Source: Malus domestica (taxonomy: Eukaryota; Streptophyta; Magnoliopsida; Rosales; Rosaceae). From it: a stretch of DNA of 64,000 nt. A program made the position numbers and the translations under genes. The notes under the pieces were generated by a model. That model was not told the DNA's origin. It saw nothing but the letters and a program-made list of their open reading frames with translations, and did no database searches. Numbering within the stretch: position 1 is the first letter of the stretch; each line of letters opens with the position of its first letter. Location: contig NC_091666.1 in NCBI RefSeq assembly GCF_042453785.1, positions 27,672,501-27,736,500 on the forward strand, read 5' to 3'. Below, in pieces: positions 1 through 64,000 of the stretch.

Positions 1-2
1 GA

Positions 3-1691
3 TCCCTGATTAAAAGACTGTTGGTGTATGGAAAGGGAAGAAGACAGGAAGAAAGGCTCTTGGATAAAGAAGAGCAGGAGTGGCAGGAGAAAGTTTCTAC
101 CAGCCAGCAGGAAAATGAGGAAGAATCTTACACAGAGGAGTTAGATAAGGCCATTCAAATGGCCGAATGTGTCTACGATATAGACGAGCCAGACGGTCTG
201 CCCGAGAACCCGGAGCTAGTTGATTTTTTGTGTGCAGAACCTGATAAGCCACCTCCAGAGGTCCAGGATCCATTGGAAGTTATTGAGCTAGGCACAGAAG
301 AGGATCCAAGACCAATTCAAATCAGTGGTTTATTAGGGATTGAGGATCGGACCAAGATTATCTCTCTTTTGCAAGAATTCAAAGATTGTTTTGCTTGGCA
401 TTACACCGAGATGCCAGGATTAGACCCAGCCTTGGTGGAACATAGATTGCCCATCAAGGAAGGATATAAACCTGTCAAGCAGGCACCACGAAGGATGTCA
501 AAGGAGATAGAAGAAAAAGTCAAAGAAGAAATTGAAAGGCTGGTGAAAGCTGGCTTTATTAGACCAGCCAAATATGTAGAGTGGCTAGCCAACATTGTAC
601 CTGTTTTAAAAGCTATAACAAAAGCAGTACGGTGTTGTGTTGATTATAGGAATATTAATAGCGCCACACCAAAGGATGAATATCCCATGCCCATGGCTGA
701 CTTATCCATAGATGCTGTAGCAAAGCATAAAGTTTTATCGTTTATGGATGGAAATGCCGGTTACAATCAAATAAAGATGGCGCCAGAGGATATTCATAAG
801 ACAGCTTTTAGATGTCCTGGTCATGTGGGGGCATATGAATATCTGGTCATGCCATTCGGGCTCAAAAATGCAGGCGCCACGTATCAAAGGGCAATGAATG
901 CCATTTTTCATGATTTAATTGGCCAAAGCATGGAGGTGTATATAGATGACATTGTGGTGAAATCTAAGACAGAAGAGCAGCATCTCGTGGACCTCAAGCA
1001 AGCATTGATGAGGATGCGGATCCACAAGTTGAAGATGAATCCAAAGAAATGCGCTTTTGGAGTGAGAGCGGGCAATTTTTTGGGATTTTTGGTACATCAG
1101 AGAGGTGTGGAGGTGGACAAAAATAAGTCTCGGGCAATATTAGAGTCACTTCCACCTACCAACAAAGTACAGCTTCAGAGATTGCTAGGGAAAATCAACT
1201 TCTTAAGGAGATTCATTGCCAATTTGGCGGGCAAAATCCAGCCACTAACTCCACTACTGAGATTGAAGGATAGGGAGAATTTTGAGTGGGGGCCAACCCA
1301 CCAGCAGGCATTTGATAGCATCAAGGCTTACTTAACTTCCCCACCAGTGCTGGTGCCACCTCAAAGGGGAAAGCCATTGAAACTATATATTTCTGCATCG
1401 GAAAGATCAATTGGGAGTCTACTAGCTCAGAATAATGAAGGAGGAAAAGAGCAGGCTGTGTATTACCTCAGCAGAATTCTGACCGAGGTAGAAACAAGAT
1501 ATTCTCCGGTGGAAAAACTGTGTTTGGCTCTATATTTTACTGCCAGCAAGCTAAGGCATTACATGCTACCTTGTCATGTGCACATTATCGCCAAAACAGA
1601 TGTGATAAAGTATATGTTGTCAAGACCTATGCTAGCAGGGAGGATTGGGAAGTGGATTCTAGCATTATCTGCTGAGTTTGTGGGAGTCTGA
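3..1691 (+). pseudogene. Gypsy pol fragment: reverse transcriptase and RNase H
   Basis: Open from the left window edge with no true start, so this is the inside of a polyprotein. RT is plain from about base 400: the polymerase motif is VYIDDIVVKS near 940-965, preceded by FGLKNAGATYQ near 860. The Ty3-type RNase H follows from about 1380 (LYISASERSIGSLLAQ) to about 1680. The frame then stops at TGA 1689-1691. The following frame resumes with what looks like the end of a second (archaeal-like) RNase H, so the middle of that domain is missing. Broken copy. Confidence 0.88.
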
Positions 1692-3165
1692 TATATCAGT
1701 CAATCACATTCCTAGGGGATCTAACTTGGCAGCCAATGAAATGGCGCAACTAGCTTCGGGAGTGCCAATGCAAGAAAGGAGGTATGGTGTTGATGTTGAG
1801 ATCCAAACAAGAAACCTTCCCTCTATTTCAGATCGGAGGTTCAGTCTGGATGTAATGGTTCTAGAGACCGAGGTGAAGGATTGGAGGACACCTATTACTC
1901 AGTATCTGAAAGATCCTTCTTCACCCACAAGTAAGAAGAACAAGCAGCAAGCAACCAAGTATGTATTGTGGACAAAAAATCTGTTGAGGAAGACCCCAGA
2001 TGGGTTGCTATTAAAATGCTTAGGCCTAGAGGAATCCATGAGAGTAATGGCCGAAGTACATGAGGGAATATGTGGAGCACATCAAGCGGGAACGAAGATG
2101 AGATGGCTACTCAGAAGGTATGGTTATTTCTGGCCCGACATGGAAAAAGATTGTAAGTCCTATGCCCGCGGATGTGAAGAATGTCAGAGACATGGACCTC
2201 TCCAGCATGTACCATCCGTACCTCTCAATCCAGTGGTCAAGCCTTGGCCGTTCCGAGGATGGGCAATGGACTTCATCGGGCAGATTTATCCGGCCTCTAG
2301 TAAGGGACATACTTTCATAATTGTGGCAACGGATTACTTCACCAAATGGGTGGAAGCATCGGCAGTAAAATCCATAACTTCGGCCGTGGTCAAAAATTTT
2401 ATTGAGACCAAGATCCTGCACAGGTATGGGGTGCCTGAAACTATAGTAACAGATCGTGGGCCATCTTTTATTTCAAAGGAGGTTGAAGAGTTTGCAAGCA
2501 AGTACAAAATAAAGATGATCCAATCCAGTCCATACTACCCTCAGTCAAATGGGCAAGCAGAAGCTAGCAACAAGATTTTGGTCAACATTATTAAAAGGGT
2601 GGTGATTGATAGTCCAGAAAGGTGGCATGAGATGCTAGGGAATACATTGTGGGCATACCGGACTTCTAAAAGAGCGGGGACAGGCACGACTCCTTATGCC
2701 TTGACTTTCGGGCAAGATGCAATGCTTCCTATGGAAATCAACGTCAGTTCCGTAAGAATTCAAAACCAATTTGGGTTGCATAGTGCGGAATATATCGAAG
2801 CCATGTGTCAAGGTATTGAAGATCTGGATGCAGTCCGAATTGAAGCCTTGAACCAGATTCAAGAAGGAAAGATTGCTGTTGCCCGAGCTTATAACAAAAG
2901 GGTGAAGTTAAAGTCTTTCAAGGAAGGAGATTTAGCGTGGAAAGCAGTCCTCCCGCTAGGCGCTCAGCTGCGTGGCTTCGGGAAATGGAGCCCGACATGG
3001 GAAGGTCCTTTTATTATTAGTCGGGTTTTGAACAAAGGAGGATATTATCTGGCAGACCTCGAAGGCAGTGAGCAGAAACACCCTATTAATGCAAAATTCT
3101 TGAAGAAATATTGTCCTACATTATGGGATGTTAGGGATTGCTATATCGAAGAGGGGGCAGAGTGA
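1678..3165 (+). pseudogene. Gypsy pol fragment: end of second RNase H, integrase
   Basis: In a different frame from the preceding RT/RNase H block. It begins with a short RNase H-like tail (HIPRGSNLAANEMAQLAS). The integrase follows: an HHCC zinc-binding module (HEGICGAHQ... CEECQRH) at about 2065-2200, a DDE core with Asp in AMDFIGQ near 2265, Asp in IVTDRGPSF near 2450 and Glu in SNGQAEASNK near 2560, and a C-terminal part containing GPFIISRV. All three catalytic acids are present and the frame is open to TGA at 3163-3165, so this half looks young. No independent start codon is expected, because it is part of a polyprotein. Confidence 0.9.
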
Positions 3166-3842
3166 GACAGACCTTAGAAATTCACATACGGTGTTTTGTT
3201 CATCCAAACATTTAAAGAAGGCAGAGATGTAGAAATAGATAAAATTTCTTATTTCCTGTCGACAAATTGATGAGATTACAAGATACCAAATCCTATGTAT
3301 TACATTTGATCCTCTCTGAAAGTGTTGGTGTCTTCAACTGGTTTCCCGTTATCTTCTTGGTTGAAACCCAATTAAGTGATCGGGTTGTGCGGCCAACATG
3401 AGCTTGGTAGGGGACCCTCCTACAAGATCTTCACCATGTATGATGATGAAGCCCAACTTATCACCACAAGTGGTGGGAAGATCAGTCATCAGGAGGAGAC
3501 CGCCTGACCAAGGGTGTTGGAGGTAGAGGGGTGATCGACCAAAGGTGTTGGAGGTAGCAATCATCAGGTGAAAATTTTTCACGAAAGGGGAGTTTCAGGA
3601 AACTCCACTCAAAACCTGAGGAACCCATTTCTCAGTGGGAAGACGGAATGATTCAAGGTGGATGAGGGGTAAAGACCAAAATGAAGAAGAGGTGATGATT
3701 TGAAATGGGTTTCCAAAGCCAGAATTTATAGAGAACCAGAAGGTAGTTTAAAGGTCACAGGAAGCTCAAAAGGCACGCATGCTGTTGTTCAATTAATGTT
3801 GGCGCTTGGGATCCCAACCTTAACATCAATTGAAGGGGGCAC
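3166..3842 (+). other. Non-coding spacer and polypurine tract of the Tat-type element
   Basis: No ORF of note lies between integrase and LTR, as is usual for this lineage. The spacer ends with a purine run, gaagggggcac (3832-3842), immediately before the LTR, which serves as the plus-strand primer site. A purine-rich block near 3640-3700 is also seen. Confidence 0.75.
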
Positions 3843-5472
3843 TGTTTGGGATAAAATCTGAATTTTGGGCCAGAGAGAAAGTCGGCCCAAACCCAAGGCC
3901 CAGAGGAAAACTTAGGAGGCAGGAAAGAGGCTTTCGGCTGGGCACAAATTACAAAGGCCACCTGCTTACCTGCTCAAAGACCACAGGGGGTAGGTTATTC
4001 AATCACTGCACAGCCCAATAAAGTACTTTATTGGTGGCATTCATGTAAAAAAGCTAGTGAGTCATCACCAAACCGCATTCGGGCAACCGCCATTGCTACA
4101 GGAACCCAAGCTGAATCCGTCTATAAAAGGAGGAAGAGAAGACAGAATTAGAGACACTCAAACAAACAAACAAAAGCCAAAACTCTGCTCAAGCCAGATT
4201 TGCCTTCAACAAAGCTGTAGTCAGCACAAGCCTTCATCCCGTTCGGGATAAACCTTCCCAAACCCCTGTAATAGCTCTGCTACCTTGTTCTTGGTGGTAT
4301 CGATTCATTTTGTATCCTATTCTCCCCATCAACCCCTTCTGAAAGCTTTCAGACCTCTGATAGAGCCACAAAGATAGATTTTGTAAGAAGTTCAGCCTTG
4401 GCCGATAAGGTTCAAACTTGCCCGACTATCTTTGCTCTGTCTTTGTCTTTTCTTTCTTTTAAAAGCACAATAACATGTTATATATTCTCAGTTATATACA
4501 AGTTATTTCTGGCAAAATCACAATGAAAATGAGTCTTCAACACTTGAATCTGATCTGAATCACGTCAGAGTTTAGATCAGATCTGAGGCTTAAGCCCGTG
4601 GGCATGTAATTTAAAGATCAGTTTAAAAGTCCTTGGCCTCAAGGCATAAAAAAGAACTCTATGTGGACTCAACCCATCCACGACGATCCTTGATAAGCGA
4701 GAAGTCCGAAGTTACTTGGGGCGCAAGTAATCAATCTATTTCTCCGTTTTGTTGCTATTATATCTTGATTCGTAGAAAATGCTTAAGCATATAGTGAATT
4801 CTGATAGAAAGCCTCAAGGCCTACACCTAAGGCCCCACGAAGGCATCTATTTAGCTTCATTTTATGTTGCGGTCTAGTTGGTCCGAGTATAAGGATTAAC
4901 TCTGATGGGAAGCCTCAAGGCCTATACCTAAGGCCCTACAAAGGCACTCATTTGGGTTCGTCCTACCTCTTGGATTCAGATAATCAAAGGTATAATAGTG
5001 ATAAAACTCTGGCAACCATAAAAGGCCAAATATGATACATCCAAGCGTTGGTTTAGTTTGACAGGAAGCCTCAAGGCCTATACCTAAGGCCTCACAAAGG
5101 CACCTGTTATATCTAACTCGGTTTCTCGGGCGTATACATATTCAATCAAAGCTTAAACACCCATTCAACATCTGCCATACTGAAGATGGCAGTGGCACGC
5201 CTGAGCACGATAAAGTTAATCTTGATTGTGAGCCTCAAGGCCTACACCTAAGGCCCCACAAAGGCACCCTTTCAAATTAACTCTGTCCTTCTCTTTCAGA
5301 ACTGCCCGACGAGCCTTGCCCGAAGTGTGTCTTGCCCGACCAAGATCTGCCCGACGAAGGCTTGCCCGAGCAAGCCCGAGAAGAAAGCAGGAGTACGACA
5401 GATACCCTCAACCGACGCCATTCTCCCAGGGGAGCTGTGTGCTCGACCGCCAGGAGATTCCTGCGACGAACA
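3843..5472 (+). repeat. 3' LTR of the Tat-type element (1630 bp)
   Basis: It starts TGTTTGGGAT directly after the polypurine tract and ends CGACGAACA, giving the usual TG...CA ends with a short inverted TGTT/AACA repeat. A TATA box (tctataaaag, about 4121-4130) is a likely LTR promoter. Inside the LTR are four copies of a roughly 38-bp motif with core aagcctcaaggcctacacc (near 4811, 4910, 5067 and 5230) and a run of tgcccga repeats at 5302-5375. The right edge abuts coding DNA of the 4CL-like gene, so the boundary is known to the base. Confidence 0.85.
4800..5270 (+). repeat. Spaced tandem repeat inside the LTR
   Basis: Four copies of a motif reading roughly aagcctcaaggcctayacc followed by taaggcc..acaaaggca occur at about 100-165 bp spacing (near 4811, 4910, 5067 and 5230). 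A degenerate half copy is near 4637. Each is internally partly palindromic (aaggcct, taaggcc). Function unknown. Confidence 0.7.
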
Positions 5473-7561
5473 GGTTCTTCATGGTGGTTCGGGCGGTGGC
5501 AATGGGTGAGACCTTGGTTTTGATGGAGAGGTTCGACTTCGAATCAATGCTGAGCGCCGTGGACCGGCACAAAATCTCGTACATGCCGGTATCGCCGCCG
5601 CTGGTCGTTGCAATGGCGAAGTCGGAGCTGGTTAAGAAATACGATCTCAGCTCGCTTCGGCTTCTCCGCTGTGGCGGTGCGCCGCTGGGAAAGGACGTTG
5701 TTGACAGATTCCGTGAGAGATTTCCCACTGTTGAAATTGTACAGGTCAGAGAACTAACGTTGTCCCATTAACTTCCTAATTTTAATTCTTGACCGTTGAT
5801 TGATAGTAAAGTAAACGGCGCAAAACCTTGGCCGTTGGTATTTGTTTATCTTTTAACTTCCCGCGTTTTTTGAAAAATTATTTAACTTGTGCTCTAATTT
5901 TCTTTCCTAGCAAGAAAACTTGTACGTGAAATAAAAGTTACACGTTTAATTAAAAAAGGCATCTACAGTATATAATTCAAGTTCGAATCTTGCACTCAAG
6001 TTCGAATCTTTTTCGTTAAACTAGAGTAGCAGTTAGTAGGCACACGTTTAATACACGCATTGCTGTCGTCTGTCACTTGTCTGAATATTGTGGCTGTTTA
6101 GGGATATGGTTTGACGGAGACCGGAGCAGGGGCGACGAGGATGATAGACTCCGAAGAGACTAAGTCGCATGCTTCTGTGGGCCGCCTATCGGAAAATATG
6201 GAAGCCAAGATTGTCGACCCTGAAACAGGAGAGGCATTGCCTCCCGGCAAGAGGGGTGAGCTATGGCTGCGAGGTCCATCGGTCATGAAAGGTAATGAAC
6301 ACTTGCCATGTCTCAGATATCCCACGTTGCAAACGTAAAACGTGGTAAGATGATTGTAAGTTTTTCGGCACCCTGTTCTTACAGTTTGATTTTGCAGTGA
6401 TGACAATGTAGTTCCATATCCAAATGACCTTTTCGAAACCTTTATAACATTTGCAGGTTATGTAGGAGATGAGAAGGCAACTGCTGAGACCTTGGACAAA
6501 GACGGGTGGTTGAAGACCGGTGATCTTTGCTATTTCGATGACGAGGGGTTCCTCTACATTGTTGACAGGTTGAAGGAATTGATAAAGTACAAGGCGTATC
6601 AGGTGACGACTGAAACTGAGACCCTTTGAAAGTTCACTCATAACAAAGATCACTGTAAATATCATTTGATCAGTCCCTTTACGTAATGTGTTATTTTCGG
6701 TGTCTCGTTTCTGGAACGAATTGCAGGTACCTCCAGCTGAGCTGGAACATATACTTCTAACCCATCCTGACATTGCCGATGCTGCTGTGATTCCGTATGT
6801 ATCTCTTGTGCTACATTCTTAGAAGTTTAGATTTATTTGTAGACAAGAAATTGGTGCATTTAAAGGAGAAAAAAGGTATAGAGAAAATTTTCCGTTTAAA
6901 CGGATATTTTGCTGATAAGATGGCCTTTACGAAATCTTGTTTTATGCCGTCCCACCCTCATCCCAGAAGGCTAAAAGAAAACGAGTGGCAAGTGTTCGCG
7001 CAGATAGTCGATAAGATCACAGTTTCTGGAATAATCTACTGGTTTTTCTTTTTGTGTATGTTTTTTCCTCAAGGTTTACAAGTTCTTTGTTCTTCCCATT
7101 CGTGTTCGTAAAACAGGTATCCGGATGAAGATGCAGGGGAGATTCCCATGGCCTATGTGGTTAGAAAGCCCGGAAGCAACATCACCGAGGTTCTAGTTAT
7201 GGATTTCGTTGCAAAACAAGTAAGCTCCTGAATAGAAAATCTGTAACTGAATGTGCATACAAGTTTTCTTCACAGCTTTCGAATTAAAATTGCTCATATA
7301 CGTAGCTTTACATGCATATTTTACGGAAAAAAGAGAACAATTCTCATCACGAATATTAGGGTTTAACTGCAGATTTGAGGAGCAACTTTGTATGTTATAG
7401 GCTTTCACATTGGTGTTGGTGTGCTCTTATTGCAGGTTTCACCGTACAAGAAGATACGGCGGGTAGCGTTTATCAACTCCATTCCAAAATCTCCAGCAGG
7501 GAAGATCTTGAGGAGGGAGCTAGTCAATCATGCTTTATCTAGTAGTTCATCTAAATTATGA
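5473..7561 (+). pseudogene. 4CLL9: 4CL-like 9 gene, copy 1, split by retrotransposon insertion
   Basis: This is the 3' half of a peroxisomal 4-coumarate-CoA ligase-like gene, paralogous to the intact gene at 16130-19161. Exons by alignment: 5473-5744 (rest of exon 1), 6102-6291, 6457-6602, 6727-6794, 7117-7219 and 7436-7561. All retain GT/AG sites and the open frame, ending in SKL. The first 254 codons, including the start and the ATP-binding SSGTTG loop, are displaced by the LTR element ending at 5472 and should lie left of the window. The first in-frame ATG (5481) would give about 298 residues lacking the adenylation P-loop, so activity is not expected. The acceptor before exon 2 is TAG rather than CAG as in copy 2. 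Confidence 0.88.
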
Positions 7562-8882
7562 TTCGTTTATCCAAAGCAAAGGAAGAACAAAGCCTTCTCA
7601 GCATCACATTCCGTCCGGCGTTCATCATATCAGCTCATTCATGCTCATTAGCATGTATGCAATCTCTGAATTTTCCGGTGGTGAGGATCGGATCATAGTT
7701 GGGTGCCCACTTTGTTTGGGTTTACTTGTATATGTACACCATTTTTCTGTGATATTTTGAAACCCTAAACCCTTGAAGACCCCTTTTTGTTTCTTCGTAC
7801 CGTTGTGTATTGTACCATATAAGTTGCTTCCCATCTCATGGCCTTTATACAACAGTTTTATTGTATGGGCCCTATCTCTATTATTTATCGCTCTTAGAGA
7901 AGCAATTTGGATACTTCCAACCGTTTGTGCACACTCGCAATACTTGGGTTAGCAGACCGCGCACTTGTAAGTGTGACGTTTCAAACGTTGATTCAACTAG
8001 CCCTAGCAAAACCCATGACATGTTCGTACACCACTTAACAATTGCAAACGCAACATGATCAATATTGGGCCCATAAATACCAATTTACTTGTTCCCTAAT
8101 CTCAACTACTTTAGACACTTAGTATTATGGTATAGTCGTATTTTTTTCACTAAAGCGAATTTAAATCACATTAATGCTAACTCATTGTGAATCTATGCCC
8201 ACTCTTTTCTCCTATAAATAATATCGTTTGTTTAAATAAATAAAAAATTCTCAACAACTTTAGAAATTGTTTCCCATCGTTAAGAAAAAGCAATGGCAAG
8301 GTTCGATTGTAAAAATGATAATATGACCAGCACTGCAACCACTTGAACCCAATCCTGAATCCGCCGGAAGCGTTCGCTCTTCATTGTTGGCTAACACTGG
8401 AGGAAAGTGATAGAGGCCAAAAGTACCTCTCCTATATTTTGCACATTAATATCTAGTGGTGGAACCACGTAGAGGCCAGCATAAACCCGGACCTATCCTG
8501 GAATTTCACCCTTTTATATGTACTATGTGCAAATTTTCACAACATTGAGCATGTGGCTCATTAGTTATGCTTGTTGCAACTCCGGCAATACGTCGCAATC
8601 GAGAATCAATAACAGCTCCGGAAACTTGGGAATAACCAACAGTTCCGGGAACCTCGGGAGGTTTCTTCTCAGAAAGTGATCTTGAAGCAGTTGATTATGT
8701 TCTAATGCCTACAAATACACAATTGGCCTCGTACATGTCCCTCTATCACAGACGACCACCCTTTTGGTGTGCACTTGCAACTTCATCATGCTCTGTAACT
8801 TGATTAAATGATTTCATTATTTACCATACAAGAAACCAAATAAAGGCCCATCTAACAACTATTTTGTTTTTCCGAACTTTTT
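7562..8882. other. Downstream region of 4CLL9 copy 1; no gene seen
   Basis: 7562-8102 and 8570-8800 align with the region after the intact 4CLL9 copy (19162-19980). The 8116-8569 stretch is absent from the second copy and contains a SINE (separate entry) followed by about 300 bp of unassigned DNA. The short ORFs here are not conserved between the two copies. Confidence 0.6.
8116..8251 (+). mobile_element. tRNA-type SINE candidate
   Basis: The insert ends in an A/T-rich tail and carries the 3' motif ataatatcgtttgttt (8218-8233). It is flanked by near-identical 13-bp repeats, caactactttaga (8103-8115) and caacaactttaga (8252-8264). The same 3' region (cattgtgarnyta...ataatatygtttgtt) occurs at 54366-54441 in the opposite orientation. 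The insert is absent from the paralogous position near 19720. Confidence 0.55.
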
Positions 8883-9131
8883 TGTTGAATATCAGAGTGC
8901 GCAACGAACAAGATTAACAAAATAATAAGAATATTATTAAACTAACTGAGAATGCCGAAACGGCTACAAAACCCTAAGAGGCTACATTGTGAATGACTTG
9001 ATATTCTACGAGCTACAAAGCACCATATATATAGAGAACTAACATAACCCTAATAAGTAAGAAAACGAAATCCTAATACTAATGGGCTAAGCCCAAATTC
9101 AAACAATAAAATAAATAACTATTTTCCAACA
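8883..9131 (-). repeat. TRIM LTR (3' LTR on minus strand)
   Basis: A 249-bp repeat starting tgttgaatatcagag and ending ttttccaaca on the plus strand. It is nearly identical to 9886-10134, with only a handful of substitutions by eye, which indicates recent insertion. Confidence 0.82.
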
Positions 9132-9214
9132 CCCCCCGTCAAACTCATGGCGGTATACGACATGGGTTTGCAAACAAGCAGATGCGGACTGGCTCCGTTA
9201 GGCAAACTGGTAGG

Positions 9215-9310
9215 CATGCAAACTTGACTTGACTGGCGAACTTGACTTGACTTGACTTGACTTGACTGGCAAACTGGTTCTTGATTCTTGATTCTTGACT
9301 TGATTCTGGC
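9215..9310 (+). repeat. Short tandem repeat inside the TRIM
   Basis: Runs of the 5-bp unit cttga/ttgac and the 7-bp unit ttgattc (cttgacttgacttgac, ttgattcttgattcttg) interspersed with ctggcaaactgg. This is simple-sequence expansion in the non-coding interior; the downstream interior (9530-9740) is a long T/C-rich stretch. Confidence 0.7.
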
Positions 9311-9885
9311 TGGCAAACTGGTTCTGGTTCAAATTGGCTAGTGTTGAGAGTATGGAAGAACCCGTCACTAAACGGACGAGATTTTCATATCTCAATTGTA
9401 GCAACAAACAAACAAACACAAATACTATCACTCGAGTGGTCACAATTCCAAGTACTCGAATGACGATCACAAAACAATCCCAAACAGGCTAACAACTCGT
9501 GTGGACCTAAAAACAAACTTAACCATTTTTTTTCTTGTTGCCCGTGGACCTTAAACTAACAACAAACAATTGTTTTTCTTTTTCCTTCTCTTTTTGCCTT
9601 TTTTTGCTATCCTTTCCTTTCTTCCCATTTTTCTTTCTTTTTTCTTTCATACGAACAAACAGCAAAACCTTTCTGTTTTCCTTTTTTTTTCTTCTGTGCA
9701 AACAAATAGCAACAACAAGATCCTTTCTATTTTCCTTTTTTTTTTCTTGCAAACAATCAATACCAACTAACAAATCTAAAACGAAAACACAAACAGCGGA
9801 AGATGACGGAAACAAAACTGATACAAACAAATTGATACCAACGAGAACGGATTTAACCCTAAGGATCGAACCCGCTATGATATTA

Positions 9886-10134
9886 AGTTGAATATCAGAG
9901 TGCGCAACGAACGAAATTAACAAAATAATAAGAATATTATTAAACTAACTGAGAATACCGAAACGGCTACAAAACCCTAAGAGGCTACATTGTGAATGAC
10001 TTGATATTCTATGAGCTACAAAGCACCATATATATAGAGAACTAACATAACTCTAATAAGCAAGAAAACGAAACCCTAATACTAATGGGCTAAGCCCAAA
10101 TTCAAACAATAAAATAAATAACTATTTTCCAACA
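9886..10134 (-). repeat. TRIM LTR (5' LTR on minus strand)
   Basis: Second 249-bp copy. Its inner edge reads agttgaat instead of tgttgaat, so the terminal CA of this LTR is altered on the minus strand. The primer-binding-like site follows directly. Confidence 0.82.
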
Positions 10135-12103
10135 GTTTCAAACACTCTTCATTCCTCCTACTGTTTACCCTTCTTCATCCCTCGTTTCACTGACGTATAG
10201 GGGAATGTACTTCCCCTCTACGCTGCACAGAAAAAACTAAAAAACTAAATCCAAAACAGTTATCAAACTCGCCCATTGTGTTCTGATTTTGGAGTGTAAC
10301 AAAGTTTGCTATTGTTTTCAGTAACCGCAGCCCTAGCGGAATTACCCTCTATGGACGGACGAGTGGTCGGGGGCTCGTTAGCACTATCTGCTTCTTTGAG
10401 GTGACACTAGCTCTTTTCGTGATTGGGAAGACGATAACGTTCACGACTCGATGATTTATGTTCGGGGTTCTGATGATTTCTGCTGTGCTTTTGAGGCAGT
10501 TGCAGCTCACCTGTTAGACTTCTGCTGCATTCTGTTTCGTCAAGCACAACATTTACAACAACCAGTGAAATATACGGAAAAAGTCATTCATGTTCGGCTA
10601 GAAATATCGAAACTGCCAGATGTAAGGAAGACGGTTGCAAAGGGAAATCGAAGAAAAAAGAAATCTACTGCTGCTTTCGTATTAAGTAAACTGCATTACA
10701 AATGAATACTTATACACTGCCGCGATTCGCACGATGAATTACAGAATTTTGACATGATTACCTTTCAAAAATCTTACTGTAATGCTGAGAAGAGAATATA
10801 TCCATCACGGCGACTCTTTGCATGGGCAAAAGTTACATATGCATCCTGCATAAAAGGAGTTCAGAGAAAAAGATGGCGTGAAAGTACCAAACCGGATCTT
10901 CGTTATTCTAAAGACTAACAAACGAAAAGAAAAACACGAATATCATAAGCAACATTACGCAACTTTCCCTCTGATGCTCGGTATAAAGCTTTGATTTCAT
11001 ATTATCCTGTCTTTACAAAAAAATGGTTCCCACCGTGGCTGATAAAGCTGCTGCTAGTGAAAGCACAGGATATGAGGAGGGCCTGGCATGTAAATTTCAG
11101 ACAACTAATTTACACAACATTGAGCTCATAGGGCATATATACATGACATGAATTCACATCATTCGACATTGTGACGATGCCAATTCAATCAGCATACCTT
11201 TTAACTAGGCACGATTTCAGAAAATTAAGGCACATGGGAAGCACGGTAAACATCTTTACTTCATACATCTTTATTTTCTTCATTTTTTTAAAATCATTCA
11301 ACATCTTCCATTACACTTTTGAGTCCCCAGCATTCTCTATACTTCAGAAAAATCAGAGCTAAATTTTTTAAAATTTCAACTATTTCCACTGGGGACACGA
11401 TGTCATATCCAACCAGCATACAGGGAACATTTCTCGATCCAAATAGTTGCAAGTTGAGTAGATATGCTAGCAATTGATATTTTATAAATACTCATTACCA
11501 AACTCTACAGCATCACAATTTTCTACTGATTCGGCATAGGATTGATGTAAACTACAAACCGTAGATATCCTATGCACACTACACATGGCGAAAAAATATA
11601 ACAGCTGCACCTAGATTCACAAATCGATAAGGAAAAATGAAAACCCTTACCAGTTGAGTGATCTAGCTGCAGGCAAGCAAATTCTCCATTGCCATAGCAA
11701 GCTAATTCCTAACAGAATAATGCACATGGGCAGCTACATCTCAAAAATTAATCAAATGAAGTAATAGGCAGATGAAGGAGAAGACAAAAAGGAATTACAA
11801 CAAGACAGAGAAAAACAAAATATAAGTTTAAACCACATTGCAGCTCCTGGCTCTACGAGATAAAACCTCAACCAAAAAGCATCCACAGAACGCAGAAGCA
11901 ATCGAACCCGATGAGGAACTGAACGTACTGCACGTATCAAAATAACTCAAGCACCTAACAAAACAACACTACTTAGACAACGAGAAATAGCAGCGGAAGA
12001 GACTGGCAACACTCTCAACTTATAGTGCACACAATATATCTTGTTTATTTTATGTGTATTAGAAGTGGTCTAGACAGAACTTGCATTTGGGTAATAAAAT
12101 TAA
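10135..12103. other. Conserved spacer between 4CLL9 and CDKG1, copy 1
   Basis: Aligns nearly base for base with 19970-21815 of the second copy. The longest ORF (10451-10705) is not kept intact in the other copy, so I do not call a gene. The part nearest the kinase gene may be its 3' UTR, but no splice evidence can be read. Confidence 0.6.
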
Positions 12104-12878
12104 GGGTCACTTTGGATGCGGTCCTTAGCTATCAATATTCTTTGATTGAAACCTTGTTAGTATTTAGTTTTTTATTGAGGTCCCTGACATTAATGTAATA
12201 ATGTAAGTTACTATATTTTTAAAATTAAAAATTAAAAATTGAAATTTGTAATTGTTTATATTAATGAGATTTTAAATAAAACCCATAATTTATGGGATTA
12301 AAAATAATAAAATATAAATTATACTCTCTATTATATTGTGTGTGTGTACATATATGTATGGGTACATTAACCAAAATTAACAAAAAAAGTTATTGTACCA
12401 AAACATGGATACATTCTCAAATCAAAGAAAAAGAATGTACCCATATAAGTTTAAACATGGATTAAAAAATTTGAAAGGATTTTATATTAAAAAAAGGGTA
12501 CATTTTACATATAACAAATTTTTGATATATTTGAGAATGAGTACATTTAAGATTAAAAAAATTTAAAAATTATATGAATGGGTACTTTTAATATTAAAAA
12601 ATTGAGAATCTTTTTATATATATAAAAAAACTAATAGGTACAAACTTAATTTAATTTAATTTTTTTATTATTTTGGAAAAGTTTGAATTGAAAATTAATT
12701 AGAAGTTTAATAGAGGTGTGAGTATTAAACCCTAAATTAATTACTAATTTTTATATTAAAAAACTATATAATAAACATGTAAATTCATTATCACATTAAT
12801 GCTAGGGACTTGAATCAAAATTTGAGAACTAATAAGGTCTTAGTCAGTAAGAACTAGGGACCGGATACTAATTTTTCC
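12104..12878. mobile_element. Mutator-type MITE with long degenerate inverted repeats (775 bp)
   Basis: It is bounded by a perfect 9-bp target duplication, taaaattaa (12095-12103 and 12879-12887). The ends are inverted repeats of roughly 95 bp: gggtcactttggatgcggtcc at the left matches, with mismatches, the reverse complement of the right end (ggaaaaattagtatccggtcc). The interior is AT-rich with no ORF. The paralogous site near 21805-21815 has a single taaaattaa, an empty site that proves the insertion came after, or on only one branch of, the duplication. Confidence 0.88.
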
Positions 12879-12887
12879 TAAAATTAA

Positions 12888-13575
12888 ACCAATATAATGC
12901 CTCGTTTACTATGAACTTGACAAAAAAGGAAACATTTCCAACAAATTATCAATCGAGGATTGGCCGCGTGAAGTATGAACACTGGCCTAACATAGCATAA
13001 CCATAAGCTAAGCATTAGAGGGAGCATCATGATTTAGGAAAACATGGAAGACCGAACAGACCTCAATACATGAACCAACAATGCATGATCTGGATACACC
13101 TCAAAAGACCTTGTGTGTGGTAAAATAACTTACGATTGCGGAACTTCCAGTCTCCAAGTGTGAAAGCGAATAATGCACCCTCCCATTCTTTTAAAGCCCA
13201 GAATCACTTGCAAACAAAGTTTTAAGCGTGAATAAAGTGAAAGCAAAAGGTTCTAACGTACAAATAATGAAGACGACATTGATAAAAATAATATCAATCC
13301 AATGTGAACATATATACACCGGTTCAAGAACGTGGAAAAAAAAAAACAAAAAGTTCTCTTTTCTTCTCAACATTTTGCCATACCTTCATATAGGATGACT
13401 GTGCACCACTATTAAGCTGCTCTTAACAGGATAAACCATTAGTGCCGACTGACACACCTTGCAACTCCTTTGCTCCAGCTATCCTAAAGGACCCTACAGT
13501 AGAGGTCCTTGTTGTACTTTTTAGCTGCCATCAGGTTAGCAAAATATAAAGAAATGCAAAAAGAACAGGCTAAGA
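12888..13575. other. 3' flank of CDKG1-like copy 1
   Basis: No ORF of note. It is collinear with 21816-22512 of the second copy. It probably holds the 3' UTR of the minus-strand kinase gene; not resolvable further. Confidence 0.5.
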
Positions 13576-15150
13576 TTATTGCTGTAAAATTTTCTCACGC
13601 CGCCTGCTGTTAAGGTGCCGGTCGTGAACATGTCGATCAGGAGTAATTGGCTTGAAATCCCTTCTTGGTTCAGGGGACTCATGAAACCAGGTATGGTTGA
13701 GGGCATCCTTCGCTGTTATTCGCTCCGCAGGGTTATAACATAAGAGCCTCTTCAACAAATCAAACCCAGATTCAGAGAGCACTGGGCATGATCCAGTGAA
13801 AGATGCGGCAGGAAATTTCTTGCGCAGAAGATTGTACCTGAAAGAGTTTCAGAAACTATTAGAAAGATATTAAACGGTGAAAACAAGTAACCACAAAAAT
13901 CAGCAGGAAGGAATGAACTTGCATTCGCTAAAATTAAAATGGAAAAAAGAAACTTACGGTTGCTTAACAAAATTAGCTTTGAAGCCTGGCAATTTGGACA
14001 AACCACTTTTCTCATCTGGTGTACCAAGAGTTTTGAAGATCTTGTCCAGCTGCTCAATTTCATCTTTCCCGCTAAAGAGAGGTGCCTTCGCCAACAATTC
14101 AGCCATTATGCAACCTACTGACCACATATCAATTGCTGTAGAGTACTGTTTTGCACCTAATAGAATTTCAGGTGCCCGGTACCACAAAGTGACAACTAAA
14201 GAAGTATATGGCTTTAGTGGACTCCCATATTGTCGTGACAACCCAAAGTCGCATATTTTCAACTCACCCTCGTTATTCAATAGAATATTTGATGTTTTCA
14301 GATCTCTGTGAAGGATCCAATTGTCATGAAGATACTCTACACCCTCCAAACGTTGTTTCATCAAGTACTTAACTTCGCCAATACTAAATGGCTGCTTCAT
14401 TGACTCCATTAGCCCCTTCAAGTCATGGTCCATATGCTCCATAACCATATAAACACCATCAAAGTCATCCATAACAACTTCCTTAACACCAACAACAGAA
14501 GGGTGATTAAAGGACAGGAGAATGTTTATTTCTCTCAATGCCGACATAGGGAAACCATCACATCCCTTATCCACATCCATCTTCATCTTCTTCAATGCGA
14601 CAATTTCTCCGGTCTTTTTATCTCTGGCTCTAAAGACAACACCATAAGTGCCTTCACTTATATGGTTGACCCTTTCATACTCAAACACACTTCTGCAACC
14701 TTGAAGCATGTTTATACATTTTTGTGTCGGCACTTCTGGCTCTTCAATCTGAGAAAGATCAGAATCATCCTCAGAATCAGAGTAGAACTGGCTATCGTCA
14801 GCATTCCCACCATAATTATCAGCATCCATATGCGCATCATCACATAACTCGTCTCCATAAAGTGTATCTCCACTGCCAGGCTTTTCAAAGCTGCCTTCTA
14901 TGTCAGAGCCAGAAGTTCTAGCCCGACTCAACCTAGAGCTTTCTATCCGAATCTCCCCACTTTCAGGCGAACTGTCATCAGAGATATCCCTTGGGGAATC
15001 ACTACCGGATGACCATTTTGACAATGAGATGTCACGTTGATAGAAAAATTCTTTGTCTTCCTTGTTTCTAAAATTTAAGTCACTGTTTCTGGATTTTTGT
15101 TCTTTTCTTTTTAGATATAGTGTTTGTTTGTGCACAGACAAAACAAACAT
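13576..15150 (-). pseudogene. CDKG1: CDKG1-like kinase, copy 1, 5'-truncated by the duplication junction
   Basis: This copy of the CDKG-type kinase keeps the whole kinase domain but has lost the N-terminal region. Homology with the intact copy stops at 15066. A new open stretch from unrelated DNA then extends the frame to an ATG at 15150. Predicted exons are 15150-13958 and 13837-13576, giving 484 residues if used. The ATP loop (SEGTYGVV), PMSALRE helix, HRDLKTSN catalytic loop, DFG and the TLWYRAPE segment are all intact. There is a Leu-to-Arg change just before LEGVEYLH. It could be translated as a shorter chimeric kinase, but it lacks the original promoter and the original N terminus, so I treat it as a truncated copy of uncertain status. 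Confidence 0.82.
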
Positions 15151-15613
15151 TGTATCTTTTTTTTTTTTTTTTTGGTTTCCATAAACAATGTTATGTTTTG
15201 GGTTATCCAGAAACAGTTTTATGTTATGGTTCTTTTTTTTTTCTAGACACTTTTTCGCCGGTTTCTGCCATTAAACTTCTTTGAACTTATTTTGGCGGCT
15301 TTGTTTCAATAAATGCTTCATTTTTCAACTTTGATTTGGTTGTTTTTGAAATGGGGGAATTTAATTTGATATGAAGACAAGGAGTTATTATGGCGGTTTC
15401 GTGCTAAGTTGAAGTTGGTGAAGAGTCAATACAATATCAAATCATTTAGGGATATTTATAGAAGTGTAGATTTGTAGTGGGTGGGGCTTGTAAGTTTGAC
15501 CCGTAGACAATAGTTTTGGATGATTTTGTATTAAACTTTGAGTCATTTTGGTTAAATAACATTTTAAAATGATTTTTTGTTAAATATTTATTGACCCAGA
15601 CCCTTTTCATTAA
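15067..15613. other. Duplication junction and upstream flank of 4CLL9
   Basis: Sequence right of 15066 no longer matches the CDKG1 gene. In the simplest model it is the left end of the second duplicated unit, the DNA upstream of 4CLL9. A poly-T run is at 15158-15173. No gene is seen. Confidence 0.55.
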
Positions 15614-15834
15614 GGACTTGGATTCTCTGCCCTCCCAATTTGGTGCCCTCTCCGTGCCCTCCTGTTTGTGTGGTCACGGTTAAGCCACGTCAATATTTTA
15701 TATTATTATTTTTTTTTGTCTTATTATTTTTATAAAAAACAATATAAAATGTTAGCATGGATTAACCGTGACCACACAAAACAGGAGGGCACACGGGGAG
15801 GACACCAAAATGGGAGGGCAGAGAATCCAAGTTC
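15614..15834. mobile_element. Mutator-type MITE (221 bp)
   Basis: Terminal inverted repeats of about 75-80 bp (ggacttggattctctgccct at the left, matching the reverse complement of the right end with few mismatches) enclose about 65 bp of AT-rich DNA. A perfect 9-bp target duplication, tttcattaa (15605-15613 and 15835-15843), points to a Mutator-like transposase source. Non-coding. It sits about 300 bp upstream of the 4CLL9 start. Confidence 0.88.
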
Positions 15835-15843
15835 TTTCATTAA

Positions 15844-16129
15844 AACTCTCTAAATTTAATCACCCTAACATTTCTCTTATATTTATATGGCAACCCAAGA
15901 GAGTCAACATCTGGATTTAATTTCGCATAAAATCCGCGTTTGCTCCTCATTCCTTATCTGAATTATTTACCTCCCAAACTCAACCTTTTTACAACCACAA
16001 AAGCACCCAACTAGGAAAAAGCCAAATCAAATACGTCAGTTCCCTTTCGTCTCCTGTCTCTTCGTTTTCGTCTTACAACTTATAAGCACTTTCAACATTC
16101 AAGTACCACGTCCAACTGAACCTTCAACC
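15844..16129 (+). promoter_or_regulatory. Proximal promoter and 5' leader of 4CLL9
   Basis: About 290 bp between the MITE and the start codon. A TATA-like ttataagca (16079-16087) lies about 50 bp before the ATG. The ATG context is accATGG, a good plant start context. No other site can be supported. Confidence 0.5.
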
Positions 16130-19100
16130 ATGGCGGACGAATCCACACCAAATCCCAAGAGCGGCTACTGCCTACAAACCAAGACATTCCACACTCTCCG
16201 GCCTCCGGTCCCACTCCCGCCACTCTCCCAACCCCTCTCCCTCACCCAGTTCACCCTCTCCCTCCTCCAATCCTCTACCGCCGCGCCCACCACCTCCGTC
16301 CTCATCGACGCCGCCTCCGACCGCCATGTCTCCTACCAAACTTTCCTCGGCCAAATCCACTCCCTCACTCTCTCCCTCCAATCCCTCGCCCCCTCTCTCT
16401 CCAAAGGTCACATGGCCTTCATTCTCTCCCCTCCTTCCCTCCACGTCCCCGTCCTCTATTTCTCTCTCCTCGCCTTAGGCGTCGTCGTTTCGCCCGCTAA
16501 TCCAGTCGGGTCAGAGTCCGAGATCGCCCATCAGGTCCGGCTAACCCGACCAGCCATCGCCTTCGCCACGTCAACAACCGCTCAGAAGCTCCCCAAGGGT
16601 GATGACAAAATCCGCAACGTTATCCTCCTCGACTCGCCCGAATTCCTCTCCATGCTCGACCGGGTCGGTTCATCCGAAACACGACCCGACCTCCGGTTTG
16701 CAGTCAACCAGACCGACCCGGCTACGATTCTCTTCTCCTCGGGCACCACCGGCCGAGTCAAAGGCGTTCTCTTATCACACCGCAACTTCATCGCCGTCAT
16801 AGCTGGGCTCCATGCCCTGCACGAACACGATCCGGACCTACCCAAAAGCCAAGCGGTGTCGCTGTTCACGCTACCTCTGTTCCACGTGTTCGGGTTCTTC
16901 ATGGTGGTTCGGGCGGTGGCAATGGGCGAGACCTTGGTTCTGATGGAGAGGTTCGATTTCGAATCAATGCTGAGGGCCGCGGAGAGGCACAAAATCTCGT
17001 ACATGCCGGTATCGCCGCCGCTGGTCGTTGCAATGGCGAAGTCGGAGCTGGTTAAGAAATACGATCTCAGCTCGCTTCGGCTTCTCGGCTGTGGCGGTGC
17101 GCCGCTGGGAAAGGACGTTGTTGACAGATTCCGTGAGAGATTTCCCACTGTTGAAATTGTACAGGTCAGAGAATTAACGTTGTCGCATTACCTTCCTAAT
17201 TTTAATTCTTGACCGTTGATTGATAGTTATGTAAACGGCACAAAATCTTGGCCGTTGGTATTTGTTCATCTTTTAACTTCCCGCGTTTTTCGAAAAATTA
17301 TTTAATTTGTGCTCTAATTTTCTTTCCTAGCAAGAAAACTTGTACGTGAAATAAAATACACGTTTAATTGAAAAATGCATCTACAGTACATAATTCACAT
17401 TCGAATCTTGCACTCAGGTTCGAATCTTTTTTGTTAAACTAGAGTAGTTTAGAATATTATCGGGTAAACGAAAAAGAGTTAGTAGGCACACATTTCTGTC
17501 GTCTGTCACATGTCTGAATATTGTGGCTGTTCAGGGATATGGTTTGACGGAGACCGGAGGAGGGGCAACGAGGATGATAAACTCCGAAGAGACTAAGTCG
17601 CATGCTTCTGTGGGCCGCCTATCGGAAAATATGGAAGCCAAGATTGTCGACCCTGAAACAGGAGAGGCATTGCCTCCCGGCAAGAGGGGTGAGCTATGGC
17701 TGCGAGGTCCATCGGTCATGAAAGGTAATGAACACTTGCCATGTCTCAGATATTCCACATTGCAAACGTAAAACGTGTTAAGATGATTCTAAGTTTTTCG
17801 GCACCCTGTTCTTACAGTTTGATTTTGCAGTGATGACAATGTAGTTCCATGTCCAAATGACCTTTTCGAAACCGTTATAACATGTGCAGGTTATGTAGGA
17901 GATGACAAGGCAACTGCCGAGACCATGGACAAAGACGGGTGGTTGAAGACCGGTGATCTTTGTTATTTCGATGACGAGGGGTTCCTCTACATTGTCGACA
18001 GGTTGAAGGAGTTGATAAAGTACAAGGCATATCAGGTGACGACTGAAACTGAGACCCTTTGAAAGTTCACTCATAACAAAGATCACCGTAAAAGTCATTT
18101 GAACAATCCCTTTAAGTAATGTGTTATTTTCGGTGTCTCTAATTCTGGAACAAATTGCAGGTACCTCCAGCTGAGTTGGAACATATACTTCTATCCCATC
18201 CTGACATTGCCGATGCTGCTGTGATTCCGTATGTATCTCTTGTGCTACATTCTTAGAAGTTTAGATTTATTTGTAGACAAGAAATTGGTGCATTTAAAGG
18301 AAAAAAAAAGGTATAGAGAAAATTTTCCGTTTAAACGGATATTTTGCTAGCCGATGGCAAGTGCCTTCGCCCATGAGCGGTAGGTCTCGGGTTCGAGACT
18401 TGGGAGCAGCCTCTCCATAAATGGGGGTAAGGCTAGCCGACATTCACCTCTCCCAAACCCTGCATAAAGCGGGAGCCTTGTGCACTGGATACGACCTTTA
18501 AACGGATATTTTGCTGATAAGATGGCCTTTACGAAATCTTGTTTTATGCCGTCCCACCCTCATCCCAGAAGGCTAAAAGAAAACGAGTGGCATGTGTTCG
18601 CGCAGATAGTCGATAAGATCACAGTTTCTGGAATAATCTACGGGTTTTTCTTTTTGTGTATTTTTTTCCTCAAGGTTTACAAGTTCTTTGTTCTTCCCAT
18701 TTGGGTTCGTAAAACAGGTATCCGGATGAAGATGCAGGGGAGATTCCCATGGCCTATGTGGTTAGAAAGCCCGGAAGCAACATCACCGAAGTTCTAGTTA
18801 TGGATTTCGTTGCAAAACAAGTAAGCTCCTGAATGGAAAATCTGTAACTGAATGTGCATACAAGTTTTCTTCACAGCTTTCGAATTAAAATTGCTCATAT
18901 ACGTAGCTTTACATACATATTTTACGGAAAAAGAGAACAATTCTCATCACGAATATTAGGGTTCAACTGCAGATTTGAGGAGCAGCTTTGTATGTTATAG
19001 GCTTTCACATTGGTGTTGGCGCGTTCTTATTGCAGGTTTCACCGTACAAGAAGATACGGCGGGTAGCGTTTATCAACTCCATTCCAAAATCTGCAGCAGG

Positions 19101-19161
19101 GAAGATCTTGAGGAGGGAGCTAGTCAATCATGCTTTATCTAGTAGTTCATCTAAATTATGA
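16130..19161 (+). CDS. 4CLL9: 4-coumarate-CoA ligase-like 9, peroxisomal acyl-CoA synthetase
   Basis: Six exons: 16130-17164, 17535-17724, 17890-18035, 18161-18228, 18718-18820 and 19036-19161. Together they make 1668 nt, 555 residues, all with GT/AG borders. The enzyme belongs to the AMP-forming acyl-CoA synthetase (ANL) superfamily: it makes an acyl-adenylate from a carboxylic acid and ATP, then the CoA thioester. Seen: the ATP-binding loop SSGTTG at about residues 203-208, [10 protein letters not shown] spanning exons 1 and 2, GELWLRG in exon 2, [11 protein letters not shown] with the hinge region [10 protein letters not shown] in exon 3, and the catalytic C-terminal Lys region ([11 protein letters not shown]) in exon 6. 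It ends in SKL, a type 1 peroxisomal signal. Family members of this clade are linked to peroxisomal activation of fatty-acid or jasmonate-precursor acids; the substrate here cannot be read. The N terminus is most like 4CLL9 of Arabidopsis. Intron 4 carries an Au SINE. Confidence 0.92.
18349..18496 (+). mobile_element. Au-type SINE in intron 4 of 4CLL9
   Basis: About 148 bp flanked by a perfect 19-bp target duplication, tttaaacggatattttgct (18330-18348 and 18497-18515). It is tRNA-derived: a box A-like stretch (gatggcaagtgcc) and box B (gggttcgagacttgg) are seen. The body ends with the Au SINE hallmark gcgggagccttgtgcactgg. The same intron in copy 1 (near 6896-6914) has a single uninterrupted target sequence. 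Confidence 0.92.
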
Positions 19162-22100
19162 TTCGTTCGTCCAAAGCAAAGGAAGATCAAAGCCTTCTCA
19201 GCATCACATTCCATCCGGCGTTCATCATATCGGCTCATTCATGCTCATTAGCATGTATGCAATCTTTGAATTTTCCGGTGGTGAGGGTCGGATCATAGTT
19301 GGGTGCCCACTTTGTTTGGGTTTACTTGTGTATATGTACACCATTTTTCTGTGATATTTTGAAACCCTAAACCCTTCAAGACCCTTTTTTGTTTCTTCGT
19401 ACCATTGTGTACTGTGCCATAGAAGTTTGCTCCCCATCTTATGGGCCCTATCTCTATTATTTATCGCTCTTAGAGAAGCAACTTGGACACTTCCAACCGT
19501 TTGTGTGCACTCACTTGAATTTAGAGACTTCCAACCGTTTGTGCACACTCACAATACTTGGGTTAGTAGACCGCGCACTTGTGAGTGTGACGTTTGATTC
19601 AACTAGCCCTAGCAAAATCCATGACATGTTCGTACACCACGTAACAATTGCAAACACATCTTACATTATCAATATTGGGCCTATATATACCAATTTACTT
19701 GTTCGCTAGTCTCCAACCACTTTAACCACGTAGCAATTTGCTTGTTGCAACTCCGGCAATACGTCGCAATCGAGAATCAATAACAGCTCCGGAAACTTGG
19801 GAATAACCAACAGTTCCGGGAACCTCGGGAGGTTTCTTCTCAGAAAGTGATCTTGAAGCAGTTGATTATGTTCTAATGCCTACAAATACACAATTGGCCT
19901 CATACATGTCCCTCTATCGGAAAAGACAGCCTTTTTGGTGTGTCCACTTGCAACTTCCTCATGCTCTGTACTTCCCCTCTACGCTGCGCAGAGAAAACTT
20001 AAAAACTAAATCCAAAACAGTTATCAAACTCGCCCATTGTGTTTTGATTTTGGAGTGTAACAAAGTTTGCTATTGTTTTCAGTGACCTACACGCAACCCT
20101 AGTGGAATTACCCTCTATGGACGGACGATTGGTCGGGGGCTCGTTAGCACTATCTGCTTCTTTGAGGTGACACTAGCTCTTTTCGTGATTGGGAAGACGA
20201 TAACGTTCACGACTCGATGATTTATGTTCGGGGGCTCGTTAGACTTCTGCTGCATTCTGTTTCGTCAAGCACAACATTTACAACACCCAGTGAAATATAC
20301 GGAAAAAACCAGTCATGTTCGGCTAGAAATATCGAAACTGCCAGATGTAAGGAAGACGGTTGCAAAGGGAAATCGAAGAAAAAAAGAAATCTACCGCTGC
20401 TATCGTCTCACGTAATCTGCATTACAAATGATACTTATATACTGCCGCGATTCGCACGATGAATGACAGAATTTTGACATGATTACCTTTCAAAAATCTT
20501 ACTGTAATGCGGAGAAGAGAATATATCCATCACGGTGACTCTTTGCATGGGTAAAAGTTACATATGCATCCTGCATAAAAGGAGTTCAGAGAAAAAGAAG
20601 GCGTGAAAGTACCAAACCGGATCTTCGTTATTCTAAAGACTAACAAACAAAAAGAAAAACACGAATATCATAAGCAACATTACGCAACTTTTCCTCTGAT
20701 GCTCGGTACAAAGCTTTGATATTATCCTGTCTTTACAAAAAAATGGTTCCCACCGTGGCTGATAAAGCTGCTGCTAGTGAAAGCACAGGATATGAGGAGG
20801 GCCTGGCATGTAAATTTCAGACAACTAATTTACACAACATTGAGCTCATAGGGCATATATACATGACATGAATTCACATCATTCGACATTGTGACGATGC
20901 CAATTCAATCAGCATACCTTTTAACTAGACACGATTTCAGAAAATTAAGGCACATGGAAAGCACGGTAAACATCTTACTTCATACATCTTTATTTTCTTC
21001 ATTTTTTTTAAATCATTCAACATCTTCCATTACACTTTTGAGTCCCCAGCATTCTCTATACTTCAGAAAAATCATAGCTAAATTTTTTAAAATTTCAACT
21101 ATTTCCACTGGGGACACGATGTCATATCCAACCAGCATACAGGGAACATTTCTCGATCCAAATAGTTGCAAGTTGAGTAGATATGCTAGCAATTGATATT
21201 TTATAAATACTCATTACTAAACTCTACAGCATCACAATTTTCTACTGATTCGGCATAAGATTGATGTAAACTACAAACCGTAGATATCCTATGCACACTA
21301 CACATGGCAAAAAACTATAACAGCTGCACCTAGATTCACAAATCGATAAGGAAAAATGAAAACCCTTACCAGTTGAGTGATCTAGCTGCAGGCAAGCAAT
21401 TTCTCCATTGCCATAGCAAGCTAATTCCTAACAGAATAATGCACATGGGAAGCTACATCTCAAAAATTAATCAAATGAAGTAATAGGCAGATGAAGGAGA
21501 AGACAAAAAGGAATTACAACAAGACAGAGAAAAACAAAATATAAGTTTAAACCACATTGCAGCTCCTGGCTCTACGAGATAAAACCTCAACCAAAAAGCA
21601 TCCACAGAATGCAGAAGCAATCGAACCCGATGAGGAACTGAACGTACTGCACGTATCAAAATAACTCAAGCACCTAACAAAACAACACTACTTAGACAAC
21701 GAGAAATAGCAGCGGAAGAGACTGGCAACACTGTCAACTTATAGTGCACACAATATATCTTGTTTATTTTATGTGTATTAGAAGTGGTCTAGACAGAACT
21801 TGCATTTGGGTAATAAAATTAAACCAATATAATGCCTCGTTTACTATGAACTTGAAGAAAAGGAAACATTTCCAACAAATTATCAATCGAGGATTGGCCG
21901 CGTGAAGTATGAACACACTGGCCTAACATAGCATAACCATAAGCTAAGCATTAGAGGGAGCATCATGATTTAGGAAAACATGGAAGACCGAACAGACCTC
22001 AATCCATGAACCAGCAATGCATATGACTGGATACACCTCAAAAGACCTTGTGTGTGGTAAAATAACTTACGATTGCGGAACTTCCAGTCTCCAAGTGTGA

Positions 22101-22512
22101 AAGCGAATAATGCACCCTCCCATTCTTTTAAAGCCCAGAATCACTTGCAAACAAAGTTTTAAGCGTGAATAAAGTGAAAGCAAAAGGTTCTAACGTACAA
22201 ATAATGAAGACGACATTGATAAAAATAATATCATTCCAATGTGAACATATATACACAGGTTCAAGAATGTGGAAAAAAAAAAACAAAAAGTTCTCTTTTC
22301 TTCTCAACATTTTGCCACACCTTCATATAGGAAGACTGTGCACCACTATTAAGCTGCTCTTAACAGGATAAACCATTAGTGCCGACTGACACACCTTGCA
22401 ACTCCTTTGCTCCAGCTATCCTAAAGGACCCTACAGTAGAGGTCTTTGTTGTACTTTCTAGCTGCCACCAGGTTAGCAAAATATAAAGAACTGCAAAAAG
22501 AACAGGCTAAGA
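19162..22512. other. Conserved spacer between 4CLL9 and CDKG1, copy 2
   Basis: Matches copy 1 with the SINE region, TRIM and 775-bp MITE removed. A small private tandem duplication (acttccaaccgtttgtg, near 19490 and 19529) is present, as is a deletion near 19978 joined at a tgta microhomology. No conserved ORF. Possible 3' UTR of the kinase gene near 22100-22512. Confidence 0.6.
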
Positions 22513-24741
22513 TTATTGCTGTAAAATTTTCTCACGCCGCCTGCTGTTAAGGTGCCGGTCGTGAACATGTCGATCAGGAGTAATTGGCTTGAAATCCCTT
22601 CTTGGTTCAGGGGACTCGTGAAACCAGGTATGGTTGAGGGCATCCTTCGCTGTTATTCGCTCCGCAGGGTTATAACATAAGAGCCTCTTCAGCAAATCAA
22701 ACCCAGATTCAGAGAGCACTGGGCATGAACCAGTGAAAGATGCGGCAGGAAATTTCTTGCGCAGAAGATTGTACCTGAAAGAGTTTCAGAAACTATTAGA
22801 AAGATATTAAACGGTGAAAACAAGTAACCACAAAAATCAGCAGGAAGGAATGAACTTGCAATCGCTAAAATTAAAATGGAAAAAAGAAACTTACGGTTGC
22901 TTAACAAAATTAGCTTTGAAGCCCGGCAATTTGGACAAACCACTTTTCTCATCTGGTGTACCAAGAGTTTTGAAGATCTTGTCCAGCTGCTCAATTTCAT
23001 CTTTCCCGCTAAAGAGAGGTGCCTTCGCCAACAATTCAGCCATTATGCAACCTACTGACCACATATCAATTGCTGTAGAGTACTGTTTTGCACCTAATAG
23101 AATTTCAGGTGCCCGGTACCACAAAGTGACAACTAAAGAAGTATATGGCTTTAGTGGACTCCCATATTGTCGTGACAACCCAAAGTCGCATATTTTCAAC
23201 TCACCCTCGTTATTCAATAGAATATTTGATGTTTTCAGATCTCTGTGAAGGATCCAATTGTCATGAAGATACTCTACACCCTCCAAAAGTTGTTTCATCA
23301 AGTACTTAACTTCACCAATACTAAATGGCTGCTTCATTGACTCCATTAGCCCCTTCAAGTCATGGTCCATATGCTCCATAACCATATAAACACCATCAAA
23401 GTCATCCATAACAACTTCCTTAACACCAACAACAGAAGGGTGATTAAAGGACAAGAGAATGTTTATTTCTCTCAATGCCGACATAGGGAAACCATCACAT
23501 CCCTTATCCACATCCATCTTCATCTTCTTCAATGCGACAATTTCTCCGGTCTTTTTATCTCTGGCTCTAAAGACAACACCATAAGTGCCTTCACTTATAT
23601 GGTTGAGCCTTTCATACTCAAACACACTTCTGCAACCTTGAAGCATGTTTATACATTTTTGTGTAGGCACTTCTGGCTCTTCAATCTGAGAAAGATCAGA
23701 ATCATCTTCAGAATCAGAGTAGAACTGGCTATCGTCAGCATTCCCACCATAATTATCAGCATCCATATGCGCACCATCACATAACTCGTCTCCATAAAGT
23801 GTATCTCCACTGCCAGGCTTTTCAAAGCTGTCTTCTTTGTCAGAGCCAGAAGTTGTAGCCCGACTCAACCTAGAGCTTTCTATCCGAATCTCCCCACTTT
23901 CAGGCGAGCTGTCATCAGAGATATCCCTTGGGGAATCACTATCGGATGACCATTTTGACAATGAGATGTCACGTTGATAGAAAAATTCTTTGTCTTCCTT
24001 GTTCTTTTGCACCTGCTCATCTTCCCCAACCTTCTGAGGATGTAGTGGTGCAGAGAGATCGGCTGGTGCCTCAAATTGAGAAACATCAGAAATTTCGGAA
24101 ACCTCCACTTCCAGAGATTCCACCACTCTAGCCGGAGACTTGGAAAGAACTCCAACAGAAAAAACATCCTCAACCTTAGCAATAGCAGGTAATCTTGCTA
24201 CATCTGGATGAGGGGAGGGCAGAGGAATAACAGGAACAACTCTATTCTTCGATGAGACTCTCACTTCCTTCTCTTCTTTGTCCCATATAATAGGAGAAAA
24301 CTTCCTCTTCTTCTCAGGAGGTGATTGATAAGCATCTTCACTCCTTCGGGTTTTGCAATTCTTAACCACTAGTTCTGGGGCATTTGGAAGCCATCCAGAT
24401 CCTTGTAAATCACACATTTTGGAAGAACGATGGAGTCCATTCTTATGTTTGACATCATCACTAAATTCAATCTTCTTCTCAGCAGGTAATTGAGCCGCAT
24501 CTTCACTCCTTCGGGTTTTGCCATTCTTAACCAATGGCTCTGGGGCATTTGGAAGCCGTCCATATCCCCGTGAATCGCGCACATTGGAAGATTGATGGAA
24601 TCCATTCCTATGTTTGAGTTCATCACTGCGACCATGACCTACATCACCACGAGAAACCCCATTCCTATAATACTCAAATTCCCTTTTCGAGTAATTATAA
24701 GAATCCCTCCTCCTCAAAACATCGGCTCGCCCTGTCGCCAT
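22513..24741 (-). CDS. CDKG1: Cyclin-dependent kinase G1-like (CDK11/PITSLRE-type)
   Basis: Two coding exons, 24741-22895 and 22774-22513, 2109 nt, 702 residues. A GTG-initiated frame extends 15 bases further, but the ATG at 24741 (MATGRADVL) is chosen. The N-terminal 375 residues are polar and low complexity, with an internal repeat (a [10 protein letters not shown] / [10 protein letters not shown] block near residues 40-105) and an acidic Ser/Asp stretch before the kinase domain. The kinase domain runs from about 376 to 665: glycine loop [13 protein letters not shown] lysine (about 405), the cyclin-binding PMSALRE helix in place of PLTSLRE (about 419-425), HRDLKTSN (about 499), DFG (about 519), TLWYRAPE. 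The usual WPG before KLPG is reduced. CDKG kinases pair with L-type cyclins in the nucleus and act on pre-mRNA splicing and meiotic synapsis (known for Arabidopsis). Converges with 4CLL9. Confidence 0.92.
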
Positions 24742-25300
24742 ATGATTAACAAGCACAGCTCTTCTTAATCAGTGGTCAAACTCAACAATTGAAATCAAAA
24801 CACAATAACCCCTAGAAAATTTCAAATCCCTGAATTCCCAAAGAGTCAAAATCACTTTCAACTTTATCAAATTCAATTTTTATTCAAACCCTAACCAATC
24901 CTCAATCCCCCAAAAAAAAAATTCAGCCTTTTTTCCCTTCAGACCCCAATTCAATCAACACAGACAGACAGAGAATACAATTCACAAAAACTTCAATTAC
25001 AAATGAACACAGACGCACAGATCAAAGAACATCAATCAGATGCCAAATCGGCGAATAACAGAAACCCTAGAACCTCGATTTTTGTGGGAACCCGCGAGAA
25101 ATTCACAGGTATCGGAAGGCCTTACCGGCAAGTTGAATCGAGATCGATTAACAGGAAATCGATACGAGAGCGTCGGCGCCGATGAGAGGATCGCAAGAAA
25201 TCGATCAGCCTCCAAAGGGTTCTTCTAGCTTATACGCGTTTTGATAATCTGGTCTTCGTCTCCGCGTGGAATCATATATATATAGAGTCCTGGTGCGGTT
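24742..25300 (-). promoter_or_regulatory. 5' leader with likely intron, and TATA region of CDKG1
   Basis: On the minus strand a good donor (ttgccg|gtaaggcc, exon edge at 25126) and an acceptor near 24765 suggest a leader intron of about 360 bp, common in plant kinase genes. A TATA stretch (ctatatatatatatg on the minus strand, about 25270-25284) lies about 150 bp upstream of the donor. This structure is inferred from sequence only. Confidence 0.5.
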
Positions 25301-26095
25301 TGGAAGCGTGTGACACGTGTACTTTGGCACCTTTTTCTTGTGGGATTCCATATTTCGTTTGGGTTTTTTGTTTGTGGGCCTTCAAATTATTTAACAAGAT
25401 TTATTCAATGGGCCTGCCATGGCACAAATTGTAGGTCTGTTGGGCCTATTATTAGGCAACATACCGATAACCTCTGCGGCCTCTTGGGCCCACTAGTACT
25501 CTGCCCAAACATGACGAGGACTCTATAGAGAGTTTTTTTTCTTTATTTTGAACTCATTATCTCTACTAATTAATAAAATCCTCTTTGTCAACCAAAAGAG
25601 GGTGAAAAGATAAATTAGTCTTCTATCACGCAACAAAAAGATGGGCAATAATGTAATTTCACATGTCTAAATTTTATTGAAGCCTTAGCTACAAGTGATG
25701 TTAAAATACCTTCAATATTAAAAAAAAAACAAAAACAAAAACCTCTCACTCCCCCCAAGTTCTCTTTCTCTCTTTCTCTCCCTCTCTCCTTCTCATTTTC
25801 TAAAAAAATGTGTTCATACACACAAAGTGTGTAGGCAAATACTAGTTTATTATTTATTAGATTCGATTTAAGATCTCTCACTTATAAATATTGTAAACCT
25901 AAGTGGCAAATGACAAAGAGTTAGCTTTTTTTTTTTTTAAGTATTGTGATAGCATTAGTAGATTAAGTAGTTAGTTGTCAAAGGGTTGGAGAATCCGTGG
26001 GGATTAAACCCCCATCAGAATGCATAAACATGGTTGATAATTTGTTTTCTGCCACTGACCCATTACGGTAAAACATCATCTACAAGAGTTAGCAT
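25301..26095. other. Intergenic DNA between CDKG1 and malate synthase
   Basis: AT-rich and no supported gene. It includes a CT-rich run (25757-25795) and a poly-T run (25927-25939). Confidence 0.5.
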
Positions 26096-26208
26096 GTTTT
26101 TTTTTTATCAAACAATAGATTTGTTAGATTAGGAAACCGACGAGATTCGAACTCACGATGTGGTTTAAAGGCAATATTTCTCTCCACCACTATGATAGAG
26201 GGCCACTT
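26096..26208 (-). mobile_element. tRNA-derived SINE (113 bp)
   Basis: Perfect 14-bp target duplication acaagagttagcat (26082-26095 and 26209-26222). Read on the minus strand, a box A-like segment (tatcatagtggtggag) is followed by box B (gtgagttcgaatctcg), the 3' motif ctattgtttgat and an A tail (aaaaaaaaaa). Size and layout are typical of a plant SINE. Confidence 0.82.
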
Positions 26209-26222
26209 ACAAGAGTTAGCAT

Positions 26223-27087
26223 ATTTTGAGTACTCATTATTTATTTTTTTGGTAAACGAGTACTCATTGTTTGACACAAATTATATATGCTAAATCTCAC
26301 AAATACTAATAGCAAACGGGTTGGTTTAATATCAACCACAATATCTCCATTTTGACAAGTGAAAAAAAACTTGTTCCACTAGTACTAAATGAAGAATTCG
26401 AATCAATTAGTCAAGTTGTACAAGTGATGACATGATTGTTGAATTTTTTTAATAGATTCTCAGTTGAGAATATATGCGAGCCAATTCAAATATTTTAGAT
26501 TTCTTAGTAATTAGATCCAACAAATTGAAAAAATGGTGTGTGTAAAAATGTTGTTAAAATCACTCTCCAATATTAAAGCTAATTATTTACATACAAACCT
26601 AAAAATACCTTCAAACAAGAAAAAATTGCAATAAAAAGAAAACAAAAGTGTGAAAAATGTAACTTCTTTTTTTAACACATCTTATAGCAAAGGTCAAAGA
26701 AATATTTTTGCTCACCATCCACAGATAATCCTGGTATTCACACTCTATTTCTCGCCATCACTTGAGAGGTGAGAAAAATGCAACCAGGGTCCAATGAAAC
26801 CATACCGCGGTGGTAAAACCCCCCAATCCTCAGTATCCTAATTGACACCACCCCCAAGGCAGGCACAAACTTCAAAGAAGCCGCCCCTCCTTATCCTCCT
26901 CCTCTTCAATGCACAACTTGCATCACCACCTGCTCACCTTACGCACATAACGCCATGCACCGTCCCATAACGATAATGCTCATCCGCTACATTATACACC
27001 CCTTTTCGGTCACGCCTCTATATATCTATCACTACACCTCCCCTTACAACCATATCATAGTTTTTGCTAGCAAAAGGGAGAAAAAAA
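26223..27087 (+). promoter_or_regulatory. Intergenic DNA and promoter of malate synthase
   Basis: No ORF is supported. A TATA box (tatatat, 27019-27025) lies 63 bp before the ATG at 27088, giving a short A/G-rich leader. Upstream DNA from 26700 is C-rich on the plus strand. I see no further element I can name with confidence. Confidence 0.5.
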
Positions 27088-30000
27088 ATGATAGGAGTTG
27101 GCACATATGGCTATCCTGAACAGGCCACCATGAGGAGCGGTGGTGGCGGCGGAGGATATGACGTTCCCGATGGTGTCGACATTCGGGGACGGTACGACGG
27201 AGAGTTTGCGAGGATTCTGACCAAGGATGCTTTACAGTTTGTGGTGGAGTTGCAGAGGGAATTTAGGAACCGAATCAAGTATGCGTTGGAGTGTCGGAAG
27301 GAGGCTAAGAGGAGGTACAATGAAGGGGCTTTGCCAGGGTTTGATCCTGCTACCAAGTTCATTAGGGAGGGGAATTGGGTTTGTGCTCCGGTACCGGAAG
27401 CGGTGGCGGATCGGAAGGTGGAGATTACGGGACCTGTGGAGAGGAAGATGATCATCAATGCTCTCAACTCTGGAGCCAAAGTTTTCATGGTCAGTAGTTT
27501 TCATTCATACATGTTGGTTCTCCAAATGATCAGTTTTTGCCTTTTTCCGTTTTTGCTTGGTAGCATGTTTTGATCGGTGGGAAGAAAAATTTGGTTATAA
27601 CCATAACACCACATATTATGATGGTTATGACCATAACACCACATGTTGTGATCCACCCGAATTATAACATGACGAATCATATTTGTCAATTACTTTCGCT
27701 ATAAATATTTGAGTATCACGGTCAAACTGTGATGTAGTGTTAGTATTAATTTGTTATGACATAACTGAACGACGAAGTTGATACGTCATAAACTAAAGTA
27801 CAGTGCTAATTTGACAAAAAAGGTTACAATAGTAATAGATTAATCCACTTGTTATAAACGATAAAGTTGATATGCCATTGTCTAAAGTACAATGATAATT
27901 TGACTGGTTATTTGGTAATACAATGCTACAGTATGATAGTTATTCAAAAGACATTCTTTAGAGGACAATTTTTGTAAAGTCACATCTTCACGAGACCTCG
28001 TTTATAAAAATGAGTCTAGCATCAATAAAATTGGAGATGTGATCTACAATTTTGATACAAACTAGTTTTGTTGAGTGCATTCACAAGCATGAATGAAAAT
28101 GGTACTTAGTTCCCCTTTAACGTAGCAAATGAGTTAAGATTAGGCTAATGTCTGGTTTGCTTATCTCCATTGTAATCTAAAAAAGCTGTTCTTATTTTTG
28201 TAGGCGGACTTCGAAGATGCACTGTCACCAACTTGGGAGAACTTGATGAGAGGGCAAGTGAATCTGAAGGATGCTGTGGATGGGAGCATAACATTCCATG
28301 ACAAGGCCAGGAATAGGGTTTACAAGCTGAACGACAGAAACACAGCCAAGCTTTTTGTTCGTCCGAGAGGTTGGCACTTGCCTGAGGCTCACATTTTCAT
28401 TGATGGTGAGCCTGCAACTGGTTGCCTTGTGGACTTCGGCCTTTACTTTTACCACAACTATGAAGCATTCAGGCAAACCCAAGGGGCTGGATTTGGACCT
28501 TTCTTCTATCTCCCTAAAATGGAGACCTCAAGGTAAGTAATTACTAGTTAAATACCTTACTAATTTGTTCAAACATGTTAAAGATGTTTCGATCAAACGT
28601 TTTTGCAAGGGACGAGTGTAATTTGTATGCTAAAATTTACATTATATTTAGAATTTCATGTCACGTGATGCAATTCAAACATTGGTGAAGTCAATTTTAT
28701 ATGTTGTTGTGTGGGGAAGAAAAAGGACTTTTTGTAATGAAATGTCATTATGACAATTCTCAAGCCAATCCACACTGCTATGTGAAAAAGTTAAAACGCA
28801 TATCAGTACATGATTGACTTAAGATTTTGTCATAGGTACTGTAGATAAGTTTCTTTCATCGCAGCATTGCCCAAAACCTCAATTGCTATATATAACAAAA
28901 AATTCACGATGAGAGTCGGGGAATTTTTATTTTTATCCGAAAGTTGCATGGATATTAGCCAGATTATTTAGTATTGTGCCCAAATGATGTACTAGTGTGA
29001 CAGAAGCTGCATAATTTTTGCAGGGAAGCTAAGATATGGAACTGTGTGTTTGAGAGGGCAGAGAAGATGGCAGGGATAGAGAGAGGTAGCATCAGGGCAA
29101 CTGTGCTGATTGAAACACTTCCAGCTGTGTTTCAAATGGATGAGATCCTCTATGAGCTGAGGGACCACTCTGTTGGCTTGAACTGTGGAAGATGGGATTA
29201 CATTTTCAGCTATGTCAAAACCTTCCAGGCTCACCCCGACCGCCTCTTGCCAGACCGTGTTCTGGTGGGCATGACTCAACATTTCATGAGGAGCTACTCT
29301 GACCTCCTCATCCGGACGTGCCATAGGCGCGGCGTGCATGCCATGGGTGGCATGGTATGCAATTCTTCTTCATTATTAGTTAATGTGCCTATAACTATAA
29401 GCATTTCTGTCGCATGTCCAGTTTGCAGCCGTATACAAATTTTGTGCATCACTGGTATCTTTATGACACAGTAGGTGTCTGATTGATAATTTGATATGCA
29501 TGTTGTAGGATTCTTATGCAAAATGTTCTAATCTTTTTTAAGGGAAATGTTCTAATCTACCACTGTTAGAGTGTTCCCAGATTGGCAGTGGTAGATTGGA
29601 GCGTTCCTCGATTTTTAATCAAACATAGAACTACATGGACACTAACAGACAATAAAGTGTACAAAACCTGTTTTATATACAACTTATTTGCCCGTCTACT
29701 GTCTCCCCAGTTCAATTTTCAAATTAAGAGTTCGCAACCAATGATATAAGTAGTTCTCAAATTACTTGCATATTCATGTAAAACATGGATATAAAACTTG
29801 GGAGATTGAGAACTTGTAAATTAGAGACGACAAATATGAAATGTTTTTCATTTATCCAACTTTTGAAATGAGCAGGCAGCTCAGATTCCAATCAGGGATG
29901 ATCCAAAAGCAAATGAAGCAGCCTTGGACTTGGTGAGGAAAGACAAGCTAAGGGAGGTGAAAGCAGGACATGATGGAACATGGGCAGCTCACCCAGGGCT

Positions 30001-30535
30001 AATCCCAGCCTGCATGGATATCTTCACCAACAACATGCCGCCCAACACCCCTAACCAAATCCAATCCATGAGAAGAGAAGATGCATCCACCATAACAGAA
30101 GAAGACCTCCTCCAGAGGCCTCGCGGCGTCCGAACCCTAGAAGGTCTCCGGCTCAACACCCGGGTAGGGATCCAGTACGTGGCAGCATGGCTCACTGGGA
30201 CAGGCTCAGTGCCACTCTACAACCTCATGGAGGATGCAGCCACTGCGGAAATAAGCAGGGTGCAGAACTGGCAGTGGATCAAGTATGGAGTGGAGTTGGA
30301 CGGTGACGTGCTCGGAGTGAGGGTTGGGAAGGAGCTGTTTGGGAGAGTGGTGGACGAAGAAATGGAGAGGATTGAGAGGGAGGTTGGGAAGGAGAAGTTT
30401 AAGAAGGGAATGTATAAGGAGGCTTGCAGGATTTTCACCAGGCAATGCACCGCTCAAACACTTGATGATTTTCTCACTCTGGATGCCTACAATCGCATTG
30501 TGCTACACTACCCAAAGGGATCATCCAGGCTCTGA
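27088..30535 (+). CDS. MLS: Malate synthase, glyoxysomal
   Basis: Four exons, 27088-27489, 28204-28532, 29024-29354 and 29876-30535 (1722 nt, 573 residues), with all GT/AG borders in frame. Malate synthase condenses glyoxylate and acetyl-CoA to malate in the glyoxylate cycle, which lets germinating seeds turn stored fat into sugar. Seen: [13 protein letters not shown] near the N terminus, [24 protein letters not shown] across the exon 1/2 border, [11 protein letters not shown] with the catalytic Arg, the family signature [17 protein letters not shown] in exon 3, and the [16 protein letters not shown] segment near the catalytic Asp in exon 4. The last three residues are SRL, a peroxisome/glyoxysome signal. 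The length is close to the usual 560-570. The ATG is preferred over an upstream in-frame TTG. A Gly-rich run (residues about 17-23) is an oddity of this N terminus. Confidence 0.97.
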
Positions 30536-31533
30536 TTACATTCACTTCTTCATCATCTACTTTTCTATTTTACTAGTTAAGGACTCTTGCCGAATCAATA
30601 AGAATGTTCTCCAATAACGGGAATTGATCAGTTTATCGATCGACTTATGATAAATGACCAAATGGGCCACTGCAATTATATGTTGGATTCATGCAATCCA
30701 TAAGTACTTTTATGTAACTGGGTGAGTAATTTTTCGGAGTAGTCACACGGTGATATGGAGCCTGCAGATCACTTCCTCAGCTATTTGCGTAGTTTCCAAA
30801 TGTTGTGATATGGTTTTTGTTGTTGTAGGAAGTGCTTAGTGTAAACGATTTAATAACTTAAGTTCACACAATCAAGATAATTTTCAGTATACTCAGAACT
30901 CAGGATAGAATTCACATGTCATTATATAATAATTGGAGGGACACAAAAAAACACTTTCCTCCAGTTGTATAATAACAAGTGGTAGCCGTCCCGTGTTCCA
31001 GACACACTGTAAATCTCTTCACAAAATGCATGTAGTCTAATATCCTAGTGAATAGGATATTTAGTTTCTACGCATGCAAACACGATCCACCCCAAAAATA
31101 TCTTTATAGTTCACAGAATCAAGGATAAAGTACTTCAAACATATGCCAGATTGAAAGGAAGAACGGGATATGTCAAAAAACGATTTTTGATTTGCAGGCA
31201 TCGGTGCAAATAAAATAATTTGTATGCACTGATCAGTGTATAAGCTCACCCGTTAATTTGATAGCCAGGTAACTTACATATGTGTTCTTTTTTTCAACAA
31301 AGAGGAATGGATGATGATTTTTTAGGAAGATAGGAATGCAAAGTGTTAATTAGCACTAAAAAATTCATCCTTGTTTCAAGTGCTTTTTTCTCCCTTATAT
31401 TATTATAAGTTTAGAGTGCATAAAAACTTTTTTTAATGCTAATAACATCTTCATTCTAACTTTATATATATATATTTTTAACAAACATTCTAACTTTGTA
31501 TTTTAATATTATACAATACTTGCATTCCTCTTT
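30536..31533. other. 3' flank of malate synthase; intergenic
   Basis: AT-rich, with a possible poly(A) signal aataagaat near 30596 shortly after the stop. No gene is seen. Confidence 0.5.
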
Positions 31534-31883
31534 GGGGGATGATTTCATCCCCCTTACAAATAACATATTTTGATAGTACAAATATATAATCAAAATCGTT
31601 TAATTTCTTAATCTTCATTTGAAGATCACCCCTGCTAAAATCATTTCACTTGGAGATCATATAGTCAAATGTATAGAACAAATGAAGATGTAGGTACCAA
31701 GTAATATATTCAGGTCAATCTTCCATTTATTTGATATGTTTGGATCATTAAACGACCTCCAATTCGAATGATTTGTTGCAAGATTGGTCTTCAAATAAAG
31801 ATTAATAAATTGAATGGTTCAAATTATTAAATTTTATTTAGTTAAGATATGTTATTTGCAAATAAAAAATATGTACATCCCCC
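31534..31883. mobile_element. MITE candidate (about 350 bp, inverted repeats)
   Basis: The ends are GGGGGATG...CATCCCCC, and longer imperfect inverted repeats follow inward (acaaataacatattttga against the complement of the right arm, and aatcttcatttgaagat against its partner). No ORF, and no convincing target duplication was found, so the exact edges are tentative. Confidence 0.55.
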
Positions 31884-32189
31884 GCACATGAGATGCAAGT
31901 TCATATTTCATATCTAGAACATACATTATAACTTAAATAAATAAAACTTGCGTAATTTAAAAAGCATATGTAGGTTAGGTCAATAATTTAAGATGCTCAT
32001 GCACCCAAAACTAGAGCCCGGATAGTAATCTATTATTCGAGATGTGTATATAGTGAGCAATATGACTGATCAATTTTCGTCTTTATAGGATATTTGACCC
32101 CATCCAAACTGTGATCAACCATTCTTGAATTCAACTATTACTGTTCAAAGTAGCCAACTTAGCCATATTTTATTCACTTTTAAGTAAGA

Positions 32190-34551
32190 TGTGACGACCC
32201 GTCCTGAATTATTATATATTTTTCTCCCCGAGTGTGTAAAGTGACGATAATGCCCTCGTGGTTTAGTGACATGGATGTACATGTGTAGATTCAAATTATT
32301 ATTTCTACCGTCGTAATTAAATCGTACTCAACATCACGAGCACGTTGACGTGAGTTAAGGTCGAATCGATTTTCTAATAGAAAAGTTACGACAATTAAAG
32401 ATCGAGATTGGGTAGAAATATGTTTTTGGGTTGGCTATACCTTACTCACCAATCACCTTAGCTCCTCTAATCTTGAATCCAATCAAAATTGGATTGGTTT
32501 TATTTATTTTGGGCCACTTAACATAACTCTCTCTCTTTCCCTTTCTCACGGCAGCCCAATGAGGGCTTTGTTTCTTTTTCTTGGGGCCAACCCGTGACTA
32601 CACCCACACACACACACGTACCATACCCTCACCCTCTCATTCTTTCTCGATTCTTCCCCGTCCGTACAACCCATAGACCACCCGCGCAGAAACCCATCAA
32701 AACCTCACGGATCAAGCACAATGATAACATCCTCGTGCTCCTCTCGACTTCACAAACATGGAGGCGCCCTTTTCTCGAAGAAAGGACATGTAGAACTCGA
32801 GAGACTCGAGCTCCGGCAAGGGGTCCAATTTCCTTGATCATGAGGGATTTAGTTGGTTTTGAGATTCAAGAAGGTACTCATCTAACTTCCCTAGCATTTT
32901 GGAACAATTTTAGGGTGGTTTGAACATTGGATCACTCAGGGTCGTGAAGTTGCAGGTTTAGCTGAAGGTTTCGAAGGTTTTTCAGACCATTTTTCATCGG
33001 TTCTAGGACCTCAAATATGTAAGATTGTGTTCTTCTAGTTGAGAGCTTCAAATCCATATAAAAATTCGTGAAATTTGGTTGAGAAATGACGTAGTTTTAA
33101 GCTTTAGAAAATTTTCCAGAAACCGGCAACACAGACAACGGCCGGCGGCGGATTCAGGTGAAGCCACTGGAGAATGAGGAGAATATTCCGTCAACTTTGA
33201 CGGAATATATTGACGGCGTCAAGTAGCTCCGTTAGTTTTTAAACAGAATATTTTACTATTTAACGGAATATTCCTTAACACCGTTAGAGATTCGGTCAGT
33301 GTGCCGAGCACGTGCCTGTGCGTGGCCAGCACGTAAGGGCGCGTGTGATGTCTAAAAATTATTTTGAAAATATGGGGGTGTTTGTGTTATTAAGTAGATC
33401 ATGTTGGTATATTCAAACACCCCATTTGAGCAATGTATGAGAAGTTATTCCTAAGGTTTGTGTATGTGCTTTAAAATTAATGTAAAATTAGTTATTTCGC
33501 ATATAGGTGAGATGTACCCTAAGGACGAGCTTGGACAAGCAAGGCTAGGGGGCTACGATCATGCTACTTATCAGTGAGTGGGCATTTTCTTTCTTTCTAT
33601 ATATATGATATGGTTTCCATAATGTTTTCTTAAAATGATTTATGCTTTGAATGCCATGGTTGCACTTTGAGTATTGCACTGTTATACTTGTGAATTATAT
33701 TGTGTAATGCTGTGGAGACTCAAGTAAGCTTCAGGTGAGTATGATGTGACCTTGGATCCAAGTCTGGTGCCAGCATATCATACAAACCACAATAGGTGGT
33801 TCCGACTTGTAGGTGACCAGCGATTTATCACACAACCTTCACGTGATCGTAGCACTTGAGTGTACATATTTATACCTAGCCTGTCGTACAGGTCACATCA
33901 TGTGACTTCGACTCGTGTGCTAGCCTAGGTTGATGAGCTATAGTCTAGTCGTACATGTCACATTAAGTGACTCTGACTAACGTGTTATTTTACATTGATT
34001 CTACACCTAGCTTACATGATTTATACGTTATGACATGGCATATTTTGGGCTTCACTGCCCTTGTGTGTTGTTTTATATATGTAGTACTATTTTCTGGAAA
34101 CTATACGGGTTTTACAGTGAGGAGTTATTATGTTCAAAAAAAGATAAATGTGTTTTCAAATGTTTTGTTTTTGCCCACTCACCTTTCTGTTTTGCGCCCC
34201 TCAAGGTTCTAGGTAGTTGATCATCTTTGGTGGCTCACGAGGACTTCACGGCTATTCTGACATATCCATAAATAAGTAGGGATCTTCTGCTTATTTTGTA
34301 TAATTAGCACTTAGTTAGTTTGACTGCGCTGTTGAATTGCCTATGCTCTGAATACTTGTATTTGGTACTTGACCACTTTCACGCACTTATTTATTATCAC
34401 TAGTTAGATTAGCTTAGGTTGGTTTTTATTTATTCGCATTTTCTTATTATTGTTTACACTTCTGTTGCGCATTTGGCTACATCACCCTCACGTGATGGCC
34501 ATTACCCTCACGTGATGGCCATCACGTCTCGACTTCGGTCGAGGTGTGTCA
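32190..34551 (+). repeat. 5' LTR of the Tekay-type element (2362 bp)
   Basis: Starts tgtgacgacccg and ends cgaggtgtgtca, directly before the primer-binding site. It matches 39459-41457 with scattered substitutions. It contains an AATATTCCGTCAA/TTGACGGAATA palindromic stretch (33181-33210) and lacks a block of about 140 bp present in the 3' LTR (40972-41110). Confidence 0.9.
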
Positions 34552-34553
34552 AT

Positions 34554-34566
34554 TTGGTATCAGAGC
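34554..34566 (+). other. Primer-binding site (initiator Met tRNA)
   Basis: ttggtatcagagc begins three bases after the LTR end. It contains the 12-base tggtatcagagc complementary to the 3' end of initiator methionine tRNA. Confidence 0.88.
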
Positions 34567-34632
34567 CTAGGTTTCGGCCGTCTTGTACTCTTTGCTTGAG
34601 TTCAAATTATTTTTATCTTTTATGTCAGAACC

Positions 34633-35616
34633 ATGCCGCCTCATAGAGAGCCACGTATTTCTTCTTAGTCTAATTTTCCAGATATTAGACAACTTGGTGA
34701 AGCTATTGCTAATGCTATTCAGTCCTCACTCCGTCCACCCCAGAGAACCCCCTTTGCGACTGTTTATAACTTGAAGTTGAATGATTTCTTAGGCAATGAA
34801 GGGTCCGAGGGAGCTGAGCGTTGGCTTAATCATGTTGAGAAAACTTTTCAGGTGATGCAGCAACATGGAAATCTTCCAGATGACAGATGGGTTGAGATAA
34901 CCACTTGGTTTTTGCGTGAGGAGGCTGCATCATGGTGAAGACATAAATCTTTCCAGTTGTCAGCGGAAGATGCCCTAATTTGGGAGGTTTTTAAGCACAT
35001 ATTTCAGAAGAAATTTATACCTCCGGAGTATTTGGATCGTAAGAGGGAAGAATTCTCGCATTTGAAGCAAGGGAAAATGTCAGCTATTCAGCATCATCGA
35101 AAGTTCACTGATTTGTCCCGATATTTTTCGGAGATTGCTGCAAATCCTACTAAGATGCTTCAACGTTTTAAGTGGGGTACTCGAAAGAAGTGGTGTTCTA
35201 TGGCGACTATGACTCCATGTTCTACATATCAAGAATTTTTCGAGATTCTACTTCAGGTTGAGGACTCTGAGAGTGCTCCGGATGATAGTGATGAGGAGGA
35301 AGAAAAAGGTAATGTTAAAAAAATAATAATAAAGATAAAGGGCAGTCATCTTACAGTCCTCGTAAAACTCAGAATTTTAAGCAAAGTAGTGCTAGTTCTG
35401 GTTCATCCAGTGGTGGTTCGAATTCTGCTACGCCACGGAGGGGTGGCAGGTTTACAAGTGGTTCCTGATTCCAGAGGCAGAGAAATCCTAATAGTCCTGG
35501 TGCTCCACTTTGTTGTAGGTGTAATAATCGTCAATTTGGGGGAGTGTAGACAAGATGGTAGTGGTGGATGTTTCACTTGTGGCCAGATGGGGCATCGAGC
35601 TATCCAGTGCTCGTAG
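34633..35616 (+). pseudogene. gag of the Tekay-type element
   Basis: From ATG 34633 one frame runs through a capsid-like region (GSEGAERWLNHVEKTFQ, IWEVFKHIFQKKFIP) with in-frame stops near 34663 and at 34936 (a Trp-Trp-Arg-like site read as TGA). A frame change follows in the charged linker. A CCHC zinc knuckle (CFTCGQMGHRAIQC) is at about 35569-35610. Not translatable as one protein. Confidence 0.85.
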
Positions 35617-35939
35617 AATCAGTAGAAACCCCATCCTTCTGCTTTACCACCGGCTGTAACCCTTTAGCAGATTTAAAGGCCTAGTGGCTATACTCCGACA
35701 GGTTATTGTGGTGCTTACCACTATCAGGGAGATGTAGCTCCATATTCTGGGGGAACATATCAGTACCCAACAGATCCATATTACCAGGGTGGTTATCCAC
35801 CATATCAGGGGGTTATGCGCCATATCAGGGCAATAGATCGCAGTGGTACGCTAGAGGACCATCTCAGAACCTTGATGTTGCTTATAGCAGTGCTGGTTCA
35901 TTGAGGCATCCTAATCAGCCCAGTTAAGGAGAAGGTATC

Positions 35940-38900
35940 CAGGGACGAGGTAATCAAGGAACATAGGTTGTGGAGGCCGGCAGCAAGCGCATGGTCGTGT
36001 TCATCATATTACTCTGCAAGATGCTCAGAGTAACCCTGATTTAATTATGGGTACATTGAATATTCTTGATCATTTTTCTAGAGTATTAATTGATTCAGGT
36101 GCCACACATTCTATTATCTCTCATAAGTTTGCTCAAATGACTTAACCACACCTTACACCCATCGGTTACGAGTTAGAGTTTTCAATGCCTAAAGGTGAGA
36201 CATGTTATGTTAGCTAGGAGTATCAAGGATGTCCTGTTTTTGTTGAGGATGTTATCATGCCAGGTAATCTTGCTCATCTGGATATTGTCGATTTTGATGT
36301 TATTTTGGGCATGGATTGGTTACATTACAATTATGCCAAGTTGGATTGTTATAAGAAGGTTGTTACTTTCCATCAGCCGGGCTTGCCTATGGTCACTTTC
36401 GTGGGTGAGCGTTGTGGGTTGAGACATGGTGTTATCTCAGCCGTGAAAGCGAAGAAATTGTTGAGGAAATGATGTCAGGGCCACCTAGCTCATGTGGTGC
36501 TGAACGAGGGTAATTCTACTTATGTGGAGGATGCTCGGGTAGTTAGACACTTTCCTGATGTCTTTCCTGATGAATTACATGGGCTACCTCCAAATCGTGA
36601 AGTAGAGTTCGTCATTGATTTAATTCCAGGTACTGATCCTATTTCTTTAACCCCTTATTGAATGGCTCATGCTGAATTGAGAGAATTGAAAACCCAATCA
36701 CAAGAACTTGTTGATAAGGGTTTTATCCAGCCTAGTACTTCACCATGAGGAGCTCCAGTGTTGTTTGTGCGAAAGAAAGACGGAACTTTGAGGCTATGTA
36801 TTGATTATCGACAGTTGAACCAGGTGACGATTAAAAATTGTTATCCGTTACCTCGTATTGATGATCTTTTTTACCAGCTTCGAGGTGTCTATGTGTTTTC
36901 AAAGATTGACATGAGATTTGGGTATTATCAGTTGAAGATTAAGCGTGAGGATGTTCCAAAGATAGTGTTTCGAACTCGTTATGGTCATTACGAGTTTCTT
37001 GTAATGCCATTCGGGTTAACGAATGCTCCAGCAACCTTTATGGACCTGATGAATTGGGTATTTCGTCTGTACCTCGACAGGTTCGTTATTGTCTTCATTG
37101 ATGATATTTTGGTATATTCTAAATCTAAGGCGGAGCATACTAGACATCTCACTTTAGTTTTAGAGAAGTTAAGAGAACATCGACTATATGCTAAGTTTAG
37201 TAAATGTCAATTTTGGCTAGATCAAGTGTCATTTTTAGGACATGTAATTTCAACTCAGGGTATTCTTGTGGACCTTTAGAAGGTAGCTGCAGTAGAGAAT
37301 TGGGAACAACCTTGTACTGTCACGGAAGTATGGAGTTTTCTGGGTCTAGCCGGTTATTATCAACATTTTGTGAAAGATTTCTCAGCTATAGCCTTGCCAT
37401 TAACAGGGTTAACCATAAAATGAGTTAATTTCGAGTGGAGTGATGATTGTGACCGAAGTTTTCAACAGCTGAAGTATTGCTTCACTCATGTACCTATTAT
37501 GGTGCTTCCGGATGATAGTGGGGATTTTGAGATTTATAGTGATGCTTCCTTGAATGGATTGAGTTGTGTGTTAATGCAGCATGGCAGGGTAATTGCTTAT
37601 GCATAGCGAGCCCCACAAGATGAATTATCCTACTCATGATCTTGAGTTGGCTGCCATTGTTTTTGCTTTGAAGATTTGGAGGCATTTTCTTTATAGCGAA
37701 AAGTGCAAGATTTTTACGGATCATAAAAGCCTCAAGTACATTTTCACTCAGAAAGATCTTAATCTCCGACAACGGAGATGGATATAATTGCTTAGTGATT
37801 ACGACTGCACGATTAAGTTTCATCCCAGTTGTGCGAACACAGTGGCAGATGCACTTAGCAGAAAATCACACGGCCAAATTAATGTTTTTCATGCATGTCG
37901 TATTCCTCTCCTCACTGAATTGAGATCTACTGGAGTTGATTTAGAAGTGGAAGATTAGGAAGAAGCCCTACTTGCTAGTTTTTGAGTCAGACCAATCTTG
38001 ATATATCGTGTACTCGAGGCTCAAATGAATGATAAGGAATCTCAGGAATTACTTCAGGCAATTTCAGAGGGGAAAAAGAAAGACCTCAGGATAAGGAATT
38101 TTGATGGTATGCTGATGCAGGGCGACCGAATGTACGTGCCTAATGTCGAAGAATTAAAGAAAGATATACTTTATGAGGCGCATGTTTCAACATATGCAAT
38201 GCATCCTGGAAGTACCAAGATGTATCACACTATTCAACCTTTCTATTACTGGCCTGGTATGAAAAGAGAGATTGCTGAATATATGAGTCGTTGTGTAGTT
38301 TGTCAACAATTAAAGGTAGAGATGAAGAAACCTTTTGGGTTATTGCAGCCACTTCCCGTACCACTGTGGAAATGGGAAGATATTACCATGGATTTCGTGT
38401 ACAAGTTACCTCGTACACGGAATGGTTATGATGGTATTTGGGTGATAGTGGATCAACTCACCAAGGCAGCACATTTCATACCCGTTCGAGAAAATTATTT
38501 GTTGAATTAGTTGGCAGAACGGTTTATTTCAGAAATTGTTAAATATCATGGTGTCCCAGTGAGTATTGTTTCGGATCAGGACCCTAGGTTTACTTCTAAA
38601 TTTTGGGTAGCTTTCTAGAAAGCTCTCGGTTTGAGATTGCTTTACAGTACGGCTTATCACCCTCAGACGGATGGACAATCTGAGAGAACCATTTAGACGC
38701 TATAAGATATGATGAGATCCTCAGTTTTGCAATTTGGAGATGCTTAGCATAAGCGTTTACCTTTGATCAAGTTTGCTTATAATAAAAATTATTATTCTAG
38801 CATTGGTATGTAACATTTTGAGGCACTTTATGGTAAATCATGTCATACTTCTTTATGTTAGTCTGAAGGCCCTGAGATTGTGAATGAGACTACACAAAAT

Positions 38901-39413
38901 ATTCAAGTGATTAAAGCTAACCTCAAAGCAGCCCAAGATCGACAGAAGAGCATCGCCGATAAGCATGCCACTGACAGAGTATATAAAGTTGGAGATTGGG
39001 TATTCTTAAAACTATCACCGTGGAGAGGTGTGGTACTGTTCGATAAGAAAGGTAAGTTGAGTCTTCGATATATTGGATCGTATCAAATTATTGAGCGAGT
39101 TAGTGAAGTTGCCTATAGGCTTAAACTACCTCCAGAGCTATCATAGGTGCACGACGTTTTTCACGTATCTATGCTTCGTCACTATGTCGTTGATCCATCG
39201 CACGTGATCCCTCCTTAACCATTAGAAATTAATCCAGATTTGATTTATGATGAGGAACCAGTGACGATCTTGGATTGGAAAGATAAGGTTCTTCGTAACA
39301 AGACTGTTCATATGGTGAAAGTTTTATGGAGGAACCATTCGGTCGAGGAAGCCACCTGGGAGATTGAGGAACGTATGCGAGATTTATATCCATTCCTGTT
39401 TTATAGTTATTGA
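35940..39413 (+). pseudogene. pol of the Tekay-type element: PR-RT-RH-IN-chromodomain
   Basis: Aspartic protease DSGATHSIIS near 36091; RT at 36600-37280 with FIDDILVYS near 37100; RNase H at 37520-37860 ([19 protein letters not shown]); integrase HHCC at 38190-38320 and core from 38380 (the first Asp lies in ITMDFVYKLP); chromodomain at 39196-39413 (MVKVLWRNHSVEEATWEIE). Stops interrupt the frame repeatedly, for example TGA 36659, TGA 36746, TAG 37277, TAG 38508, TAG 38616, TAG 38694 and TAA 38703. Dead copy. Confidence 0.9.
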
Positions 39414-39458
39414 TGTGTAGAAATTTCGGGGACGAAATTTTTTTTAAGGGGGGTAGAC

Positions 39459-41457
39459 TGTGACGACCCGTCTCGAATTATTATATATATTTTTCCCTGA
39501 GTGTGTAAAGTGACAATAATGCCCTCGTGGTTTAGTGACGTGGATGTACATGTGCAAATTCAAATTATTATTTCTATCATTGTAATTAAATCGTACTCAA
39601 CGTCACGAGCGCGTTGACGTGAGTTAGGGTCGAATCGGTTTTCTAACGGAAAAGTTACGACAATTAAAGATCGAGATTAGGTAGAAATAATTTTTTGGGT
39701 TGGCTATACCTTACTCACCAATCACCTTAGCTCCTACAATCTTGAATCCAATCAAAATTGGATTGGTTTTTTTTATTTTGGGCCACTTAACATAACTCTC
39801 TCCCTTTCCCTTTCTCATGGCAGCCCAATTAGGGCATTGTTTCTTTTTCTTGGGGCCAATCCATGACTACACCCACACACACACACACGTGTACCATACC
39901 CTCACCGTCTTCTTCTTTCTCGATTCTTCCCTTTCCGTACAGCCCGTAGACCACCCGCGCATAAACTCATCAAAACCTCACGGATTAAGCACAAGGATAA
40001 CATCTTTGTGCTCCTCTCGACTTCACAAACCTGGAGGTGCTTTTTTCTCAAAGAAATGACAGAGCTCGGGTTCCAATTTCCTCTGACGTGATCGCGAGGG
40101 ATGTAGTTGGTTTTGAGATTCAAGAAAGTACTTATCTAACTTCCCTAGCATTTTGGAACAATTTTGGAGAGGTTTGAATGTCGGATCACTCAAGGTCTTG
40201 AAGTTGCAGATTTAGCCCGGAGGTTTCGAAGGTTTTTCCGACCACTTTCCGTCAATTTTAGGACCTCAAATAGGTAAGATTGTGTTCTTCTAGTTGAGAA
40301 ATGATGTAGTTATATGCTTTAGAAAATTTTCCAGAAACCGGCGACACAGACGGGGGCCGGCGGCGAATTCCGGCGAAGCCACCGAAGATAGAGGAGAATA
40401 TTCCGTCAACTTTGACTGAATATACTGACGGCGTCAGATAACTCCGTTAGTTTTTAAACGGAATATTCTATTATTTAATGGAATATTCCCTAACGTCGTT
40501 AGGGATTCCGTCAGTGTGCCAAGCAAGTGCTTGCGCGTGGCTGGAGTGTGAGGGCGTGTGTGATGTCCAAAAATTATTCTGAAAATATGGGGGTGTTCTA
40601 AGTAGATCATGTTGGTATATTCAAACACCCCATTTGAGCAATGTATGAGAAGTTATTCATAAAGTTTGTGTATGTGCTTTAAAATTAATCTAAAATTAGT
40701 TATTTTGCATATAGGTGAGACATACCTTAAGGACGAACGTGGATAAGCAAGGCCAGGGGGCTACGATCCTGCTACTTATCAGTGAGTGGGCATTTTCTTA
40801 TATATATATATATATATATATGATATGGTTTCCAGAACGTTTTCTTAAAATGATTTATGCTTTGAATGCCATGTCGTAATAAGTTGCACTTTGAGTATTG
40901 CACTGTTATACTTGTGAATTATATTGTGTAATGATGTGGAGACTCAGGTAAGCTTCAGGTGAGTATGATGTGATTGAATGGGTTATGTTGCATTGGTATG
41001 CATATATTTATTTAGAGCTCATCAGGGCTGCACCTGGTATTAGTGCTCTCGTCCGGGGATTAGGTTATAGCCTTCACGTGACCATTCACCTCCTGCACCG
41101 TACGCTCACCTTGGATCCAAGTCTAGTGCCAACCTGTTGTACAGACCACAATAGGTGGTTCCGACTCGTAGGTGACCCGTGATTTATCGCACAGCTTTCA
41201 CGTGATTGTAGCACTTAAGCGTACATATTTATACCTAGCCTGTCGTACAGGTCACATCAGGTGACTTCGACTCGTGTGCTAGCCTAGGTTGATGAGCTAT
41301 AGTCTAGTCGTACAGGTCACATTAGGTGACTCCAACTGGTGTGTTATTTTACATTGATTCTACACCTAGCTTACATGATTTATATGTTATGACATGACAT
41401 ATTTTGGGTTTCATTGCCTTTGTGTGTTGTTTTATATATATGTAGTACTATTTTCTG
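39459..41457 (+). repeat. 3' LTR of the Tekay-type element, 3'-truncated
   Basis: Begins tgtgacgacccg after the polypurine tract and follows the 5' LTR until ttttctg at 41457, after which the sequence is unrelated. It holds an (AT)n run at 40800-40821 and a 140-bp block at 40972-41110 not in the other LTR. Confidence 0.88.
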
Positions 41458-42908
41458 AAGAAATTGGCCAAAATTAAAGTGTGGTGCAAATTGACTAATT
41501 ATGAGAGTTGAGGGGAGAAATTGGCCAAAATTAAAGTTGAGGGGAGAAATTGACCAAATGTCACAAGTTCAAAGGGTAAATTGATAAATACCTCTTTAAG
41601 TAATAATAATAGTGGTCGATTAGCAGATTTCTCATGAATTAATTAGATTAACTGCGTTAGCTCAAACTCAAATAATAAGACTCACATTTCCATATATCTG
41701 TGTATGCTAATTGTCATATCATGCTATAAATTAAATAGCAATATTGTATTTGTAGCTTAAAAATTGTTAAGATTATTTAATCTATTCACTTCCACTTGCG
41801 TTCGATTATGCCCCCCAATCATCGATTGGATCAAATTCTCGAAGGTTCATATACAATGTATTCGTGTTAGACCAATCACTAAGGTACTATGTCTACGTGC
41901 AACACGACACCCCCCACTGGTACGTGGTACGTGGTGCAATAAACCGAAAGAAAAGAGGATGAACAGATCGACTTTCAATTTCCAAGTTCCAATCAAAGAT
42001 AGATCAAAACTTTCAAACTAAACACATGAACATCCAACTCAACCCCCTCCACCTGTCCCCCAACCAGAGCCACATGCTACTACTGTCTCTCTCCCTCTCC
42101 AACTTCAACAAATTAAAGCATCAGCTTTGAGAGATTCTACCGTGTAATTGGGAAACAACTTTACATCTACATCTATTAATACGTGTACTTATTGTGTCAT
42201 GAGAGTATGAAATTGAGACATGAGAAGACGAGAGATTCTACTGTGTTATCAGAAATATCTTTCTATCTTTTAACACGTGTACTCATCTTGTCAAAATCTA
42301 TCGTTTAACACTTGTACTTATTGGGTCACGACAGTAAGAGATTAAGACATGAAAAGAAGAAATTCTACTGTGTAATTGAAAATATCTTTTTATCTACCTC
42401 TTAACACGTGTACTCGTCGTATCAAAAGAGTAGGAGATTGATACTGAGGATATTATTTTATAATCTATACCTCTCAACTTAAACACAAACCTACCGAAGG
42501 CACTTCCTTTCTTCCATACATGTTCTATTTTAACAAACGAGAGATTCTATTATAAGCGAAGGCACATCCTTATATTTGCATCTCTTAATATACGTATTCA
42601 TTGTCTATCTTGACACATAATTAATGAAACTATAAACAGAAATCAAAACCAAACTTCAACACCACTTGTGCATAAAGTGATATTCTTTGATTGCATCCAA
42701 AAAAAAAAAAAGGAAAAATTCTAACATTCAAATTAGCTTCTCACTACCTGTTCTATTTAATAAAAAAAAAACACCCAGATCACAGAGAGCTTCGAATAAG
42801 GATTTCAAACCTCAGGTGCCCAAAATATTCACAATTATTAATTAAAAGTAACTAATTAATTAAAACGGAAAACAAACTTAAGTTAATTAGTTAATCTGTA
42901 TCACTTAC
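41458..42908. other. Intergenic DNA with short imperfect tandem repeats
   Basis: 41458-41570 repeats gaaattggccaaaattaaag. From 42128 to 42440 a roughly 100-bp imperfect unit recurs (gattctactgtgtaatt ... taacacgtgtactyat). Both are non-coding. This region is the 3' flank of the minus-strand DUF7950 gene. Confidence 0.6.
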
Positions 42909-43832
42909 TCATACGGCACTGATAAAATCACTATAAGCACCCAAACAAAGAGCAGCCTTCACATCCAGCCTCCACGCAAACCCACCACCCTCCATCCTCC
43001 ACACGTCACACGGCAGCGTCAACGAGCACCAATCCCCTGCCGAAGTCCCACCACCACACCCACTGTACTGCACCCTCACCCTGCACGTGAACGCCGCCGT
43101 ATAACTATTCATCACTCCCACCGCCCTCGCTGCTTTCTCCTTCATCACCAGCCACACCATCATCTCCCCCTCCCTTTGCCCTACCATACTCCGGTAGGCC
43201 CCATTTGTCCACACCACCTTCCCCATCCAGTCGGAAATTAACCCTGGACACGTGTCCCTCTCCAGGTTCATCCTCCTCTCCTCGTCCGTACACCCTAGCC
43301 CCTCCACTTCCACCCACGTGTCCGTCACGCAGTCCACCGTGATGCACGACTTCCCCATCGCCGTCGCCGCCGCCACCTTACTTCTATGACTTGTCGGAGA
43401 AGTCCTAGAGGTACAATTATTATTCTCGAAACTCATCCACGTAGTGGACGAGTAACTCGAGTGACTCGAGTAGGAGTTCCTTTCTCTCTCCACAGAAGAC
43501 TCCCTTGGCTCCGGAGTCTCCGGCAACAGAGGCAAGGTCACAACCATCTTTTCCTCCTCCGCCTTCGACGGTCTCTTTCTCTTATTATTATTTTTGTTAT
43601 TAGGGTAAACTACCGCTCTGCGTTTTGACTTCACACACCGAGATCTCTTCCCTCTCCCCCTCCCACTCTTAACGTACACGTCACCCTTCTCCGCAGTTGA
43701 TCCTCCACCATTGACCGGCCTCGGCGCGATCGGTCTGAACTTTAACATGATCCTGTCCACCTTCGACATGTCATATTCTCCTCCGCCACCATATCCGTAA
43801 TTCGCTATGCAACAGCCTCCTCTCCCGTCCAT
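42909..43832 (-). CDS. DUF7950-domain protein (function unknown)
   Basis: One intronless frame of 307 residues with ATG at 43832. The N terminus (MDGRGGCCIANYG, then YDMSKVDRIMLKFRPIAP) and the conserved C-terminal half (VTDTWVEVEGLG..., CPGLISDWMGKVVWTNGAYRSMVG, ending in a Trp/Cys-rich part) match a plant-specific family annotated as DUF7950. Between them lies a basic, nuclear-signal-like stretch (GRGRGKRSRCVKSKRR, KRKRPSKAEEE) and a Ser-rich segment, so a nuclear location is likely. No enzymatic motif. The coding strand is G-rich compared with surrounding DNA. Function not known; transcription-related activity is only a guess. Confidence 0.85.
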   Translation of the reverse strand: MDGRGGCCIANYGYGGGGEYDMSKVDRIMLKFRPIAPRPVNGGGSTAEKGDVYVKSGRGRGKRSRCVKSKRRAVVYPNNKNNNKRKRPSKAEEEKMVVTLPLLPETPEPRESSVERERNSYSSHSSYSSTTWMSFENNNCTSRTSPTSHRSKVAAATAMGKSCITVDCVTDTWVEVEGLGCTDEERRMNLERDTCPGLISDWMGKVVWTNGAYRSMVGQREGEMMVWLVMKEKAARAVGVMNSYTAAFTCRVRVQYSGCGGGTSAGDWCSLTLPCDVWRMEGGGFAWRLDVKAALCLGAYSDFISAV

Positions 43833-44090
43833 CTCTCTTTCTCTCTCTCTGTTCTTTTTGTCTCTCTAAAACTCCAGTGTCTCTTTTACTTTCAGGATTT
43901 TCTTGCAATCAAATGCTGATAGCTGAAGAATGGAGGTGATGGGATTTATAAATTATAACAGCGACAAGGTTGACACGTATGAATGAAAACACGTGTGTCA
44001 ATAGTTACCCTAACAGCGCGGGCGGGTGATTGGTTGAGCTGAGACGTGGCGTTAGGGTGTGGCAGGCTACGTGAGAGATTTTTCAATGTA
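43833..44090 (-). promoter_or_regulatory. Promoter of the DUF7950 gene with ACGTG motifs
   Basis: The leader has a GA/CT-rich run (43833-43851). A TATA-like element (ttataaat on the minus strand, about 43943-43955) is placed roughly 115 bp upstream of the ATG. A perfect G-box CACGTG (43990-43995) and further ACGTG cores (44043-44048 and 44069-44073) cluster upstream, the core bound by bZIP and bHLH factors and typical of ABA-responsive promoters. Binding is inferred. Confidence 0.5.
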
Positions 44091-46170
44091 GTTGGAAATC
44101 TTATGTGTTATTACACAAATAGAGAGAATTTAAAAAAAACTTCTTTATAATGGTATAATAACATGTGACGTACTGTTTTATGTTCTCACACTGAAAAATC
44201 TTTGACCACGTGAACGACAAATAGAGTAATGCTAAAGTAGACTAATTTTTTAAATCAAATTTGTAAACTATGTTATATGTAGCTAATATGAATTTAATCA
44301 TCAACAATCATATTATGTAGTTTTCAAATTTTGATCTAAATAGTTAGTTTTCCTAGACAAATATTTATGTATTAAAACAAAACTAAGCAATATTACTTTA
44401 TGGCACGCAGAGTAATCATTTAAATATTAGAAGGACTAGTTTTGCTCATTGCTATAACTATGGTATATGTTTGTCACACACCTCATTATTTGACATGTGT
44501 TATTTCTATTAACTTTGGTTAACTTTAATACTATATGTTCCCTTTTTTATTTAAAAAAAATTATAGTTAAGTGAAATGATGCCAGCCAAAATGCATCTTA
44601 TATCATACACTTGAAATTTTTTTCTCACTCAAAAGCAGCTGCCAAGGGTTGTGATTGGGCACCGTTGACGAATCAATCGGAGGGAGAGACGTGTCTCGCG
44701 GCAGAAGAGAGTAATTTTGGTGACTGAATGGGGAAATTTTTCATTCTAACGAGAACACAAGTGGTACATTACGTATTTTAATAGAAGTGGTGATAAATTT
44801 TATTTTTTTATGTTATTAATTTTTATCGCACATATCCTACTATTTTTATAATGACACGTGGTGTACTACATTGTGTACCGGTTACACTGAAAAATCTCTC
44901 GGGTTCGAGAAGGTGGACACGACGCCCCATGCGTTTAGGGTTTTAAAATTGGCATTGAAGGTCTCAGCCAGGTGGACGGTCAAGTGTCGAGGTAGATGTG
45001 AGATCAAATCTGGGACGTTGGATTTTGTCTGCTGTTATTGTTTTGTCTCCCGTGGTTGATGTAAAGAAAATTTGACTTAAACACCTCTTGTTTAGTGATA
45101 TGAATTTGGAAAGTGACTTGTGGTTTTGTTTTAACCAATCAGAGACACATCAGGGAACCCAATTTAAGCAAAAACCCAGAACAAAGGAAATATTAAAAGT
45201 AGCCCAACAAAATGGTGTTTAACTTGATTATTTATGTTGTTTTAAGGAGAACTATGGGTAATATGGGGATTTCGTTTACTTTGTGAGTTTCCAGGGTTGG
45301 AATGTGGCATAGTATTTCTAGTGTATTTTCGTATATTCACTCTTGAGATTTTCTTTGGGTGTCAAGAATCTAAAGATGATCCTCATCAAATTTGACTCCC
45401 ACCATAAATAGTTTTTACAAAATTAATTAATTTGATGCTTTGTAAAAGGAAAAAGAAAATGATAAGTAACATCAGGTTATACGTATAAAAGTTATTGTAA
45501 ATGCGGTGCTTTAAGGAAAAAAAGTTAACAAACTTTTGATGCAAGTATAAATTTAAGGAACTTAGTATAAACCCTAGGTTCTTAACAATTACGTACAATT
45601 ACAGCTCGGACCACTTCTAATGTTTCTAGGTGTATTTGGTACTGTTTCCTAGATTACAGCAACAATGACATCACGAATATGATTTTTGATGCAAGTATAA
45701 ATTTAAGGAACTTATTATAAACCCTAGGTTCTTAACAATTATGCACAATTACAGCTCGAACCACTTCTAATTTTTCTACGTGTATTTGGTACTATTTCAT
45801 GGATTACAGCAACAACAACGTCACCGATATGAGCATATCATTGATTATAGTTTCTATGATTTGAATACACATCAATTCTCGAGCCGACCCATTATTATCT
45901 GCTACATTTAAATTTATATTTCATATTGGTGCATTTATTTGACAAGTTATAATATAGATCAATAAGATCAACATTAAAAGTGATTTCAAGAAAACATGTA
46001 ATTGGTTTGCATAGCATCATTATGGTTTTCTCATATTTTATCTAAATATAAACTTTCCGCTACTAGTACTAGCATGGGTTCGTATAAAAATAATCCCGTT
46101 AACGTTGTTTTTATGGTTCTCATCATGTTACTTTACTCCATAAATTCTGAATCTACCACTAATATAGTTT
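44091..46170. other. Intergenic DNA
   Basis: AT-rich and no supported gene. A tandem duplication at 45537-45836 is listed separately. Confidence 0.5.
45537..45836. repeat. Two-copy 150-bp tandem duplication
   Basis: Units 45537-45686 and 45687-45836, both starting tgatgcaagtataaattta. They differ at about 15-20 positions by eye. Non-coding. Confidence 0.85.
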
Positions 46171-46325
46171 GGGAGTTTTAACGAAAAGCCCACAGTACTG
46201 TTCACTTTAACGAAAAACCACATTTTTACACTAAAAAGTCAAACATGGTACTATTCACTTTACCCTTTATTTTGTCCTTATCATTAAAACTCAAAGTTTT
46301 CAAACCCTTTTCATTAGTTTTCCTT
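46171..46325. mobile_element. MITE, Mutator-like family, copy A (about 155 bp)
   Basis: Starts gggagttttaacgaaaagcc and ends ttcattagttttcctt, with imperfect inverted ends. Highly similar copies are at 57634-57787 and, reversed, 63878-64000. No target duplication is kept here. Confidence 0.75.
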
Positions 46326-46810
46326 ATTTTCTATGCATGCAAGTTCTAGTAAGAACATGATGCTTTTTAACTTTGATAATTGTGACACATTCTTCCCACA
46401 ACTTTATATTCTAATTGAGACAAATGTTAGAGGCATAATCGACCCCCACTTAATTATATTAGAATCAAACATAGGAGCCAAAGAAGGTGAAAAGCTATCT
46501 CCTAGATCTTTTGCACTCCAAGGTGCATGAGAAATTAGGATTGGAGAAGACCAATGTGCTTTCTCGTGTGTGCGCACCATCCTTGCAAAGTGTACGATCC
46601 ACTTCTTCATTTGAACACATGGGATCAATATAATTAGCACTTGAAAAGCTAGATTAATTAGGAAAGCAAGATTCCCTTCCACACTGTACCAAAACGAACT
46701 AGCCAACCATATATAGTTAGGGCAATGTCACGTCAATTATATATTACTAATAATAGCCGATGGGGACAAACTTAGGCTTGTAATTATAAGCCACATGTCC
46801 AAGGTTTTAG

Positions 46811-46861
<51 letters not shown>

Positions 46862-48443
46862 CTTGGCTTTTTCTTGAATCCCTTGAAAAGAACCTAATCC
46901 TTCCAAGCTTTCCTTAAACTTATAGGTTTATAGGTTTGTGTTTTGAATCTGAAGAGCCTTAGAGACCAACCGTTCAATAATTTCGGCATGGCCTACATTT
47001 ATCCTGTTAATCACGAGTCAAGCTACTTATAAGTCTTTGATTCATCTTTTCCAAATGTATGGTTAGTTTGTAGGATCAACAATCGTGAGTATATTTGATT
47101 GGAGTGGTGGAAAATTAGGCAAGATATAACTAGAGTTGTTTTTCAAGTACTTTCGAGTGTTTAATAATCTTGCTCGTTTATCACGACTCTTAATTATATT
47201 GATCGTATAGATAACTAATAATTGTTGATTGATATGAGTTCATAAGTATGCATAAACATTATTATTTTTTAATTGCAAAATTTACCCATAAACACCTTTT
47301 CGGTATACTAGATAACCATATAGTAGTTTTTTATTCACAATATTAAAAGGGGTCTGAAGTTCGAATGCCATGTCCTATAAAATAACGTTTTGCACTTTAG
47401 CCCGGAATCATTCAGGCTACTCCTCTAGTCGTCAATGAAATATTATTGGATGATCTTATTCCTATGGAAGGTGATGATGAACCTAAGTTGGTGCCATGCA
47501 TGTGCTCATTGTGGTCCATATCTTCTTGCATTATCCAGTTTTAAACATGATGACTCAGGTATCGCATACGTATGATTATTGCATAAATTTAGATGAATGT
47601 ACTAATTATTTTAGGTAAATATTAAACGCGAGCGTACACACAAAAAAAAAAGAAAAAAAAAAGAAGCCAAATTAGTTGAAATAATTCATATGAAATTGAG
47701 TGCAGGTTGTGCAAGATACTATAAAGACAGTTGGGCTTCCACCATATATCAGAGGATGTTGTCTTTCGTGTGAAGCTCAACGGTCACACGGGCTTCACGT
47801 CATCCGATTTGTATTGTCTACGTGCTAGGCTTGAAAATTCGCCATACGTGAGAGCGTGTATTGAGAGTATCAGTCCCACATCAGGAAAATGAGAGACCTT
47901 ACACGTACTTATAAGTAGTTAAGCTACTCTTTATATTACCAATTGGATCTATAATGGAACCTCAATTTTCTTCACCAGCATGATATCGAAGGACTTGTAA
48001 AGAAATATCAGGACTTTGCATGCAAACTGATTAAGTGTGGAGACCGATACATGATTATGTGAGTATAATACTAATACGACAGTGACATATTTCCTAGTTT
48101 AGGTATGAATATACAGATATATATCAGCGTCGGCATGACTCATGTGCTGGGGAACAACGATACATATGTTTACAATGTCATCGATAAACCAATATTCCAT
48201 CAATCGATAGATTGCCAATAATATATATGCTTGGTGCATCGAAACCATTTATTCGTGCTGAATAAGCATATATATCAATATCAGCTTAGCTATTATATAT
48301 AGGTTGATGAAAATGAATTCAGCAATTCATAATTTTGATCTCTGGATGTGACTCCTTCTTTCTCCCATTTTTTATGTTGGTTGACAACGAATCATAATTT
48401 GTTATAGTTCTTCACTACTCGTACAAGAAGGTAATAAGAACTT
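46326..48443. other. Intergenic DNA with GA microsatellite
   Basis: A (GA)n run is at 46813-46860. A motif resembling the snRNA-gene upstream element (gtcccacatca) is at 47873-47883. No gene could be supported; the ORFs 46333-46530 and 46404-46706 overlap on opposite strands and look random. Confidence 0.5.
46813..46860. repeat. (GA)n microsatellite
   Basis: About 22 GA units with one interruption near the end. Confidence 0.95.
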
Positions 48444-48575
48444 TGTTGATGCACAAAACCAGAGGGGTCTTGGAACAACGTAAATCTGACCGTGAATCTG
48501 CAAGAAAGTAAAGAACACAAGATATATCGTGGTTCACCCTAATGTTTGGGCTACGTCCACACTGATGTTGATTGC

Positions 48576-48925
48576 TGTTGATGCACAAAACCAGAGGTCT
48601 TGGAACAACGTAAATCCGACCGTGAATCTGCAAGAAAGTAAATAACACAAGATGTATCGTGGTTCACCTCAAGGGTTGGGCTACGTCCACACTGATTATG
48701 TATTTATTTGAGAGAGAGAGAGAGCTCAGAGAGTGAGAGCTTTGAGAGGGGGTGAGAGGGCCTAGGAATTGGCCTCCTCTAATTGTGAGGGTGAAGGGTC
48801 CTTTTATAGAATAAAGGCTCCTCACTTATTACATATTTGCCCCTTCCTTTATTACATAATTACATTTGAGTCCCCCGAGTATTTATACGAGGTCTAAATA
48901 CGGCGGCCCTAAGTTGGTATAAACA
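48576..48925 (-). repeat. 3' LTR of the gene-capturing element
   Basis: 350 bp, plus-strand ends tgttgatgcac / gtataaaca. Nearly identical to 52336-52684. Confidence 0.85.
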
Positions 48926-50830
48926 GTAGTCCCCCAAGTCTTCAGTCAAGAGAGTCTTTTGGCTGGAGACTTCAAATTCAGTCAATGTGTGGGCCGAAGT
49001 AACTAGATGCTGTCTTGAACTAATGCTCGATATGAGGCAGTGCTCAATCTGAAATGATGCTCAACTAGAAGTAGCACACGCTGCGATGCTGCTGGGCTTG
49101 TGGCTTATGTTGCCTTGGTTGGCTCGGCTTGTGGCGTTTGAAGGTGAGGGAGTCCCTTTTATAGAATAAGGGCTCACTCCTCAATACATGAATGATGGGC
49201 TAGAGTTGATGCTCTCTAATGATGGTGAGGGAGTCCCTTTTATAGAATAAGGGCTCGCTCCTCAATACATAAATGATGGGTTAGGAGTGATGCTCTCTAA
49301 TGATGGTGAGGGAGTCACTTTTATAGAATAAGGGCTCGCTCCTCAATACATAAATGATGGGTTAAGAGTGATGCTCGCGGCGAGACGGTTGCTCAGCTGG
49401 CGGCAATGCTCTCTAACGAAGGTGAGGGAGACATTTTTATAAAATAAGGACTCGCTCCTCAATACATAAGTGATGGGCTAAGTCCCCCAAGTATTTTTCA
49501 AAAGTGCTCTCTAATGAAAGTGAGGGAGTCCCTTTTATAGAATAAGGGCTCGCTCCTCAATACATAGATAATGGGCTAAGTCCCCCAAGTATTTTTCATG
49601 AGGCCTAGTTGAGGCCCAATATATGGTACATAATGTAGTCCCCCAAGTCTTCGGTCAATAGAGTCTGTTGGCTGGAGACTTCAAATTGAATCCATGTATG
49701 GGCCGAAGTGGCGGTTGTTCGAATGTGGTATTTGTATACCCTGCACTGAAGCTTTGTAGGTGAAGCTTTGCAAGTGAAGCTTTGAAGCTAGAGCTCTGTA
49801 AATGAAGCTTTCGAAGCTGGAATTTTTATAAATGAAGCTTTTGAAGCTAGAGCTCTGTAAATGAAGCTTTTGAAGCTGATTGACATAAGTGATGCTCATG
49901 AATGTTTATGTTGATTGACATGAGTGATGCTCATGGATGTTGTCATGAGTGATGCTCATGAATGTTAACATGAGTGATGCTCATGAATGTTGACACGAAT
50001 GATGGTCATGAATGTTTATGTATGATTGTTATGAGTGATGCTCATGAATGTTTATGTATGAATGACATGAGTAATGCTTATGTATAATTTGGAATACTGG
50101 GCGTACTTTTGATCACCTGGTTGGTGGCATGAAGGAGAGTACGGGTTGTACATTTCATCACCTGGTTGGTGGCATGAATGGCTAGTTGCCAAATGATATT
50201 AGAGTACGGGTTGTACATTTCATCAACTGGTTGGTGGCATGAATGGCTAATTGCCAAATGATATTAGAGTACAGGTTGTACATTTCATCACCTGGTTGGT
50301 GGTAATAGCAGCAGGTTGCCGAATAATTTTGGAGTACTGGGCGTACTTTTGATCACCTGGTTGGTGGCATGAAGGAGAGTACGGGTTGTACATTTCATCA
50401 CCTGGTTGGTGGCATGAATGGCTAGTTGCCAAATGATATTAGAGTACGGGTTGTACATTTCATCACCTGGTCGGTGGCATGAAGATGAGTTCATTCTTCA
50501 CCTAGTTGGTGATAATAGAGGGTCTGGCTCTTTTGGGCATATGGGCTTTCGCCCTCCACATGACATTGTAGCCCATTATTTTGGGCTTTTGTTTTTTTGT
50601 TTTTTTTACCCTCTGATGGGGTTTATACAGATGTATGTGAAAGGTAAGAAAAATAAATTACATCATTCAAAACAAGGGTTTCGACACAAAAGCTTCGACA
50701 GTTGCAGATCGTTGGTGCGTTGCTTTTGCTTTTGCTTTTGTTTTCTGCTTTACTTTTGCTTTTGTTTTCTGCTTTGCTTTTGCGTTGCTTTTTTCCATGA
50801 GCGACTGCTTTGGATATGTGGCTGGATGCC
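48926..50830. repeat. Minisatellite-like tandem arrays inside the gene-capturing element
   Basis: Several distinct arrays follow one another. 49140-49580 has about five units of ggtgagggagtcccttttat-type sequence (unit about 80-110 bp). 49745-49880 has gtgaagctttgaagct-like units of about 20-36 bp. 49885-50080 has atgagtgatgctcatgaatg units. 50095-50480 has cacctggttggtggcatgaa units of about 65 bp, partly in a 245-bp higher-order repeat (50095-50160 against 50335-50400). 50715-50790 has tgcttttgcttttgttttc units. Non-coding. Confidence 0.8.
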
Positions 50831-50940
50831 ATGATTAAGGGCAATATTCCTTAAAGTGATAGCTGCTTTGACAGCTGCTTGGCTTTTCTTAATCTTTTTG
50901 CTCCTCTGTCCATCCATGTTCCCCATCCATGTCTGATGCA

Positions 50941-51060
50941 GTCCTTTAGGCGTAATTCTGCACTGATAATCTCCAAATCCCTCACAGGATCCACAGTATC
51001 ATCAACATGGATGATATCCGGATCTTCAAATGCCCACAGAATGTGAAAGATGCCATCAAC
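50941..51060 (-). pseudogene. Captured fragment: Obg-like ATPase 1 (OLA1/YchF)
   Basis: Forty open codons on the minus strand, from [20 protein letters not shown] through [20 protein letters not shown]. This is a highly conserved stretch just after the G domain core of YchF/OLA1 P-loop ATPases (one Arg to Trp change in the LRAFEDP part). It joins the PTB fragment within a few bases, with no intron. Confidence 0.88.
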
Positions 51061-51062
51061 TG

Positions 51063-51420
51063 CACGGTTTTACCACAGACCTACGCAGGTTCCGAGGATG
51101 AAGCATAATACGAAACCATATTGATGGCCTGGTTTAAGTCTGAGAATTCGACAAATGCCTGATTGCGATTGGGGCCGACAGTACCCTTGGTGTTGACGAT
51201 CTTGCTGAAAGGTTTGCAGAGCTCGATCCGCTTCTCCTCGGCGTACTTCCACGAGAACTTCTCCTCAGAACACTTTCGATGGCGATCGCGTGTACCAGAA
51301 CTGCGGCGTCCCCGATGTCGACATAGGGCGGAGATTGGGTCGGCCAAGTTGCGTATTGAGAGTTAGGGTTTGGGGAAGAGAGAGATTAAAGAGGGATTGG
51401 GGTTAAGGATCCGCCGGAGA
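51063..51420 (-). pseudogene. Captured fragment: polypyrimidine tract-binding protein, 5' UTR to first RRM
   Basis: ATG at 51324 opens MSTSGTPQFWYTRSPSKV, the start of plant PTB1/2-type proteins. A frame change follows, then IELCKPFSKIVNTKGTVGPN and RNQAFVEFSDLNQAINMVSY of the first RNA-recognition motif. A stop TAG (Gln expected) precedes VCGKTV. The upstream 51325-51420 is CT-rich, like a 5' UTR. The RNP-like AFVEF motif is kept. No coding potential remains as a whole protein. Confidence 0.85.
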
Positions 51421-51452
51421 CAGAGAAGGATTGTACTAAATGGGTTCTGCGC

Positions 51453-51641
51453 CTCAAGGATTACTACCACAGAATGCCCGCTCGTGGGGCTATAAGACAT
51501 GCGGACAATGGGTGTACCAATATCAATAGATGAAATCTTGCTTCCTGCAAACGCATCCATTTCAATGATGTAGTTTCCAATGGCGACGGCGATGAGGGTC
51601 TGATGAGGATGAAAGACAGCAGCATGAGGCTGCAACGGTTT
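51453..51641 (-). pseudogene. Captured fragment: WD40 protein of the TPLATE-complex TWD40 type
   Basis: About 63 codons open on the minus strand, beginning KPLQPHAAVFHPHQTLIAVA and containing KISSIDIG and VRMSYSPTSGH, ending VVVILE. This wording is characteristic of the N-terminal WD40 region of the large plant TWD40 endocytic adaptor subunits. No stop within the fragment. The reading frame continues only about 30 residues of unrelated sequence afterwards. Confidence 0.75.
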
Positions 51642-51651
51642 TGAGTTGCGG

Positions 51652-51828
51652 GTCGGTGATGATCGCCACTGTGATATAATCAGGGTCGGCTGTGGAAGAA
51701 AAAACGTGATTGAGGTGCGGCCACGAGCAGGACGAGAGATAGGGTCTCCAGTAGGTGAACATCTAGCCGTAGAGGAGAGTTACCGCCCATATCAGGCAGA
51801 GCGGTTCCGTGAGCTCCACCTGCTTCAT
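51652..51828 (-). pseudogene. Captured fragment: metallophosphoesterase (MPPE1/PGAP5-like) N terminus
   Basis: From ATG 51828 the minus strand reads MKQVELTEPLCLIWAVTLLYG, a stop (TAG where Glu is likely), then MFTYWRPYLSSCSWPHL and, further on, DYITVAIITDPQL. This looks like the N-terminal membrane anchor and first metal-site motif of a plant PGAP5/MPPE1-type calcineurin-like phosphoesterase. About 60 residues, with leader-like sequence before the ATG. It joins directly to the WD40 fragment. Identification is by memory of the family and moderate. Confidence 0.55.
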
Positions 51829-52315
51829 CTGTTCCCTTCCTGTTTTCCGTTGCTTGACTTAGAGAGCACATTTGGGCCTAAATTCCCATCCGTCTTTGGT
51901 AAATCTCATTAGGTGGATTTTACTGTCATTCCAAATGAAGGCATCTTAGCAGATACAGACAGATAGCGTTTAATCACTTCGGTGTGGCGCTGGTGCAGCG
52001 TATGTCGTGGTGCAGACGCGAGTACATCCACATGGTGAACAACGACTTCACGCCTGATCTCCGTTAAATGGCAGGAGAGGCGGTTCGGTATCTGCAACCG
52101 CACCACACTTGACGCTGCTCAGGCTAATCTTTCTGGAATGACTGAAGGATCTGAGATGGGTTGGTGAGGAGAGAGAAGAAACTGTAGTTAAGTTTAGGTG
52201 TTTTTATTTTTGCATTTTAGAGAGATGGGTTCTGCAAATTCACAATGGACCGTGATGAGGTCTCGCGGTGGTGAGATGAAAAAATGAAAGAGAATCGACA
52301 TAGCTTTTCGTGTCG
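51829..52315 (-). other. Interior of the gene-capturing element, unassigned
   Basis: Just inside the primer-binding site. It holds a 65-codon minus-strand frame (52106-51909) that I do not recognise. It may be a fifth captured fragment or leader sequence. Confidence 0.4.
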
Positions 52316-52335
52316 ATTCCCAAGACGGCGCCAAA
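52316..52335 (-). other. Primer-binding-type site
   Basis: Minus strand reads tttggcgccgtcttgggaat directly after the LTR end. TGGCGCC-starting sites at this place are frequent in plant gypsy-type elements. Confidence 0.65.
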
Positions 52336-52684
52336 TGTTGATGCACAAAATCGGAGGTCTTGGAACAACGTAAATCCAATTGTGAATGTACAAGAAAGTA
52401 AATAACACAAGATGTATCGTGGTTCACCTCAAGGTTTGGGCTACGTCCACACTGATTATGTATTTATTTGAGGGAGAGAGAGCTCTGAGAGTGAGAGCTT
52501 TGAGAGGGGGTGAGATGGCCTAGGAATTGGTCTCCTCTAATTGTGAGGGTGATGGGTCCTTTTATAGAATAAAGGCTCTTCACTTATTACATATTTGCCC
52601 TTTCTTTTATTACATAATTACATTTGAGTCCCCCGAGTATTTATACGAGGTCTAAATACGGAGGCCCTAAGTATGGTATAAACA
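52336..52684 (-). repeat. 5' LTR of the gene-capturing element
   Basis: 349 bp, with the same ends as the 3' LTR. Followed inward on the minus strand by the primer-binding-type sequence tggcgccgtcttggga (52335-52317). Confidence 0.85.
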
Positions 52685-53144
52685 ATTGTATTTTTTTGTA
52701 ACTATATGTATAGATTACAAGTGTGAGGGGAAGTCCCCCAGAGAAAGAGAGAGTTTGAGAGAGCCTCTCTGTTTGTGAGGCTTGTGGCTTTGTATGTGAG
52801 GATGAGAGCCTGAGGATTGTGAGGGTGAGGAGGCCCCTTTATAGACTAAGGGCTCCTCCCCTTTTACATGAATCATGGGCTCAATGTCTGGAAGCCCAAG
52901 TAACGAGGTCCAATATAATATGGTACCAACAGTAATCCCCCAAGTCTTCAGTCAAGAGAGTCTTTTGGCTGGAGACTTGAAATTCAGTCCATGTGTGGGC
53001 CGAAGTAACTAGATGTCGTCTAGAACTAATACTCGATATGAGGCGGTGCTCAATGTGAAATGATGCTCAACTAGAAGTAGCACATGTTGCGGGGCTGCTC
53101 GGCTTGTGGCTTATATTGCCTTGGTTGGCTCGGCTTGCGGCGTT

Positions 53145-53763
53145 GAAGGTGAGGGAGTCCCTTTTATAGAATAAGGGCTCGCTCCTCATTACATAAATGA
53201 TGGGCTAGAGTTGATGCTCGCGGCGAAGCGGTTGCTCAGCAGGCGGCGATGCTCTCTAATGATGGTGAGAGAGTCCCTTTTATAGAATAAGGGCTCGTCC
53301 ATCAATATATAAGTGATAGGTTAGAGTTGATGCTCGCGACGATGCGGTTGCTTAACAGGCGGCGATGCTCTTTAATGACGGTAAGGGAGTCCCTTTTATA
53401 GAATAAGGGCTCGCTCATCAATACGTGAATAATGGGTGATCTTTAATGAAAATGAGGGAGTCCCTTTTATAGAATAAAGGCTCGCTCCTCAATACATAAG
53501 TGATGGGCTAGAGTTGATGCTCGCGGCGAGACGGTTGCTCAGCAGGCAGCGATGCTCTCTAATGATGGTGAGGGAATCATTTTTATAGAATAATGGCTCG
53601 CTTCTCAATACATAAGTGATGGGCTAAGAACGATGCTTGCGGCGAGACGGTTGCTCAGCTGGCGGCGATGCTCTCTAATGATGGTTATAGAATAAGGGCT
53701 CGCTCTTCAATACATAAGTGATGGGCTAAGAGCGATGTTTGCGGCGAGACGGTTGCTCAGCTG
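53145..53763. repeat. Tandem repeat array of the older element
   Basis: Six to seven units of about 85-130 bp with core agtcccttttatagaataag ... gctcgctcctcaatacataa, shared with 49140-49580. Confidence 0.8.
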
Positions 53764-54293
53764 GCATGTTAGTTTAGAATGATTTCACACCTGGCTTACA
53801 TTTACTATTGCTGAGATATTGTTGCATGGCATGCTTCTGTTTTCACAGCCCTGGTACATTCATTTACGTATTATGTAGTATTATTTTTTGGAAACTATAT
53901 GAGTTTTACAGTGAGGGGTTATTACTTTCAGAAAAGATAAATGTGTTTTCTAAAGCTTTGTTTTTGCCCACTCACCCTTCTGTTTTTCGCCCCTCCAGGT
54001 TTTAGTTGCTGAGCTTCCGTATCGACAAGGATTCTTGGAATATCCCAGTATAAATGGCTACCTATGATGGTATAATCCTTATCTTACCTTACTGTACTTT
54101 ACTTATGCTCTGTAATCACGTGTGAAATGGGTTCATTCCCGTTCACAGCGCACTCCTATATTTAGGCACTTTTAAGTTTAAATTGATTCACATTTTCCAC
54201 ATTACTACACTTTATGGCTTCGTCACCTTCCATGTGTCAGCCATCACAGCTTAATTCGGAGTCCTAGTGGACATTCCGGGTCGAGGTGTGTCA
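53764..54293 (+). repeat. 3' fragment of a Tekay-type LTR
   Basis: Similar to the last 570 bases of the 5' LTR at 33975-34551 (shared ttttgcccactcacc, the cgcccctc...aggtt stretch, and gtcgaggtgtgtca at the end), but clearly diverged. Its left side is cut by the older nested element. Confidence 0.75.
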
Positions 54294-54365
54294 TTAAGAG
54301 GCATGTAATACCAATTATAAAAAAGTCTTTCGCACTCGCATAATAATGTGATTAAATTAGTTGTT

Positions 54366-54441
54366 AAATATTTTTTTTTTAACAAACAATATTATCTACA
54401 CTAGGGGGGATAGGGTGGACTTAACCTCACAATGGACTAGC
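54366..54441 (-). mobile_element. 5'-truncated SINE
   Basis: A 76-bp insert flanked by a 24-bp duplication, aataatgtgattmaatyagttgtt (54342-54365 and 54442-54465), with two mismatches. Minus strand: ctagtccattgtgaggttaa ... gataatattgtttgtt, then an A-run. Same 3' end as the SINE at 8116-8251. Confidence 0.72.
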
Positions 54442-54810
54442 AATAATGTGATTCAATCAGTTGTTTATTAAATATTATTTTCTCTATTCTTAATGTAAAT
54501 TCAATAGAATGTAGATGGAGATTAAAAGACCGATTTTATTATGTGAATTCAGTTGCTTTGATTGGTTTGTAAGGGGTTTTTTTTAGCATGATCGAATACT
54601 ATTCATTTACTTCAAATATTTGACTTTCCTTTTGTCAATTCACATATATAAATACATTTAAAACGTGTAAGTCACACGTAGCATGCTGTGATTCAAAAAA
54701 TATCTTATGCACGCACGTGAGTGTGTACATGAAGGCTAGTATTAAGAATTCATACCAATATTGACAAAGATGGGGCATGAACATAGTTCAATTCCATGAC
54801 ACCCTACGGA

Positions 54811-54969
54811 TCCCTTTCACCTAATCATTCTCATCAAATAATCCGGACCTTTGAAATTTGATCTAACAGCTACAAACATGGGCCCACTTTAAAAGTTATA
54901 ATAATTTTAGCCGTTGAATCAAATTTTAAGGGTCCGAATTGTTTGATAAAAAGGATTAGGTGGAAGGGA
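54811..54969. mobile_element. Small inverted-repeat element (MITE-like, about 160 bp)
   Basis: The arms tccctttcacctaatcattc and, reversed, ttcccttccacctaatcctt extend over about 60 bp with mismatches (aaatttgatctaac against aaatttgattcaac). It could fold into a long hairpin. The target duplication is not clear. Confidence 0.65.
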
Positions 54970-55537
54970 ACTCTATTCGTTTAATCATTTATTGGACAAA
55001 TTTAATTAGGTTGGCCCTAATTTGAATCTGGTCATGGTCTAGATCATGCAACCCACTAGATTTTGCGGCTATAATTAAATACAATAAGCCTTAACCATCA
55101 TCAGATATAATGCATTTGTCCTAAAAGTATAAGTTAATTCATCGAGAAATTTTGCGGTGTTATTGTCATACTGTCATGTGTATTCTTAATCACCAATTAT
55201 TATAATACGTATTGACGGACCCATTAAGAGCAACTCCACCCTTGGAGCCCTCCCTCCAGGCAATCCACTATTCAATCCACCATGTGAACAGTAACTGCCC
55301 TAATGAACAGTAACTGCCTTTTGCATCTCCACCCCTTGCACTTGAATAGCCCTGGCAATAGGCAATAAAATATTATTAATTTTTTTTTACCAAATAATAC
55401 TAAATAAATTTATTTGTAATTTCGGATAAGATATTTTAAATCGTTCTCGTTGCGCCACGTGTCATTTACCTAAAACGACTACTATTGGTCATAGATTTCG
55501 GTAAGATTTTTATCCAATGTCATCGTGCCACGTGTCG

Positions 55538-56460
55538 TCATCTAGCCTTATCAGCCTCAAATTTCGCCATTTCCCGCACCAAAGTCAATTCACTATGGCG
55601 AGTAAGTTCTTCCATGTACTTTGCATAATCATGCTTGGAAGCACTTCTTTTTCTCTTTGAAGCCTTCTTACCTTGAGGCCTAATTGGATTACGGGTCGAA
55701 CCCGACACTTGTTCAGGGATGGGCGTTTCGGGCACTTCTTCTGCATCATCTTCATGCGAGCCATTATCAGGTGCAGAGTATAGTGGGGTGCTGTTCATGA
55801 TAACTTCTGGACCGACAGGCACAACTCTGAATTTAGGACAATCTTTGACAATATTCCAACATTCCCACCGGTTGAATGATTTATTTTTGCTTTTGGTTTT
55901 GGCACCATACCAAGCTTGTGCTTGAATTAGCTACACAATGGGGGAGAAGAAATAATTATAATCAAAGTAGGTAACAAATAAATAATACAAACAAATAAAT
56001 ATAATTAAAGTAGGTAACAAATAAATAATACAAACAAAAAATTATAATCAAAGTATGTAACAAATAAATAATACAAACAAATAATTATAATTAAAGTAGG
56101 TAACAAATAAATAATACAAACAAATAATTACAATGTAAATTTGGGTATAGTACAAACAAATAAATAATATATTGTTACATGATCCGTGTAATTTTCCCCA
56201 CTTCAAAGATTACTACTAACTTGTGCCAAGGCGTCTCTCCAAATACTAAACGATTGGCTAAATAATTTCCAACGACTAGACATCGATTCTTTAGTTCTAC
56301 TCCCACCCATTTTTTCAAGATAATTGGTATGAATAAGACTCCACATTTCTCGCAATTGCATCTCATTACCCGTACGCGAACTATGAGTAACTTCAACCCA
56401 ACTAGTAGACAATGCAACATCTTCAAGAAGCGTCCAATTCGTACCTGCATCAGTAGTCAT
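55538..56460 (-). CDS. Transposon-borne Myb/SANT-like, NAM-associated-type protein
   Basis: Two exons, 56460-56221 and 55930-55538 (633 nt, 210 residues). The donor is cacaa|gttagt and the acceptor tgtag|ctaattc. Exon 1 begins MTTDAGTNWTLLEDVALSTS, a trihelix/SANT-like start (NWT..ED..L...W..V), and continues with RTKESMSSRWKLFSQSFS. Exon 2 has QAQAWYGAKTKSKNKSFNRW followed by ECWNIVKDCPKFRV, typical of plant proteins with the NAM-associated C-terminal domain (often mislabelled glutathione S-transferase T3-like). A nuclear-signal-like GKKASKRKRSASK follows. This protein class accompanies PIF/Harbinger-type elements as the DNA-binding partner of the transposase. The tail is short (ends FEADKAR) compared with longer relatives. 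The frame is open, so it could be expressed. Confidence 0.72.
55955..56165. repeat. Tandem repeat in the intron of the transposon gene
   Basis: About four to five units of 45-52 bp with core gtaggtaacaaataaataat acaaacaaat. It lies wholly within the 290-bp intron. Confidence 0.8.
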
Positions 56461-57203
56461 TTTGTTGAAAAAAATTGGATTGAAACTTTGAGAGAAAGAT
56501 AGGAATGTGATTGAAAGTAATTGAAAAAAAATATGAAATTGTGGTGTAAAGTAGATGATAATGAGAAGGTATTTATAGAAAAGTAGAACCATTTTTTTTT
56601 TAATTCATATATTTTTTTGGATTTTTTACAATTTAAAAAAAAATTTATTCGAATAATTAATCTCTGCTGTTGGATTTAAAAAAAATTGAATTCCAACACT
56701 CCAGATTTTGCCATGTGTCACAACGGTAACTTTTCTTAATTTTAAAACTATTTTTTACTTATAAAGCACATTAATATCGACCGTTGATCTCAGATCGAAC
56801 GGTTGATATTAAATAAGATTTTTTTTATTTTTTTTACCGTTGAGATCCAACGGTTCAAATTAAAGAGCCGTTGAGATCGAACGGACCGTGGGAAGCCACG
56901 TGGCTTCCCAATGGTAACTTTTTTGTTTGAAAAGTCGGCTGACTTTTCTGAAAAATGGTCGGGCAACGCGCCCCCACGCACGAATGGGGTGCACGCGCCT
57001 GACAGAAAAAAATAAAAAAAGGGTCTAACGCCAGCGCTGGCGTCAGACCCACTCGGGCTCTCGGGCTATCAACTCTTCACAGGCCCGGAGCTCGGGCCTC
57101 ACCTCCACTCGGGCTCCTTCAACGCTGGAGCAAGTTCACAGGGCCTCGGGCCCTTTCCTCTCCCCTGTCCCCCTAGCAATGTCCATGGGTGGACTTGCTC
57201 TAA

Positions 57204-57633
57204 GGGGCAAGATGGGTCATCTGACCCCCCCTATAGATGACTTTAGTACTACATCTTTGAAGGTTGGAGTTGTTTTCGTACATGTTCTCTAACTGCTTGA
57301 TAAAATGTCTTAAAGAGGAGTTGCCATTCTTATTATTCTCTAAAAAAATATCAATTTGGGCTTATATTCTTGATATACGTTCAAGTAGTGAATTTTCTCA
57401 ATTGAAAGGAATTGGTAGTCTTAATAAAAATGGTGGAGACAGGAAGAAATAGAGTATATAATCATGTGTATTTGCTAATTACATTCCTGAAAAGTCCATT
57501 CTGTAACCGAATGGGAGATTAATAGTTGAGTAAATAATCGTTTTCAAAACATAAAAACGCATCACGAACAATTGTAACTTATATTGTTATTTGTTCTATA
57601 AATTAAGAATGATGAAACTATGGATTAATTTTA
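57204..57633. other. Intergenic DNA
   Basis: No supported gene. The ORF at 57264-57452 has no recognisable features. Confidence 0.5.
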
Positions 57634-57787
57634 GGGAGTTTTAACGAAAAGCCCGCAGTACTATTCACTTTAACTAAAAACCACATTTTTACACTAAAAA
57701 GTCAAACCTGATACTATTCACTTTACCCTTTATTTTGTCCTTATCGTTAAAACTCAAAGTTTTCAAGCGTTTTTCATTAATTTTCCT
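57634..57787. mobile_element. MITE, Mutator-like family, copy B (154 bp)
   Basis: Perfect 9-bp target duplication ttaatttta (57625-57633 and 57788-57796). Same family as 46171-46325 and 63878-64000; starts gggagttttaacgaaaag. Confidence 0.85.
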
Positions 57788-57796
57788 TTAATTTTA

Positions 57797-60700
57797 AGGT
57801 TATTACATGTTTAAAAAATGTTTGCGAACTTTTACATACGATCCTCCAAACAATCTTTCCAGAAATTTGCCACTGATTATACAAAGCATATATTTTTCAA
57901 TACCGTACTAAGCATAGGTCCATAAAAATATTGGTTATATCATCACTTAGATTATAATTGTAAACACGGGAATTCCGAAATTTCAATGTCTACAATAATA
58001 TGTGGATTAACTACACACGTGTCAATATAAACTTCACACCTAAAACTTTTCCTATTTCATGCTGGCTAATTAATTAATTGATTAAATGATCAAATCTACC
58101 ACGTACGCTAGATCCACCTGCATGACAAAACATTTCTATATGTTGAAAGCCAATTCCTACCACAGTCAATGAGTCAAATTAGTTAATTGATTTGATGAAT
58201 ATGAGGGCCTTTTGTTGTTGGATGTTGAAACTGCAATTGCATATATATAATTGAAATAATGTAAGAAGGATTAAGATAATCTTAAAGCAAATGGATCTTG
58301 CCCCATTGTCTTTACTTTTGATAATGAAGCTCGATCCAGAAGAAGAAATATAAACAAACGAAGAGGAGAAGTGCCCCAAAAGTTGCTTGCCATGAATAGA
58401 TTGGCTGCTGACATTGATGTCCCCAAAACCCTAATTCTTGAAGGCTTTGTTTGTTACGGTGAACTATCTTGGATTAGATTAGGTTCAAGTACTATGATAT
58501 AGAGATTGGCTTGACGAGAATTAAGCGGTATAAAAATAATGAATTGTATGATGCACTGCTGGATTAAGTCATAGACTACATTTTATTTTACCTTTTTAAA
58601 TTTATTTTTGCATTAAAAACATAAAAATAAAACTCAACCCTCGCCCTGCCAGCCACCACGATCACTTATGTCTCACACAAATCATGACCACAATGTTATG
58701 AAAATGGCTGGGTTTTTTGTGGCTCAATTAGAGGAATTCATGGCTTTCTACAGAAAATCATACCTGAGTTATAGAGAAATAGAAAACCCCAAAAAGACAA
58801 AAAAAATTAATTCCCAATGATGGTGAGATCGGTAACGACACGCTTCAAATTGAATACGAGCTCCAACACGGCTAACTCGTAAAGCTGCACGATTTTCTGT
58901 GTGCTCGGAGGCAATGACGACGACAGGAAGACAACGACAAGACGACCACAGGAAGACGACAGAGACAACGAGAAATTCGTTGAGATTTGAATTAAAAACT
59001 CGACGAGGAAATTTGACTAGTTTGGTGACTGGAGAAGGGGAGCGGCCGCTGCTGGTGATGTGCGAAGGAGAAGCCAGGTTGGAGGGCTCCTTAGCAATCC
59101 CACACTGACGAACGAGATTGCTAGTACCACGTTAATGATGACCGTAGTCTACGTGACTCCCGCCTAATTTGATTAATTGTTAGTCCTTGCTACACTAAAA
59201 TGGAACGCTATTCTTGGCTAAGTTTAGTCTCACCTAAGGAGGTGTAACGAACAAAGTCTACGAACATCACTAAGAGAAACTCTAGAGTTTCGGTAAACTA
59301 GCAAGTGAACCCTGTCAAGGCCATTTTAACCACTTAGTTTAAGTTTTCATCTCCAACAATACTCTCTATTTTAACAAACTTTGAACATTTTATTATTAAC
59401 AATTAAAACTCAATGCACCCATTTTCTAAAACAATCTTCTTTCTCTTCCTTTTCTTCTTGCTCAATGATCCACCATTGAGTTTTATTATTTTAAATTTTA
59501 GCAAGTGAATAGTTACACTCTAAATTTAAAGAGTGACTGTTTATTTTGCTAGAAACTCTTTTCCAATTTTTTTATTTATTTTTAAATAGAATTTTATTAT
59601 TTTAGAGATTTTTTTTTGGAGATGCCCAAAGGGACAAAACACAAAAGCACAGTTCGAGCTAGGTGAATCATATTCTGCATTTGATTTGCCCTAATTAAGA
59701 GTGTTGGCCACCAGCCATGATTTCAGCTGCAATATCCAATCAGTTTTCAACACATCAATGTCATCCTAGAAACTTCAAAAATTAAATATTTGATCAACTA
59801 AAGCCAAACTATTTTATAAAACACATTCTCAATGACATAAATAATTTGGGTTTTAGCTTAAGTTGGAGAGTAGTGTAACACGTATGCTAGCTAGGGTTTG
59901 GTGTTTGGGTCAAGCTATATATAGGCTAAGCAGGATTAGTGACTTAGTTTTACCTAATCCAAGAAAGAAATGCAGCATTGCATGCCTTTAGGTCAACAGA
60001 AGAAAAAATATTAGGCATTGATATTAGCATTGCACCACAAAATCTAGCTCATAGTTTATATTTAAGTGTGGTTAAATTTTAGTCTTAAGGAAGGTAAATA
60101 ATTTTTCTCTCAATGTGACATCTCATCGTCAAAACGGCCTACTTCTGGGTAAGAAATTCAATTGAACAATCGGAAGAAATTACTTCTACACCTTTTCAGG
60201 CCAACAATTATGCATTTGGACTCAATGCTTTGGAGATTCAATATTTATATATAAGTCCCTGACCAAAGTGAGATCCAAATTTGAGATTTGAGTATGAGGT
60301 GGAACCCATGCTAACAAGAAAAAAAAATATTATTCAAGCAACAAAAATAAGATTTCAGTTTTGAGTACAATCAACTTAATTAATGCATATACCTAAATTG
60401 TTAAAACTCGAAATTTGAGTGCACCAACTCATTTGTAAGTACTTTTAAAATGACTAAAAGCGCTTTTGATGAAATGTTTTTTAAACCAATTTTTGATAAA
60501 AATCCAAGTCAATCCTGAAAAAACACTTGGAATGCTTCCTGCAATAAGCACATGTTTTTTGAAACAAATTCCGCTAATCTTTGAAGCTACAGAGATGAGT
60601 AACAATGGCTTCAATTTTGCTCATCTTACTGATGGTTTCTTCAAAATTCTATGTCCGATACAAAAAGCTTTTGCCAACTGAATCTAAACAAAAGTTTAAC

Positions 60701-61648
60701 AAATTACAAGCGACAAATAGCTCTATAATATGAAATTAGATTACTACATAGCATTATTTGATCAAACTATAATACATTTTTGTACAAGAACCTTTACAGC
60801 TAGAGGACTTTTGAGCTTTATGATTGGTCTTTTCGATGAGATATAAGTCGATTTGATGTGGTTTGAGTTACGATTTTTCTTCGTTGTAATCGGCTTAAAC
60901 AATCGGATATTAAAATGTGTTATATGATGGACATGTAATTCTTGGTTTGCTTTACCAGTGTTTTAACTGTTTTGTTGTTAATTTTGTTTGAGTAGTATGA
61001 AGAGTAAGGGGGAATTCTTGTGTAAGATGGATTAAGCAATGAAGACTAAATCTTTATCACATGCATATCATCTTTTGTTTATAGATTGTATCAATCAAAC
61101 CTTTCGTATATAAAAATTTATCCAGTGTTGTCAATGAAAATAGCATTAATCTTCTTTTATACATTTAAAATAAAAAATTTCACATAATTTTTAATCCCGC
61201 AACAACTAAGGGGTAAAACTTTCTAGTTTAAGACTAAATATGAGGCCAAACCTCTCCATTACACTTGAGACTTAAAACTCATATATAAATATCAGCCTAA
61301 AGTGAGACCTTAATTTAGGTTATTTTTTTTGTTGAACGTAGTCAACAACTAATTAAAGGTGACAACGGGTGACAAACCACTGTTATTCACTTCTTTCGGA
61401 CATGAAGAGGTTATGAGGAATTTCACCGTGCCAATGATCACAGTCAAGCAAACTCACTAACTTGGAGCATAGAACCCGAGACCTCCCACATTTTTTTTTT
61501 GTTTGTTGGAGCCTATGTTAACAAGTTAAAATGCTATTCAACCAAGATAAATAAAATTTGAGTTTTAACTTCAACTATTTACAATGTGCATACCCAAATT
61601 TTTGAGTTTTGACTTCAATGTTTTCACCTCAAATGCAAATACTCAAAT
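57797..61648. other. Long intergenic stretch
   Basis: About 3.8 kb, AT-rich, with no gene I can support. 59346-59628 is bracketed by catctccaac and, reversed, ttggagatg, so it may be a further MITE. 58820-59110 is GC-richer with a 69-codon ORF that I do not recognise. Confidence 0.5.
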
Positions 61649-63865
61649 TGACACACCCCGTCCCGAAGGAGGGCATGCTGGCCGTCACGTGAGAGTGACG
61701 TAACCATTTGCACAGTACGGAAGCTTTAAGATACCATTTATAAGTTGATACACCCGAAGGTGATTCCTAATTTGATCCATTCTGTCAGAACCCCGCTGTA
61801 TTCCTCATAGTCACCACACCTCTGCAATTCTTTAACCTGGAGGGGCGCAAAACCAAAATTGAGTGGGTCAGTAAAACAATTCTTTACCAAAACCAAACAT
61901 TTCGCAAACGTTGTAACCCCTCTCCGTAAAACTTGTATACTTTCCCAGAAATGTAAAATATAAATATACATATATAATCTCAAAACTTCAAATCACTATC
62001 TCAACATTTTTCATTACAATTATGCCATGCCATGTCTAAATTCAACAGTATAATATGAATGCATCAACAATAATTATATCAGGTGCAAGAAGTAATCAAC
62101 CGGAGGCCCTCTAATAGCCTTGTACGGTTGAACCTAGAGCTCAAAATCTATCACTCTCACTCTGCCGGAGTCACCTCTGTGACCTGTACGGCCTTCTGCA
62201 CACAAGTTACGCTCTAGTGCTGTCTCATCAATCATCTGTGCACATAATCTAAGGTCACCCACCAGTCGAAATCTCACTAACACTCTACGACTGGCCCGTC
62301 GCACCCACTCCGCGTGGACTGTGCGACCAGCATCTACTTGGATCCAAGACGAGCGTGCGATGCGGTGAATACTATAAGCACTAAACCATGGTGCAGGATT
62401 TGAGCTCAATATACATCAACATCATCATAACAATAATAATACTCACCTGATACTCACCTGTGCGTCCACCGCACCATTTCATATATATGCATCATATCTC
62501 AATTCATATCATTTCATATAATTTCATGCATGGCAATTCGATTCACATTTCTATATACTTTTCATATAATTCTGTATACTTTTCGCACACTTCTATGCAT
62601 GGCATTTCGACTAATATATCTCATATACTTTTATACATTTTCATTTAAAGCATAATTTCATGCATTTTCAATTTCTGGGAAAACGGCAAGTATATATATA
62701 TATACTGAAAACAAAACTGCCCACTCACAGAATACATCGACGTGTCGAAGGTCCCTGAGCCTCCCTTAGCCATGCCCAACGTCCGTATAATCCTCGCCTA
62801 TACGAGAAGTAACCAAATTGACGTTATTTAACGCATAATCCCACTCTTAGCTAATAACTCCTCATATATTGCTCAAATTGGGTATATGAATATACCACTG
62901 TGACCTACACGACGTCACGAACCCGTACATATTTTTAGAAATAATTTTGGACCATGCACGCGCCCCCACGCGCCGGCGAGGCCACGGGTCTACGCGCGGC
63001 CCACGCGCAGTAACCCTAACGGAAATCTTAACGACGTCAGGAATATTTCGTTAACTTCTAACGGTAACCGTTAAAACTGACTAACGGGGTCAGAATATTC
63101 CGTCAACCTTGACGGAATATTCCGTCACCTTCAACCTTCAGCTCCGGCGACCGTCGCCGGCGGCGGAAACTGGGTAATCTTTCAAAACCACTATTCTCCT
63201 TCGTTTTTCGTCCATTTTTCATGTAATTATACCAAATTGAAGCATTTAACATGTAAAATCACGATGGAAGGGTTTTAAACACTAAAAACCACGGGATCAT
63301 ACCTTCCAAAAATTCCAAAAATCGGCCAAACGTCGAACTCAACGATCCCGACGTCCAAAACTTCCAAACGTTACACTCCGAGCATCCTTGGCACTTCCTT
63401 AAGCTCACTGTGCTCTTAGTTTGGCCTAAAACAAAGCCAATTTGAAGTTCGTGAACAGTGCAATATTACGGTGACACTGAAACTAGGGTTTTCCGAAGTG
63501 AAACTCACCTGAGTTTGGTATCCCCGAGCTCGTGAAGTCCTCAGGATCACGATGGTGGTCTTAAATGGAACGTTGGTACAAGATTGTGGTGGTTCTTGGT
63601 GGTTGCCGTGAGTTCGAGAGTAAGAGAGAGAGTTTTCTGAGAAGAATAAGAGAGAAGGAAAGGTTACGGGTTTTAGGGAATGTTTTGAGGGTAGGAGGCC
63701 CTACCTAAGTCCAAACACAATTTAACACATACAAATATAAATCTAACCCCAGTTTAGGATCTTAGAGTAAAACAAATGTCATACATTTACACACCTTAAT
63801 CCCGTTTAAGGGCATTTTCGTCTTTTCACGTCCTCAGAATTAAAATTCCGGGACGGGCTGTGACA
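61649..63865 (-). repeat. Solo LTR of a Tekay-type element (2217 bp)
   Basis: The plus strand begins tgacacaccccgtcccg and ends cgggacgggctgtgaca, i.e. TGTCACAGCCCGTCCC...GTGTGTCA on the minus strand. A perfect 5-bp target duplication caaat (61644-61648 and 63866-63870) flanks it and there is no internal element. It shares the ggaatattccgtcaa-type palindromic region and the ccggcggcgg stretch with the Tekay LTRs at 32190 and 39459. Such LTRs arise by recombination between the two LTRs of one insertion. Confidence 0.9.
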
Positions 63866-63877
63866 CAAATCTTAAAA

Positions 63878-64000
63878 AGGAAAACTAATGAAGATAGTTT
63901 GAAAACTTTGAGTTTTAACGATAAGAACAAAATAAAAGGTAAAGTGAATAGTACCATGATTGATTTTTTAGTATAAAAATGTAGTTTTTCGTTAAAATAA
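63878..64000 (-). mobile_element. MITE, Mutator-like family, copy C (cut by window end)
   Basis: Reverse complement of the family seen at 46171 and 57634: begins aggaaaactaatgaa and runs out of the window at ttcgttaaaa. It sits 7 bp beyond the solo-LTR target duplication. Confidence 0.75.

Follow-up and report, generated by a model that had tools for sequence, protein, structure and literature searches.

The window analysed here, a stretch of 64,000 nucleotides, contains on its minus strand an LTR retrotransposon of 4.1 kb (48576–52684, LTR to LTR), the interior of which carries eight pieces of host sequence, seven from recognisable genes and one from a likely gene. Judging from the sequences, it is probable that pieces copied from host transcripts by reverse transcription have replaced the interior of this non-autonomous element, through serial template switching among element and host RNAs, together with recombination between members of the family. 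An earlier sequence-only reading of the window had described an element of this kind with four captured genes; the observation is confirmed overall and proves larger than first described.

Structure of the element

All features are on the minus strand unless the plus strand is given. The 5' LTR (52336–52684) and the 3' LTR (48576–48925) end in TG...CA and differ at 17 of 348 aligned columns (94.6% identity, K2P 0.051). The bounds of the element given in the sequence-only reading are exact; calling the 350-bp copies near-identical was generous. The 5-mers flanking the element, ATTGC and ATTGT, match at four of five positions, forming an imperfect 5-bp target duplication. A primer-binding-type site of the TGGCGCC type, TGGCGCCGTCTTGGGA (52318–52333), follows the 5' LTR and TT, and a G-rich polypurine-tract-like site in sense, GAAGACTTGGGGGACTAC (48926–48943), lies just before the 3' LTR. 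Both are recognised by sequence resemblance. An untranslated leader common to the family occupies 52226–52335, and the matches of more distant members start here. The 3' tail (48926–50676) contains several short-tandem-repeat arrays and, among the matches listed, has counterparts in many fetched family members.

As previously claimed, no gag or pol domain is found by Pfam in the 16 frames of the element scanned, and the three plus-strand (antisense) frames scanned give no Pfam domain at all. Pfam matches on window frames are few, and the identities of the pieces are settled by their genomic parents. The paired direct LTRs, the primer-binding and polypurine sites, the target duplication, and the absence of gag and pol from the scanned frames identify a non-autonomous LTR retrotransposon.

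The flanks indicate that the element is inserted into an older related copy. The left flank (48444–48575), the insertion target, is part of that copy's LTR; 48444–48566 aligns with LTR positions 48576–48696 (BLAST, 92.7%), and the last five bases are the ATTGC of the target duplication. The right flank (52685–53765) begins with ATTGT of the duplication and comprises what is left of the LTR, which is assigned from its position and a weak similarity and ends near 52920, and the tail (52921–53765), in which 52921–53219 matches 48915–49214 (BLAST, 92.7%).

Captured host pieces and intron removal

Parents were sought by DNA search of the window's own, apple-like genome with up to 40 candidates scored, and the piece lists are therefore lower bounds. 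The eight pieces occupy 50943–52176, a span of 1.23 kb rather than the 0.9 kb stated earlier; six are in sense and two, on the plus strand, are antisense to the element. From the 5' side, the first is a sense piece of a Rieske-domain gene (52051–52176; C8:3861114-3861239, 90%; PF00355, 5e-10), which we take to be the transit-peptide region of its gene. It is followed by an antisense pectate lyase piece (51962–52053, plus strand; C1:21401854, C7:24375466, and C13:41576474; PF00544, 8e-20). The third, also antisense (51857–51965, plus strand), is the one from a likely gene, a C3/C11 pair here called gene7; its 51857–51868 part is assigned through relatives, it has an 88-nt internal deletion, and its parent gives no Pfam match. 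The fourth, in sense, covers the 5' leader of an MPPE1/PGAP5-like phosphoesterase gene together with a portion of its exon 1 (51642–51855; C9:13884126-13884340, 87%), the parent exon matching Metallophos with an E value of 0.0078, under Pfam's cut-off.

The next piece (51452–51650, sense, one intron removed) has parents at C2:14031027-14031615 and C15:24663076-24663816 and a third match on C14; the gene name TWD40 is our assumption. A 36-bp sense piece of the 5' leader of a bZIP gene (51419–51454) matches C5:11134487-11134522 at 34 of 36 positions, with a bZIP Pfam domain downstream of the locus, and is presumably a uORF of that gene. It is separated by a 15-nt filler (51404–51418), which matches neither parent in the junction table, from a sense piece of a PTB RNA-binding protein gene including the 5' leader, with its intron removed (51063–51403; C17:3822389-3823036 and C9:3434515-3435178); the PTB match of this piece in the PDB is weak (best E value 0.0023). 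The last is a sense OLA1 piece from which one intron is removed (50943–51067; C5:39539277 and C10:36361460; PDB 7y9i, 1.1e-16). The adjoining 50878–50942 finds no support as an additional OLA1 exon. The four fragments named in the sequence-only reading (MPPE1, TWD40, PTB, and OLA1) are thus all present, with genomic parents and in the element's direction, whereas the Rieske, pectate lyase, C3/C11, and bZIP-leader pieces had been overlooked, and the claim that all fragments run with the element fails for the pectate lyase and C3/C11 pieces.

In the parents, the matched exons are separated by 305 nt for PTB, 389 nt for TWD40, and 352 nt for OLA1, each gap having GT-AG ends. The intron is absent from each of these three pieces, the only window pieces that span one, and cutting at GT-AG indicates that they derive from spliced RNA. 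The MPPE1 piece is uninformative in this respect, since it lies inside exon 1. No kept intron is found in the window pieces able to show one (three of three aligned to parents), and the proposed lack of introns holds for these pieces. The likeness to Bs1, in the sense of a transduction of several cellular mRNAs, gains support from this threefold intron loss. Among relatives, intron loss extends to two introns of MPPE1, three or more of a C16 gene, and one of an NFXL1-like gene. Two further gaps were not accepted as introns: that at C9:1363297 in the C5 sibling lies between CCTG direct repeats and lacks GT-AG ends, and in L042 a NUP62-like gap falls short of a clean intron and is left out of the count.

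Relatives and the likely order of acquisition

The genome contains 4,622 LTR-PBS junctions of the element's type (up to three mismatches). Relatives have the same LTR, leader, and tail with other mosaics between them, and these mosaics and the junctions support the earlier suggestion of a gene-shuffling family. The relatives form a nested series, in which 5' pieces and identical joins are held in common and different pieces lie 3' of them. The join between Rieske (1626) and pectate lyase (846) recurs, within one base, at 8 of the 20 loci compared, which amount to seven copies (L025 and L034 being one). In L040, the Rieske piece runs to 1673 and pectate lyase is missing; in L037, pectate lyase continues to 539, while the window element leaves it at 755. 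The C5 sibling has pieces 1–7 and the 88-nt deletion as in the window, with four other pieces in place of OLA1; it carries at least 11 pieces, the source being recognised for all but four. At least six pieces are present in L042, which was chosen by its leader/LTR match. L010 has OLA1 with additional 5' sequence. OLA1-like short stretches occur in 25 of the 41 matches listed, those of the aligned relatives lacking 4 bp, and the history of OLA1 is therefore more complex than a single recent capture.

Nineteen parents were mapped, and a strand was assigned for 15, of which 13 are sense and two antisense, several strands depending on assumed gene identities. Among the frames of nine members, Pfam matches 6 of 30 in sense (two of the six above Pfam's cut-off) and 2 of 29 in antisense, namely the L037 pectate lyase piece and one under the cut-off. 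The sense scan comprised 29 of 36 frames of at least 70 aa plus one joined frame, and the antisense scan 29 of 31; L014 has no sense frame of that length. Eight of the 20 loci (L013, L015–L020, and L044) have no match to the 19 parents except low-complexity stretches; matches of that sort, which link L010, L016, and L044 with the Rieske and C9 loci, were not counted. For L013, L015–L018, and L044, the mosaic reading depends on the Pfam scan and is put forward as a weaker one. The relatives suggest that fragments were added stepwise and swapped. The likely order of gain is Rieske, then pectate lyase, then C3/C11 and MPPE1, then TWD40, bZIP, and PTB, and then either OLA1 or the four other pieces.

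Proposed mechanism of capture and known systems

Microhomology of 3–9 bp is present at five of the seven host-host joins (3, 4, 9, 3, and 5 bp, sum 24). When these parent pairs are joined at random, the identity averages 0.71 bp, and none of 20,000 simulated sets reached a sum of 24; the simulation covers these five joins, bZIP/PTB (filler) and gene7/MPPE1 being left out. PTB joins OLA1 at CACGG, two modules that occur separately in other members as far as these were fetched. In the template-switching account, proteins of an autonomous relative would package the element RNA together with host mRNAs. Minus-strand synthesis would begin on the 3' tail of the element, jump at short identities to one or more mRNAs, and return to the element RNA within a previously captured piece. 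The part 5' of the return point would be kept and the 3' interior replaced, resulting in a nested series. Copy-choice between co-packaged members may further reshuffle modules, here from PTB to OLA1 at CACGG. The PTB/bZIP join, with filler instead of microhomology, and the gene7/MPPE1 join count against this account. Simple switching onto mRNA is also insufficient for the two antisense pieces, which span no tested intron and would need antisense RNA or a switch in plus-strand synthesis.

Alternatively, cDNA pieces may have been put into integrated copies by double-strand-break repair, with filler capture at microhomologies, and then transcribed and amplified. The microhomology, the 15-nt filler, and the antisense pieces fit such end-joining, and the accessible text of one study gives a precedent in mouse zygotes, where breaks are repaired with reverse-transcribed spliced mRNA (PMC4516963). 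However, repair predicts random strands and random sites, whereas 13 of the 15 strand-assigned parents are sense and the nested series replaces the 3' interior while keeping 5' modules; we consider this explanation unlikely. Read-through of separate processed pseudogenes that landed side by side in or beside an element is very improbable: the genome has retrocopies, for example a PTB cDNA in another element, but the pieces here lie edge to edge or share a few bases, with microhomology, and their set alters step by step from one relative to another, and the inspected joins have no poly(A) tract. A Helitron, Pack-MULE, or other gene-capturing DNA transposon nested in the LTR element is extremely improbable, for although Helitrons and Pack-MULEs carry fragments of many host genes in the available text of PMC13317346, they would keep the introns lost at GT-AG in three of three testable window pieces, and partial piece sets in relatives adjoin the same LTR and leader, so that the mosaic moved within the LTR element.

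Beyond the template-switching origin of this one element, a broader reading is evenly poised, namely that a transcript-shuffling system is running, in which most of the thousands of members would have their own spliced-RNA mosaic, each round would replace the 3' interior and recombine modules, and the lineage would keep building chimeras of several genes with a promoter-bearing LTR at their flank. Should the members sampled be representative, there would be consequences for gene annotation, for small-RNA silencing of parents, and for how chimeric genes arise in pome fruits.

Bs1 and soybean TRIMs are known examples of transduction by LTR elements; neither so many pieces nor a record of their accretion was found in the literature searched, and the search, which covered titles and the starts of abstracts with most subscription papers outside its reach, yielded no apple LTR family of such a kind. 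The apple repeat HODOR (KX869746), by its description as far as accessible, differs in length, being 9.2–9.7 kb against 4.1 kb here. Of the Retand/Tat-type Gypsy elements, some of which are non-autonomous, about half carry arrays of tandem repeats ahead of the 3' LTR according to the text available (PMC11963269). The present element resembles them in architecture, through these arrays and non-autonomy; no RT is found in the frames scanned. The Onsen family of Arabidopsis undergoes intra-family recombination in transposition bursts (PMC5668417, accessible part); exchange there is between element copies, whereas here host transcripts enter too. LTR elements captured 672 and 1,343 host genes in rice and sorghum, respectively, and the accessible part of that report describes no stepwise many-piece accretion within one family (PMC3726574). 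Gene-carrying TRIMs, of which the available text counts 30 elements of 1,172–1,449 bp in seven subfamilies of soybean and Medicago, including GmaRetroS15 of soybean with exon-only fragments of three genes (PMC4717578), are likewise non-autonomous with exon-only pieces, but the present element is 4.1 kb long, has a tail of tandem repeats, and carries a larger number of pieces.

Bs1 of maize, as far as the sources are accessible, is an LTR element with segments of three host genes (PMC13317346), exons only (PMC4717578). By description, the window element is alike in carrying several spliced host pieces, three of eight; it differs in having eight pieces (11 in the sibling), two of them antisense, a nested series of relatives from which the sequence of gains can be read, and 4,622 junctions of its type. 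Captures of one to three genes by plant LTR elements are known, but usually it can no longer be seen in what order the steps took place. In the present case, a single genome preserves likely intermediates, which makes it possible to measure directly how several genes are captured, in which direction along the element this proceeds, and what signatures template switching leaves. The family would be an RNA-level counterpart of Pack-MULEs, provided that the members sampled are representative.

Element structure and host gene pieces

The search space was the window's own genome (651 Mb, 19 contigs), in which the window occupies C6:27672501–27736500. Fragments could therefore be compared one by one with the loci they came from instead of with distant proteins. 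C5 and C10, C9 and C17, and C2 and C15 are taken here as homoeologous pairs of contigs. The LTRs of the minus-strand element (48576–48925 and 52336–52684) are 94.6% identical by BLAST, with 17 differences in 348 columns (K2P 0.051). In the minus orientation, the LTR begins with TGTTTATACC and ends with GCATCAACA, a primer-site-type sequence, TGGCGCCGTCTTGGGA, is read two bases past the LTR end, and a G-rich tract directly adjoins the 3′ LTR. The bases flanking the element are ATTGC and ATTGT, and the element lies within the LTR of an older related copy, the tail of which extends to 53765. Pfam detected no gag or pol domain in the 16 frames of the element scanned. A tandem array (43 bp period, 92–94% likeness between copies) is located at 55947–56139.

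The element contains eight host pieces, each about 87% to 99% identical to its best parent. From the 5′ end, they correspond to a Rieske-domain gene (parent on C8), a pectate lyase (antisense; C1, C7, and C13), a likely gene (antisense; C3 and C11), an MPPE1-like gene (C9), a gene assumed to be of the TWD40 type (C2, C15, and C14), a bZIP leader (C5) presumably containing a uORF, PTB (C17 and C9), and OLA1 (C5 and C10). The Rieske, pectate lyase, and bZIP names are based on Pfam matches of the parents, the MPPE1-like name on a weak one, the OLA1 name on a PDB match, and the PTB name on a weak PDB match. Pfam gave no match for the C3/C11 piece, which is regarded as a gene since an open frame is preserved at this place on both homoeologues. 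A stop-free 138-codon frame (51363–51779, minus strand), whose sole Pfam match has an E value of 0.23, spans the MPPE1, TWD40, bZIP, and PTB pieces.

Intron loss and joins between pieces

The sequence-only reading saw no intron in the fragments, and this holds for all three window pieces that span one, while the other five cross no tested intron. The matched exons are 305, 389, and 352 nt apart in the PTB, TWD40, and OLA1 parents, respectively, with ends fitting GT-AG, and are joined without a gap in the element, which marks these pieces as coming from RNA. MPPE1 exons 1–3 are likewise continuous in the relatives L025, L024, and L034 (two introns absent). The locus L010 carries five exons of a C16 gene and lacks the introns between them, of which at least three out of four have clear GT-AG ends, and a piece of L042, a locus fetched for its leader/LTR match, lacks an intron of about 100 nt. 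Several pieces, namely MPPE1, PTB, and bZIP in the window and a putative NAC piece in L042, lie, or start, in the parent's 5′ leader, as would be expected if reverse transcriptase reached the mRNA end before jumping.

At five joins, both parents and the window agree over 3, 4, 9, 3, and 5 bp, the 9-bp overlap containing one later change in the window. Simulated random joins of the same parents overlap by 0.71 bp on average, and the sum stayed below the observed 24 in all 20,000 simulated sets. These statistics cover the five joins apart from PTB/bZIP, where 15 nt of filler match neither parent, and the host-host join of MPPE1 with the piece called gene7.

Likely order of acquisition among relatives

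The comparison set twenty loci (19 copies, L025 and L034 being the same copy) against 19 parent loci. Within the stretches compared, L040 and L041 carry Rieske sequence but no pectate lyase, and L037–L039 add pectate lyase (308 bp in L037). In L024, L025, and L034, pectate lyase is left at the window's exit point, followed by the C3/C11 piece and MPPE1. A sibling copy on C5 (LTRs 97.2% identical) adds TWD40, bZIP, and PTB and shares an 88-nt deletion with the window element. After PTB, this sibling has four pieces absent from the window (parents on C9, C2, C15, and C16, the last presumably a CYP51-like gene), and the window element leaves PTB at CACGG and enters OLA1. Such a nested series is the pattern that repeated template switching during 3′-to-5′ copying would produce. 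OLA1 in L010 includes sequence further 5′ than in the window, which suggests that two lineages recombined to give the window element. In eight of the 20 loci (L013, L015–L020, and L044), none of the 19 parents matched beyond low-complexity stretches.

A short OLA1-like stretch (50904–50980) recurs in 25 of the 41 listed matches in the genome, and the relatives that were aligned show a 4-bp deletion in it. This hints at an early OLA1 capture that was later amplified, with a copy in the window that has decayed less or been renewed. L002 (C16:15871164–15874403), L003 (C13), and L004 (C12), with L058 and L059, represent a different LTR-flanked element of about 9.5 kb, with 317-bp direct repeats that are 100% identical and may extend beyond the fetched stretch. 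Its five PTB blocks (96–100% identity) lie end to end but are apart in the C17 gene, and over 3.2 kb L003 matches L002 at 99.88% identity and L004 at 99.85%. The element appears to have captured PTB on a separate, recent occasion.

Breadth of the family and known systems

A family of gene-shuffling elements had been proposed from the sequence as a possibility, and relatives with other captured gene sets do occur in the genome. Junctions between the LTR and the primer-binding-type site number 4,622 (2,328 + 2,294) with up to 3 mismatches, against 0 for the control, and may include autonomous relatives. L042 has six pieces; five, which we take to be NAC, SDS22-like, NUP62-like, NFXL1-like (the intron-lacking piece), and mitochondrial L29-like, are all sense, and the sixth has no name. 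Among frames of nine members, 6 of 30 sense frames, spread over five of the nine, have host Pfam matches (mitochondrial carrier twice, NPH3, P450, WD40, and PPR; two above Pfam's own cut-off), as do 2 of 29 antisense frames (the L037 pectate lyase piece, above the cut-off, and one below). Counting every parent mapped, 13 lie in sense and two in antisense, and four, all from pieces in relatives, have no assigned strand. That most members carry mosaics is an extrapolation from a small sample, part of which was picked for its resemblance to captured sequence.

Searches of the openly available literature turned up no description of this family, which does not prove that none exists. Tallies have been made of host genes captured by LTR elements in rice and sorghum (PMC3726574), abnormal template switching is described for plant LTR elements (PMC13317346), and so is recombination within an LTR element family (PMC5668417). 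Exon-only capture of host genes is described for Bs1 (PMC13317346, PMC4717578) and, with three genes, for soybean TRIMs (PMC4717578), and the window element resembles both in its three pieces that span an intron.
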